NCBI GenBank assembly: GCA_024763035.1
Contig: JANTGG010000007.1
Location: 1-50,777, forward strand
Direction: 5' to 3'
DNA from: Desulfocapsa sp.
Lineage (GTDB): Bacteria > Desulfobacterota > Desulfobulbia > Desulfobulbales > Desulfocapsaceae
DNA: 50,777 nucleotides
Each line of letters begins with the position of its first letter. The stretch's first letter is position 1. This document shows, in pieces, positions 1-50,777 of the stretch. The notes under the pieces were generated by a model. It saw only the letters and a list, made by a program, of their open reading frames with translations, had not been told where the DNA came from and made no database searches. A program made the translations under genes and the position numbers.

Positions 1-174
1 ATCTTGCCCGGCGACTTCAACGACACACACCTCACAGGGTTTATCAGTCGGTTTCCCTTCAACAAAGCAGAGTGTGGGGATGGTAATATCCGCACGTTTG
101 GCAACTTCCAGGATCGTCAACCCTTCTTCGGCAACGATCTCATTCCCGTTTATGTTCAGTGTAACAGTGGTCAT
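1..174 (-). CDS. N-terminal fragment of a NuoG/FdhA-type [2Fe-2S] ferredoxin-domain protein (cut by window edge)
   Basis: Only the first 58 codons are inside the window and no stop is reached. The ATG at 174 is directly preceded by an in-frame TAA, so it is the first possible start, although no good Shine-Dalgarno is visible. The protein begins like the plant-type ferredoxin domain at the N-terminus of NuoG, [FeFe]-hydrogenase and formate dehydrogenase alpha subunits: a beta-rich start, then Cys36, Cys47 and Cys50 in the C-x10-C-x2-C spacing with a following VVEV. That spacing fits NuoG/HydA/FdhA better than the ferredoxin domain of corrinoid activators. It lies 93 bases after acsC on the same strand, so it probably is the next gene of the Wood-Ljungdahl operon and supplies or drains electrons. 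Which oxidoreductase it is cannot be decided from the fragment. Confidence 0.75.
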   Translation of the reverse strand, partial: MTTVTLNINGNEIVAEEGLTILEVAKRADITIPTLCFVEGKPTDKPCEVCVVEVAGQD

Positions 175-210
175 TTAATGGATCACAACAGTTGGTTAAG
201 TGAACGGACC

Positions 211-234
211 CCGTCTGCGATTTTCCACAGACGG
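211..234. other. Inverted repeat between acsC and the [2Fe-2S] gene
   Basis: CCGTCTG at 211-217 is matched by CAGACGG at 228-234 around a 10-base loop. No T-run follows on either strand, so it is not a normal intrinsic terminator. It could be an mRNA processing or stability element inside the operon, which is inference. Confidence 0.35.
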
Positions 235-267
235 CATCCCATATCTGAAACCCGTTGGTATTACTCT

Positions 268-1623
268 CTAGTTAGCAGGTTTCCATTCCTTAAGAAACAT
301 GGGAAGATGTCCAGCCTCTCTTGGACCAATAACAATATTCCAGTCGGGAAGTTCTTCTTCAAGTTCACCTTTCAGCGAAGCAAGATACCCTGGAATAATA
401 AGATCACGATGTTTCACTTTGTCTTCAATACCATTTTTCTTCACGAACTGGGCGATAAGGTCTGCACCGAATTTTCCGGCAGCCCAGGCAGTGAGAACAG
501 AGAGTCCCTCGGTGTCTTTAATAAGCAGCCAGGTGGGAACTTTTGATCCTTCAATCTCACCGGAGACAATAAAGTAGGTAAGGGAGAAGTTACAGGTGAT
601 CACAACCGGTGAATTCTCATCGGGTCCGGTGAGCGGATAAATGTCCTCGGTCACAACCATGGGACGCTGCGGATCGGTGAAGATATTCATCCTTTCCAGG
701 AAGAGCGGGAAGACCAGGTCTCCCTGCAGGTCGGAAAGAACGATGATACCCGCGTATTTTGCGATAAGAACGGAAGCAACCATGGCTTCAAGCATGGGAT
801 CATCAGTAATTTCACAGGGAAAGGTGATGGTCGGGAAGCCAAGTGGTTTGAACTTTGCCGTCACTGCAGAACGTCTTGCAACAACATTATCCTCAAAGGC
901 TGCACGGAGAGTGCGGGCACCGGTATCGATGACCATGTCCTTCAAGCCTGCCGCAGAGAGTTTTTCGGAAATCTCAACACAGTTGTCAAGGGAAGTTGCC
1001 TTCACCCCTACCGGAGCCTTAAGCGATTCGCCAAGTTTTGCCATATCATCGGCGTTATCAAGGGTGGCACCGTAGAGAATGGGAGTCCTGTCACCACAGA
1101 GCTTGGCAGCAGCCTCAAGATTTGCAGCAGAGTCACTCATCAGGATGACAGCAGCACGGGCAGAACCGTCAAGAACCTTCTGGGTGAGGGCAGTAAACGA
1201 TGCCTCATCATTTTTGCTGTCCTTAATGGCGATAAGATCGGCACGCATGATAACACCTACGCGCTCGTACTCGAATTTGTTAAAGCGTTCGATTCGACCA
1301 TCTGCATCTGCGTCACTCATGTCAGTGGAAACAAGCACGGCAATACCGGTCTGGTTTTCAAAACGTTTGTCATGACGGTACATGCAGGTTTCCCCGCCCA
1401 TGGTGAATGTATCATCACCACCGCCGACTTTCACGGTGCGGATCGGAGGAGCTGAAGCCTCACTAATGGTGGCCTTTGCCTCATCGGAGACGTAAGGACA
1501 TTCATCAATTTCAACCTGACCGGCCGCTACTTTCATAGCAAAGGCAAGGCAGGTAGGGATGCTGCATTCGCCGCAGTTTTTCTTGGGCAGCATCTTCAGA
1601 ATTTGAATACCGGTTAAGGCCAT
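268..1623 (-). CDS. acsC: Corrinoid/iron-sulfur protein large subunit (AcsC/CdhE)
   Basis: This is the large (gamma) subunit of the corrinoid/iron-sulfur protein, which carries the methyl group on cobalamin between methyl-tetrahydrofolate and acetyl-CoA synthase in the cytoplasm. The 451-residue length is normal for the family. The N-terminus has the low-potential [4Fe-4S] motif with Cys17, Cys20, Cys25 and Cys42 (CGEC, PTC, ECP), followed by a TIM-barrel-like region and, in roughly the last 130 residues, the cobalamin-binding domain. A TGGAGG Shine-Dalgarno lies just before the ATG. It follows acsB by 137 bases, an AT-rich gap that could hold a secondary promoter. Its partner AcsD is encoded upstream as part of the MetF fusion protein. 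Confidence 0.95.
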   Translation of the reverse strand: MALTGIQILKMLPKKNCGECSIPTCLAFAMKVAAGQVEIDECPYVSDEAKATISEASAPPIRTVKVGGGDDTFTMGGETCMYRHDKRFENQTGIAVLVSTDMSDADADGRIERFNKFEYERVGVIMRADLIAIKDSKNDEASFTALTQKVLDGSARAAVILMSDSAANLEAAAKLCGDRTPILYGATLDNADDMAKLGESLKAPVGVKATSLDNCVEISEKLSAAGLKDMVIDTGARTLRAAFEDNVVARRSAVTAKFKPLGFPTITFPCEITDDPMLEAMVASVLIAKYAGIIVLSDLQGDLVFPLFLERMNIFTDPQRPMVVTEDIYPLTGPDENSPVVITCNFSLTYFIVSGEIEGSKVPTWLLIKDTEGLSVLTAWAAGKFGADLIAQFVKKNGIEDKVKHRDLIIPGYLASLKGELEEELPDWNIVIGPREAGHLPMFLKEWKPAN

Positions 1624-1760
1624 GGTGATTCCTCCAGTTATCTATACAATTGGAATTATGTATGTATTGTTACAATTTTTTTATTTAATAATGATCGTCT
1701 CCGGTAGGAATGTCTCCCCGAAGGATCGATCAACTGTTCTGTCAGGCCGCTGAAAAGCCT

Positions 1761-3965
1761 CTATACCGCAGTTTCCATCTCAAGAGCGGGATGGCCCTTT
1801 TCTTTCAGGAACTCGTGGATCTCCTCTTCTGTGGTTCCCTGCTCCTCTGTGGCGATCATATCAAACAGTTCAGGCATGCCGATATCCGCACAGACATCTT
1901 TGAGCTTATCTGCAATTTCATCTTTCAGCATCTTGGGCAGCCAGACAACACGTTTGATGCCGCCCTCCGCCTTGAACAGTTTCTTGGATGTCATATAATG
2001 CTTACTCACACCCATAAATCCGGGAGTCTGCATACCACCACCCGCCATACCGGCAAGGGAAGTAAACTTCATGCCTGAAGGTGTCATACCAAGATAATCA
2101 CGATTAACAACCATGATACCGTTACAGGTGGGGAGCATGGCGGCAATGGCTTCAAAACAGCCACAGGCAGTCATGGGATTATTCATCAGGGAATAACAGC
2201 TTACTTCGGGAACAGCCCCGCGGGATGCCTGATTAACAAACTCATTGATTCCAGCATAATATCCGTTATCCGGATCGGTACATTCACCTTTCTCAATGGG
2301 CTGATTAGGACCTGTGGGGTTGATATTATACGATGCCTTGCCGTCGAGCCAGTTATAGGCACCACACATGCCGATCCGCTCGGGAGTAATCACACACACA
2401 TGGCTTGGAGCAAAAGACTGACACAGGGTGCATGAGTAGAAGACATCTTCTGTCTCATCCGTCATGGCACCAAGACGAAGATCGCGCTCGGTGTAAACAG
2501 CAGTGGCAAGATCAGAAACCATCTGCACACCTTCTTCTGTTGTGTAGAGTTTCACTTGGATCTTATCGACGATGGCACCGAATTCCTGATGCAGTTTACC
2601 GTGGAGAACCACACCAAGATGCTTAAAGGAGAAGCCCTTTTCCACAGCAGCTTTACCAATTCGCAGCCACATGATATTACGCTGCCCCATATGCATGATC
2701 CCTTGAATGTAGTTCATCAAATGATGGAACTGACGCTCAAGGATGGGTTCAAAGTCCGACTGCATCTCACGTCCGGCAACCTCAACAAGGATACCAAGGG
2801 GAACATTATGTCCCTGCTCAATATCTGAGATATCAACACCGTCAAGGGTGACGAGACCATCTTCAATCTCATCCATATCTTTAGAGATAAGTACCTCGAC
2901 ACCCGGAGTACGACCACCGCCGCATTCCATAAAGAGATCATCCTTACGAACACGTTCCCCCTCAAAGGCAGGACCAAAGGACATGGGAATATCAATTTTG
3001 GACACGGAAACTTTCAGTCCGCGTACCTCAATGGCTTTCTGGACAATTTCTTCATGGGGGACATTGGATACAACATGCTCATAGGTACAGACACCGGTGG
3101 GCAGAATCTCGGGAATATCATAATCGGAAATGGTCGGGAAACCCCAGTTAATGGCACCAGCAGCATTTGCATACCATTCATCACTGACGTCGCCAAATGC
3201 CATAACAAAGGCAAAGGTACGATCTTTATTGTACTTCAGGTTTCCTGCATAATCGCCGGGTTTCACACCACCAAAGGCAAGGGCAACACGACAGGCAAAG
3301 CCGATGGAAAAAACAGCCGTGGTATATTCACGACCAAAAGGTACAAGACGGGTTCCCCAGCCAACCTGTTGTTTCTGTTTCAACAGCTGATCCGGAAGAC
3401 TGATCCCCTCTGTCTGATCATGCATAAAGATGTAGAGGTTTTTCTCCTGCAGCTCGATGGCTATCTTAGCTGCCATCTCCGGATCTTTGGGGGTTCCGAG
3501 AATTGCTGCAAAACCAGGAGCTGAACCGTCAACAAATTCGACACCACGTTTACGAAAGATTACGTCATCAGCAGCACCGAGCCAGAAGTTATCCGCAGTG
3601 GGATCCTCTGTTGCCGTATACAGATCGGGTTCGTTCAAATATCTGATGGCCTCATACATCTCTTCAGCAAAAAATGTCGCCATTCCGGCATCAAGTGCGG
3701 GAGCAAGGTAGGGGAGCCAGATATCTCCTGTTACCACAGGCGGCATCAGGGAGCGGCATTCCTGGAAAATATCCTTCATATCGCCGAGCTTTTCAACTTT
3801 GGCTCCAAGCATACTGTAGATAATGGGAAGAAAATATGCAGTATTCGGAAAAGCAACTTCCTTATCCTCGCCAAATTTTTTAACAGCATCCTCATAGCTG
3901 CTCTCTGCCATATCAATAATTTTTTGTGCCCCGCGGATGGCAGCTGAACAAATAATCTTCGACAT
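1761..3965 (-). CDS. acsB: Acetyl-CoA synthase catalytic subunit (AcsB)
   Basis: Acetyl-CoA synthase condenses CO from CooS, a methyl group from the corrinoid protein, and CoA at its Ni-Ni-[4Fe-4S] A-cluster. All A-cluster ligands are visible: Cys512, Cys515, Cys524 and Cys534 for the cubane and the Cys601-Gly-Cys603 motif for the distal nickel. This matches the Moorella spacing with a uniform shift of six residues. The 734-residue length is that of the complete bacterial enzyme, including the N-terminal CODH-docking domain that the archaeal beta subunit lacks. AGGAG lies seven bases before the ATG. It is preceded by metF::acsD and followed by acsC, consistent with one transcript. Confidence 0.97.
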   Translation of the reverse strand: MSKIICSAAIRGAQKIIDMAESSYEDAVKKFGEDKEVAFPNTAYFLPIIYSMLGAKVEKLGDMKDIFQECRSLMPPVVTGDIWLPYLAPALDAGMATFFAEEMYEAIRYLNEPDLYTATEDPTADNFWLGAADDVIFRKRGVEFVDGSAPGFAAILGTPKDPEMAAKIAIELQEKNLYIFMHDQTEGISLPDQLLKQKQQVGWGTRLVPFGREYTTAVFSIGFACRVALAFGGVKPGDYAGNLKYNKDRTFAFVMAFGDVSDEWYANAAGAINWGFPTISDYDIPEILPTGVCTYEHVVSNVPHEEIVQKAIEVRGLKVSVSKIDIPMSFGPAFEGERVRKDDLFMECGGGRTPGVEVLISKDMDEIEDGLVTLDGVDISDIEQGHNVPLGILVEVAGREMQSDFEPILERQFHHLMNYIQGIMHMGQRNIMWLRIGKAAVEKGFSFKHLGVVLHGKLHQEFGAIVDKIQVKLYTTEEGVQMVSDLATAVYTERDLRLGAMTDETEDVFYSCTLCQSFAPSHVCVITPERIGMCGAYNWLDGKASYNINPTGPNQPIEKGECTDPDNGYYAGINEFVNQASRGAVPEVSCYSLMNNPMTACGCFEAIAAMLPTCNGIMVVNRDYLGMTPSGMKFTSLAGMAGGGMQTPGFMGVSKHYMTSKKLFKAEGGIKRVVWLPKMLKDEIADKLKDVCADIGMPELFDMIATEEQGTTEEEIHEFLKEKGHPALEMETAV

Positions 3966-4118
3966 ATTGTAACTCCTGTAATCGCTGTATTAAGCCTTCT
4001 TTTATATGAAAATCCCACGGGAATAAACCCTCATGAGTCTTCAATGAGCTTTCATAATTCGTTGTGGCAGACTAATTCTGACTCAGCCATGCCGGTTAAA
4101 TCGTATACACAGATGACT

Positions 4119-6848
4119 CTAATCCATAAGTCCGGAAATCATTGCCTTGGCAAGAGCGATGGCTCTTGGATGACGCATGATCATGACCTCGCCACCCGCC
4201 ATAAGCATGCAGCTTGCGGTGAGCGCTTCCATCATGATTCCACGTGTTTCCTGATCGCCAATCATATCATCGCTTGGCAGTTTTGTCTCCTTGGCCTTCC
4301 ACACTTCACAACCAAGATTACAGATAATGGGTACCTGCAGTTTCTCATCCTGCTGGGTAAGAGCTGCAATGCGAATACGCTCCATTACCGAGTAGGTGTA
4401 CTCAATACCATACCCAAGGGCTCCAATGGAGGGATCCATAAGAATAGTATCCAGTGACACGCCAAGATTCTCCAGGAGAATGTTCAGCTGTTTTGCAAGG
4501 TTAACATCAATGGGCGAGGCAGCAACAATTGGATGCTGAAAGGCCATGGCAGTGGCACCAACCGTACGATAGTTGGAGTCTTCAAGGGGGGAGAGACAAA
4601 CCTTTTTATCGCCGATGAGAGAGGTGATATCACGGAGGGTCTCAGTATCCTTATCTGCATTGCCGCAACCCCATACAATAACGGGAACATCAACTGCTGC
4701 AATAACATCGGCAGCAGTTTTAGCGGCATCTGCTGCAGAACGATCCATACCGTTTGGATCGGTGGAGCCAAGGGTTACCGCGATGGCTTCCGCACCATAG
4801 GTTTTCACGCACTTCTCAGCCCAGGCGACCGGGTTATCAAACACATCGGAGAAATGGCTGCTCACAGTCTCAGGCCATTCTTCGGGTTTGCTATCAGCGA
4901 CTTCCATGGCAATAAGCGGCTTGTTCGGATGCTCGCCTTCAAAGAGCTGGAATGGCATGGAGGCTGATCCACCCACGATTTTCTCGTTACCGTCATTACC
5001 AAGTTTAACCGAACGGATGGTTCCGGAGTACTGGGTCTCGTAGCTGTTGGCAGGAACCTTGGTGGATCGTTCGGCAAGGGGCGTTTTTTCAACAGCAAAC
5101 TCACCTACTCCACTGTCTGCAACAGGTGCAGGGGCAGCTGCAGCTTTTTTCTCTTCCGCCTTGGCAGCTTCTTCTTTTGCCTTCGCTTCAGCAGCGGCCT
5201 TCGCTTCAGCAGCTGCCTTTGCCTCTGCTTCCGCTTTGGCTTTTTCTTCAGCTTCCTTTTTGGCTTTGGCCTCGGCTTCTGCTTTTTTGGCCTCAGCGGC
5301 TTTTGCATCTGCTGCAGCCTTGGCATCCGCATCCGCTTTTGCCTGAGCCTCAGCCTTCGCCTTTGCCTCTTCTGCTGCTTTTGCCTCACTTGCAGCCTTT
5401 GCTGCAGCAGCGGCTTTTGCCTCTTCCTCAGCTTTTGCCCTGGCAGCACTGTCATCAGCGGCAGGGGCTGCAGGAGCGGAAGCAGGAGCAGGAGCAGGAG
5501 TCACAGGTGCTGCAGGGGCAGCAGAAGAACTCTCAGGCTCTTTCTTCAAAATTGCATGAGCTCCGGCAAAACTGGACAATGCCTCAAACTGATCATCGGT
5601 TAAACCATACGCCTTTTTCAATGCGGCCAGGCCAAGATTTACAGAATCAAGGGCCATGATCCGTTCTTTTTCATTCATTTCATGCTCTCCTGAATCATCC
5701 ACGCTCTCTTGCGCGTCAGTGGTTATGCTTTGGGTGGCTGCAGTATTTGCGGCAGCAGCGGTACCAGCGTTTTCTTGTAGTGCAGCTGCCTCTGCTTTGG
5801 CGGCGGCTATAATTTGAGCGGCTTCAGCTTTCGCCTTCTCAAGGATTGCGTCGGTATCAACACTTTGAACCGTAATTTCTTCTCTTGTCTCTTCAACAAC
5901 AGGAGCCGCAACGGATTCTGCTGTCTCAGAAATACCAGGTCGGGGCAGAAGCCCTGCCCGGTTCAGGATTTCAGGTACAGCACTCTCCCACTCAATCGCC
6001 ATACAGTGGATACCGGCAACACCTTCAATCTCTTTTACCTCATTAATAATGTCAGCACAAATCTGAATACCTTCGTCCTGCTTGTCTTTGGCATCTTTCA
6101 TCCGTGAAATGACGTCATCGGTGACATCCATTCCGGGGACAAAGTTTTTCATGTATCGTGCCATCCCCAGGGACTTTGGAGGAGTAACACCGGCAAGGAT
6201 ATAGCACTTTTCATGGAGTCCGAGATCACGAACCATCTTCATAAATTCAGCGAATTTCTCCACGTTATATATAATCTGAGTCTGAATAAAATCGGCACCG
6301 GCAGCCACTTTCTTACCCAAGCGGACAGCACGGTATTCAAAGGGATAGGCAAAGGGGTTGGCTGCGGCACCAAGGAAGAGACGCGGCTCATTATCCTTGA
6401 TTGCTTCACCACACTGAAACACTTTATCATCACGCATTCCCTTCATCATGCCGAGCATTTGAATGGAATCCATATCAAAAACCCCTTTGGAGCCGGGATG
6501 ATTGCCGAATTTCTGATGATCTCCGGTAAGACAGAGGAGGTTTTTCAGACCAAGTGCCTGGGCACCAAGGATATCTGACTGCATGCTGATCCGGTTACGA
6601 TCACGACACGTCATCTGAACAACCGGCTCCAGACCTTCGTCTTTGGCAATGAGTCCGGCGGCAATGGACGACATGCGAACGATTGCAGTTTGACAGTCGG
6701 TGATATTCACCGCATCCACATTGCCCTTCAGCAGCTGCGCTTTTTCACGCACCACCTCGGGATTACCATTCTTTGGGGGACCCAGTTCACCTGTAACAAC
6801 GAACGTCCCTTCATTTAAAAGTGTTTCTAGATTACTGCCCGACTTCAT
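4119..6848 (-). CDS. MetF-AcsD fusion: methylene-tetrahydrofolate reductase joined to corrinoid/iron-sulfur protein small subunit
   Basis: One uninterrupted 909-codon frame. Residues 1 to about 305 are a full-length MetF-type reductase, with the catalytic Glu in TGELGPPKNG (E21) and the flavin-site Asp in LTGDHQ (D110). Residues 333-378 are Ala-rich. Residues 391-440 form a short predicted-helical, globular-looking segment. Residues 443-465 are an Ala/Pro linker, and 469-572 are a charged Ala/Lys/Glu helix-like tract. Residues from about 583 to 909 are AcsD/CdhD, the TIM-barrel small subunit of the corrinoid protein (motifs ITSLIGDKK, DPSIGALGYG, VPIICNLGCE). AAGGAG precedes the ATG at 6848. 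An internal ATG at 5678 (residue 391) has its own Shine-Dalgarno, so a 519-residue AcsD may also be made. The fusion would tether methyl-THF formation to the methyl carrier; that role is inference. Both end domains look intact. A sequencing error hiding a stop between two genes is the main alternative. Confidence 0.9.
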   Translation of the reverse strand: MKSGSNLETLLNEGTFVVTGELGPPKNGNPEVVREKAQLLKGNVDAVNITDCQTAIVRMSSIAAGLIAKDEGLEPVVQMTCRDRNRISMQSDILGAQALGLKNLLCLTGDHQKFGNHPGSKGVFDMDSIQMLGMMKGMRDDKVFQCGEAIKDNEPRLFLGAAANPFAYPFEYRAVRLGKKVAAGADFIQTQIIYNVEKFAEFMKMVRDLGLHEKCYILAGVTPPKSLGMARYMKNFVPGMDVTDDVISRMKDAKDKQDEGIQICADIINEVKEIEGVAGIHCMAIEWESAVPEILNRAGLLPRPGISETAESVAAPVVEETREEITVQSVDTDAILEKAKAEAAQIIAAAKAEAAALQENAGTAAAANTAATQSITTDAQESVDDSGEHEMNEKERIMALDSVNLGLAALKKAYGLTDDQFEALSSFAGAHAILKKEPESSSAAPAAPVTPAPAPASAPAAPAADDSAARAKAEEEAKAAAAAKAASEAKAAEEAKAKAEAQAKADADAKAAADAKAAEAKKAEAEAKAKKEAEEKAKAEAEAKAAAEAKAAAEAKAKEEAAKAEEKKAAAAPAPVADSGVGEFAVEKTPLAERSTKVPANSYETQYSGTIRSVKLGNDGNEKIVGGSASMPFQLFEGEHPNKPLIAMEVADSKPEEWPETVSSHFSDVFDNPVAWAEKCVKTYGAEAIAVTLGSTDPNGMDRSAADAAKTAADVIAAVDVPVIVWGCGNADKDTETLRDITSLIGDKKVCLSPLEDSNYRTVGATAMAFQHPIVAASPIDVNLAKQLNILLENLGVSLDTILMDPSIGALGYGIEYTYSVMERIRIAALTQQDEKLQVPIICNLGCEVWKAKETKLPSDDMIGDQETRGIMMEALTASCMLMAGGEVMIMRHPRAIALAKAMISGLMD
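5133..5444 (-). repeat. Low-complexity Ala/Lys/Glu codon tract inside metF::acsD
   Basis: This stretch encodes residues 469-572 of the fusion protein, almost entirely A, K, E and a few D, Q and S, from recurring GCA/GCC/GCT, AAG/AAA and GAA/GAG codons. Upstream codons (residues 443-465) give an Ala-Pro linker. Such tracts form stiff single helices or coiled coils, and the repeated codons invite length change by slippage. No Cys, aromatic or Pro residue breaks the tract. Confidence 0.85.
5678..5691 (-). promoter_or_regulatory. Internal Shine-Dalgarno and ATG within metF::acsD
   Basis: On the minus strand AGGAG (5691-5687) stands eight bases before an in-frame ATG (5678), which is codon 391 of the fusion. 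This is as good as the start sites of the neighbouring genes. It could start a separate 519-residue AcsD with the helical linker, or be the fossil start of a once separate acsD gene. Confidence 0.55.
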
Positions 6849-6965
6849 CGGCTGGACTCCTTCTGCCTGTCTTTATAAGATGAGATTCCGGCTGCAGAAC
6901 GAAAAAGCAGCTTGTGCCGCCCCTCATTGTGCAGTGTGGAACCTGCAACCTGTCTGTCTCAGTTA

Positions 6966-8963
6966 TTACTTGTGCCCACAGCCCATGCCGGGGATTCCCT
7001 GACCAGTGGCACCGGCATCAAGATCACGGCGCATCTCCATATCAAAGAGGACACGATCCTGTTTCTTGTTAATACCGAGGGCATCACGCTTACCGTCTAT
7101 GGCCTTGATCATTTTCTGTGCAAGTTTAATCGGATCTTCTTCATAATCCCAACAGGCACCGTACTCCTCTTTCATACCGTTGACGATAAACTCATCCATC
7201 TCTTTTGAGCCGGTAACGGGGAGATTCTGGAAGATAACGTGAGCGCCGGAGGTGACAAAATACTGTCCGATGGCTACCGCTTTCTCGCTCATCCACAGCG
7301 GTGCAGTTCCGCAGGCAGGAACTTCAGAGATATCGTCGCCAAGACCGCCTTCTTTTACGATCTCGGTGAGGGCAATCAGCAGACGACTGTTATCAACACA
7401 GGATCCCACATGGAGAACAGGAGGCATACCAACGGTCTCACACACTTCGGCAAGTCCTTCGCCGCAGTACTCGGCTGCAGCTTCAGGCCGCATCAGCCCC
7501 ATACGTCCAAGGGCCTGTGCTGCACAACCGGTGGCAAGAACAAGGACGTTGTTTTTCAGCAGCTCCACGGCTATTTTATAATGCACGTCGTCACTGTATT
7601 TATAATGCTCACAACCAACCAGTGCACCAATACCCTTGATGCGACCGTTGATGATATTGTCATTCAGCGGACGGTAGCTCTTGCGGAAGCGCCCACCAAG
7701 CATATAGTTGATGGTCTCATGACTGAAACCAACAACCACATCAAGTTTGTTGTCCTTAGGAATGTAAAAATCGCCGCGCTTCTTAAAGTTACCGATGGCA
7801 TGGGTGAGGATTGCCTTGGCAGATCCCAGCGGATCTTCCTCTTCGAACTGCATGTGAACGGCATCCGGCATTTTGGCACGGTAGTTAGTGGTGATAATAT
7901 CAGTGTGTTTTCCTTTGACCACCTGTGCCACAGACTGCATAACACACTGCACGTCCACAACCATAGCTTCCACAGCACCGGTTGCAAGTACCATCTCCTG
8001 CTGGATAAATGATCCGGCAACGGGGATACCTCGACGCATAAGGATCTCATTCCCGGTACAACAGACACCAGCAAGATTAATCCCCTTGGCTCCAGCTTTT
8101 TTGGCAAGGGCAAGAATTTCCGGATCTTCAGCAGCCATACAGAGAGCCTCTGCAAGAAGCGGCTCATGACCATGCACTGTGACGTTGACCTGATCTTCCT
8201 TCAGTACACCAAGATCAATTAGAGCACGTCTTGGAACAGGTGTACCGAACATAATATCGGTGAGCTCGGTGGAGAGCATGGAAGCCCCCCAACCGTCAGC
8301 AAGGGAGCAGCGAGCTGCCTGCTTCATAATGTTTTTATATTCCTGATCAACACCCATATGCGTACGATGCATGGTCTCAACAACCTCACGATCAATGCCT
8401 CTGGGCTCAACGCCCTTCTCTTTCCAGATTTCCTGCTGTTTCTCGGGAGCACGTTTAAGCATGGAAAGTGTTCCCTGCTGTTGTCCGAATTCAGCAAGGG
8501 CTTTTTCACCAATCTCCAGGGCTATTTCATTTTTATCGCGATCTTCTGTTTCTATACCGAAGATCTCCGCCATGGCATGCAGCTTTTCCACGTCTTTAAT
8601 TTCATGGGGAGTGTTCCCTTTGGCGGTTTCGATAAATCCCATGACCATCTCACGGGCATGGTCAGTATGAGCGGCGGTTCCGGCAGCAACCGTACGGGCA
8701 AAGTTTCTGGCAACAACCGTTGCGGCAGTGGCACCGCAGACACCGACCATCTGCTCCACTCCATCAATGATCTGACAGGGTCCCATATTACAGATACGAC
8801 AGCAGGTTCCCCCTGATCCAAACAGACAGGCAGACACGCCGCGATCTTCTATTCGATCATAGGCGGTTCGAACCTGCTTTGCCAGATCCTGATTCAGCAG
8901 ATCTTTTGTTGAAGCACCGGTGATATCATTACAGGATGTACATCCACCTTTACTTTTGCTCAT
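6966..8963 (-). CDS. cooS: Anaerobic Ni-Fe carbon monoxide dehydrogenase catalytic subunit
   Basis: This enzyme interconverts CO2 and CO at the Ni-Fe-S C-cluster and passes CO to AcsB. It is also called AcsA in acetyl-CoA synthase operons. The N-terminus has the Cys set of the D and B clusters (CTSC at 8-11; Cys54, Cys55, Cys58, Cys63, Cys76). C-cluster residues are visible as His266 (HGHEP), Cys302 (GVCCTGNE), Cys340, Cys451, Cys480 and Cys522, and the proton-transfer Lys is K561 in WMSEK. The 665 residues are close to the usual 630-675. GGAGG lies six bases before the ATG. It sits 48 bases after folD and 117 bases before metF::acsD, so it is the second gene of the operon. The absence of a ferredoxin or maturation gene such as cooC in view argues for an ACS-linked rather than a respiratory role. 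Confidence 0.96.
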   Translation of the reverse strand: MSKSKGGCTSCNDITGASTKDLLNQDLAKQVRTAYDRIEDRGVSACLFGSGGTCCRICNMGPCQIIDGVEQMVGVCGATAATVVARNFARTVAAGTAAHTDHAREMVMGFIETAKGNTPHEIKDVEKLHAMAEIFGIETEDRDKNEIALEIGEKALAEFGQQQGTLSMLKRAPEKQQEIWKEKGVEPRGIDREVVETMHRTHMGVDQEYKNIMKQAARCSLADGWGASMLSTELTDIMFGTPVPRRALIDLGVLKEDQVNVTVHGHEPLLAEALCMAAEDPEILALAKKAGAKGINLAGVCCTGNEILMRRGIPVAGSFIQQEMVLATGAVEAMVVDVQCVMQSVAQVVKGKHTDIITTNYRAKMPDAVHMQFEEEDPLGSAKAILTHAIGNFKKRGDFYIPKDNKLDVVVGFSHETINYMLGGRFRKSYRPLNDNIINGRIKGIGALVGCEHYKYSDDVHYKIAVELLKNNVLVLATGCAAQALGRMGLMRPEAAAEYCGEGLAEVCETVGMPPVLHVGSCVDNSRLLIALTEIVKEGGLGDDISEVPACGTAPLWMSEKAVAIGQYFVTSGAHVIFQNLPVTGSKEMDEFIVNGMKEEYGACWDYEEDPIKLAQKMIKAIDGKRDALGINKKQDRVLFDMEMRRDLDAGATGQGIPGMGCGHK

Positions 8964-9011
8964 AGTTTTCCTCCGGAAATATATGCGTTCTTTATGTCTT
9001 TGTATTTTATA

Positions 9012-9899
9012 TCAGATAAGCCCTGCTGCCATTTTAGCTGCTTGGACTGTGTTTTTCATAAGCATGGTGATGGTCATGGGACCAACACCGCCGGGAACAG
9101 GTGTAATACAGGACGCCTTTTCTTTCACGGCATCGAAATCCACATCACCGGCAAGAATTGCCTTCCCGTTGCTGGCCTTGCCGATTCGGTTAACACCGAC
9201 ATCAATGATCGCCACTCCGTCTTTAACCATCTCGGCAGTAACCATTTTGGGTACACCAACAGCTGCAATGATGATATCGGCACGTCGGCAGTGAGCTGCC
9301 ATATCTTTTGTTCTGGTATGACAAAGGGTTATGGTGGCATTCCCGCCGTCACGTTTCTGCAGCATCAGGTTGGCGATGGGTTTACCAACGATGTTTGAGC
9401 GTCCGATAACCACAACTTCAGCCCCGCTTGTTTCCACACCGCTTCTGGTGAGAAGCTCAAGGATTCCGTGCGGAGTACAGGGAAGAAAGCACTGTTCACC
9501 GAGAACCATTTTCCCGACATTTACGGGATGAAAGCCGTCGACATCTTTGTCAGGGTCGATGGCGTACAGGATATTTGCTTCATTGATGTGTTTTGGCAGG
9601 GGCAGCTGAACAAGGATTCCGTTAATTTTGGGATCTTTATTGTACTTGTCCACCAGAGCAAGAAGATCCTCTTCGCTGGTCTCGGGATCGAGGGTTACCT
9701 GCTCCGAGTGAATACCTAGGGCGTGTGCTGTTTTATTCTTGGCAGCAACATACGACTGAGAGGCAGGATCTTCACCGACGAGAATCGTAACAAGACCCGG
9801 CACAACATCGTGCTTTTCTTTCAGGTCACTTACCTCTGCTGTCAGTTCTTCGCGTATGGTTTTGGCAACTTCGGTACCGCTTATAATCTTTGCTGTCAT
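9012..9899 (-). CDS. folD: Bifunctional methylene-THF dehydrogenase / methenyl-THF cyclohydrolase (FolD)
   Basis: FolD carries out two successive one-carbon steps of the methyl branch, between formyl-THF and methylene-THF, using NAD(P). The 295-residue length is typical. The catalytic YVAAK motif, the substrate loop VQLPLPKHI and the nucleotide-binding VIGRSNIVGKP are all present. The product is the substrate of the MetF domain encoded two genes downstream, which explains its place as first gene of the operon. GAGG lies about eight bases before the ATG. The nearest upstream gene is divergent, so the operon promoter should lie in 9900-10200, though no convincing box was found. Confidence 0.96.
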   Translation of the reverse strand: MTAKIISGTEVAKTIREELTAEVSDLKEKHDVVPGLVTILVGEDPASQSYVAAKNKTAHALGIHSEQVTLDPETSEEDLLALVDKYNKDPKINGILVQLPLPKHINEANILYAIDPDKDVDGFHPVNVGKMVLGEQCFLPCTPHGILELLTRSGVETSGAEVVVIGRSNIVGKPIANLMLQKRDGGNATITLCHTRTKDMAAHCRRADIIIAAVGVPKMVTAEMVKDGVAIIDVGVNRIGKASNGKAILAGDVDFDAVKEKASCITPVPGGVGPMTITMLMKNTVQAAKMAAGLI

Positions 9900-10490
9900 C
9901 GATCAATCCTCATGAAAGTGCGTCCAGATGCTTCACAAACAACATCTGATATCTTTATTAGTAGTGTAAACAAGATGAATTACAGAAATCCCTAACGTCT
10001 TGAAATAGTATCGAAACGAGAAGAGAACATCTATCAAAAACCGTTTCAGACCAAGCTCGGAACGGCATGAAGTTAGACAAATTACAAGGTTTTCTATTTT
10101 TTTTCAAGAGACAGATCAATATTTTTTGATTCGTTGTTAAAAAAAATAGATATATTGTAAACGGGAGTTTGCTTCATCACAGAACACATCCCACAACACA
10201 TCGATATCTCTTGTTATATTTTGTGGCAGCATAACAAAAAGAGGAAGGGAAAGCACATGCCAGGCTGGCCGCCCCCGCTGATTGGCAGGATAAGCTGAGG
10301 TGAAATACAGCGGCACTGTTTTTGGTACAATTTTCCCCGTAAGTGATTCTGACCGGGGCTGACAGATCCGGATAACAGACGCACCATTGACAGAGAATCT
10401 TCCAGCATGTATTATAGAAGGGTTGAGGATTTTGTGACATGTGTACGAAACAGTAGAATACAGAATCGGGAGCAGCCCCTGTACATTTCC
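9900..10490. other. 591-base divergent intergenic region, no gene recognised
   Basis: The region separates the folD operon from the DUF882 gene and must hold both promoters. A 6-base inverted repeat CAGATG/CATCTG (9925-9930 and 9943-9948) lies just before the folD ribosome site. 10080-10165 is very AT-rich with several A and T runs. 10250-10420 is GC-rich but fits no riboswitch known to me. Short open frames here lack start signals and look like chance. Confidence 0.5.
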
Positions 10491-11021
10491 ATGAATCGCA
10501 GACAATTTTTAACAAAAGCGGGTATCATAAGCGCCGCCCTTACGACCCTGACACCTGTTATTAGCCGGGCCTCGAAGATCCCCCGTTCACTCTCTTTCTA
10601 TAACACCCACACCCGGGAAAAGCTCAATATACTCTACGCCTGGGCAGACACCTACGACCGTGACGCCCTGGAAGAGATAAACTACTTCCTGCGAGATTTC
10701 AGAACCGGCGACATCCACCCCATAGACCCGACACTTCTCGACATACTTCACGGTGTCAGCCAAACCTTTGGCGGTCATGGAACGTTTGAAGTTATCTCCG
10801 GGTATCGTTCTCCAAAGACAAACAGCCTGCTGCGAAAGCAAAGCAACAAGGTGGCAAAACGCAGTCTGCACATGCAGGGAAAGGCCATTGATATCCGACT
10901 GACCGGCACCAACACCAAAAAGCTGCAGCAATGTGCCATCAAGATGCAACGCGGGGGAGTCGGCTATTACCGGAAATCCGACTTCGTCCATATCGACACC
11001 GGAAGAGTCCGCTTCTGGTAA
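10491..11021 (+). CDS. Tat-signal M15/DUF882 family protein (YcbK/MepK-like murein endopeptidase)
   Basis: The 176-residue protein begins MNRRQFLTKAG, a short Tat-like signal with RR at 3-4, a hydrophobic stretch and cleavage probably after ISRA; for that reason the ATG at 10491 is preferred over an earlier GTG/ATG at 10407. The C-terminal half has the peptidase M15-like zinc motifs of DUF882: SGYRSPKTN, the SLHMQGKAIDIR segment and a final HIDTG. E. coli MepK of this family cleaves mDap-mDap (3-3) crosslinks in peptidoglycan. The convergent neighbour encodes an L,D-transpeptidase that makes those same bonds, so the pair probably acts together on the periplasmic wall. Ribosome site is weak. 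Confidence 0.85.
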   Translation: MNRRQFLTKAGIISAALTTLTPVISRASKIPRSLSFYNTHTREKLNILYAWADTYDRDALEEINYFLRDFRTGDIHPIDPTLLDILHGVSQTFGGHGTFEVISGYRSPKTNSLLRKQSNKVAKRSLHMQGKAIDIRLTGTNTKKLQQCAIKMQRGGVGYYRKSDFVHIDTGRVRFW

Positions 11022-11048
11022 CCCTGCCCAAACCCTCCTGCTCCAGAC

Positions 11049-12707
11049 TCAGCCCTCTATCTGTCTGGCAACACTTTTTCGTATCCTGAACGCTCCGTCC
11101 AGTGCCTCGAGCAGCAGTTTGTCGCGCCCGTAAATATCCTGTTTGAATAACACGCCCTTCCCCCCCGTGATATTGACCGTCCAGTATAACAGCAGTACGG
11201 GTACCGGAGTCTGCAGACGAACGGTGGTATTTTTCCCACCGGCAACAACTTCTTCGATACGTTGCCTGTCCCACTCCTGTCCATCATTTGTAAGAAGCAG
11301 TTCGCCGAGGGTGAGGGGGTCATTCACCCGGATACAGCCATGGCTGAACGCCCGCCTGTCCCGGGAGAAGAGATTGCGGCCTGGTGTGTCGTGCAGATAG
11401 ATGGCATGTTTGTTGGGGAACATGAACTTAATCCTGCCAAGGGGATTCTCCGGTCCCGGTTCCTGCCGGAGCAGATAGGGAAACGTTTTCCCTGTATAGT
11501 CCTGCCATTTAAGGGCCGACGCGTCGATAGTGTTGCCTTTGTAATCAAGCACCCGCAGGTTGTGTTCCCCGAGATACTGCGAATCTTTCTGCAGGCGGGG
11601 CAGTATTTCACGACCAAGAATAGAACGGGGAATAGTCCAGGTGGGATTGATGACCAGGTAGGTGATATCTGCAGCAAAGCTCGGGGTCATGTGATACGGC
11701 TGACCGACGACAACCTTTGTCTCCCATATCAGATTGGTATCCAGATAGTAGTTGAGCGTGTATCCGGCAATATCAACCAGGATCACCGTCGGCGGGATAT
11801 CATGAAGTATCCAGCGTGCCCTTTCGAGATTTACCCGAATCTGATCGACCTTGGCTTCTGCCGTGGTGTTGAGTTCCGCCAGTGTCTGCCCGCCAACCAC
11901 CCCGTCAGCCTCAAGATAATGCCGCTGCTGAAAACGCGATACAGCCTGCTTGAGAGACGCATCAAAAACAGACAAATCCCTGTCTGCCACCGACAATTCA
12001 CCGCTGCAAAACAAACGCTCGCGAAGTGCCCTCACCCGTTCCCCCCTGGCACCAACCTTCAGAACAGGACCAGGCGGGACAACCGGCCAGCCGCCCTGCT
12101 GAACAATGAGCCGGTACCGGGCAAGTGCCTTTTTCAAATCCTCATAAATGTGCCCCTTGGGAGAGAGCGCGGCAAGGGTCTCTGTTACCGTTCCGTTTAC
12201 AATGGCAGTTTCGATGACAAGGGCTGGATCCCGGCGAATGGTTTTTTCGGGAAGATTCCATTCAGAATGCAGAGACCTGGGGTCAACTTTGCCGTAACTC
12301 TTATCATACGCCAGTCGGATCAGGGCATCAGTCAACAGAAGATCAAAATTTGCAAGAAGGGTCGGATAGTCCATCCCGGACTCCCTTTGCTCCTGCAACC
12401 GCTGCAGCTGTTTTAAGTGGTAATCGGCAGGTGTCAGCCCTTCGAGGCTGCTCGCCCTGATAGCGGCAAACATCTGCTTAACACTGCCCGGACGACTCCA
12501 TAACAGGCGAAACTGATTGTTACTGTAGATTGCATAGAGCAGTTTGTGCCCGATAAACACTTCACCGCCGATTGTGTAATCACCCTGCTGCTGAATCTGC
12601 GCCAGATGCTTTTTCAAAAACCGGGCAGACTCCGCCTGTGCGACTGCTACCCCAAAAAGCAGTGCCATTAGCAGTGTCAAACCCGTTGTAATCCGTAAAC
12701 GCTTCAT
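11049..12707 (-). CDS. L,D-transpeptidase, YcbB/LdtD type
   Basis: The enzyme forms 3-3 peptidoglycan crosslinks in the periplasm. From the ATG at 12707 (a TTG lies one codon earlier) it has 552 residues. There is an N-terminal signal peptide ending about AQA-ES, a large helical scaffold, a peptidoglycan-binding domain (around GARGERVRALRERL and DGVVGGQTLAEL) and a YkuD catalytic domain with HDTPGRNLF and SHGCIRV, where Cys458 is the nucleophile. This is the domain order of E. coli LdtD. AGGGA precedes the start. It converges on the DUF882 gene with a gap of only 27 bases. No inactivating change is seen. Confidence 0.9.
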   Translation of the reverse strand: MKRLRITTGLTLLMALLFGVAVAQAESARFLKKHLAQIQQQGDYTIGGEVFIGHKLLYAIYSNNQFRLLWSRPGSVKQMFAAIRASSLEGLTPADYHLKQLQRLQEQRESGMDYPTLLANFDLLLTDALIRLAYDKSYGKVDPRSLHSEWNLPEKTIRRDPALVIETAIVNGTVTETLAALSPKGHIYEDLKKALARYRLIVQQGGWPVVPPGPVLKVGARGERVRALRERLFCSGELSVADRDLSVFDASLKQAVSRFQQRHYLEADGVVGGQTLAELNTTAEAKVDQIRVNLERARWILHDIPPTVILVDIAGYTLNYYLDTNLIWETKVVVGQPYHMTPSFAADITYLVINPTWTIPRSILGREILPRLQKDSQYLGEHNLRVLDYKGNTIDASALKWQDYTGKTFPYLLRQEPGPENPLGRIKFMFPNKHAIYLHDTPGRNLFSRDRRAFSHGCIRVNDPLTLGELLLTNDGQEWDRQRIEEVVAGGKNTTVRLQTPVPVLLLYWTVNITGGKGVLFKQDIYGRDKLLLEALDGAFRIRKSVARQIEG

Positions 12708-12770
12708 CAATTCCCTGTGTATTTATCCTTTCTTACAGCCTTACAACAAAGACCTGTGACCCCTTTACAA

Positions 12771-14507
12771 TCACATCGATACAATCGGCAGATATTCAGG
12801 CTCCCAGCGCATTCGTCTGAGCAGTTCACTCATTCTCGCCTCATCTCCCTCATGCTGAAAGGTGGAGAACACGCAGGGACGACTCACACCATGCTCCACC
12901 GCAGACATGGCAACAGCCAATGCCACCTTGCCGCTCACTTCATTTAAGGTGTGAACCGGCGGCATCAGGCAGCCCTGTGCCATATCCGCCTTACTGACAC
13001 ATGATGAAACAGCATGGGCGGCAGCTGTGAAAAACTGCGGTTTCACCTCCCGAGCACCAGAGCCAAGAACGCCAAGCCCCACACCGGGGAAAACAAAAAC
13101 ATTATTGCACTGTCCGATGCGATGCTCCACACCATCATGGCTTACAGGATCAAAAGGACTGCCCGTCGCCACAAGGGCTTTTCCATCGGTCCATTTATAG
13201 ATATCTTCCGGCAGAGCTTCGGTCATGGCGGTCGGGTTGGAAAGGGGCATGATAACCGGACGCTCACTGTTCTTGAGCATCGCCTCCACCACTTCCCGGC
13301 TAAAGCTTCCTCCCTGCCCTGATGTACCGATCAGCACTGTTACCCCTGCCTGCTTCACAGCCTCTTCCAGAGAGAGATTCAAGGGATCCTGCAGCCATGG
13401 GAATGCATTCTTGTCTTTGGCAAACTTCATCTTGTACTGTTCGATATTACGATCGGTGGTCACCACACCCCTTGAATCAAGGGTGAAGATACGATCCCTC
13501 GCTTCCTGTTCACTCAGTCCTGCCTCCACAAGTGCCACGCCAATCTGCTCGGCAACACCAACTCCACCCGCCCCGGCTCCATGCACCAGAAAAATCTGAT
13601 TTTCGAGTTTTTCCATCTTTATCCGCATCGCCGTCAAAATACCGGAAAGGGTCACAGCCCCTGTTCCCTGTATATCATCATTAAAGGATATCAGATCATG
13701 AAGATAACTGTCGCGAATGGCAAAAGCGTTCTGTTTGGAAAAATCTTCCCACTGACAGAGGGCATTGGGAAATACATTTCTGAAGGCACAAGCAAAACGA
13801 CCAATAAATTCAAGATACTCTTCACCGGTCAGACGCCGATGCCGCCAGCCAAGATAGTCGTTATCGGAAAGCAACGCTTCATTATCAGTACCCACATCAA
13901 GGGAAATGGGCAGGCAGTGCCAGGGAGCGACACCTGCACCCTGCGTGTAAAGCATGAGTTTACCCAAACAGATTGCTATCCCCCCGGCGCCCTGATCTCC
14001 TATGCCTAAAATCCCCTGATTATCGGTTACCACAGCAACCCGAATATCCCGGTGGATATACCTACGCAGGATATTTTCCGCCTGATCAATATTTCCCGGA
14101 TAAAAATGGAGTCCATTTGCCTGGCGAAACATAGAAGAGTACTGCTGCACAGCAAGCCCTACGGTGGGCGTGTAGATAATCCCCATCAGTTTTTCGATCT
14201 CACTCCTGATAAGGGCATGGGCAAGAACCACATTCCGGTCAAACAGGGAACGGATATAGATAAACTTTTCAATGGCTGATTCCTTGCCGTTCACCTTGGC
14301 AGAAGAGTTCGCCACCTGATGTTCCAACCCTCTGACAGTGGGCGGCAGGGCTGCATCGAGTCCAAGACGTCTACGCTCGGCCAGACTGAATGCCGTGCCT
14401 TTGTTCACAAAACTTATATTATTGACCGTTGCCCCGCTGGCATATACCAGAATTTCTCTGGTGTTCCCGTACTCATCGTATTTAAATCCATACTGATTGT
14501 CAGACAT
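12771..14507 (-). CDS. NAD-dependent malic enzyme, large (MaeA-like) type
   Basis: The enzyme decarboxylates malate to pyruvate. From the ATG at 14507, which has GGAG six to seven bases upstream, the protein has 578 residues. Earlier in-frame starts lack a ribosome site and would run into the divergent gene region. It shows the malic N-domain Tyr region (YTPTVG), GDQGAGGIAICLGKL, the metal-binding EDFSKQNAF and the Rossmann motif HGAGAGGVGVAEQ. Together with mdh at 27764-28690 it connects C4 acids with pyruvate and hence with acetyl-CoA. It is divergent from kamA with 73 bases between the two starts. Confidence 0.93.
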   Translation of the reverse strand: MSDNQYGFKYDEYGNTREILVYASGATVNNISFVNKGTAFSLAERRRLGLDAALPPTVRGLEHQVANSSAKVNGKESAIEKFIYIRSLFDRNVVLAHALIRSEIEKLMGIIYTPTVGLAVQQYSSMFRQANGLHFYPGNIDQAENILRRYIHRDIRVAVVTDNQGILGIGDQGAGGIAICLGKLMLYTQGAGVAPWHCLPISLDVGTDNEALLSDNDYLGWRHRRLTGEEYLEFIGRFACAFRNVFPNALCQWEDFSKQNAFAIRDSYLHDLISFNDDIQGTGAVTLSGILTAMRIKMEKLENQIFLVHGAGAGGVGVAEQIGVALVEAGLSEQEARDRIFTLDSRGVVTTDRNIEQYKMKFAKDKNAFPWLQDPLNLSLEEAVKQAGVTVLIGTSGQGGSFSREVVEAMLKNSERPVIMPLSNPTAMTEALPEDIYKWTDGKALVATGSPFDPVSHDGVEHRIGQCNNVFVFPGVGLGVLGSGAREVKPQFFTAAAHAVSSCVSKADMAQGCLMPPVHTLNEVSGKVALAVAMSAVEHGVSRPCVFSTFQHEGDEARMSELLRRMRWEPEYLPIVSM

Positions 14508-14543
14508 ACCGTCTCCGTTATGTATTGAAGTAAAATGAGAAAA

Positions 14544-14572
14544 TTGACTTTTTATCACCAATCCGCCATAAT
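14544..14572 (+). promoter_or_regulatory. Sigma70-type promoter of kamA
   Basis: TTGACT (14544-14549) and CATAAT (14567-14572) are 17 bases apart. Expected transcription start is around 14579-14581, right at the ATG of the aminomutase gene, so the transcript would have no room for a ribosome binding site. Confidence 0.6.
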
Positions 14573-14580
14573 GCCTCCCC

Positions 14581-15630
14581 ATGACACACTGGAAAGACAT
14601 TCTGCAGGACTCGATCACCACCGCCACTGAACTGGCTCAACATTTCAGTGTTGACTCTACCCCATTAGAGCATGTTCTGGCAACCTATCCGATGCGAATT
14701 AATTCTTATTATTTAAAACTGATACACTCTGTAGATGATCCGCTCTGGAAACAGGCCGTCCCCGACCCCGCCGAACTATGTGACACTGTGTGTATGGAAG
14801 ATCCTCTTGGAGAAGAAAACCTCAGCCCGGTTCCCAACCTTGTCCACAAGTATCCGGATAGAGTCCTTTTTCTCATTCACTCAGAATGTGCCATGTACTG
14901 CCGTTTTTGCACCCGAAAAAGAAAGGTGGGAACGGCAAGAATGCAGATAAACGAAAAAAGTATTGGCCTTGGACTGCAATACATACAGGAGCATCCCGCC
15001 ATTCGGGAAGTCCTCCTGTCGGGCGGCGACCCTCTGCTCCTTTCCGACCAGCGACTGGATGATATCCTCTGCAGACTGCGGGCAATTCCTTCTGTTGAGG
15101 TGATTCGCATCGGTACCCGCGTTCCCTGCAGTCTTCCCATGCGTGTTACCAAAGACCTTGCAAAGATACTGAAAAAACATCACCCCCTCTACATCAATAC
15201 CCACTTCAACCATCCACGCGAGCTCACAGCAGAAGCAGAAAAAGCGTGCACACGCCTGGCGGATGCCGGCATTCCCCTTGGCTGCCAGAGTGTTCTCCTG
15301 AAAGGGGTAAATGATACCCACAAGACCCTTGGCAAACTCTTCACCGGTCTCCTGCGTCTGAGAGTAAAACCCTACTACCTCTTCCAGACTGACCTCACCC
15401 GGGGAACGGATCATTTCCGCACCCACACAAGTACAGGCATTGCCATTATGCGAAAACTGATCGGCAATATCTCCGGCATGGCAGTCCCCACATTTGCCCT
15501 CGACGCACCCGGCGGCAATGGCAAGATACCACTGACCCCCGACTATATCACCAGGAGCGGGACAGATCTGGAGTTCCTCAATTACCTCAATAAAGCCTGC
15601 ACCTACCCTGAAAACGGAGATCCCATCTGA
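14581..15630 (+). CDS. KamA-family radical SAM aminomutase (lysine 2,3-aminomutase / EpmB-like)
   Basis: The radical SAM cluster motif is Cys103-x3-Cys107-x2-Cys110 (CAMYCRFC). The PLP lysine is K315 in PGGNGKIP, as in clostridial lysine 2,3-aminomutase. The 349-residue length is nearer to E. coli EpmB (342) than to the longer clostridial enzyme, which has about 416. The reaction is therefore lysine to beta-lysine, either free (osmolyte or fermentation) or for modification of elongation factor P. No epmA, efp or beta-lysine acetyltransferase is in the window to decide. No Shine-Dalgarno precedes the ATG, and the next in-frame Met (38) would remove conserved residues, so initiation is probably leaderless. 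Confidence 0.88.
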   Translation: MTHWKDILQDSITTATELAQHFSVDSTPLEHVLATYPMRINSYYLKLIHSVDDPLWKQAVPDPAELCDTVCMEDPLGEENLSPVPNLVHKYPDRVLFLIHSECAMYCRFCTRKRKVGTARMQINEKSIGLGLQYIQEHPAIREVLLSGGDPLLLSDQRLDDILCRLRAIPSVEVIRIGTRVPCSLPMRVTKDLAKILKKHHPLYINTHFNHPRELTAEAEKACTRLADAGIPLGCQSVLLKGVNDTHKTLGKLFTGLLRLRVKPYYLFQTDLTRGTDHFRTHTSTGIAIMRKLIGNISGMAVPTFALDAPGGNGKIPLTPDYITRSGTDLEFLNYLNKACTYPENGDPI

Positions 15631-15764
15631 TTTTTCTCTCTCCCCTCTGCTCATTTCCTTGATATTCCCCCTGCGAAAACGATATACTTTTAACAAGCAC
15701 TGCCGGCAAACAACAAGTTGGATAAGCACCTCCTCCAAATTCTTTTCAGCTGACGAGTCATATC

Positions 15765-17315
15765 ATGAATAAAGAACAGACTATTTCTGCAGTCCTGGCA
15801 TCCGACGAACTCCCCACCCTGCCCACTGTTGCCTCCGAGATTATCACACTCACTGCCCGGGAAGATACCACTCTCACCGATATCGGAGATCTCGTTTCCA
15901 AAGACACCGGTCTTTCTGCAAAAATCCTGAAGGTTTCCAATTCTTCTTTTTACAGCTTTCCGCAGCAGATCAGTTCCATCAATCAGGCGGTCTCCATTCT
16001 CGGCATCAATGCGGTGCGCAGTCTTGTCCTCTCCTTTTCCTTTCTCACCATCAAAACAGGTAAGAAAAAAGGACTGTTTAATTTTGAAAACTTCTGGAAA
16101 CGCTCCCTTTCCGAAGCGGTCGCCTCAAAACTCATCCTGGAACACGTAAAAAATGCCGACACCGAAGAGATTTTTGTCTGCGGCCTGCTGCAGAACCTGG
16201 GGCAACTGATCCTCGCCCGGACCTTTCCTGATGAGTACGAAAAAGTTTTACAACAGGTAGAAGAAGGGCAATACGATGCACTCAATACCGAAGAAGAGGT
16301 CTTCGGCACCAGTCATCCGACCATCGGTTATGAAGTGGCAAAGAGCTGGGGATTCCCCGAAGTCCTGCTGCTGCCCATTTTGTATCATCACGACCCCGGA
16401 CAGTATAAGGGCCAGGATAAAAAAATTGAGACCACCATTAAGGCATTATATCTCTCCGATCTGCTGGTCAGCATCCTCTACTCGGACAAACCTCAGGAAT
16501 TTCACAAGCGTTTTCGTAAAGAGGCCAAAAAGCTGCTGGGATTAAACGATAAAAATGTTGAACACATCTTTAATGAAGTCCACACCCAAGTGGATGACGC
16601 GGGTCAGTATTTCGGGCTCAGAATAAAAAATACCAAGTCCGTGCAGGAGATCCTCCAGGAGGCAAACATCCGTCTCAGCCTGATGAATCTTGATTTTGAT
16701 CAGATGAACAAAGAGCTGCTGAAGACCAAGGTAGAACTGGAAAACCTCACGCAGGAACTGGAAAAGAAAAACAAGCTGCTGGCAAACCTTGCAAACCTTG
16801 ACGGGCTCACCGGAATCTACAACCACCGCTTTTTTCAAAACAGTCTGGACAACGAGATCAGCCGGGCAATGCGCAACGAGACCAAAATTTCCCTGCTGCT
16901 CATCGACATCGATTTTTTCAAGAAGTTCAACGATACCTACGGGCATCAGGTTGGAGACTTTATTTTAAAAACGTTCAGCAAGGTGTTGAAAGAAAATATC
17001 CGTAAATACGACACCCTCTCCCGTTACGGCGGTGAAGAATTCACAGTGATTCTTCCGGACACCAACGAGGAGGATGCCATAACAGTAGCCGAAAAATTAC
17101 GCATTGCCATCGAAGAGTTTGACTATAAGGACGACAGAGAGACGTATCATATAACAGCAAGTTTCGGTGCCGCCACCGCCAAACCGGCCATTATGGATGA
17201 ATTTAAAAAGAGTGATCTTATCAGCCAGGCGGATTCCGCCCTGTACGATGCCAAAGAAGCCGGGAGAAACAGAGTGGCATTTTTCGCCCCGAAAAAAAAG
17301 TGGTTCAAATTTTAG
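15765..17315 (+). CDS. HDOD domain - GGDEF diguanylate cyclase
   Basis: Residues 1 to about 285 are an HDOD domain (start ELPTLPTVASEII, central LGINAVRSLVLSFSF, FCGLLQNLGQLIL-like core), a metal-less HD relative used for protein contact in signalling. A coiled coil follows (about 290-345, LLKTKVELENLTQELEKKNK). Residues from about 346 are a GGDEF domain with an intact GGEEF active site at 422-426 and an RxxD inhibitory site (RKYD, 413-416) five residues before it. It should therefore make cyclic-di-GMP and be feedback inhibited. It has no membrane segment. The weak ribosome site suggests modest translation. Confidence 0.92.
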   Translation: MNKEQTISAVLASDELPTLPTVASEIITLTAREDTTLTDIGDLVSKDTGLSAKILKVSNSSFYSFPQQISSINQAVSILGINAVRSLVLSFSFLTIKTGKKKGLFNFENFWKRSLSEAVASKLILEHVKNADTEEIFVCGLLQNLGQLILARTFPDEYEKVLQQVEEGQYDALNTEEEVFGTSHPTIGYEVAKSWGFPEVLLLPILYHHDPGQYKGQDKKIETTIKALYLSDLLVSILYSDKPQEFHKRFRKEAKKLLGLNDKNVEHIFNEVHTQVDDAGQYFGLRIKNTKSVQEILQEANIRLSLMNLDFDQMNKELLKTKVELENLTQELEKKNKLLANLANLDGLTGIYNHRFFQNSLDNEISRAMRNETKISLLLIDIDFFKKFNDTYGHQVGDFILKTFSKVLKENIRKYDTLSRYGGEEFTVILPDTNEEDAITVAEKLRIAIEEFDYKDDRETYHITASFGAATAKPAIMDEFKKSDLISQADSALYDAKEAGRNRVAFFAPKKKWFKF

Positions 17316-17478
17316 AGAGTGCATTTTTTCACAGACTGTATCATTTTCAGGCTGAGAAATTCCCCTGAACCTGTTACAATGAGGAAGCACGTCAGAGTGT
17401 CCGCTACATATCGACACCTGTAATATTTTTCAGCGGTTCCGACTGCTCCGCTTCTCTGTTTTCTACTCCTGAGGTTTT

Positions 17479-18159
17479 ATGACAGCGATCACTTTCAATT
17501 ACTGTTTTGACTTTCCCGACAACAAAAAGAAACGATTTCTTGTGGAGCTGGATTCGGAAACTTTTACGTACCAGTCAAGCGGTTCTGTTCCACCGGACTG
17601 GGCACTGCTTGGAATCTCCCGCTGCAAATGCTGCAAACTCGATCTGGCATCTTTTGATTACTGCCCCATAGCTGCCAACCTCTCGGAACTTGTCATTGCC
17701 TTCAAAGATACCGCCTCCTACAAATCCTGCCTGGTTTCCTGTTTATCTTCGGCAAGAACCTGCAGCAAAGAAACCACCGTCCAGGACGGACTGGCATCCA
17801 TTATGGGGATTATCATGGCCACCAGCGGCTGCCCCAGTATGGATATCTTAAAACCCATGGCACGCTTCCACCTTCCCTTTGCCACCGTGGAAGAATCCAT
17901 GTTCCGTTCGGCATCCGCCTACCTCCTTCGCCAGTACTTCTCGCATAAACAGGGAGAAAACAGCGATTTTTTCATGAATCGCATTCAGGAACATTACGCG
18001 GAGGTGGAGCTTGTAAACGGCGGGATTCTCAAACGGATAAACATGACTTCCGAACTTGATGCAGACAAAAACGCAATCATTACCCTCAACTCCCTGGCAC
18101 AGATTCTGATGATGGAAGTTGACGAAAATATGGATTCTTTAAAACAACTCTTTGTGTAA
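17479..18159 (+). CDS. Conserved Cys-rich protein of unknown function (possibly DUF6901)
   Basis: The 226-residue soluble protein has no signal peptide or membrane segment. It has a notable Cys set: Cys49, Cys51 and Cys52 (RCKCCKL), Cys62, then several Cys around 85-100 and a SGCPSMD segment, suggesting metal or redox binding. I think it belongs to DUF6901, a family in Desulfobacterota and relatives, but cannot test this. GAGG lies close before the ATG, and an extended -10 (TG-x-TACAAT, 17375-17380) lies upstream, so it may have its own promoter. It follows the HDOD-GGDEF gene by 163 bases on the same strand and converges on priA. No function is assigned. Confidence 0.8.
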   Translation: MTAITFNYCFDFPDNKKKRFLVELDSETFTYQSSGSVPPDWALLGISRCKCCKLDLASFDYCPIAANLSELVIAFKDTASYKSCLVSCLSSARTCSKETTVQDGLASIMGIIMATSGCPSMDILKPMARFHLPFATVEESMFRSASAYLLRQYFSHKQGENSDFFMNRIQEHYAEVELVNGGILKRINMTSELDADKNAIITLNSLAQILMMEVDENMDSLKQLFV

Positions 18160-18175
18160 AGAGCACTCATTCTGC

Positions 18176-20674
18176 TCACATCATACTTTCAGGGTCTATA
18201 TCAAGAGCGATCCTGACATCTCCCCTGACAAGACCTGCCTGCCCGGCAAGAATTTCACGACAGCGTTCGTGGAGGACAGCCGTCTGCTGTCCCTTCAACA
18301 GGATCTGCCAGCGATACCTGTCACGTAACCTGTCGATGGGGGCAGGGGCAGGTCCGAGGACGGCAAACCCCTTCTGTTTCTGCTGCCGGCACAGTTCGGC
18401 AATTTTCCCTGCCGTCTGCTGCACCTGAGCCTCTTTGCTTCCGGAAATTTTAATATTCACCAGACGAAGATAGGGAGGGAACATGGGATTTTTCCGAATT
18501 TCCATCTCCCTTTCATAGAGTCCCGCATAGTCGTGTTTTCTGGCAAGTTCGATGGCGTAATGCTCGGGACGCAGGGTCTGTACAATCACCCGCCCGGGCT
18601 TTTCTCCACGTCCTGCCCTGCCTGTTACCTGGGAAAGCAGCTGATAGGTTCGTTCCGCAGCACGATAATCGGGCATACTCAGCCCGCCGTCTGCCCACAC
18701 CACACCCACAAGGGTCACATTGGGGAAATCATGCCCCTTGGCAATCATCTGTGTACCGATAAGGATATCAATTTCCAGGCCATGCATCTTTTTTAGAAGT
18801 GCCAGGAATTTCTTCCTGTCAGAGGATGTATCCGAATCGATGCGTGCCACTCTGGCATGGGGAAACAGCTCCACAATCTCCTGCTCAACCCGTTCGGTAC
18901 CAAAACCCACCGGCACCAGCTGATCGGAATTACAGGAACTGCACAGGGTATTGTGGTGCAGCACATATCCGCAATAATGACATACCAGCTTTGCCTTTTT
19001 TTTATGATAGGTCAGGGAAACATGGCAGTGCAGACAGCGAACAGGTTCACCGCAATCCCGGCACAGATAAATGGAGGAAAATCCACGCCGGTTCAGAAGC
19101 AGGATGGATTGCTGTGTATTCTCAAGATTCCTGCCAAGTTCTTCCGCAAGCTGTTTGCCGATCGCTTTTCCACGCTCCTTTGATTGCTTATCCCGAAGGT
19201 CGACTACCGTTACTTCCGGCAGACGACGATTCTCGACACGGTGCAGCATCTTGAGCAGAGTATATTTTTTTGAAGCGGCGGCTGCATAACTGGTAATCGT
19301 CGGCGTACCGGAGCCAAGCACCACCACTGCAGAATTGTATCTTGCCCGCAATACAGCAAGGTCTCTGCCGTGATAACGCAAGCCGTCATCCTGCTTGTAT
19401 CCCCCGTCGTGTTCTTCATCTACAATAATGAATCCGGGATCGGGTAAGGGTGCAAAAACGGCGGAACGGGCACCGATAACAACCTTTCCTCCGCCCCTGG
19501 CAGCAATGCTCCACTGGTCAAAGCGCTGCCCGGGTGACAATCCTGAATGAAGAATCACCACCCTGTCCTGAAAACGTGAGACAAAGTGAGATTCGAGTTG
19601 GGTGGCAAGGGCAATTTCCGGAACAAGCACAAGAACATCACGACCGCCGGCAAGGGTTTCTTCGGCAGCCCGCAGATACACCTCTGTTTTTCCGCAGCCG
19701 GTGACACCGTGAAGGAGAAAGGGAGAATACTGTTTTTCAAGAATTGCCGGAATGATTTGCCCAAGCACTTCAACCTGTTCCGGGGTGAGAATATCCGGTT
19801 TGTCAAAAAAGGGCAGCGCCTCCCCGAAAGGATTGCGGTAAATCCGGCGAAGGGAGGAGGTGACAAGCCCTCTTTTTTCCAGTTCCGGAAGTGCTTTTGC
19901 CGAAGAGCCATAGACTTTGCGTAAATCTTTTACTGCCACCGCCTGTTCACCCTGCTCTTTCATAAGCACTGAGAGGTGAAACAGGGTTCGCACCAGAGGT
20001 ACGCTCAGCGGATCATTCTCATTTTGCACAGCACAGCTTTTAAGGGCAGCCCTGCCCTCTTTGCCCTCTATGGAAACAGGCAGCTCCATATCGGTGTTGA
20101 GACTGCAGCAGCGTTCACGTTTTTCACTTACCCTGGCAGAATCTATGCTGTCCACAACACAGAGCAGTCCGTTGCCAAGAAGTTCTGCAATCACCCCTTT
20201 ATATGTTCTATCGCCTAAAACACTTTTGCTGCGTGAAGGTGTCAGTTTTGTTTTTTTAAGGAGCTCGGAAAACCACGGCGGTTCCGGGAGATCAGGGTCA
20301 TTCCAGGAAGGAGGGTGAGATTTTCCTGCCGCTGTCAGCTGCAGGGTTTTCCGGTTTCGACTGTTCAGGCCACCAGGCAGTGCTGTCTTAATGACTTCAC
20401 CCAGCGGATGGTGGTAATAGTCGGCAATCCACCGAAAAAAAGGCACCATATTTTCCGGAAAAAGTGGTTCCCGGTCGAGAAAACGAAGAACCGGCAGTAT
20501 TCTGTAACTGACATCCTCTTCGGGCAGGAGTGCGATGACATACCCGGTTATCCGCTGCCTGCCAAGGGGCACAAGTACCCTTTTTCCCACAGGATGCGAT
20601 TCCACATCCAGGTCGAAACTATAGGAGAGGGTATGCAGCAGCGGAGCGGCGACTGCCACCTCGATCCGGCTCAT
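18176..20674 (-). CDS. priA: Primosomal replication restart helicase PriA
   Basis: PriA reloads the replisome at stalled forks. The 832 residues hold the N-terminal DNA-binding region (start RIEVAVAAPLLHTLSYSFD), Walker A GVTGCGKTEVYL, the DEEH box in IIVDEEHDGGYKQDDGLRYHGRD, and two zinc knuckles made of CRDCGEP, CLHCHVSL, CHYCGYVL and CSSC. Helicase motifs QSILLLNRRG, LIGTQMIAKGHDFPNVTLVG and GRAGRGEKPGRVIVQT follow. Its ATG overlaps the TGA of galU by four bases (ATGA), so the two are translationally coupled. Confidence 0.97.
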   Translation of the reverse strand: MSRIEVAVAAPLLHTLSYSFDLDVESHPVGKRVLVPLGRQRITGYVIALLPEEDVSYRILPVLRFLDREPLFPENMVPFFRWIADYYHHPLGEVIKTALPGGLNSRNRKTLQLTAAGKSHPPSWNDPDLPEPPWFSELLKKTKLTPSRSKSVLGDRTYKGVIAELLGNGLLCVVDSIDSARVSEKRERCCSLNTDMELPVSIEGKEGRAALKSCAVQNENDPLSVPLVRTLFHLSVLMKEQGEQAVAVKDLRKVYGSSAKALPELEKRGLVTSSLRRIYRNPFGEALPFFDKPDILTPEQVEVLGQIIPAILEKQYSPFLLHGVTGCGKTEVYLRAAEETLAGGRDVLVLVPEIALATQLESHFVSRFQDRVVILHSGLSPGQRFDQWSIAARGGGKVVIGARSAVFAPLPDPGFIIVDEEHDGGYKQDDGLRYHGRDLAVLRARYNSAVVVLGSGTPTITSYAAAASKKYTLLKMLHRVENRRLPEVTVVDLRDKQSKERGKAIGKQLAEELGRNLENTQQSILLLNRRGFSSIYLCRDCGEPVRCLHCHVSLTYHKKKAKLVCHYCGYVLHHNTLCSSCNSDQLVPVGFGTERVEQEIVELFPHARVARIDSDTSSDRKKFLALLKKMHGLEIDILIGTQMIAKGHDFPNVTLVGVVWADGGLSMPDYRAAERTYQLLSQVTGRAGRGEKPGRVIVQTLRPEHYAIELARKHDYAGLYEREMEIRKNPMFPPYLRLVNIKISGSKEAQVQQTAGKIAELCRQQKQKGFAVLGPAPAPIDRLRDRYRWQILLKGQQTAVLHERCREILAGQAGLVRGDVRIALDIDPESMM

Positions 20675-21543
20675 ATTTCGCCGGCAAGCTCCTTTATATG
20701 AGCAGCCAGATCCTTCCCAAGTTTTTCATGGCGGAGCCCATAGGCAAGAATGGCCTTCAGGTATCCAAGCTTATCTCCGGCATCGTACCGCGTTCCCTCA
20801 AATTCGTAGGCATACATATAACGACTGTTTTTAAGGGCAAGGAGGGCATCGGTAAGCTGTATTTCACCACCGTGTCCGGGAGTTGTGGTGCCGAGGAAAT
20901 CAAAGACATCCGGGGTCAGGATGTATCTGCCGATAATGGCCATATCGGAATCCGTGGTGCCGGGTGCCGGTTTTTCAACCAGACGTTTCACCTTATGCGT
21001 CCGTCCCCCTTCGTTTTCCTCCCCTTCAACAATCCCGTACTGGAAGGTCTGATCCCGGGGTACGCGCTGCACAGCAACAATCGGATCCTGCAGGGTATCA
21101 AACATATCAAGCATCTGTCTGGCACAGGGTGTATCTCCAAGGACCAGGTCGTCACCGAGCAGTACCATAAAGGGTTCATTTCCCACCACATGACGGGCGG
21201 TCCAAATGGCATGGCCAAGCCCCAGGGGTTTTTTCTGACGGACGGAGACAATATCTATCAGATTGGAAATCATATCCAGTTCTTTACCAAGACTCTTTTT
21301 ATTCTTTTCCTTCAGCACTGCATCGAGATGAAAATCGTAATCAAAATGGTTTTCTATGGCAGATTTTCCTTCACTGGTAACAAAGATAATCTGGTCTATA
21401 CCTGACGCCACAACTTCTTCGACGATGTACTGGATGGTGGGACGGTCGACAATGGTGAGCATTTCCTTGGGAATAGCCTTGGTGGCAGGGAGAAATCTGG
21501 TACCAAGCCCTGCGACGGGAATTACAGCCTTACGAACCTTCAT
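20671..21543 (-). CDS. galU: UTP-glucose-1-phosphate uridylyltransferase
   Basis: The enzyme makes UDP-glucose for polysaccharide and envelope synthesis. The ATG at 21543 is chosen because AGGA stands eight bases upstream and the protein then begins KVRKAVIPVAGLGTRFLPATK, the standard GalU N-terminus. An upstream in-frame extension has no support. The nucleotide-binding GLGTRFLPATKAIPKEML, LLGDDLVLGDTPC and the sugar-binding VEKP are present, with 290 residues as usual. It overlaps priA and is divergent from hrpA, with only about 40-100 bases for both promoters. Confidence 0.95.
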   Translation of the reverse strand: MKVRKAVIPVAGLGTRFLPATKAIPKEMLTIVDRPTIQYIVEEVVASGIDQIIFVTSEGKSAIENHFDYDFHLDAVLKEKNKKSLGKELDMISNLIDIVSVRQKKPLGLGHAIWTARHVVGNEPFMVLLGDDLVLGDTPCARQMLDMFDTLQDPIVAVQRVPRDQTFQYGIVEGEENEGGRTHKVKRLVEKPAPGTTDSDMAIIGRYILTPDVFDFLGTTTPGHGGEIQLTDALLALKNSRYMYAYEFEGTRYDAGDKLGYLKAILAYGLRHEKLGKDLAAHIKELAGEI

Positions 21544-21583
21544 AGAGTGATTCCTTTTTTTAAATGACAAATGGAAGTATCCT

Positions 21584-24500
21584 GTGTACAAGAAGCCTCG
21601 TTTACCATACCCCATTTCCCAGGCAAAGTCACCTTCTTCCATGCAGCTGAACTACCCCGCAGAACTTCCCATAAGCACGTACAGAGAAGCTTTCCTTGAT
21701 CTGCTGCAAAGCAGTCAGGTAATCGTTGTCTCCGGGGAAACGGGTTCCGGCAAAACCACCCAGCTGCCAAAGTTCTGTCTCGAATCATACCCGGATGAGA
21801 CCTTTCTTATCGGCTGCACCCAGCCCCGCCGGATTGCTGCCACCTCCGTTGCCGCGCGGGTGGCAGAAGAACTCGGCAGCATTGGCAGGCATGTGGGCTG
21901 CAAGATCCGTTTTCATGACCATACCGACAAACACACCCGTATCAAATTTATGACAGACGGCGTCCTCCTTGCCGAAACCCGAACCGACCCGCTGCTCAAA
22001 CGATACGGCGTAATTATTATCGATGAGGCACATGAGCGAAGCCTGAACATCGACTTCCTGCTGGGCTATCTTAAGAAAATACTGCCCAAACGCCCGGATC
22101 TGAAATTGATTGTCACCTCGGCGACCATTGATACGGCTATCTTCTCCCGCCATTTCTCAAATGCTCCGGTACTGGGTGTTGAAGGACGCAGCTATCCTGT
22201 GGACGTTCACTATCAACCGCCAAACTCCAATACGAATGAAGAAGAACTTTCCTATGTTGAGCATTGTGCCGCAACACTTACAAATCTTTTTCGGGAGCAG
22301 ATCCCCCGTGACACCCTTCTCTTTCTCCCCACCGAAAAGGATATCCGGGAATGCTGCAGTCTCCTTGAAAAAAAACTTCCCGACATCCTCATCCTCCCCA
22401 TGTTCGGAAGACTGCCCAGTGCAGACCAGAAAAAGATCTTCCGTCCGGCAAAACGGGTTAAAGTCGTTGTCGCCACTAATGTTGCCGAAACATCCATCAC
22501 CGTACCCGGCATCAGATATGTCATCGACACCGGACTTGCCAGGATATCACAGTACAACGTCCGTGCCGGCACCACCAGTCTGCCGGTGTCCAGAATTTCA
22601 CGGGCAAGTGCCGATCAGCGCAAAGGACGCTGTGGACGTATTGGTCCGGGTATCTGTATACGCCTCTTTTCAGAAGAGGATTATGAGGAGCGTGATGAAT
22701 ACACACTGCCCGAAATAAAGCGATCCAACCTGGCAGAAGTTATCCTGCAGATGACTGCCATGAATCTGGGTTCTCCTTTACAGTTTCCTTTTATCGAGCC
22801 ACCCCATGCCGGGGCAATCCGCGACGGGTACAAACTGCTGAAGGAGCTTCAGGCAATACGCCCGGATAATCGTTTAACAAAGATCGGAACAATCATGGCA
22901 CACCTGCCCATTGATCCGCAGATCTCCCGTATTCTGATTGCCGCAAGAGAAAACAACTGTCTGCGGGAAATCAGGATTATCGCCCCTGCCCTCGCCATCC
23001 AGGATCCGCGCGTACGCCCGGCAGATCATGAAAAAGATGCCGACACCGCCCATGAACAGTTTGCAGACAAACATTCCGACTTTCTTTCCCTGCTCAATAT
23101 CTGGAATCTGTTTCACAATGTAAAAAACAAGACCCACTCCTGGGGCAGATTAAAGAAATTCTGCAAACTCCACTTTCTTTCCTTTCAGCGGATGCGGGAA
23201 TGGATCGATCTGCACGACCAGCTGGCTTCGATTCTGAAAAAACAGAAAGGCTTTTCAGAGAGCAGTAAAGAATCCGCCTATCCGGAAATCCACAAATCAC
23301 TCTGTTCCGGATTTTTGAGAAATATCGCAGTCAAAAAGGAAAACAAAATCTATCAGGGAGCCGGCAACAAGGAGCTGATGGTGTTTCCCGGTTCTGATCA
23401 GTTCAAAAATTCCGGCAAGTGGATAATAGCAGCATCATTTCTTGAAACGAACAGACTCTATGGGCTCACTGTTGCCGATATTGATCCGGAATGGCTGATC
23501 CACAGTGCAGCCCACCTCTGCCGCAGGACATGGGCAAATCCGCGCTGGCAAAAGAAAAGCGGACAGGTTATTGCCGATGAAACAGTCAGTCTGTTCGGGC
23601 TTATTCTCTCGGCAGGCAGGAAGGTGAATTACGGCAGAACATCTCCTGCAAACAGACCTGAAGCCAGGGATATTTTTATCCAATCAGCCCTTCTTGCCAA
23701 TGAAATCCAGGGAAACTATCCCTTTTTGAAGCATAACCTGGATCTGCTGCAGAAGTGGCAGGAAACAGAAGAACGGCTGAGAAAACGCAACCTGCTCGTT
23801 GACGACACAGTCCTCCATGATTTTTACACATCCCGGCTGCCAGCTTCAGTTTATGACCGCTTCACCCTGAACCGATATCTGCGTGGTCTAAAGGATCAAA
23901 TCCATCTGCAAATGCAGGAGGAAGAGATCCTCACCCGCCATCCCAAAGATCGTGAACTCCAGGATTTCCCCAAAAAACTCCGGATCGGCAAGCAAAGTTA
24001 CCGGCTCCACTATCACCTCTCGCCGGGTGACGATGACGATGGCGTTACCGTCCGCATCCCCCTTGCTGCTGCAGATACAGCACCCGTCTCCTCCTTTGAG
24101 TGGCTGGTTCCGGGGCTGCTTCAGGAAAAGGTCACTTTTTTACTGAAAGGACTGCCAAAACGTCTGCGCAAACATCTTATTCCGCTGAACAACAGTGTGG
24201 ACATGCTTCTGGACAACTGCAATCATTACCAGGGTTCACTCTACGTAGCCCTTGAAGCAGGTATTTTCAAATTGTTCAGAATTCAAGTCGGACGTTCAGA
24301 CTGGCCGGATCAGCTGCCTCCCCATCTGCAGATGCGTTTTCTGCTCTTTGACGGGAGTGGCAGAACGGTTGCCTCCGGCAGAAACCTTCCCCATCTGCTG
24401 CAAAATTGTACTGTGCCAAACACAGAAGCTGTCAATCCCAACAGGAATACGGCAAAAAAACTCGCCCAGTGGGAAAACAGACTCTTTACCGGATGGGACT

Positions 24501-25396
24501 TTGAGGGTTTACCCAGGCAGACTATTGTATTTTCCGCCTCTGGAGAAGTCAGTGGTTCTCTCTATCCCAAACTGGAAACCCAAAGGGATCGAGGTGGGGT
24601 AACACTTTGCTTTAGTGGAAAAAAATCCGAAGCGGATGATGGTAACACGCACGGGATGCTGTTTCTTTACCAGTTACAGTTCAGCGATCAGTTTAAAAAC
24701 CTCAAAAAGTACTGCTACACCAGCCTTTCAAGTCCCTCCTCTCTCTGGCTCACCGGCAGCGGTAACCGAAAGGAGAGCAGCAGCAGGCTCCTCTTCTTTA
24801 TTATGAGAAATCTTTTTGCAGGCGAACTCAGCACCATTCCACCTCTAAACATCTTTACCGACAATGTAACAAAACTGAAGAAAGCAGGACTCTACCAGGA
24901 AGGGAGAAAAATTTGCGACAGCCTTCTTCTCATCCTGCGCAAACGAAAGGAAGTATCGGACCATATCAGCCGCTACGCAGAACTCGCCAGGAAAATGCAC
25001 TCCTATGATGCAAAAAGGTATAAGGAATACGAGACCCTTCTTGATGAAATCCTTCCTGCAGATTTCCTGCAAACGGGAACAATCGATTTTCTCAGCAGCT
25101 GTCTCCGTTCCTTTAAAGCGTTGATTATCAGAATAGAACGGGCACACGCGAATCCGGCAAAAGATGCGGCAAAGACAAAGCAGCTGATCCCGCATCTGCA
25201 GAAACTGGAGAAAATCAAGCCCTTCGCCAGCGAGTACCAGCAGAAATGCAGGGAAGAAATAGATTTTTACCGACGTATGGTGAATGAGTTTCGCATCGGA
25301 CTGTTTGCCCCCGAGATAAAAAAAGAACTGCAGGTTTCAGAAAAGAAACTCAAACAGCAATGGCAGAAGATTCGTTCCAACTGTCCCGGTATGTGA
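21584..25396 (+). CDS. hrpA: ATP-dependent RNA helicase HrpA
   Basis: This is a DEAH-box helicase of the HrpA type, about 1270 residues, close to the 1300 of E. coli HrpA. Walker A is GETGSGKTT (51-59), the DEAH box is in IIDEAHERSLNIDFLLGYLK, SAT is in VTSATID, and QRKGRCGRIGPG is motif VI. The helicase-associated and DUF3418 C-terminal regions follow. Start choice is open: a GTG at 21584 has GGA at a fair distance, while the ATG at 21641 (MQLNYPAELPI) begins nearer to the usual HrpA N-terminus but lacks a ribosome site. It probably acts on mRNA or on stalled ribosomes, as known for E. coli HrpA. Divergent from galU and convergent with the CofD-like gene. Confidence 0.93.
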   Translation: MYKKPRLPYPISQAKSPSSMQLNYPAELPISTYREAFLDLLQSSQVIVVSGETGSGKTTQLPKFCLESYPDETFLIGCTQPRRIAATSVAARVAEELGSIGRHVGCKIRFHDHTDKHTRIKFMTDGVLLAETRTDPLLKRYGVIIIDEAHERSLNIDFLLGYLKKILPKRPDLKLIVTSATIDTAIFSRHFSNAPVLGVEGRSYPVDVHYQPPNSNTNEEELSYVEHCAATLTNLFREQIPRDTLLFLPTEKDIRECCSLLEKKLPDILILPMFGRLPSADQKKIFRPAKRVKVVVATNVAETSITVPGIRYVIDTGLARISQYNVRAGTTSLPVSRISRASADQRKGRCGRIGPGICIRLFSEEDYEERDEYTLPEIKRSNLAEVILQMTAMNLGSPLQFPFIEPPHAGAIRDGYKLLKELQAIRPDNRLTKIGTIMAHLPIDPQISRILIAARENNCLREIRIIAPALAIQDPRVRPADHEKDADTAHEQFADKHSDFLSLLNIWNLFHNVKNKTHSWGRLKKFCKLHFLSFQRMREWIDLHDQLASILKKQKGFSESSKESAYPEIHKSLCSGFLRNIAVKKENKIYQGAGNKELMVFPGSDQFKNSGKWIIAASFLETNRLYGLTVADIDPEWLIHSAAHLCRRTWANPRWQKKSGQVIADETVSLFGLILSAGRKVNYGRTSPANRPEARDIFIQSALLANEIQGNYPFLKHNLDLLQKWQETEERLRKRNLLVDDTVLHDFYTSRLPASVYDRFTLNRYLRGLKDQIHLQMQEEEILTRHPKDRELQDFPKKLRIGKQSYRLHYHLSPGDDDDGVTVRIPLAAADTAPVSSFEWLVPGLLQEKVTFLLKGLPKRLRKHLIPLNNSVDMLLDNCNHYQGSLYVALEAGIFKLFRIQVGRSDWPDQLPPHLQMRFLLFDGSGRTVASGRNLPHLLQNCTVPNTEAVNPNRNTAKKLAQWENRLFTGWDFEGLPRQTIVFSASGEVSGSLYPKLETQRDRGGVTLCFSGKKSEADDGNTHGMLFLYQLQFSDQFKNLKKYCYTSLSSPSSLWLTGSGNRKESSSRLLFFIMRNLFAGELSTIPPLNIFTDNVTKLKKAGLYQEGRKICDSLLLILRKRKEVSDHISRYAELARKMHSYDAKRYKEYETLLDEILPADFLQTGTIDFLSSCLRSFKALIIRIERAHANPAKDAAKTKQLIPHLQKLEKIKPFASEYQQKCREEIDFYRRMVNEFRIGLFAPEIKKELQVSEKKLKQQWQKIRSNCPGM

Positions 25397-25415
25397 ACGG
25401 AGCCAATACCCTGCC

Positions 25416-27755
25416 TCAACAACTGAACTCTGCTTGCTTTGCCAGACAGAAAACAACAGAGCGAAAGAACTCCACCATTTTTTTCCTGCGACCTCGCATG
25501 CGTACCTGCTCTGGAATCAGATTGGATTGGTCCACCTTGATAACACCCATTTTATATTCAATATGGGTGGCGAAACGGTTGTCGAGATACCAGGCGTACG
25601 TGAGTCCCATAAGCAGTCCGGGAGGGGTGAAGCCTTCCGTTTCGTTTATCAATCGTGTGAAATGAAGCGGATCATCGGGATCCTGCACCATGCGCCCGAG
25701 GCGAAGGTACTCGGCAAGATGTTGCTCACTGAAGTAACAGTTCCGGGCAGCCGCATCCCGTAAGTGTAGATGATACACCTTGCCAAGCGGCGTATCCTGT
25801 TCTATCACGGGACGCACCCTTTTATGATGCACATAATTTCCCAGTAGAGACTGCCCGAGAGCCACCAGAAATGCCACCTTCAGGTAGGCTTTATTATCAA
25901 ACTGATCCTGACGAATTTTCACAAAACCGTCTGCCGGATCAAAGAAAGAATAGATCCTGTCCCACTGCTGATTCCGTTTCCATTGTTTCGTCTCTATACA
26001 CTGGACCCCCCTCACATACTGCAGATGACTTATGGGGATATCCTTATGTTCCCACAAGAGATTCAGCAAAATACTGCGAATGGTATCAACACCTCGGCTT
26101 GCGTGCTGCTGCAACTCGATGTGGACATGGGATAATGCCTCCCGGATCTGCTGAAACCGCTGGCAGGGTATCTGAGAGGAGAGCAGGTAGCGCACGACTG
26201 TTTGCCTCGATTTCCCCTTGCTGCTATCTCTTTTCTCTTCGACCGGAACATTACGAAAACCCGCCCACAGGGTTCGGACAACGCGGGCAAACTGACTGGG
26301 ATCATGGCGGATAATTTTTAATTCCCGCAGGGCAGACGTTGAATAAATACCGCATTCAAGGGGGTCAACCCCTTGAAATCTCACCTCTTCGCGATCGAGA
26401 TAGATGGGAATTTTCCCTTCCACTGCATAATTTTGAATCACACTTGCCGGGACATCTTTAAAAGACAGGCAGAGAACTTTATCAAAAAGCCCCCCTGTAC
26501 CGCCGGGGATATTTCTTTGATACGCCTTTAACAGGTCGGAGAGATGAAACTTCCGGTCAGGCTCAGACAGGCTGAGATCCGTTTCACCCGCCTGCACCCA
26601 GATATTTGAGACAAGAATCTTCAATGCTCCCGTATTATTCTTGACGGCATCGGCGATACGGGGTACCTGGAAGATGGGGATAAGAGAACTGTAAAGACTA
26701 CCCGGTGCCATGAGCATGATATCAGCGTTTCTGATACTGTTCAGCACCTCCTCTGAAATCTGCGGCTCTTTCGAAAAACTGACATAGACCCGGTCCACCG
26801 GATAGCCGCGCTGGGCGTGTCCTGACTTATCCTCCCCCGTCACCTGCACACCGTTTGTATATCGAAAACAGAGTTCTGCCGGGGTACAGGTACAGGGCAT
26901 AACCGCCTGTTCATCGGCACCAAGGGTCACGCAGAGTGCAGCAATCCCACGGTGAATATTCTGCCGGAGCAGGTCCGGCTCTTCCACAAGCTCTTCATTG
27001 GAAAAACGTCCGGATATCTGTTCATAGACCGCTGATACCACAATCAGATTTCCAAGACAGTTGGGGCGCTCAAAGGTGAGCTTCAGACGCAGATCTTCAA
27101 AGAGGTTTTCAATGAGCCGTTCGAGACCTTCACGGATAAGCAGGGGAAGGACCTGCTGATCAGACAACCCGCAGTCCCGGTTCAGTTCTCTACTGTTTTT
27201 TGGGGCAGTAGTAAAGCGATAATTGAAGACCCCGGCAATCACTTTGGCACAACGGACAGCATCGGGTTCGGTGAGACCATAGAGTTCCTGGAGCTTGGCA
27301 AGCTGCAGGGACGAGATCAATACATGACGAATATCACCAAGGGCAATAAGGGGAAGGTCTTTCAGCAGTTCTCCTGTCGAGCCGCCGTCATCGGTAATGC
27401 AGACGATGGAACGGGTTTTGGGAAAGAGACTTTTCAGTCCACTGAAGGGATCATCAGACCATGAGGCAGCACGGCTGTCACCACCGATAATGGTGGAGAG
27501 TCCGGTACCGCCGCCAAACACCACAACATTTAAGTCTTCAACGGGTTCACGTTCCAATGCTTCTTTCACCTGCTGCAAGGCAAGCGCTGCCGCCATGGGC
27601 AGACTTTCCGGAACACCGCTTAAAACCAGTTCCACCAGTTTTTCATGCAGATCCTCATGGGGAAGAAGATCCAGGGGAGACAGAGCCATCCCGGCAAGCT
27701 GCTGCAAGCCGGTAGTAATATCACTGCTGCTGTCTTCCCCCTGTCTGCGAACCAT
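25416..27755 (-). CDS. CofD/YvcK-like family protein with long C-terminal extension
   Basis: From the ATG at 27755 (AGGAG six bases upstream; a TTG lies one codon earlier) it has 779 residues. About residues 76-430 are a CofD/YvcK domain: FGGGTGLSTIIGG, TDDGGSTGELLKDL, LGDIRHVLISS and MAPGSLYSSLIP. YvcK proteins bind UDP-sugars and affect gluconeogenic growth and wall synthesis in Bacillus; CofD transfers phospholactate in F420 synthesis. Usual members have 300-450 residues, so the 75-residue N-terminal helical part and the roughly 350-residue C-terminal part (430-779) are extra. I do not recognise the latter. No other F420 gene is visible, which favours the YvcK-like reading. It starts 8 bases after the mdh stop and is surely co-transcribed with it. 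Confidence 0.8.
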   Translation of the reverse strand: MVRRQGEDSSSDITTGLQQLAGMALSPLDLLPHEDLHEKLVELVLSGVPESLPMAAALALQQVKEALEREPVEDLNVVVFGGGTGLSTIIGGDSRAASWSDDPFSGLKSLFPKTRSIVCITDDGGSTGELLKDLPLIALGDIRHVLISSLQLAKLQELYGLTEPDAVRCAKVIAGVFNYRFTTAPKNSRELNRDCGLSDQQVLPLLIREGLERLIENLFEDLRLKLTFERPNCLGNLIVVSAVYEQISGRFSNEELVEEPDLLRQNIHRGIAALCVTLGADEQAVMPCTCTPAELCFRYTNGVQVTGEDKSGHAQRGYPVDRVYVSFSKEPQISEEVLNSIRNADIMLMAPGSLYSSLIPIFQVPRIADAVKNNTGALKILVSNIWVQAGETDLSLSEPDRKFHLSDLLKAYQRNIPGGTGGLFDKVLCLSFKDVPASVIQNYAVEGKIPIYLDREEVRFQGVDPLECGIYSTSALRELKIIRHDPSQFARVVRTLWAGFRNVPVEEKRDSSKGKSRQTVVRYLLSSQIPCQRFQQIREALSHVHIELQQHASRGVDTIRSILLNLLWEHKDIPISHLQYVRGVQCIETKQWKRNQQWDRIYSFFDPADGFVKIRQDQFDNKAYLKVAFLVALGQSLLGNYVHHKRVRPVIEQDTPLGKVYHLHLRDAAARNCYFSEQHLAEYLRLGRMVQDPDDPLHFTRLINETEGFTPPGLLMGLTYAWYLDNRFATHIEYKMGVIKVDQSNLIPEQVRMRGRRKKMVEFFRSVVFCLAKQAEFSC

Positions 27756-27763
27756 CAAAACTC

Positions 27764-28690
27764 CTACAGTCCGGTTGCCTGCATCTGTTTTTCCACGGCG
27801 TTAACAGAAAGCTGCAAGGCTTCCTTTTCGTCATCGGTGAGCTCAAATTCAAGAATCTTTTCCACACCTTTTTCACCAATCACCACAGGCACACCAAGGA
27901 AATATCCGGTAACACCGAACTCCCCTTCCAGATATGCAGCACAAGGCAGAACCCGTTTGGAATCTGTGAGGACTGCCTCTGCCATTTCAACGGCGGCAAG
28001 TCCCGGTGTATAGAAGGCGGAACCGGTTTTCAGATGATTGACAATCTCCAGACCGCCGGTCTGGGTACGGTGGACGATGGCATCAATCTCCTCTTTACTG
28101 AGCAGATCGGTTATGGGTACTCCCGCCACATTTGCAAGGCGAACCATGGGCATCATATTGTCTCCATGGATACCAAGAACAAGGGCATTCACATCTTTGG
28201 GGGCAACGCCTATCGCCTGGGCCAGAAAGGTGCGGTAACGGGCAGAATCAAGAACACCTGCCATACCGATCACTTTTTCCTTTGGATGTCCCGTCACCTT
28301 AAATGCAGTATGCACCATGGCGTCGATGGGATTGGTCACCACGATCAGGACGCAGTCTGGAGAATGTTTGACCGCTTCCTCCGCACAGGATTTGACGATG
28401 GCAACATTTTTTGCCAGCAGATCATCACGGGACATGCCGGGTTTTCTGGCAAGTCCGGCAGAAATAATGACCACATCGGAATCTGCCGTATCGGCGTAAT
28501 CATTACTGCCCTTAACATCAAAAGAGAAGCCTTCAACCGGAGCAGACTGGGACAGATCAAGAGCCTTGCCCTGGGGAATCCCCTCCATGACATCAAGGAG
28601 TACAATATCTCCAAGATTTTTTGCAGCAGCCCAGTGAGCAGCCGTTGCCCCGACATTTCCTGCACCAATTACCGTTATTTTTTTTCGCAT
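27764..28690 (-). CDS. mdh: Malate dehydrogenase, lactate-dehydrogenase-like type
   Basis: The enzyme interconverts malate and oxaloacetate with NAD. The 308 residues carry the Rossmann motif GAGNVGATAAHW followed by LLDVMEGIPQGKALDL, the substrate Arg region AGLARKPGMSRDDLL, VVTNPIDAMVHTA and the catalytic His in LGIHGDNMMP. The MxxGK-like loop (EGIPQGKA) marks the bacterial LDH-like MDH group. AAGGA precedes the ATG. The gene lies 44 bases after kdsB and is directly followed by the CofD/YvcK-like gene. If that protein is a carbon-flow regulator, pairing with a gluconeogenic enzyme makes sense, though this is inference. Confidence 0.95.
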   Translation of the reverse strand: MRKKITVIGAGNVGATAAHWAAAKNLGDIVLLDVMEGIPQGKALDLSQSAPVEGFSFDVKGSNDYADTADSDVVIISAGLARKPGMSRDDLLAKNVAIVKSCAEEAVKHSPDCVLIVVTNPIDAMVHTAFKVTGHPKEKVIGMAGVLDSARYRTFLAQAIGVAPKDVNALVLGIHGDNMMPMVRLANVAGVPITDLLSKEEIDAIVHRTQTGGLEIVNHLKTGSAFYTPGLAAVEMAEAVLTDSKRVLPCAAYLEGEFGVTGYFLGVPVVIGEKGVEKILEFELTDDEKEALQLSVNAVEKQMQATGL

Positions 28691-28734
28691 TGTTTTCCTT
28701 ATGTTCTGATATTTTTAAGTAAAGTAAATAGCTG

Positions 28735-29508
28735 TCAGTTTCCTGTGCTTTGAATAAAATTTTCCACACGCTGCAGATCTTCCGCCGTATCTACCTCTAT
28801 GGAATCATGGTCTGTCAACACCACTTTGATTCGATATCCGTATTCCAGCACCCGCAGCTGTTCGAGTTTCTCAAAACGTTCCCATTCCCCCTCAGGCAGA
28901 GCCACGAAGGTGAGCAGAAATCCTTTCCGATAGGCATAAAATCCAAGATGTTTGTAATACGTAGGACTGTCCTTCTCTTCAGGATTTCGCTGAAAGGGAA
29001 CAGGAGCCCTTGAAAAATAGAGGGCATTCATTTCATGGTCAAAAACCGTCTTCACATGATTGGGATCGTGGATTTCTTCGGGTCGAATAATCTTATAGAT
29101 AAGAGTGGACATGGGAAGAGATGGATCCTCGATAAGAGGTCCTGCCACCTGTTCAATCACCTCCGGATCAAAAAGGGGTTGATCTCCCTGAATATTCACC
29201 ACCACATCATGCTCTGAGATTTCAAGCAGTTCCGCTGCTTCTGCCAGACGATCCGAACCGGACACATGATCGTCCCGGGTAATCACATACTCACCGCCAA
29301 AGGATTCCACACAATCAGCAATCCGCTTATCATCGGTTGCCACCACAACCCTGCTGAGCAGCTGCACCGCTTTTGCCCGTTCAACCACATGCTGTATCAT
29401 GGGCTTCCCGTTGATGAGAGCCAATGGTTTGCCCTCAAATCGATTGGAATGGTACCGGGCTGGGATAATCGCCACCACTTTCACATTCTGTATTTTTTCT
29501 GTTTCCAT
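28735..29508 (-). CDS. kdsB: 3-deoxy-manno-octulosonate cytidylyltransferase
   Basis: The enzyme activates Kdo as CMP-Kdo for the lipopolysaccharide inner core, so the organism has an LPS outer membrane. The 257 residues include the nucleotidyl motif VVAIIPARYHSNRFEGKPL, ATDDKRIADCVESFGGE, NIQGDQPLFDPEVI and YKHLGFYAYRKGFL. The ATG at 29508 gives about nine residues more than most KdsB proteins, and no ribosome site is evident. It is the first gene of a likely kdsB-mdh-CofD operon and is divergent from rsmJ across 70 bases. Confidence 0.95.
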   Translation of the reverse strand: METEKIQNVKVVAIIPARYHSNRFEGKPLALINGKPMIQHVVERAKAVQLLSRVVVATDDKRIADCVESFGGEYVITRDDHVSGSDRLAEAAELLEISEHDVVVNIQGDQPLFDPEVIEQVAGPLIEDPSLPMSTLIYKIIRPEEIHDPNHVKTVFDHEMNALYFSRAPVPFQRNPEEKDSPTYYKHLGFYAYRKGFLLTFVALPEGEWERFEKLEQLRVLEYGYRIKVVLTDHDSIEVDTAEDLQRVENFIQSTGN

Positions 29509-29578
29509 CTGCGTCGTTTGCTATATGATAGTTGCTGCCTGTCCATGAACCATTCATCTTTCACAGCAAGCACTGAAA

Positions 29579-30382
29579 ATGACCGAACAGCCGTTACTCC
29601 CTTCCGACCTTCCGCCCCTTAGGGTTACAAGCTGCGGAGACAATCCCAAGCTGAGACAAAAAGCTGCTGAGCTCGCTGAAAGACTGCAGGTAAAAACTGT
29701 TTCTGCTGCAGATATTCCACTCCCCAGTCTGCTCCTCATATATACGGAAAAAGGACTGCAAATTCAACTGAAAGAAAAAAAAATCGACGGGATGCTCACA
29801 GTTGATTTTCTGTCAGGCGCACAAACCTATCGCCGTCTGCACGGAGGAGGGATCAAACAAGCCCTTGCAAAAGCAGTGGGCGTAAAACCGGGAATCAGAC
29901 CCTCTGTTTTCGATGCAACAGCAGGTCTGGGCGGCGATGCTTTTTGTCTTGCCTGCCTGGGGTGCAGGGTAATAATGAATGAACGTTCGCCAATCCTTTT
30001 CGTCCTGCTCGAAGACGGATTGCAGAGAGCTTATGACAATCCGGAATTAAATATCCTGCTCGCAGACAGACTGACCCTGCAGACGGGAGACAGCCGCAGC
30101 ATACTTACGGCATCACACAGCGGAACAGACACAATTTATATGGACCCCATGTATCCGCACCGGCAGAAATCCGCATTAAACAAACAGCAGATGCGAATCA
30201 TCCGCATCCTGGTTGGAGATGATATGGATGCAGAGGAACTCCTGCAAACCAGTCTGCAAAAGGCAGGAAAACGGGTTGTGGTAAAACGCCCCAAGGGTGC
30301 AGAACATCTCAGCAACCTGTCTCCCAGTCACTGCATCACAATGAAAAACAGCCGCTATGATGTCTATATGATCAATCGCTGA
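29579..30382 (+). CDS. rsmJ: 16S rRNA guanine-N2 methyltransferase RsmJ (DUF548)
   Basis: RsmJ methylates G1516 (E. coli numbering) of 16S rRNA. The 267-residue protein has the family's pattern: VDFLSGAQTYRRLHGGG, then the SAM-binding VFDATAGLGGDAFCLACLG, NERSPILFVLLEDGLQRA and DTIYMDPMYPHRQKSAL, whose DPMYP is the methyltransferase NPPY equivalent. It has a short Cys-containing SAM loop but nothing missing. No Shine-Dalgarno is visible before the ATG. It converges on the toxin gene, and the stretch after its stop holds the attC-like element. Confidence 0.92.
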   Translation: MTEQPLLPSDLPPLRVTSCGDNPKLRQKAAELAERLQVKTVSAADIPLPSLLLIYTEKGLQIQLKEKKIDGMLTVDFLSGAQTYRRLHGGGIKQALAKAVGVKPGIRPSVFDATAGLGGDAFCLACLGCRVIMNERSPILFVLLEDGLQRAYDNPELNILLADRLTLQTGDSRSILTASHSGTDTIYMDPMYPHRQKSALNKQQMRIIRILVGDDMDAEELLQTSLQKAGKRVVVKRPKGAEHLSNLSPSHCITMKNSRYDVYMINR

Positions 30383-30423
30383 GACAAAACATCTTGTTCC
30401 CAAAAATCAACTGGTAATGGCAA

Positions 30424-30537
30424 AGTTAACCCGCCCACCAACGGGCAAGCTGCCAACTTTGAGCGTGGCTATATTTTTGGGTTAATTACGAAAAAAACGC
30501 GCGTGCCCGCGGGTCGACGCTAAACGCATTGTTAGCC
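30424..30537 (-). repeat. attC-like recombination site (114 bases)
   Basis: On the minus strand the left core GGCTAAC is followed by AATGCGTTTAGC, which resembles the common attC start TAACAATGCGTTYAAGC. Inside, plus-strand ACCCGC (30429-30434) pairs with GCGGGT (30509-30514), and GGGCA (30443-30447) pairs with TGCCC (30504-30508), leaving unpaired bases on the arms as attC sites do. A separate AAAGTT/AACTTT repeat (30422-30427, 30455-30460) could form an alternative hairpin. A classical L-box pair is not evident, so a non-integron structured repeat remains possible. Confidence 0.42.
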
Positions 30538-30574
30538 ACTTTTTCCTTTAGATATCAACTAATTCCAGTGACCT

Positions 30575-30919
30575 TCACAGCTCAAGAACTAACCGAACTC
30601 CGTCGTCAATCTTTGCCATAACTGAACGAGGTAAGGTGTTAATTTTTTCAGTTAAGAATGATTTGTCAATGGTAATTAATTGCGAAACATTGACAACGCT
30701 TTCTTTTGGCAGTTTTGATTTTTTTGTTGAAAGTAAGATATTACCAGGGGCAGCCGACAACCTGCTATTTGAGGTTATGACAGCTGCAATTACTGTGTTA
30801 ATTTTACTTATATTAAAATCATTAGACTGAATGATGAGCAATGGTCTTTTATAGCCTGGTCCAGACCTTACAGGATCGGGCAGCTCAGCCCACCAAATTT
30901 GTCCACGCTTGATTACCAT
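30575..30919 (-). CDS. MazF/PemK-type endoribonuclease toxin
   Basis: The 114-residue protein is a type II toxin of the MazF/PemK/CcdB fold: RGQIWWAELPDP at the N-terminus, GYKRPLLIIQSNDFN with the catalytic-region Arg, VIAAVITSN, and a C-terminal IDKSFLTEKI segment. Family members cut single-stranded RNA at short sequences and arrest growth. Its ATG overlaps the end of the antitoxin gene by seven bases, the usual order antitoxin then toxin. It appears intact and full length. Confidence 0.9.
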   Translation of the reverse strand: MVIKRGQIWWAELPDPVRSGPGYKRPLLIIQSNDFNISKINTVIAAVITSNSRLSAAPGNILLSTKKSKLPKESVVNVSQLITIDKSFLTEKINTLPRSVMAKIDDGVRLVLEL

Positions 30920-31149
30920 TCTTCTTTCTCTAGTGAGCTAAATTGCAATGATGATATTGTTGAATTTAGCTCAGCTGGTTGGCTAGAGTAAACCTCATTG
31001 AGTTGTTTAGTTATGTGTTCGGTAGAATGTGTTTCAAGAAATTGAGCTACAGCTTGGGCGTACAAATTACTGCGTGACAGTCCATGACTTCTGGCATATT
31101 GATCTGCAGATTTAAATAGTTTATCTGGTATTGATATTGCTGTTTTCAT
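30913..31149 (-). CDS. Ribbon-helix-helix-type antitoxin (MazE/PemI-like)
   Basis: The 78-residue protein from the ATG at 31149 (MKTAISIPDKLF) has the N-terminal beta strand and two helices of a MetJ/Arc-like DNA-binding domain (KTAISIPDKLFKSADQYARSHGLS), then a C-terminal tail that would wrap the toxin. Such antitoxins repress their own promoter. A TTG two codons upstream is an alternative start. A purine-rich GAAAGAGAG precedes the ATG. It is coupled to the toxin gene by overlap. Confidence 0.85.
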   Translation of the reverse strand: MKTAISIPDKLFKSADQYARSHGLSRSNLYAQAVAQFLETHSTEHITKQLNEVYSSQPAELNSTISSLQFSSLEKEEW

Positions 31150-31209
31150 GTGCAAACTCTCTTTCAGTTTTCTTGTGTATTATATCACCTTGCACCTCCT
31201 CCGCACATA

Positions 31210-31238
31210 AGTATAACCACAGTAATACCGTTTGTCAA
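31210..31238 (-). promoter_or_regulatory. Consensus sigma70 promoter of the toxin-antitoxin pair
   Basis: On the minus strand TTGACA (31238-31233) and TATACT (31215-31210) are exactly 17 bases apart, the best promoter in the window. A second extended -10, TGATATAAT, ends at 31179, nearer the antitoxin. A private promoter is expected of a toxin-antitoxin cassette. Confidence 0.75.
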
Positions 31239-31256
31239 TTTGTATTTCCAGAAGGG

Positions 31257-32306
31257 CTAAGGGCTAACAAAGAGGTTCTTATCCATAGCTTTCTCCCTTG
31301 CTGCCTCTTTTGTAATTTTCCCCTGCTCCAATAACTCCTGCAGATGCTGATCCATGGTTTGCATCCCCTGGCTTCGCCCCGTCTGTATCAATGATCCCAC
31401 CTGGGTAATTTTCCCATCCCGAATAATACCTGCAAGAGCCGAAGAACCGATCAACACTTCAATGGCGGCACAGCGCCCCCTGCCATCCCGTGTTTTTAAG
31501 AGCTGCTGGGCAACAACAGCCTTTAACGACTCCGAGAGCATGGTTCTGGTCTGTGCCTGCTGATCTGCAGGAAAGGCGTTGATAATCCGATCAATGGTCT
31601 TAGCCGCACTGTTGGTATGCAACGTGCCAAAGACAAGAATACCCAGTTCCGCACAGGTGAGTGCCAGTGAGATTGTTTCCAGATCCCGCATTTCACCCAC
31701 CAGAATCACATCCGGATCTTCACGGTTGGCAACCATCAACGCCTTTTCAAAACTTTCCACATGTGTCCCCACTTCCCGCTGGGAGAAGATACATTTTTTA
31801 TTCGGGTGCACAAATTCCAGCGGATCTTCAATGGTGATGATATGTTTAGGATGGCTATCATTGATCATATCAATGATAGCTGCCATGGTGGTGGACTTTC
31901 CACTTCCTGTGGGCCCGGTGACCAGTACCAGCCCCCTCTCATAATCGGCAATTTCCTTCACCACATCGGGCATGCCGAGTTCATCGAGGGTGAGAATTTT
32001 GGTTGGAATAATCCGAAAAACTGCTCCGATTCCCCGTTGCTGATAAAGAAAATTACAGCGAAACCGTCCAACGCCTTCAAGCTCGTACGCCTTATCCAGA
32101 TCTTTATTCTTTTTAAGATCATTTTGCTGCGACTCATCGAGAATCTCATAAAGGATCTGTTTGTTGGTCTCTGCAGTAAGAACCGGGGCATCAAGGGGAA
32201 CAAGCTCTCCGCGTAAACGTAAAAGGGGCGGAAAACCGACAACCATGTGCAGATCACTGGCCCCGTGCTTTTCCATCTGTCTAAAAAAGTCATCAATCTG
32301 AGCCAT
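31257..32306 (-). CDS. pilT: Type IV pilus retraction ATPase PilT
   Basis: PilT is a hexameric cytoplasmic ATPase that powers pilus retraction. The 349 residues show Walker A GPTGSGKST (131-139), the Asp box ITIEDPLEFVH, Walker B VILVGEMRDLETI and the His box GTLHTNSAAKT with His230. The C-terminal part carries the family's LLKTRDGRGRCAAIEVL-like segment and SRQGMQTMDQHL. The stop codon lies within GTTAGCCCTTAG, the proposed border of the toxin-antitoxin cassette, so the last two residues (SP) may come from the insertion. It starts three bases after the stop of the second ATPase gene. Confidence 0.95.
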   Translation of the reverse strand: MAQIDDFFRQMEKHGASDLHMVVGFPPLLRLRGELVPLDAPVLTAETNKQILYEILDESQQNDLKKNKDLDKAYELEGVGRFRCNFLYQQRGIGAVFRIIPTKILTLDELGMPDVVKEIADYERGLVLVTGPTGSGKSTTMAAIIDMINDSHPKHIITIEDPLEFVHPNKKCIFSQREVGTHVESFEKALMVANREDPDVILVGEMRDLETISLALTCAELGILVFGTLHTNSAAKTIDRIINAFPADQQAQTRTMLSESLKAVVAQQLLKTRDGRGRCAAIEVLIGSSALAGIIRDGKITQVGSLIQTGRSQGMQTMDQHLQELLEQGKITKEAAREKAMDKNLFVSP

Positions 32307-32309
32307 AGC

Positions 32310-33401
32310 CTACTCCTCCTCTTCCTCAGGCTGCTTTGTTTCCTCTGGAGCCATAAACCGCCTGAGAAGAGCCTTATTTTCCACATTGGCAAGTGCTGCC
32401 TGGAGAGTTATTTTCCCCTGCTCCAGGAGCTCCACGATGGATTCATCCATAAGGCACATGCCCTGTTTTTTCCCCATCTGCATGGTGGACTGAATCTGAT
32501 AGGTCTTAGCGTCACGAATAAGATTGGCAATGGAGAGATTGCCGATCAGAATTTCCAGTGCCAGAACCATGGATTTCGAATCAGCAGCCGGAATCAGACG
32601 CTGGGTGATAACCGCCTTTAATGACTCACTGAGCATGGCACGCACCTGATTCTGCTCTCCCGGCGGATAGGAATCAATAATCCTGTCTATTGTTTTCGCC
32701 GCATTTGAAGTGGAAAGGGTGCCGATAACAAGGTGACCGGTTTCAGAAGCCGAAATGGCAAGGGAGATGGTATCCAGATCCCGTAGCTCACCAATCATAA
32801 TCACATCAGGATCCTGGCGTAGCGCTCCTTTAAGGGCATTGTGGTAAGAGAGAGTGTTTTTCCCAAGTTCCCGCTGGTTCACCACCCCGTTTTTCAGGGG
32901 ATGTATAAATTCAATGGGATCTTCCACCGTGAGGATATGATGGGACCGTTTGGAGTTGATATAATCAACCATGGCGGCAAGGGTTGTGGTCTTTCCATGT
33001 CCCGTTGCCCCGGTAACCAGAATAATCCCCTGGTGATTTTCCAGGATAGGTTCTATCACCGCCGGCATCCCGAGCTGCTCAAGAGTTGGGATCTCTTTTG
33101 GAACAATGCGGAACGCACCGCTAAGCCCCCTGTTATGTACCATAACACTCCCGCGAAACCGGGCTGTACCTTCCAGTTCATAAGCAAAATCAAGCTGCTT
33201 ATCAACATGCAGCTTTTCCTGCTGGGCAGTAGTTAATAATTCCGAAATAACCTTTACTGTGTGGGCATCTGTAAGCACCTGACTTTTCAGACGTGCCAGT
33301 TTCCCCAGACGACGCACCATAAACGGTTCACCCGGCACCACGTGCACATCTGAAGCCTGCATTTCCACTGCTGCTTGAAAAACTTTATCGAGTAATGGCA
33401 T
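32310..33401 (-). CDS. PilT/PilU-like ATPase paralogue with altered His box
   Basis: The 363-residue PilT-family ATPase aligns with its neighbour over the whole length. Walker A is GATGHGKTT (131-139), the Asp box ITVEDPIEFIH-like segment and Walker B VIMIGELRDLDTI are kept. The His box reads GTLSTSNAAKT, with Ser230 where PilT has His. It ends in an acidic tail (PEEEEE). It may be an accessory retraction ATPase like PilU or a regulator of PilT. Gap to pilT is three bases and to the preceding small gene 21 bases. Confidence 0.92.
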   Translation of the reverse strand: MPLLDKVFQAAVEMQASDVHVVPGEPFMVRRLGKLARLKSQVLTDAHTVKVISELLTTAQQEKLHVDKQLDFAYELEGTARFRGSVMVHNRGLSGAFRIVPKEIPTLEQLGMPAVIEPILENHQGIILVTGATGHGKTTTLAAMVDYINSKRSHHILTVEDPIEFIHPLKNGVVNQRELGKNTLSYHNALKGALRQDPDVIMIGELRDLDTISLAISASETGHLVIGTLSTSNAAKTIDRIIDSYPPGEQNQVRAMLSESLKAVITQRLIPAADSKSMVLALEILIGNLSIANLIRDAKTYQIQSTMQMGKKQGMCLMDESIVELLEQGKITLQAALANVENKALLRRFMAPEETKQPEEEEE

Positions 33402-33422
33402 GGGATTAATTTTCCAGTAAGA

Positions 33423-33659
33423 TTATAAAGCCTTATCGGCAGGAAGAATCACTTCGATGTTTCGTACGTGTACATTGATAAACTCCCCTTCAACTATCCC
33501 GTCACCACCAGGTGTGCTGACCTTTGCCGAGGTAACCACAATAAACCCCTTTGCACCATTCATAAAATCAGTCAAACGTGCCCCTGGAAGCAGATCAATC
33601 TCACCTTCCACCCTGAAATCCCTGGTCAAGATGATAACTTTCGTTTTATTACTGTCCAT
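33423..33659 (-). CDS. Small conserved protein of unknown function (DUF6812-like)
   Basis: The 78-residue protein has no signal or membrane segment and reads like an all-beta, OB- or SH3-like fold (VIILTRDFRVEGEIDLLPG, then FINVHVRNIEVILPA). AGGAGGAG just before the ATG is a very strong ribosome site, so it is probably well expressed. It heads a tight set with the two PilT-family genes. I believe it resembles DUF6812 but cannot confirm this. A link to pilus function is inferred from position only. Confidence 0.75.
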   Translation of the reverse strand: MDSNKTKVIILTRDFRVEGEIDLLPGARLTDFMNGAKGFIVVTSAKVSTPGGDGIVEGEFINVHVRNIEVILPADKAL

Positions 33660-33720
33660 ACATTCTCCTCCTGAATACCTGTATGATTACAACCTGAACA
33701 TTAAGGCATGTCCCATAATA

Positions 33721-36700
33721 TTATTCAGCAAATGCCTGACGTACTGCCTTTGCCAACTGATCCAGAGAATACGGTTTTTTGATAAAAGCAGATGCCCCCA
33801 GCTTCAATGTTTTCTTCACATCAACACTCTCGGAGAAACCACTGACCACGATCGCCTTCTGCCTCGGATTGAGCAGCAAAATAGCATCATAGGTCTGTAA
33901 ACCACTGATCCCCGGTTCCATCAGCATATCTATCAGCAAAAGATCCACCGGTGTCTTTCGTACATATTCAATGGCCTCTTCCCCCGAAGAAACGGAAGAC
34001 ACCCTGTACCCCAATCCGTTCAGCATCTGTTCCGCCACATCACGCAGGATCTCCTCATCATCAACTATCAGGATATGCTCACCATTCCCCCTTAGACTCT
34101 CCACATCTTCCACAGTCTCAACTATATATGGTTCGGCATCTTCATTTACCGGAAAGTAGAGTTGAAAACATGTTCCCCTGTCACTGCTTTCCACAAGGAT
34201 TTTTCCATCATGATCTTCCACCGTGTTCCAGACAACTGCCAGACCAAGTCCTGTCCCACTGAGCCCCATAACCTTTTTGGTATAAAAGGGTTCAAAGATA
34301 TGCTCAAGATTTTCTGCCGGAATCCCGGTACCCGTATCGGAAACAGAAAGCATAACATACTCAATTTCCTTCAGCCCCTTTTCAAAAGCCAGTTGAGAAC
34401 CGGGAACAACAACAGATGTGCTGACTGTTATCTCCCCTTTTTTTTCTATCGCCTCCGTTCCGTTAGTCACCAGGTTCATCAGGCATTTTTTAATATGAAT
34501 CGGAGAACAGGAAATATCGGGCAGGTTTGCAGCAAGCTGTGACGATACTGTTACAAAAGGATAAAGACTTGCCAGCTTATGATATTCAGGAGAATCCAGA
34601 TACTCGCTGACAAGTGTATTCACACAGGTACTCACCCTGCTGCTTGCAACACCGCGGGCAACGGTTAAGAGATCCGCCACCACCGCCGCCGCCCGTTCTC
34701 CGGATTTCCTTATTGCCTCTATTGGTCGACGCAGTTCGCTCTCTTCGGGAATCTGCATGAGCAACAATTCGGGGTAACCTGTAATTCCGGTAAGGATATT
34801 ATTCAGATCGTGGGCAACTCCGCCTGCCATTAATCCGATGGCTTCCATCTTCTGCGCCCGAGCCAGCTGTGCCTCCACGATATTCTTTTCTTCCTCCAGC
34901 TGCTTCTCGGTAGTTATGTCGTCATACACGGCAACCACTTCACCCGACGGAAGTTTATACACCTTATTTTCGCGCCAGCTCTGCAATTTATCATCTTTAT
35001 AAAAAGACAATGGATGCTGCATTGCTTCGCCGCTTTTCCATACCTGCCGGAAAATACGCAGAAGGCCAAACTCCTCCACGCCGGGGAATACTTCCGTTAC
35101 TCTTTTACCAAGCACATCTTCCAGACGGATTTTATCCATCAGCAAGCCGGCTCTGTTCATATCGGTAAAGATAAAATCCTCACCATCATCCACAGCTTCA
35201 TAAACAGCCACACCGTCACTTGAATGATCAAACAGCTGTCGATAAAAAGAGGCATTGATTCTTTCCATCGCCTGGGCAAGCCGCAGATCACCCAGATCCT
35301 GATCAATGGCATAAATGATGGTGTCGCTCTGACCGCCGCTGGTCATCACATAATTGGAATAGACGAGCACCTCACTGCCATCCCCGGTGTGCCGCGTGAA
35401 CTCCCCTGCCGGAATTTGAGTGCCGTCTGCAAACCACTCCTGCATGGCAGTAATGCTTGTCTGCTGCATGGATTCCGGGATGATCAACTCTTCAAGGGTT
35501 CTGCCCTTCGCCTCTTCTGCAGTATATCCATAAAGATTTTCACTGGCCTTATTCCAGAAAACAACCCTGCGTTTTCTGTCATAGCCCTGAACCGCAATTG
35601 TGGGCAAATCACGTACAAGATTTCGAAATCTGGACTCACTTTCGCTAAGTGCTGCTGTTCGCTCCTCGACTTTCTTCTCCATATTTTCAAGAAGATCCTC
35701 GAGATTGGAAGCCGCAGTATTCATAATCATCGCCAGCTCACCCAGTTCGTCCCCGCTTACAACTTCCGTCCGCCTGCTCCAGTTCCCCTTGTGGAAATCT
35801 TCGGCAAGGGCTGCGAGGTTACGGATCTTTCTGGTAATGGCGTTGTTCAGCAGAGAAACAACAAAGAGCATGGCAAGAATCCCCACAAATGAAATACTCA
35901 GTATAATCAGACGCGAAACGCGATACACTTCTTCAATTTTTTCCTGGGCCCGGACAACCTCCTGCTCGGCTGAACTGATAAGTTTTTCAGAAATTGGCGT
36001 GACAGTCTGTTCCTGAAGAACAAAATCATTTGAGATACCTGACAGTTGACGATCAATCGACAACAACTCCGCGCTAAGATTCCTGAATGTCTCAAACAGC
36101 CCGGCGACCCGTGCCTTCGTTTCAGGGGATAGATTTTTCTCCTGCCGCACAAGGGGTTCCATCTCGCTGATGGTATTCAGGGCCGACTGCATCATCGGCC
36201 GCTTTCGATAAATCAGATAACTTTTATACAATGAAACCATCGTAGCATGCTTATGCATCAGGGGATGAATTCCCCTAAGTTCATTACGCAGCTCTTCGGC
36301 GGTAGTATGGAGACGGGGTTCAATGCCACGCTCGGGGGCGGAACGCCTGGTTATAAGCTGCACAAATTCGATGGAAATATCGGCAAAACGTTTTGCCGAT
36401 GAGAGGTAGACGGATATATCAACCCGGCTGATGGCTGAGCTGCCGGTAAAGAGGGGATTGGAAATATTTTTCCTTAACTCCCTGCCCGTGGAAATGACTT
36501 TGGCAATCTCTCGCACAGAAGGCTGTGCGTACTGTTCATGTGCCTTTAACAATCCAATGTTCTGGTAGTGTATCAAAAAATCATTGAGCATATGGCGTGA
36601 TTTTTCTGTACCACAATCCATGGAAAGAACCTGCTGCCCGATGATCGTACTCAGCCGGATATCATCCTGAGCCCGGTTGATGTAGAAGAAAGAACAGTAG

Positions 36701-36804
36701 GATGTAACACCTGTCAGCAGCATCAGAAAGATAAGCATGGAAAAAGAAACACCTATTTTTCTGCTGATCCCCAGCTGATTCCAGCTGAATAGTTTTCTTT
36801 CCAT
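33721..36804 (-). CDS. Hybrid histidine kinase: periplasmic helical sensor, HAMP, two PAS, kinase, receiver
   Basis: From the ATG at 36804 the protein has 1027 residues. TM1 (about 17-42) and TM2 (about 320-345) enclose a roughly 280-residue, mostly helical periplasmic sensor. A HAMP domain, PAS (SESRFRNLVRDLPTIAV...NLYGYTAEEAKGRTLEEL) and a second PAS (LFDHSSDGVAVYEAV) follow, then the NtrB-like phosphoacceptor GGVAHDLNNILTG, an ATPase domain with SDTGTGIPAENLEHIFEPFYTKK, and a C-terminal receiver with the phospho-Asp in LLLIDMLMEPG and Lys in FIKKPYS. It is catalytically complete. It follows a periplasmic ligand-binding lipoprotein on the same strand, which may be its input. An earlier in-frame start at 36885 has no support. 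Confidence 0.93.
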   Translation of the reverse strand: MERKLFSWNQLGISRKIGVSFSMLIFLMLLTGVTSYCSFFYINRAQDDIRLSTIIGQQVLSMDCGTEKSRHMLNDFLIHYQNIGLLKAHEQYAQPSVREIAKVISTGRELRKNISNPLFTGSSAISRVDISVYLSSAKRFADISIEFVQLITRRSAPERGIEPRLHTTAEELRNELRGIHPLMHKHATMVSLYKSYLIYRKRPMMQSALNTISEMEPLVRQEKNLSPETKARVAGLFETFRNLSAELLSIDRQLSGISNDFVLQEQTVTPISEKLISSAEQEVVRAQEKIEEVYRVSRLIILSISFVGILAMLFVVSLLNNAITRKIRNLAALAEDFHKGNWSRRTEVVSGDELGELAMIMNTAASNLEDLLENMEKKVEERTAALSESESRFRNLVRDLPTIAVQGYDRKRRVVFWNKASENLYGYTAEEAKGRTLEELIIPESMQQTSITAMQEWFADGTQIPAGEFTRHTGDGSEVLVYSNYVMTSGGQSDTIIYAIDQDLGDLRLAQAMERINASFYRQLFDHSSDGVAVYEAVDDGEDFIFTDMNRAGLLMDKIRLEDVLGKRVTEVFPGVEEFGLLRIFRQVWKSGEAMQHPLSFYKDDKLQSWRENKVYKLPSGEVVAVYDDITTEKQLEEEKNIVEAQLARAQKMEAIGLMAGGVAHDLNNILTGITGYPELLLMQIPEESELRRPIEAIRKSGERAAAVVADLLTVARGVASSRVSTCVNTLVSEYLDSPEYHKLASLYPFVTVSSQLAANLPDISCSPIHIKKCLMNLVTNGTEAIEKKGEITVSTSVVVPGSQLAFEKGLKEIEYVMLSVSDTGTGIPAENLEHIFEPFYTKKVMGLSGTGLGLAVVWNTVEDHDGKILVESSDRGTCFQLYFPVNEDAEPYIVETVEDVESLRGNGEHILIVDDEEILRDVAEQMLNGLGYRVSSVSSGEEAIEYVRKTPVDLLLIDMLMEPGISGLQTYDAILLLNPRQKAIVVSGFSESVDVKKTLKLGASAFIKKPYSLDQLAKAVRQAFAE

Positions 36805-37031
36805 GGCTACCACTTTTTTAGTGCCTTGTTCTGTAAAAGCTGTAATAAAAAAAACAGGTAAACAATGCCCCCGGAAAACTGACAAAGAGCATCTGCTACT
36901 ATCCGGTACTACTGTTTCAACTAAGCACTTATCCGGCGTAACCAGTAGTTTCCCAACTTGTCGGTGTCGGGTTGCCGTTTCCGGTGTATCCCCTTTCTAT
37001 AAGAGACAGCATAATGCGGGTATGTCTGTCC
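36805..37031. other. 227-base gap with unexplained repeats upstream of the hybrid kinase
   Basis: No gene is seen. On the plus strand ACTACTG (36908-36914) is matched by CAGTAGT (36943-36949); ATCCGG occurs at 36901 and 36931, and CGGTGTCGG/CCGGTGTATC variants at 36962-36990. As the leader of the kinase gene on the minus strand this could fold, but it fits no riboswitch class I know. Confidence 0.4.
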
Positions 37032-38288
37032 TCACAGAGAGTCAGATGGATAGATGACATTTTTTTCCAGTCCTTCAATTCCCGCTGCAGGATCATCTAG
37101 CCGCAGTACCTCAAAGGAAGGTGCGGCGCAGTCTCCAAACTTGTCACAACTGAGCTCCCCGCTGACCCCATTATACTCCCGTATGGCATACATCGTCTTT
37201 CGCAGCTGTTGCCGACCAATGTGCAGGTGCCCTTTTGAGTCCTGCACCGCTGTATTTTCAATCACATGAAAAAGGAGTTCTGCAGCATCAAATCCGCTCA
37301 AAAAATAACTTACCGAGGGTTTTTCCTTATATTTTTCAATGTACGCCCGCGTCAGTTCCTGCACCGCGGAACCTGTGGGCACACTTGGTCCCACAAAACA
37401 CATCCCCTTTCCAGCCTCTCCCACCGACGCAAGAAAACTCTCCTCCATCAAGGCACCGCCACTGATCATAAGAACATCATCAAAAACGGGTAGCCTACGA
37501 GCCTGGAGAAGCAAATGGTTCCCTTCCGGCTGAAAAAGGGGAAAAAAAAGGACTTCAGCTTTCGCATTCCCCGCAGCGGTCAGGACAGGAAGCATTTCCA
37601 CGTCCCCTTTATCCACAGACGTATCAAGAACAACTGTACCGCCGAGTTCAACAAAAGATTTCTTGAAACTCTCTGTCAACCCCCGTGTGTAGATATCATT
37701 GTCATTTATAACGACTGCCCTTGTCAAACCCTGTTTCACAAAAGCAAAAGAAGCCGCAACAGCACCCGCATTTTCCTCGTTGGGTGCAGTGCGGAAATAA
37801 CCTGCCTGCCAGTCCGGTCCCTTTTTTCCTGCAATGGAAGTGAGAAAGGGTGCTGAGTTGTTGCCGGAAATCATAATCAGTCCAGCATCGGACATTGCCT
37901 TGGCGGCGGTGGCTGCAGCACCGGAACATGTGGTCCCGTATATGGCAAGCATCTGGGGATCGGCAATAATCTTCAGGGCAGCGTTTGCTCCCCCTTCAGC
38001 GCTGCAGCCGGTATCTTCAATCTGCAACGACACCCTCTGTCCGAGTATCATGCCCTTGCGTTTATCAAGGGCAAGCTCGAGCCCTCGGATCTGCGCCTGT
38101 CCCAAAGGCGCAACATCCCCGCTAAGCGCCTGAAGAACACCTATTTTCAACTTGGCTTCCGGGGAAATTTCCACACACCCAAGGGGATCGCTGCACTCAA
38201 ATACGGGTTCTTCAGAGCTGCATCCTGAAAGGAGGAAGACAGGCAGGATGAACAGAAAAGAGAGGGAAAAGCACTGGAATTGATTCAT
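37032..38288 (-). CDS. Periplasmic ligand-binding lipoprotein (branched-chain amino acid / ANF-receptor type)
   Basis: The 418 residues begin with a lipoprotein signal, LPVFLLSGC, with lipidated Cys23. The remainder is a type I periplasmic binding protein of the LivJ/ANF-receptor family: LKIGVLQALSGDVAPLGQAQIRGLELAL, then TTCSGAAATAAKAMSDAGLIMISGN and the hinge region SYFLSGFDAAELLFHVI. Two extra Cys near the mature N-terminus (FECSDPLGC) may form a disulfide. No ABC permease or ATPase is nearby. Instead a membrane histidine kinase follows on the same strand, so it may serve sensing rather than uptake, which is inference. Confidence 0.88.
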   Translation of the reverse strand: MNQFQCFSLSFLFILPVFLLSGCSSEEPVFECSDPLGCVEISPEAKLKIGVLQALSGDVAPLGQAQIRGLELALDKRKGMILGQRVSLQIEDTGCSAEGGANAALKIIADPQMLAIYGTTCSGAAATAAKAMSDAGLIMISGNNSAPFLTSIAGKKGPDWQAGYFRTAPNEENAGAVAASFAFVKQGLTRAVVINDNDIYTRGLTESFKKSFVELGGTVVLDTSVDKGDVEMLPVLTAAGNAKAEVLFFPLFQPEGNHLLLQARRLPVFDDVLMISGGALMEESFLASVGEAGKGMCFVGPSVPTGSAVQELTRAYIEKYKEKPSVSYFLSGFDAAELLFHVIENTAVQDSKGHLHIGRQQLRKTMYAIREYNGVSGELSCDKFGDCAAPSFEVLRLDDPAAGIEGLEKNVIYPSDSL

Positions 38289-38322
38289 TTTTCACCAGTT
38301 ACAAAGTATTTTAAAGAGTAAG

Positions 38323-38362
38323 GGGAGAGCGGATTTTCAGGTGTCCTGGTTTCACCTCTCCC
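38323..38362. other. Nested inverted repeats after rlmH
   Basis: GGGAGAG (38323-38329) pairs with CTCTCCC (38356-38362), and AGGTG (38339-38343) pairs with CACCT (38353-38357). The two pairings share bases and exclude each other. It lies between rlmH and the binding-protein gene and may end rlmH transcription, but no T-run follows. Confidence 0.3.
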
Positions 38363-38385
38363 TCCAAAAAAATGCGGATCCATTC

Positions 38386-38853
38386 TTACTTGTGATACTT
38401 CTCGCCACCTTTAATTGTATACGCACGATAGATCTGCTCCAAAAGAAAGAGACGCACCATATCGTGGGTAAAGGTCATTCTGGAAAAAGACAGACACAAA
38501 TCGGCACGATCAAGAACTTCCTGACTATGCCCCGTCGGACCACCGATAAGAAAGGACACCTGCCTGCGCCCATCCATTTCCATACGGGAGAAAAAATCGG
38601 CAAACCCTTCAGAGGTCATCTGTTTTCCACCTCCGTCAAGGGCGACAATCAGCGAAGAAGGCTCTGCCGCCTGTAAAAGAATCCTGCCCTCTTCCTGCCG
38701 TTCCTGCAGCTCCGAGCGACCCTTCTTTTTTTTTACCTTCAGCAGAATAATATCAAGGGGAATATAATGTCTGATTCGTCTGACATATTCCTGAATTCCC
38801 TGCTCCAGATAGGAATCTTTGGTCTTGCCAGGTACAAGAAGTTCCAGTTTCAT
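38386..38853 (-). CDS. rlmH: 23S rRNA pseudouridine-1915 N3-methyltransferase RlmH
   Basis: RlmH is a SPOUT methyltransferase that modifies pseudouridine 1915 in the large ribosomal subunit. The 155-residue length and the knot motif FLIGGPTGHSQEVLDRA, LSFSRMTFTHDMVRLFLLEQIYRA and the C-terminal EKYHK are diagnostic. GGAAGGG precedes the ATG. It begins 13 bases after the YkgJ-like gene and is probably co-transcribed with it. Confidence 0.97.
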   Translation of the reverse strand: MKLELLVPGKTKDSYLEQGIQEYVRRIRHYIPLDIILLKVKKKKGRSELQERQEEGRILLQAAEPSSLIVALDGGGKQMTSEGFADFFSRMEMDGRRQVSFLIGGPTGHSQEVLDRADLCLSFSRMTFTHDMVRLFLLEQIYRAYTIKGGEKYHK

Positions 38854-38866
38854 CCCTTCCTTTTCC

Positions 38867-39268
38867 TCAGCAGTGAACAGTTCCTTCTGCGTCCATTATC
38901 TCTTTTAAGATACGGCAAAACTCTTTGTAGGAGACATCCCGGCTGATCCCGGGACAAGATTCCCGAATGGTCTTGTAATTATTCAGATCTTCGAGCATGG
39001 AAGGATGCAGGGGCCACTGGGCACAGCGCCAGGGTCTTCCGGAATGCACGGTGCAGCCGTTATCGTAAAAAATACAATGCCCGTCAACAATCTTCATCTG
39101 CACCACATTCCCCGTCACCCGCCAGTACTTCTGGCGAACCTCATCCTCACTGAGTCCCAGTTCCGCAACCATTCGCTCCTGATCGTCTTTATTCAGGGAA
39201 ACAGTGGTCTCTCCCTGACAACAGTAACCGCACTGGGTACATGCAAATATATCTTTTACATCAGCCAT
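38867..39268 (-). CDS. YkgJ family cysteine-cluster protein
   Basis: The 133-residue protein has the family's Cys pattern, CTQCGYCC at 10-17, then CIFYDNGC, RPWRCAQWP and SCPG, thought to bind a Zn or Fe-S centre. The biochemical role of the family is not established. It has no signal peptide. No good ribosome site precedes the ATG. It is placed between yqgE and rlmH on the same strand, all closely spaced. Confidence 0.88.
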   Translation of the reverse strand: MADVKDIFACTQCGYCCQGETTVSLNKDDQERMVAELGLSEDEVRQKYWRVTGNVVQMKIVDGHCIFYDNGCTVHSGRPWRCAQWPLHPSMLEDLNNYKTIRESCPGISRDVSYKEFCRILKEIMDAEGTVHC

Positions 39269-39317
39269 TATTTTGTATGTTTTTTCATTTTTTCGTTTTT
39301 TCGTTCTGGAACTTTAT

Positions 39318-39896
39318 TCAGGCATTGCCGACAAAGTCCTGATATGTAGAAATATTTATACCGTAAAGTGATGCCGCCCGCTGCCATTTCAACGCATCCG
39401 GGACATCAAAGATGATGGAATCCTGAGCAGGTATTGTCAGCCAGCCCTGGGAAACAAGTTCCCGTTCCAGTTGTCCCGGTCCCCATCCGGCATAACCGAC
39501 GATAAAGAGGAATTTTTCAGGCCCGCATTGATTGGCAATATCCCGCAGCACTTTATTCTCTCTGGACAAATACACCGACGGGCTGACTTCAAGCTGCTGC
39601 TCCGTAGAATAATCGGACCGATAGAGAACAAACCCCGCACTTCGCTCAACCGGTCCGCCTTCATAGACAGGAATGTTTGATTTCCCGCTGACAGGAAGGT
39701 TATGGGATAACAGCACTTCCTCAAAAGTCAGCTCCGGATTGGGCTTATTAATCGCCACCCCCATTGCCCCCTCATGCCCGTGGGCACAGATATAAATAAC
39801 CTGCTCGGCAAATCTGGGATCCGGCATCTGGGGAGTTGAAAGGAGAAATGAACCGGTAAGGGAGTCAATCACCCGATTTTCTTCATGTTCCTGCAT
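39318..39896 (-). CDS. YqgE/AlgH family protein (UPF0301)
   Basis: The ATG at 39896 gives 192 residues beginning shortly before DSLTGSFLLSTPQMPDPRF, the normal family N-terminus, and has AGGA about eleven bases upstream. A longer form from 39974 would add 26 residues of no known match. The family segments ICAHGHEGAMGVAINKP, VYEGGPV and LFIVGYAGWGPGQLE are present. AlgH was linked to alginate regulation in Pseudomonas, but the molecular role is not known. It is divergent from glgB. Confidence 0.92.
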   Translation of the reverse strand: MQEHEENRVIDSLTGSFLLSTPQMPDPRFAEQVIYICAHGHEGAMGVAINKPNPELTFEEVLLSHNLPVSGKSNIPVYEGGPVERSAGFVLYRSDYSTEQQLEVSPSVYLSRENKVLRDIANQCGPEKFLFIVGYAGWGPGQLERELVSQGWLTIPAQDSIIFDVPDALKWQRAASLYGINISTYQDFVGNA

Positions 39897-40036
39897 TGTT
39901 TTGGTATCCTGAATACTCACTTGAATTTTAGCTAAATCATCTGAAGGATAGCACTTATAAAAAGCAAACGTCAAGCAAAGGTATCGCTTTGCAGGAGATG
40001 ATTCTCCCGCAAAATCTGTTTTATTCTATGTTTTCC

Positions 40037-40063
40037 TTGGTTATTTTGCTAACCTGATATAAT
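40037..40063 (+). promoter_or_regulatory. Extended -10 promoter of glgB
   Basis: TGATATAAT (with TATAAT at 40058-40063) is an extended -10 box. TTGGTT at 40037-40042 is a -35 candidate at a short 15-base spacing. The transcript would begin about 58 bases before the glgB ATG. Confidence 0.55.
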
Positions 40064-40127
40064 AGTTCACTATATACTTTACCATCATTATTTTCACCCG
40101 TCGTCCATTCAGCAGCGAGGACTCCTT

Positions 40128-42335
40128 ATGGATATCAATCAGCAGCTCGACAAGTTACTCCGGGCAGAACATTATGACCCGTTCCAGGTGCTCGGTGTCC
40201 ACTTCTCCGAGGACAACCCGGACATGGCAACCATTCGCTGTTTTCAGCCCAGTGCCGAATCGGTGGACCTGCTTATTGATAAACAGCTTTTCCCCATGCA
40301 GAAAATCAGAGATGAAGGGATCTTTGAATGCAGTTTTAACAGGCAGAAAGTTTCCGATAAGCAGCTCGACCCCTACAGTTATCAGTACAAGATCACCTTT
40401 TACGACGGGGTGATACAGACCATAAATGACCCCTACCGTTTCCCTCCGGTACTGGGGGAAGTGGATCAGTTTCTCTTTAATTTCGGCACCAACTACGAAC
40501 TCTACAAACACATGGGAGCTCAGCCGGGAATGTACTCTCAGATCACGGGAACAATCTTTCGTGTCTGGGCCCCTTCAGCGACTCGTGTTTCTGTCCTTGG
40601 CAACTTCAACAACTGGGACGGAAGAGTCCATGCCATGCGCAGCCTTGGAGCATCCGGGATATGGGAAATCTTCATGCCGGGAATCGGTGAAAATGAGCTG
40701 TATAAATTCGAGATCCGAACCCAGCAGGGAGAGATTCTGGAAAAATCAGACCCCTTTCAGTTCTGGGGTGAAATCCGGCCGAAAACAGCTTCCACCGTCC
40801 GTTATCTGGATCATTACCAGTGGCAGGATGAAGACTGGCAAAAAAAGAAACAGACCTTCAACCCCTATGACAGGGCAATGTCCATTTACGAGGTACACCC
40901 TGGATCTTGGAGACGGGATCCGTCACAGCCTGAGCGTTTTCTCACCTTCAGAGAGCTTGCAGATTCTCTTATTCCCTATGTGAAAAAACTGGGATTTACC
41001 CATATAGAGCTGATGCCGGTTATGGAGCACCCTCTCGATGAATCCTGGGGATATCAGGTGACCGGTCCCTTCAGTCTGACCAGCCGCTACGGGACTCCGG
41101 ATGATTTCATGTTTTTTGTGGATCGCTGTCATCAGGAGGACATCGGTGTTATTCTTGATTGGGTTCCCGGACACTTTCCCAAGGACACCTACAGCCTTGC
41201 CCGCTTTGACGGGACGGCCCTCTTTGAACATGAGGACCCAAGACAGGGCGACCATCCGGAATGGGGTACCTTTATCTTTAACTACGGCAGGAAGGAGGTG
41301 AGTAACTTCCTGATTGCCAATGCCCTTTTCTGGCTGGACATCTACCATATTGACGGTTTGCGTGTGGATGCCGTGGCCTCCATGCTCTACCTGGACTATT
41401 CCAGAAATGATGGTGAGTGGATTCCCAACACGTACGGTGGCAGGGAGAATCTTGAAGCCATTGAATTTATCAGACACCTCAACTCCATCATCTACGACCT
41501 CCATGCCGGCACCCTGATGATCGCCGAAGAATCCACCAGTTTCTACGGGGTCTCAAAACCCGCAGATGCCGGGGGACTTGGCTTTGGCTTCAAATGGAAT
41601 ATGGGCTGGATGAACGACACGCTCAAATACTTTGAGACAGACCCGATCTATCGAAAGTACCATCATAACAACCTCACATTTTCAATCATGTACGCATTTT
41701 CTGAGAATTTTATACTTCCCCTCTCCCACGACGAAGTGGTACATGGAAAGAAATCACTGATAGAGAAAATGCCGGGGGATCAGTGGCAGAAATTTGCCAA
41801 CCTCCGCCTGCTGCTGCTCACCATGTGGATGCATCCCGGAAAAAAACTGCTGTTTATGGGTGGTGAATTCGGGCAGTGGAACGAGTGGAACTGCAAACAG
41901 AGTCTGGACTTTCATCTGCTGAAAGAGTCGGGAATGCACCTTGACATGCTCCATTTTGTTGAAGATCTCAACAGACTCTACAAAGAGAATGCCAGCCTCT
42001 GGGAACAGGATTTCACTTACCAGGGTTTCCAGTGGATGGACCTTGAGGATCGTGAGAATTCCATCATTTCCTACGCCCGCTTTGCCAAAGATCGCGAGGA
42101 TCACCTTGTCTGCCTCTTAAACTTCACTCCGCAGACATTTTTCAGTTACAAGATGGGCCTCCCCGCCAAAGGCTGCTATGAGCAGATATTCTGCTCCGAC
42201 CACTCACGATTCGGAGGCAGCAACGCAAGCCAAAAGACCATTTACAAGGCAATCGACGAACCGTATGCTCAGGCTCCCTTCCACACCCAGGTCGTTGTTC
42301 CGCCGCTTGCCGGAATTATCCTGAAACCATGCTGA
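40128..42335 (+). CDS. glgB: 1,4-alpha-glucan branching enzyme GlgB
   Basis: GlgB introduces alpha-1,6 branches into glycogen. The 735 residues include the N1 domain (AEHYDPFQVLGVH), the carbohydrate-binding GNFNNWDGRVHAMR segment, and the GH13 barrel with the nucleophile Asp in DGLRVDAVASMLYLDYSR, the acid Glu in LMIAEESTS and the third acid in LSHDEVVHGK. A long N-terminal form like that of E. coli is present, so length is normal. GAGG precedes the ATG. No glgA, glgC or glgP is in the window; galU at 20671 is the only other sugar-nucleotide gene. Confidence 0.97.
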   Translation: MDINQQLDKLLRAEHYDPFQVLGVHFSEDNPDMATIRCFQPSAESVDLLIDKQLFPMQKIRDEGIFECSFNRQKVSDKQLDPYSYQYKITFYDGVIQTINDPYRFPPVLGEVDQFLFNFGTNYELYKHMGAQPGMYSQITGTIFRVWAPSATRVSVLGNFNNWDGRVHAMRSLGASGIWEIFMPGIGENELYKFEIRTQQGEILEKSDPFQFWGEIRPKTASTVRYLDHYQWQDEDWQKKKQTFNPYDRAMSIYEVHPGSWRRDPSQPERFLTFRELADSLIPYVKKLGFTHIELMPVMEHPLDESWGYQVTGPFSLTSRYGTPDDFMFFVDRCHQEDIGVILDWVPGHFPKDTYSLARFDGTALFEHEDPRQGDHPEWGTFIFNYGRKEVSNFLIANALFWLDIYHIDGLRVDAVASMLYLDYSRNDGEWIPNTYGGRENLEAIEFIRHLNSIIYDLHAGTLMIAEESTSFYGVSKPADAGGLGFGFKWNMGWMNDTLKYFETDPIYRKYHHNNLTFSIMYAFSENFILPLSHDEVVHGKKSLIEKMPGDQWQKFANLRLLLLTMWMHPGKKLLFMGGEFGQWNEWNCKQSLDFHLLKESGMHLDMLHFVEDLNRLYKENASLWEQDFTYQGFQWMDLEDRENSIISYARFAKDREDHLVCLLNFTPQTFFSYKMGLPAKGCYEQIFCSDHSRFGGSNASQKTIYKAIDEPYAQAPFHTQVVVPPLAGIILKPC

Positions 42336-42468
42336 TCGAGTTTTGCACCTATTTAACACCGGTGATGAACGGTAAGCCGGCATAAATACCTTATTAGAAA
42401 TTTTCTTGCGAAAAAAACAGGTAAGCGAAGACTCCGAGAAAATTATCTGTAAGGTACTAAAAACTGCT

Positions 42469-42484
42469 GCGGGTGAATGCCCGC
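42469..42484. other. Short GC hairpin before the 57-residue gene
   Basis: GCGGG (42469-42473) and CCCGC (42480-42484) enclose a 6-base loop. It lies 17 bases before the ribosome site of the small gene and has no T-run, so it is more likely a leader hairpin than a glgB terminator. Confidence 0.3.
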
Positions 42485-42512
42485 TGACGCTCCCAATTAC
42501 GAGGAAACAACC

Positions 42513-42686
42513 ATGACTCAACAACCAACAAAGCGTACGGGCGATAAAAAAAAACAGGCCCTCACTGAACTTTCCGAACTGACCCGCAAACATCCCGAAA
42601 AAAGCAGAAAAGAGCTGCTGCAGGAAGTTGAAATCCGCTTTGACCTCACCCCGAAGGAATGTGAATTTATTAATAATAATTTTTGA
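42513..42686 (+). CDS. Small hydrophilic protein of unknown function (57 residues)
   Basis: The ATG at 42513 has GAGG eight bases upstream, which is why the shorter form is chosen over a frame open from 42477. The product is highly charged and helical (TGDKKKQALTELSELTRK, KSRKELLQEVEIRF) and ends in FINNNF. The Lys/Glu heptad-like spacing suggests a small helical or nucleic-acid-contacting protein. No family is recognised. It lies 177 bases after glgB and is followed by a long gap, so it may be a single-gene transcript. The clear ribosome site and protein-like composition support it as real. Confidence 0.65.
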   Translation: MTQQPTKRTGDKKKQALTELSELTRKHPEKSRKELLQEVEIRFDLTPKECEFINNNF

Positions 42687-43146
42687 CAGATGTGCTAATC
42701 AGCTGAGCACTGTCCCCTCGAGATGCATACTCAAAAAAAGCTGTCAGACTGTATGTGAACAGAGAGCATAACTGTGCTGTTTCCGGGAATATTACCCGCA
42801 GCAATCCAGAAGAGCTCCGGCAAAGACAGCTGACAGACATAAGCCTTCAGCATTAAAGACAATAACAGTATCAGCATACCACTGGGCTCATTTTTTCCTT
42901 GCAAGACATCATATACTGCTTACTTTTTTCCTGATAATGACTGACGTTCAAACGCTATTTGATACAGGAAATGGCAGCAGGTTGCTGAATAAGGAAATCG
43001 CCCGCAGTGGCGGATTCCCACGCTGCAATATTCTATTGACCTGAGGCTCTGTGATAAGCAGGTATCAGTTCCTGCCGGCAGTAACGACCGAAGTGGGTAT
43101 TTTTCCCTTTCCTGTTCCTTATCTCCACCAATGAAGAGGATTTCTT
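42687..43146. other. 460-base intergenic region, no gene recognised
   Basis: Short inverted repeats are visible (GTGCT 42692-42696 with AGCAC 42706-42710; AGCTGTCAG near 42740 with GACAGCT near 42825). TTGACC near 43035 could belong to a promoter of the DUF4126 gene, but no well spaced -10 follows. A sigma54-like TGGCA/TTGCT at 42972-42986 has the wrong spacing. A small RNA cannot be excluded. Confidence 0.4.
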
Positions 43147-43809
43147 ATGGATGCATATCAACAGTTGACAGCAACACTTGCCCTGACCATGGGAACGGCA
43201 TGGGCAGCAGGTATTAATCTCTATGCAACAATTGCAGTTCTTGGATTTCTCGGCATTACCGGCAATGTGGTTTTGCCGGAACAGCTGCAGCTCCTGCAGG
43301 ATCCGATGGTGATTGGGGCGGCGGCGCTTATGTATATGGTGGAGTTTTTTGCAGATAAAACACCGGGTGTGGATACAGGATGGGATGCAATCCATTCCTT
43401 TATCAGAATTCCTGCAGGAGTCCTGCTCGCGGCAGGCGCGGTGGGTGAGGTAAACCCAAGTATGGTTATTGTGGCAGGAATCCTTGGCGGCGGGATAGCG
43501 GCAACAAGCCACACTATCAAAGCAGGAACCAGAGTGCTTGTCAATACCTCCCCGGAGCCGTTAAGTAACTGGACCGCCTCTGTCCTGGAAGATATTGCTG
43601 TAATCGGCGGTATCTGGACAGCCCTGCACTACCCCCTTGCTTTCCTCATTTTTTTCATCGCCTTTGTGATGACTGCAATCTGGGCAATTCCAAAAATATG
43701 GACGGGAATCAAGGTTGTCTTCCAAAAACTCAGCTCTTTCTTTGGGGGAAATACACCACCTGCACCCTCCGGAGATTCAGCCGCTATTCCTAAAAAACTT
43801 TCCCTGTAA
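43147..43809 (+). CDS. DUF4126 family membrane protein
   Basis: The 220-residue protein has five to six hydrophobic segments: about 5-35, 55-70, 95-125, 150-170 and 170-195. It carries the DUF4126 features GINLYATIAVLGFLG, EFFADKTPGVDTGWDAIHSFIRIPAG and HTIKAGTRVLVNTSPEP. The C-terminus is a short Pro-rich cytoplasmic tail. The function of the family is not known. AGAGGA precedes the ATG. It stands alone between a long gap and a convergent histidine kinase gene. Confidence 0.88.
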   Translation: MDAYQQLTATLALTMGTAWAAGINLYATIAVLGFLGITGNVVLPEQLQLLQDPMVIGAAALMYMVEFFADKTPGVDTGWDAIHSFIRIPAGVLLAAGAVGEVNPSMVIVAGILGGGIAATSHTIKAGTRVLVNTSPEPLSNWTASVLEDIAVIGGIWTALHYPLAFLIFFIAFVMTAIWAIPKIWTGIKVVFQKLSSFFGGNTPPAPSGDSAAIPKKLSL

Positions 43810-43822
43810 GGATGGATATCAG

Positions 43823-43890
43823 CAGGGGAAAGAACACTACCGGATATCGGAGAAATTGACTTTTCTTCAATATCCGACCGCATTCCCCTG
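43823..43890. terminator. Long two-tier hairpin between convergent genes
   Basis: Outer arms CAGGGGAA (43823-43830) and TTCCCCTG (43883-43890) enclose inner arms CGGATAT (43841-43847) and ATATCCG (43870-43876), with further AGAAA/TTTCT pairing inside. It lies between the DUF4126 gene and the kinase gene, where a bidirectional terminator would be expected. T-runs are inside the loop rather than after the stem, so simple intrinsic termination is doubtful. Confidence 0.5.
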
Positions 43891-43896
43891 GAGTTC

Positions 43897-45378
43897 TCAA
43901 CAGGGAATCAGGACCTGAACAGAACATCCTTTCCCTTCTCCGGAATGAATCCGGATACTCCCCCCATGTTCTTCGATAATTTTTGCCGACATGGCAAGAC
44001 CAAGCCCTGTCCCTTCGGGTTTGGTGGTAAAATATGGATCGAGCACCCTGTCGATATTTTCCGTTCCGATTCCACATCCGGTATCAGTCACCATAACCTC
44101 CACAAAACTCTCTTTTTTTCCCGCCGTAACCCTTACCTTTCCACCATGCTCCATGGCCTGAACGGCATTCAGCAGCAGATTCAAAAAGACCTGAGTCAGC
44201 TTATCCGCATCCGCCTGCACCATCGGCAAAGGTGAGTCCGGGAACTGTTCGGCGACTACAACACCTGAAGCTTCCGCATCAATACGTATCAGGGAAACAG
44301 ACTTGTGAAGCAGTTCCTGCAGATCCACCCCCTCTTTCTGCAACTGCTGAGGTCTGGCATAGTCGAGCAATTCACTGATGCTTCTGTTTAAACGCTCCAC
44401 TTCCTGCACCAGAATATCAGCAGTCTCAATATCATGAGCATTTCCGGAAACACGAGTCCGGAGGAGAAGAGCAAGACCTTTTATGGAACTTAAGGGGTTG
44501 CGCAGTTCATGGGCAACTCCCGCTGCCATCTTCCCAAGGGCGGCAAGCCGTTCACTCCGACGCAGCTCTTCCTCTACCTTTCGCAGGCGGGACTGTGACC
44601 CTTTAAGCCCTTCAAGGGTCAGAATGGAAATCCAGCCGCCCACACCGACCAGCAGCAGAACAATGGAGAGAAAAACAATCTCCAGCTTCTTCCTGCCAAG
44701 GGCCCTGTTAAAATGGGCAAGATCAAGTTCCACCAGAATAATCTTTTCCTGACGGTTCAACTCCTCCAGTTGAAAGACAAGATCAATATCCAGACCATGG
44801 AACAGCGGCTGCCTCTGCCGCGATTGTGCTGGATGCCTGCTGCTTGAGAGACGGGGAACAACTGAATTCAGAAACTGTCTGCCAAAGGGCGGAAACTTGG
44901 CAGCCACCTGAAAGACCTGTCTACCGCTGTCTTTACCGATACGATATCGGAATGTTCCACTTTCCGGAAGATCATCTTTTAATGTCTGAAGAAACGCTTT
45001 TGTCGAAGGAGAAACCTTTTGCCGACAGCGGTCAGGCTCGGAACAGGAGTAAATGAATCCATCGGGATCGACAATGGCAAGATAGTGGAGACCTGGATGT
45101 CCCGAGGCATGTTTAAGGATCTGCTGCACATACTCCGGCCACAGATTGAGAATATCCTGACCATTACGCAGACCGCTGAACAAAGAACTTCTGGCACTGG
45201 AGCTGACAAAACGGATAAGGGTTGTTCCCTTCTCCACAAGTATCTGGGTCATCAGCACCTTGTCACGCCGGTAGTTGTTCACTGCAAAGACGCCAATAAT
45301 AAGGGCAAGCAGACCGCAGGCGGCGGCAAGAACCCATGGTGAAACATGGGCAAGACGTTGTCGTTTCAGGAATCGCAT
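43897..45378 (-). CDS. Membrane sensor histidine kinase
   Basis: The 493 residues have TM1 (about 15-36) and TM2 (about 233-255) around a roughly 195-residue periplasmic sensor with LAIVDPDGFIYSCSEPDRC, a Cache/PAS-like segment. The kinase core follows: phosphoacceptor His290 in GVAHELRNPLSSIKG, NAVQAMEHGGKV, TDTGCGIG and DPYFTTKPEGTGLGLAM. It resembles ZraS/AtoS-type kinases that pair with sigma54-activating regulators, but no regulator gene is in the window. Its ATG lies inside the last codons of the upstream unknown gene (13-base overlap), so the two are translationally coupled and probably act together. Confidence 0.92.
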   Translation of the reverse strand: MRFLKRQRLAHVSPWVLAAACGLLALIIGVFAVNNYRRDKVLMTQILVEKGTTLIRFVSSSARSSLFSGLRNGQDILNLWPEYVQQILKHASGHPGLHYLAIVDPDGFIYSCSEPDRCRQKVSPSTKAFLQTLKDDLPESGTFRYRIGKDSGRQVFQVAAKFPPFGRQFLNSVVPRLSSSRHPAQSRQRQPLFHGLDIDLVFQLEELNRQEKIILVELDLAHFNRALGRKKLEIVFLSIVLLLVGVGGWISILTLEGLKGSQSRLRKVEEELRRSERLAALGKMAAGVAHELRNPLSSIKGLALLLRTRVSGNAHDIETADILVQEVERLNRSISELLDYARPQQLQKEGVDLQELLHKSVSLIRIDAEASGVVVAEQFPDSPLPMVQADADKLTQVFLNLLLNAVQAMEHGGKVRVTAGKKESFVEVMVTDTGCGIGTENIDRVLDPYFTTKPEGTGLGLAMSAKIIEEHGGSIRIHSGEGKGCSVQVLIPC

Positions 45379-47072
45379 GTAACAGGAGCGGAAGGATTTA
45401 TAATCTTTTCAAGAAAAACTCTGGTAATCATATAGGTGGGAACAACGCCGTGAATTCCCATGGATCCTGAAGCGAGTGTCTCTCCAAAATGAAGAGGATT
45501 ATCCGATGCGTAATAGGCGTACCTGGTTCGTACATCTTTGGAAACATGCCCTCGAATGATTGCAGCACTGATTGCCCGCTGATAATGTCCTCCCTCCATT
45601 TCAAGCCCCACAGCCCTCCAGTTTGAATCGTGGAATCTGGCGAGGACATCACGATTCTGCAGGGAGGTGCCAAGCACTGTAACCATTGGTCCCACATGGA
45701 TGGGGTACCCCTTGTCAAAATCAGTCACATCAATATCGTTTTCCACAATATAGTTATTGGGGGTTCCTTCCATAACATGGGCAGTGGCAAGCATGATATC
45801 ACCCTTGCTGCCACCAAGTGTTCCAGCCTTTCCCATGATGGAGATGGATACCGTATCCAGCACTTCCTTCTGGCTGACATCTCCACCGGGATCAAGCAGT
45901 TCATCAAGGATATCAAAGGCCTGAGCGCCAAAAGCATAATCAATGACAATAATCAGCGGCTGCTGTTTTTTTACATACTCAAAGTCACACTGAATACCCG
46001 GATGAATATTCTCCGGGATATTTTTTGCCGTATCAATGACCATCACATCTATGTTTGATTCGGATGTGTCTGCAAGGGAGGTAAAGCCGAACTCCGCTGC
46101 AAATTCATTTACCCCTTCCTCATGCTCACGAATCTCTGTTATCATTTCATAGAGGTCTTCCGGAACCTCCCGATCCTTGGAACGAAGGTATCCGGCACCA
46201 TAAAAAATATTTTTCATGGAGTGCATATTGGCGCTGACAATATGAATCTTCCGCCGCTCCAGATTGTTGTGCAAAAGATGACGTTTCACATTATCTGCCC
46301 AGATGGAGGCATACTGGTGCAGCCCGATCATCTCCTGCAGGGAAGGAGTAAAATACACGGTAAGAAAATCGGTTGTGGATTTCACTTCTTCAATTATCCG
46401 TTTCCCCATGGAATGAATAATGGAAAACAGCCCGCTGTTACTCTGCTCCGCACGGCTCCGGTGCCCCTCCATAGAGTTATAACTTTCCCTGGTTTCCCGA
46501 TAGGTTCTGCCGAGGATGATGGAAAGATTCCAGATAGCCTGATCGAGTTCAGCACCCTCAAGACTTCTCTGCTCAACGGCCCTTTCCAGATCATGCCATT
46601 CGGTGCAGGTACCGCCTTCCTTGTTGCAGATCTGCCGGTGAATTTTCTGAGCCTCGATATTTAGAAATGTGAGGTGGGTAAGAATATCATACACCTCTGT
46701 CATGCCACGGGAGATGACAAAACAGATCTCTTTTTCAGAGACGATATAGGAGAGCCTTCTACGTTTAAGGGGGATAACTTTTTTAAAAGAGGTGTCTCTG
46801 AAATCTTCACCTGCGGTAAGGATAATGCGGGTGCATTTTTCGATACCACGAGGCATCCTGTCCATCACATATTCGAGCCCATGCAATTCGACCATGCGAT
46901 GATCACTCATGGTTCCATAAATCTCGGGGTCAAACGTCATCAGAGACTCTGAGAGTTTATCCCCTGTTTTTCCAGACGGGCGGTAATAGCCCCTCAGCAC
47001 AAGAGCATCCGCGATGGTTTTAAATGTCCGGATCGCCAGACGGGCACGCTGAGAACCTGAAAGTTCTTTCAT
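45366..47072 (-). CDS. Large conserved protein of unknown function (possibly DUF6909) with nucleoside-phosphorylase-like C-terminus
   Basis: The 568-residue soluble protein lacks signal and membrane segments. The N-terminal 300 residues are helical and charged (RARLAIRTFKTIADALVLRGYY; EYVMDRMPRGIEKCTRII). The C-terminal half contains VMVIDTAKNIPENIHPG, VTVLGTSLQNRDVLARF and GLEMEGGHYQRAISAA (EMEG at 491-494). The last recalls the active-site EMEG/DMEG of nucleoside phosphorylases and AMP nucleosidase, with a preceding GTS and an Asp. I suspect DUF6909 for the family but cannot test it. GGAG precedes the ATG. It overlaps the following histidine kinase gene by 13 bases and lies downstream of the cold-shock gene terminator. 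Function unassigned. Confidence 0.8.
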   Translation of the reverse strand: MKELSGSQRARLAIRTFKTIADALVLRGYYRPSGKTGDKLSESLMTFDPEIYGTMSDHRMVELHGLEYVMDRMPRGIEKCTRIILTAGEDFRDTSFKKVIPLKRRRLSYIVSEKEICFVISRGMTEVYDILTHLTFLNIEAQKIHRQICNKEGGTCTEWHDLERAVEQRSLEGAELDQAIWNLSIILGRTYRETRESYNSMEGHRSRAEQSNSGLFSIIHSMGKRIIEEVKSTTDFLTVYFTPSLQEMIGLHQYASIWADNVKRHLLHNNLERRKIHIVSANMHSMKNIFYGAGYLRSKDREVPEDLYEMITEIREHEEGVNEFAAEFGFTSLADTSESNIDVMVIDTAKNIPENIHPGIQCDFEYVKKQQPLIIVIDYAFGAQAFDILDELLDPGGDVSQKEVLDTVSISIMGKAGTLGGSKGDIMLATAHVMEGTPNNYIVENDIDVTDFDKGYPIHVGPMVTVLGTSLQNRDVLARFHDSNWRAVGLEMEGGHYQRAISAAIIRGHVSKDVRTRYAYYASDNPLHFGETLASGSMGIHGVVPTYMITRVFLEKIINPSAPVTCDS

Positions 47073-47104
47073 AAGTAACTCCGGTAAAGACGGAAGTACA
47101 TTGC

Positions 47105-47142
47105 AAAAAAAAAGGGACGAACCACAAAATGGCTCGCCCCTT
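47105..47142 (-). terminator. Intrinsic terminator of the cold-shock gene
   Basis: The arms 47112-47124 and 47130-47142 pair over 13 positions. The two A-C mismatches seen on the plus strand become G-U wobbles on the minus-strand RNA, and a run of nine A (47105-47113) gives the terminal U tract on that strand. It is the clearest terminator in the window. Confidence 0.9.
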
Positions 47143-47167
47143 AAAACTTACAAAAAAACGACTTACA

Positions 47168-47368
47168 TCATATTTTCTGCACGTTAGCTGCTGCAGGACC
47201 TTTAGGACCTTCGGTGATTTCAAATTCTACGCGATCACCTTCGTTCAAAGTTTTAAAACCATCAGATACAATCGCTGAATAGTGAACGAAAACATCTTTT
47301 CCACCATCCTGCTCTAAAAATCCAAAACCCTTTGCCTCATTAAACCACTTAACTGTTCCTTCTAACAT
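47168..47368 (-). CDS. CspA-family cold-shock protein
   Basis: The 66-residue single-stranded nucleic acid binding protein has both RNP motifs, [10 protein letters not shown] and DVFVHYSAI, and the usual [11 protein letters not shown] start and PAAANVQ end. Such proteins act as RNA chaperones. GAGGAG is placed about 13 bases before the ATG, a little far. A 300-base upstream gap may contain a long 5' leader as in cspA genes of enterobacteria. A strong terminator follows. Confidence 0.95.
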
Positions 47369-47685
47369 AATAAACTTTGAACTCCTCAGTTCTGATCAAC
47401 TACGTGATCATGCTTTTTTCTGTTGTACAGCCGCAAAACTCCTGCGAACAATGCAGGAAAGAGCAGTTAAAAAACGCAAACAGGCTCCCTTTCTGACACC
47501 ATACAATTTATACGTATTTCTATACTACCCAAAGGTATTTCAAAATACCAGAGAAAAAGAACAATTAGCGATCTTTTTTTATTCTCACACGATTACAAAC
47601 CCTTAGAGATGTATCATCCTTCGGACACAGTCCCTTCATCACGGGAAAAGAAAGAATTTTTACACCGTGATCAGATTTCCCATGC
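47369..47685. other. 317-base leader and promoter region of the cold-shock gene
   Basis: No gene is seen. A perfect inverted repeat GGTATTT-CA-AAATACC lies at 47534-47549 and may be an operator. ATCACGG/CCGTGAT (about 47627 and 47663) follows the gpmI stop and may fold in its mRNA. Several AT-rich -10-like boxes exist but none has a well spaced -35. Confidence 0.45.
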
Positions 47686-49314
47686 TTATTTTTGCAACTG
47701 CAGCAGGGAAGGCTCATACTCTGCAGGTGCTTCATAACCGAGAAGATTCATAAGAGTAGCAGCAATATTTGCTAATCCGGGCTCTTTTCCAGGGCACAGG
47801 GAGAAAGTATTTACCCCGCTGAAATCCTTAATAATGCAAGGCACAGGATTTTTGGTGTGGGCTACCATTGGTGTACGTACCCCATCCTTTTCATTCCACA
47901 TACAGTCTGCATTCCCGTGGTCTGCGGTAACAAGTGCCACTCCTTTTGCCTTCTGTAAAACAGGCAGGATTCGTCTCAGCATCAAATCAACAGTCTCAAC
48001 AGCGATACGAACCGAGACAGGTACTCCGGTGTGACCAACCATATCACCATTTGCAAAGTTCAGCCGGATAAACTTAAACTTGCCTCCTGCAATCGCTTCA
48101 ATCACATGATCCGTAATCTCCGCGGCCTTCATCCATGGACGCAGGTCAAATGTTATTTTATCAGAAGCGATTTCCACATACTTCTCCAGCTCCTCATTAA
48201 TGTATCCGGACTTATTCCCATTCCAGAAGTAGGTCACATGACCAAATTTCTGTGTTTCCGAAATGGCATAGGAGGTGACACCGGCAGCACACAGATAATC
48301 ACTTAGAGTATTTTCGATACACGGAGGCTCAACCAGATAATGCGCAGGAATATCAGCATCACCGTCGTACTGCATCATGCCGCAGTAAAAAACGTCGGGA
48401 TACCGGACTCGTTCAAAGGCGGTAAACTCCCTTTCATCAAACGCCCTGGAGAGTTCAATGGCGCGGTCTCCCCGAAAGTTAAAGAGGATAACACTGTCTC
48501 CGTCTTCTATCGTACCGACCGGTTTTCCACCGCGTTCCACAACAAAACTGTCCATGTACTGATCGGTCATATCCGGATCTTCGTCATAGTACTGCCGTAT
48601 CGCCTCACAGGCGGAGGAAAACCTTCTGCCTTCACCAAGAACGTGTGCCTGCCAGCCCTTTTCCACAATACTCCAGTCGGCCTCGTACCTGTCCATGGTC
48701 ACATTCATGCGACCACCACCGGAAGCAATACAGTAATCCCTGCCCTCCGTTGACATGGCAGCAAGTTTTTCTTCAAGGGGCCGAAAAAATGACAACGCGC
48801 TTTTAGGGGCAACATCGCGACCATCGAGCAATCCATGCACCCGAACGCGCTGAACATTCTCCTTAACACACTGATCCAGCATCATATTCAGCTGCTCCAC
48901 ATGACTGTGCACATTCCCGTCAGAGACCATCCCGATAAAATGGAGGGTGGAGCCTTTTACAGCACGTTCACAGGCTGTCCGCCAGGCATGCCCACGAAAG
49001 ATATCTCCGGAATGGAGGGCAATATTCACAAGTTTTGCCCCCTGGGCAAAGATGCGGCCTGCCCCCAGAGCATTATGCCCGACCTCAGAATTTCCCATAT
49101 CGCCGTCGGAAGGTAAACCAACAGCTGTGCCATGGGCTTTCAGGGTGGTAAACAGCTCACCCTGCATGAGTTCATCAAGGACAGGAGTGTATGCCTGGGC
49201 AACACCGTCGGTTTCATCACCGGGACCAATCCCGACACCATCCATAATAACGGTAACAAGGGGACCGGGGAAGCTGTTATAACCGGGTAGAGCACGTAGA
49301 GTGAGATCTGACAT
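47686..49314 (-). CDS. gpmI: 2,3-bisphosphoglycerate-independent phosphoglycerate mutase
   Basis: The enzyme interconverts 3- and 2-phosphoglycerate using two Mn ions. From the ATG at 49314, which has AGGAAG six bases upstream, the protein has 542 residues. Metal and active-site motifs are TVIMDGVGIG, GDMGNSEVGH with the phospho-acceptor Ser76, VHGLLDGRDVAPKSAL, GGGRMNVTMDRY-like segment, NFANGDMVGHTG and VTADHGNADCMW. An earlier in-frame start at 49359 adds 15 residues without support. It appears to be a single-gene unit, divergent from the prepilin gene. Confidence 0.96.
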   Translation of the reverse strand: MSDLTLRALPGYNSFPGPLVTVIMDGVGIGPGDETDGVAQAYTPVLDELMQGELFTTLKAHGTAVGLPSDGDMGNSEVGHNALGAGRIFAQGAKLVNIALHSGDIFRGHAWRTACERAVKGSTLHFIGMVSDGNVHSHVEQLNMMLDQCVKENVQRVRVHGLLDGRDVAPKSALSFFRPLEEKLAAMSTEGRDYCIASGGGRMNVTMDRYEADWSIVEKGWQAHVLGEGRRFSSACEAIRQYYDEDPDMTDQYMDSFVVERGGKPVGTIEDGDSVILFNFRGDRAIELSRAFDEREFTAFERVRYPDVFYCGMMQYDGDADIPAHYLVEPPCIENTLSDYLCAAGVTSYAISETQKFGHVTYFWNGNKSGYINEELEKYVEIASDKITFDLRPWMKAAEITDHVIEAIAGGKFKFIRLNFANGDMVGHTGVPVSVRIAVETVDLMLRRILPVLQKAKGVALVTADHGNADCMWNEKDGVRTPMVAHTKNPVPCIIKDFSGVNTFSLCPGKEPGLANIAATLMNLLGYEAPAEYEPSLLQLQK

Positions 49315-49526
49315 AATTCTTCCTTTCGTATAAACAATAGAACTGTGAATTGCCGACATATTTTAAACTCGCTGTTGCAACTCACTACCACAATCGCTCG
49401 CAAGGGGCGAACTCCTGCATCCAATCCAGATTACCTGTGCTTTGATGGTAATCCCGTAATTTTATAAGCGGTATATACTGAAAATGCCAGGAATTTGCTA
49501 CAGAGTTGGGCTGAAAACGGAGACGG

Positions 49527-49556
49527 TTGATTTGTACGGTGGAAATAAGGTATTAT
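49527..49556 (+). promoter_or_regulatory. Sigma70-like promoter of the prepilin gene
   Basis: TTGATT (49527-49532) and TATTAT (49551-49556) are 18 bases apart. The transcript would start near 49563, leaving a 5' leader of about 55 bases with GAGGT before the ATG. Confidence 0.5.
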
Positions 49557-49617
49557 AAAAAAAGAGAAGATAGACTTCTTTATACTGACCATAGTGACTT
49601 TTACCTTGAGGTATTTT

Positions 49618-50541
49618 ATGGCATTGATCATTTCAAAAAAAATCAACAACAGGAAAGGATTCAGTCTTATAGAATTAAGTCTGGTGCTGGTGATCGTCGG
49701 GATGATTCTTTCGGTGGGAGTCGGGGTAATGAACAGCCTGACGAAGAAAAGTAAGCTCACCAGAGAGAAGACAAACCTCAGTGCCATCAAAAATGCCCTT
49801 GTTTCCTATGGTCTCAGCCACGGAAGACTCCCCGCAGCCAATCCACCCGGTGAGCTGCCTTTTCTTGAAATCAATTTCAGCGCTGCGGAAAAAGATGTAT
49901 GGGGCATCCCCTACCGCTACGACGTGACCAATATCCTGACCACCACCACCCCGAAGAATTTCTGTAGCACCCTTTACCAGCTCTCCAATCTCTACAACTG
50001 GGGAAATCCATATGGCGGCGCATGTAATGGAAGTAATATCGTCTGTGTCACAGATACCACAGATGGATCCAACAACGGTAGAATAGCCTCAACCACACAA
50101 GGCTATTATATTGCCGCCTATATCAGCAGCAATGGTGAAAACCATACGGCTGGAGCCAAGAACAGCAACAATAACCGGGAGCATGAAATGCTTTCAAACC
50201 CCTTCGACGTTACGGTGAATCGTGATGATATTGTTGAAGAGCTGAGTTTTTCAGAATTATCGGATAAGGCATGTAACGACCAGAACACATCGATAGATGT
50301 GACAATAAGCGGCTCGGAAGGATTCCTGAACAACTCCGGAACAATCCCCTGCGACCCCGGTACTGGATTTGCAACAGGGACAACTGTAAGCATTCGTCTT
50401 GGACAAACAATTTATTCCGGAGTTGCCTGTATCAACAGTGTCCCGTTTGAAGATATTGCCAAATGTGATGCAGGGCTTCCCATAGCCGCTTGTGCATCAG
50501 GTCCCACCTATGACGGAGCTGTAACACTTACCCTACCGTAA
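49618..50541 (+). CDS. Prepilin-type (type III signal) pseudopilin-like protein
   Basis: From the ATG at 49618 (GAGGT six bases upstream) the protein has 307 residues; a GTG at 49594 is an alternative. The leader NRKG is followed by FSLIELSLVLVIVGMILSV, with cleavage after Gly14 and the conserved Glu at position 5 of the mature protein, the substrate pattern of PilD peptidase. The periplasmic part has eight or more Cys, probably in disulfides, and Asn/Thr/Ser-rich stretches. No other pilus or type II secretion assembly gene is adjacent. It may be a minor pilin or pseudopilin; which machine it joins is not visible. Confidence 0.88.
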   Translation: MALIISKKINNRKGFSLIELSLVLVIVGMILSVGVGVMNSLTKKSKLTREKTNLSAIKNALVSYGLSHGRLPAANPPGELPFLEINFSAAEKDVWGIPYRYDVTNILTTTTPKNFCSTLYQLSNLYNWGNPYGGACNGSNIVCVTDTTDGSNNGRIASTTQGYYIAAYISSNGENHTAGAKNSNNNREHEMLSNPFDVTVNRDDIVEELSFSELSDKACNDQNTSIDVTISGSEGFLNNSGTIPCDPGTGFATGTTVSIRLGQTIYSGVACINSVPFEDIAKCDAGLPIAACASGPTYDGAVTLTLP

Positions 50542-50692
50542 GAGAAGAGAGGGAAGCTATCAGGTGAAAGAGGGCAGAAAAAAAAACTATTCCGAGATAA
50601 GTATTTTTGCACTCCACCAACAATCAGCTACTTACAAGGTTTGTGTGAATTGATCTCACAAAGTCGGGTTTGGAAAGAACAGCAACCAGCAG

Positions 50693-50725
50693 CACCCACC
50701 TGAAAACAAATTTTCCAGGTGGGTG
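50693..50725. terminator. Strong hairpin downstream of the prepilin gene
   Basis: CACCCACCTG (50693-50702) is matched by CAGGTGGGTG (50716-50725), extended inside by AAAA/TTTT with one bulged base, giving about 14 pairs and a 4-base loop. No T-run follows. It lies about 150 bases after the prepilin stop and probably ends transcription or serves a gene beyond the window. Confidence 0.5.
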
Positions 50726-50777
50726 ATCATTGCCGAAGTTTATGGAATATCAAGCCTGATAACCATTGTCACAGTAA

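Follow-up and report, generated by a model that had tools for sequence, protein, structure and literature searches.

A DUF6909 protein of Desulfocapsa with a predicted nucleoside phosphorylase-type fold as a candidate nucleotide-cleaving enzyme

In the 50,777-nucleotide stretch of Desulfocapsa sp. DNA analysed here (the window), the 3' end of the gene for a 568-residue protein overlaps the beginning of a gene for a histidine kinase, which raises the question of what this protein does and how it relates to the kinase. The gene occupies positions 45366 to 47072 on the minus strand as a single open frame of 568 codons plus a stop, and the corresponding plus-strand frame is interrupted by stops; the frame proposed by the first-pass annotation, which gave no strand, is thus real. 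Both C-terminal motifs quoted there, GLEMEGGHYQRA (residues 489-500) and VTVLGTSLQNRD (residues 464-475), were found in the product, referred to below as P0001. The description 'unknown protein' did not hold, because P0001 belongs to Pfam DUF6909 (PF21850; 217.4 bits against a gathering cut-off of 27), though the function of this family is unknown and the Pfam model itself gives none. No NCBIfam model fitted P0001 (one chance-level line, E = 0.14), a literature text search returned no paper naming DUF6909 or PF21850, and the annotation of a Persicobacter (Bacteroidota) copy reads 'hypothetical protein'.

The structure of P0001 was predicted using AlphaFold2 on an alignment of 46 sequences (mean pLDDT 86.9, pTM 0.83), and the model was compared with solved structures using VIA-align and Foldseek. 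The C-terminal domain, residues 256-562 (45387 to 46307, minus strand), aligned in VIA-align with purine and uridine phosphorylases, MTA phosphorylase, MTA nucleosidase and futalosine hydrolase at Z-scores of 18.5-19.7 and rmsd values of 2.5-3.2 over 196-231 residues (best chain: Z 19.7, rmsd 2.7, 212 residues), with identities of 10-16%. All 50 matches listed were phosphorylases or nucleosidases of the same fold (NP-I), and the highest Z-scores belonged to purine and uridine phosphorylases. Structure prediction against the PNP/MTAN fold, the check proposed in the first-pass annotation, therefore matched the phosphorylase superfamily fold, and the suggestion of a nucleoside-phosphorylase-like C-terminal half stands at the superfamily level in the predicted model, except that the domain begins near residue 256 and not at residue 300. 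In Foldseek, the first three ranks were taken by chains of AMP nucleosidase (Amn; 2guw_B, 7.0e-9; 2guw_C, 1.3e-8; 1t8s_B, 6.8e-8), which superpose poorly on the P0001 model (rmsd 21, 22 and 6, respectively). No Amn chain appeared among the 50 VIA-align matches listed, which is not evidence against a likeness to Amn.

Profile comparison pointed in the same direction. The C-terminal profile scored 35.7 (E = 2.9e-4) against eight phosphorylase-type proteins, three of them Amn-type, and 34.9 (E = 9.6e-4) against 11 AMP nucleosidases; none of the 60 column shuffles scored as high in either comparison (null maxima 23.1 and 25.7, respectively). A PNP_UDP_1 protein (91.7 bits) from another genome of the phylum matched the DUF6909 profile at 3.6e-4, below the DUF6909 cut-off. 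P0001 itself generated no match to PF01048 (PNP_UDP_1) or PF10423 (AMNp_N) at E up to 1, and single-sequence and profile searches of PDB sequences returned nothing meaningful. BLASTP of P0001 against E. coli Amn gave E = 0.93, useless alone, and full-length A1, compared with five assorted proteins of phosphorylase type, gave E = 5.6e-4 but a probability of only 30%. P0001 is accordingly placed in the nucleoside phosphorylase superfamily by its predicted fold, and not in Pfam PNP_UDP_1; the fold alone does not prove enzymatic activity.

Residues 1-255 (46308 to 47072, minus strand) form an alpha/beta domain with no clear solved relative. When this domain was modelled alone (pLDDT 89.2), the best matches in PDB reached E = 0.29 in Foldseek and Z 3.4 in VIA-align, values which do not show a new fold. 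Eight of the 12 VIA-align matches listed were uridine phosphorylases at Z-scores of only 2.0-3.4, and no Amn chain was among the matches listed. The N-terminal profile was matched or exceeded by 50 of 60 shuffles in comparison with the phosphorylase set and by 53 of 60 in comparison with Amn. An internal duplication, considered by comparing the N-terminal and C-terminal profiles, was unsupported, as 45 of 60 shuffles scored as high.

Conservation was examined in 99 sequences: P0001 plus 98 more, 95 of them distinct (four pairs are near-identical); identity to P0001 is 43% or higher in 95 and 18-19% in four. Eleven positions were invariant in all 99: N282, H284, S285, D378, Y379, K415, E491, M492, E493, S523 and D524. 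The search that yielded 80 of the loci used six patterns, EMEGGHYQ among them, which biases the selection toward this motif, and reading frames for the alignment were chosen by these motifs without loss of any locus; the 18 sequences found outside the pattern-based set, by profile or tblastn, also kept EME. The expectation that EMEG would be conserved in homologues was borne out for EME (99/99), while position 494 is Gly in 95 sequences and Ala in the four distant ones. The EME and Ser-Asp motifs, being identical throughout the aligned sequences, are not chance resemblances.

In phosphorylases, the Ser of the GSAG/GSCG loop contacts phosphate. K415 of P0001 (45828 to 45830, minus strand) occupies the Ser position of the GSAG loop in the profile alignment with MTA nucleosidase. 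According to an excerpt of PMC9584410, N205, W383, M404-E405 and D428 of Amn hold the base and sugar, R381 and K436 respond to phosphate, and phosphate is stabilised by H188 and Y189 from the adjoining chain. In our alignments with E. coli AMP nucleosidase, M492-E493 (within E491-M492-E493, 45594 to 45602, minus strand) paired with M404-E405, the ribose site, and D524 (S523-D524, 45501 to 45506, minus strand) paired with D428, the Asp on the base side. The loop N282-M-H284-S285 (46218 to 46229, minus strand) directly follows the domain's first strand, and N205 seems to be placed likewise in Amn, so that N282 may be the counterpart of N205 by order rather than by superposition. One alignment paired W383 with R474 and R381 with Q472, a second gave both other partners, and the register of R381 varies between alignments; position 474 is Arg in 85 of the 99 sequences, Lys in seven, Trp in the four distant ones and another residue in three. 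The phosphate contacts K436, H188 and Y189 fall outside the aligned part. The phosphate and stacking contacts of Amn thus appear not to be kept, or could not be placed, in P0001. As Met-Glu and the Asp are kept and K415 stands in for Ser, the part handling ribose and base is retained, and the part handling phosphate or the attacking nucleophile looks changed.

Among characterized enzymes, AMP nucleosidase (EC 3.2.2.4; PDB 2guw, 1t8s, 7uwq) resembles P0001 most in Foldseek rank, in combining an N-terminal domain with a phosphorylase-fold core, and in the alignment of the Met-Glu and SDxPL Asp motifs, but differs in its AMNp_N domain (PF10423), and its phosphate and stacking contacts, as described above, differ or could not be placed in P0001. 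MTA/SAH nucleosidase, futalosine hydrolase, hexameric PNP and uridine phosphorylase share the fold of residues 256-562 and align in profile, yet they carry the GSAG Ser where P0001 has Lys415 and show only 10-16% identity; as the chains listed for MTA/SAH nucleosidase, futalosine hydrolase, PNP and uridine phosphorylase span 222-300 residues, they lack an N-terminal domain of the P0001 type.

The gene directly downstream (45378 to 43897, minus strand) encodes a 493-residue histidine kinase with HisKA and HATPase domains, which resembles ZraS (8.2e-102) yet remains under the curated NCBIfam cut-off; by its likeness to ZraS, it would be expected to sit in the membrane. Its start at 45378 and the end of the DUF6909 stop at 45366 confirm the 13-base overlap (45366 to 45378, minus strand) reported earlier; 16 of 58 loci with a listed overlap show the same length. 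No response regulator was recognised beside the kinase among the few neighbours scanned. In many relatives the kinase match is split by an insert, which is a PAS domain in L003, the only one scanned; the match is unbroken in the window copy (43897-45378), which is without this domain, and in L002 and L051, indicating loss or gain of the PAS domain within the lineage.

A kinase directly follows DUF6909 in 59 of 80 loci (58 by filter, and L079 by its ORF). Two further loci, L054 and L081, are cut by the contig end after DUF6909, and the remaining 19 contain at least 1.3 kb of downstream sequence with no such kinase directly after DUF6909. Going by record titles, most of these 19 belong to Desulfobacterales-type or unplaced Deltaproteobacteria, two to Spirochaetia and one to SAR324; L040 and L044, which have the kinase, are also labelled Desulfobacterales. 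None of eight copies found by profile elsewhere in the phylum is followed by a same-strand kinase, and an opposite-strand histidine kinase gene adjoins DUF6909 in two of the eight (upstream in L130, downstream in L136). The kinase neighbour is therefore a lineage habit, and a P0001-type protein does not depend on the kinase. Within the window's lineage, the gene arrangement suggests that DUF6909 and the kinase are probably co-transcribed and translationally coupled, so that enzyme and sensor would probably be produced jointly; that P0001 and the kinase are linked directly, physically or by signalling, is only a guess.

The region at 40128-49359 comprises genes for an iPGM phosphoglycerate mutase, a cold-shock protein, DUF6909, the kinase, a DUF4126 protein and glgB, which occur together in many of the nearest loci. 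The cold-shock-domain gene (47168-47368, minus strand) lies upstream of DUF6909, and a strong terminator hairpin (47142-47112, z -7.0) precedes the start of DUF6909 by only about 40 bases, so that a separate promoter would have little space. A regulatory role of the hairpin for DUF6909 was considered and rejected: it looks like the cold-shock gene's own terminator, and in the 12 relatives compared it does not keep a fixed distance from the start of DUF6909; the gap between the two genes ranges from 100 to 454 bases in these relatives. Loci of the Desulfopila/Desulforhopalus type have hisG and a gene for a ribosome-binding GTPase upstream instead (clusters c5 and c6, 20 loci each), with families scanned in L052 only (e.g. 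L052:4212-5770). A gene of the uracil-DNA-glycosylase superfamily follows DUF6909 at L060:7790-8509 and L063:7768-8481. In one other genus, DUF6909 was present in four of eight sampled genomes, all four with a permease gene immediately upstream. The permease of L082 is of the xanthine/uracil-permease type (PF00860, 6e-30) and has no purine-specific name in NCBIfam, where its only match, to DauA, is weak and partial; the other three permeases share 78-89% identity with that of L082. One genome carries an inosine/guanosine phosphorylase gene about 3 kb from DUF6909. These permease and phosphorylase neighbours fit a role in purine metabolism, but they are few.

DUF6909 was detected in 82 of the 93 genomes of the window's own family (53 of the 54 of good quality), in none of 11 genomes of the same order outside that family, and over the cut-off in 12 of 297 genomes sampled across the phylum, the window's own included. 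It also occurs in records named Spirochaetia and SAR324 and in Bacteroidota, and close relatives are recorded as Desulfocapsa. No relative was found in viral contigs, where none of 54 pattern matches was confirmed. The window's own genome encodes the DUF6909 protein once, alongside three ordinary phosphorylase-type genes, namely an inosine/guanosine phosphorylase, a futalosine hydrolase and one passing no NCBIfam cut-off; the DUF6909 protein is therefore a fourth, diverged member of the fold. The best partial match of L113:1363-2079, a phosphorylase-superfamily protein of this genome below all NCBIfam cut-offs, was AMP nucleosidase (3.6e-14). The Amn N-terminal domain (PF10423) was absent from this genome, as it was from all 297 phylum genomes and all 93 family genomes, a search that short Amn-like proteins lacking the domain could escape. 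Owing to this general absence, an anti-correlation between DUF6909 and Amn was uninformative.

With the predicted fold and the core active-site residues of base-cleaving enzymes, DUF6909 is probably an unrecognised nucleotide-cleaving enzyme, and our best guess for P0001 is a hydrolytic purine nucleotide or nucleoside glycosidase. We consider it reasonably probable that P0001, with its two domains, is an enzyme of the nucleoside phosphorylase superfamily and hydrolyses a purine nucleoside or nucleotide at the N-glycosidic bond. Cleavage would proceed as in AMP nucleosidase, where D524 of P0001 would assist departure of the base and E493 would keep the ribose in place; the N-terminal domain may supply regulation or extra substrate contacts, as in the pairing of N-terminal domain and core in Amn, and in the window's lineage the enzyme would be made together with the histidine kinase sensor. 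The same fold could instead have been kept for ligand binding, P0001 being a non-catalytic sensor of nucleotides or purines that signals to the neighbouring kinase. Phosphate-site residues that look unlike those of known enzymes and the kinase directly downstream in 59 of 80 loci speak for such a role, and the opposite-strand kinases in L130 and L136, where no same-strand kinase follows DUF6909, leave room for it; we nevertheless regard it as unlikely, given that all 99 sequences keep Met-Glu and the Asp and that 19 loci with room for the kinase have none directly after DUF6909. A true phosphorolytic enzyme releasing ribose-1-phosphate would agree with the top Z-scores being those of purine and uridine phosphorylases, but the replacement of the GSAG/GSCG loop Ser by an invariant Lys and the presence of a clear inosine/guanosine phosphorylase in the genome make it somewhat less likely still.

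A further alternative draws on Detocs. The Detocs effector carries a response-regulator receiver domain; in P0001, no Response_reg match was found at E up to 1. An excerpt of PMC11249213 describes Detocs as two-component-like systems with phosphorylase-domain effectors that cleave ATP, so that a phosphorylase-type domain in a two-component-like setting, as in P0001, has a precedent there; with the kinase neighbour also confined to part of the DUF6909 range, the first-pass claim of a 'new combination' could not be maintained. An anti-phage, ATP-cleaving effector paired with the kinase would account for the phosphorylase-type domain and histidine kinase lying side by side. We rate it as highly improbable, because PADLOC (library of 2023) returned no match for four proteins, P0001 and the kinase included, because the search for a receiver domain gave no match, and because DUF6909, unlike Detocs, is near-universal in its own family, a housekeeping pattern (82/93) though patchy in the phylum (12/297). 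By these tests, namely PADLOC, receiver domain and family-wide presence, the DUF6909-kinase pair is not Detocs, and a defence origin was set aside for want of a PADLOC match. A more speculative and rather doubtful proposal is that DUF6909 represents a new nucleotide-cleaving branch acting on a substrate of its own, perhaps a regulatory nucleotide, in which the N-terminal half is a degenerate phosphorylase-fold sensor and the protein forms a unit with the kinase in the window's lineage. The idea of a degenerate copy derives from the eight low-scoring uridine phosphorylases among the 12 N-terminal matches listed, and the profile comparison does not support it.

If the reading of P0001 as a nucleotide-cleaving enzyme is correct, DUF6909 would drain or sense the pool of purine nucleotides in a way so far unrecognised, in a phylum where the search for the Amn N-terminal domain gave 0 of 297 genomes. 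The proposal provides a first testable function for DUF6909, a near-constant gene of one bacterial family.
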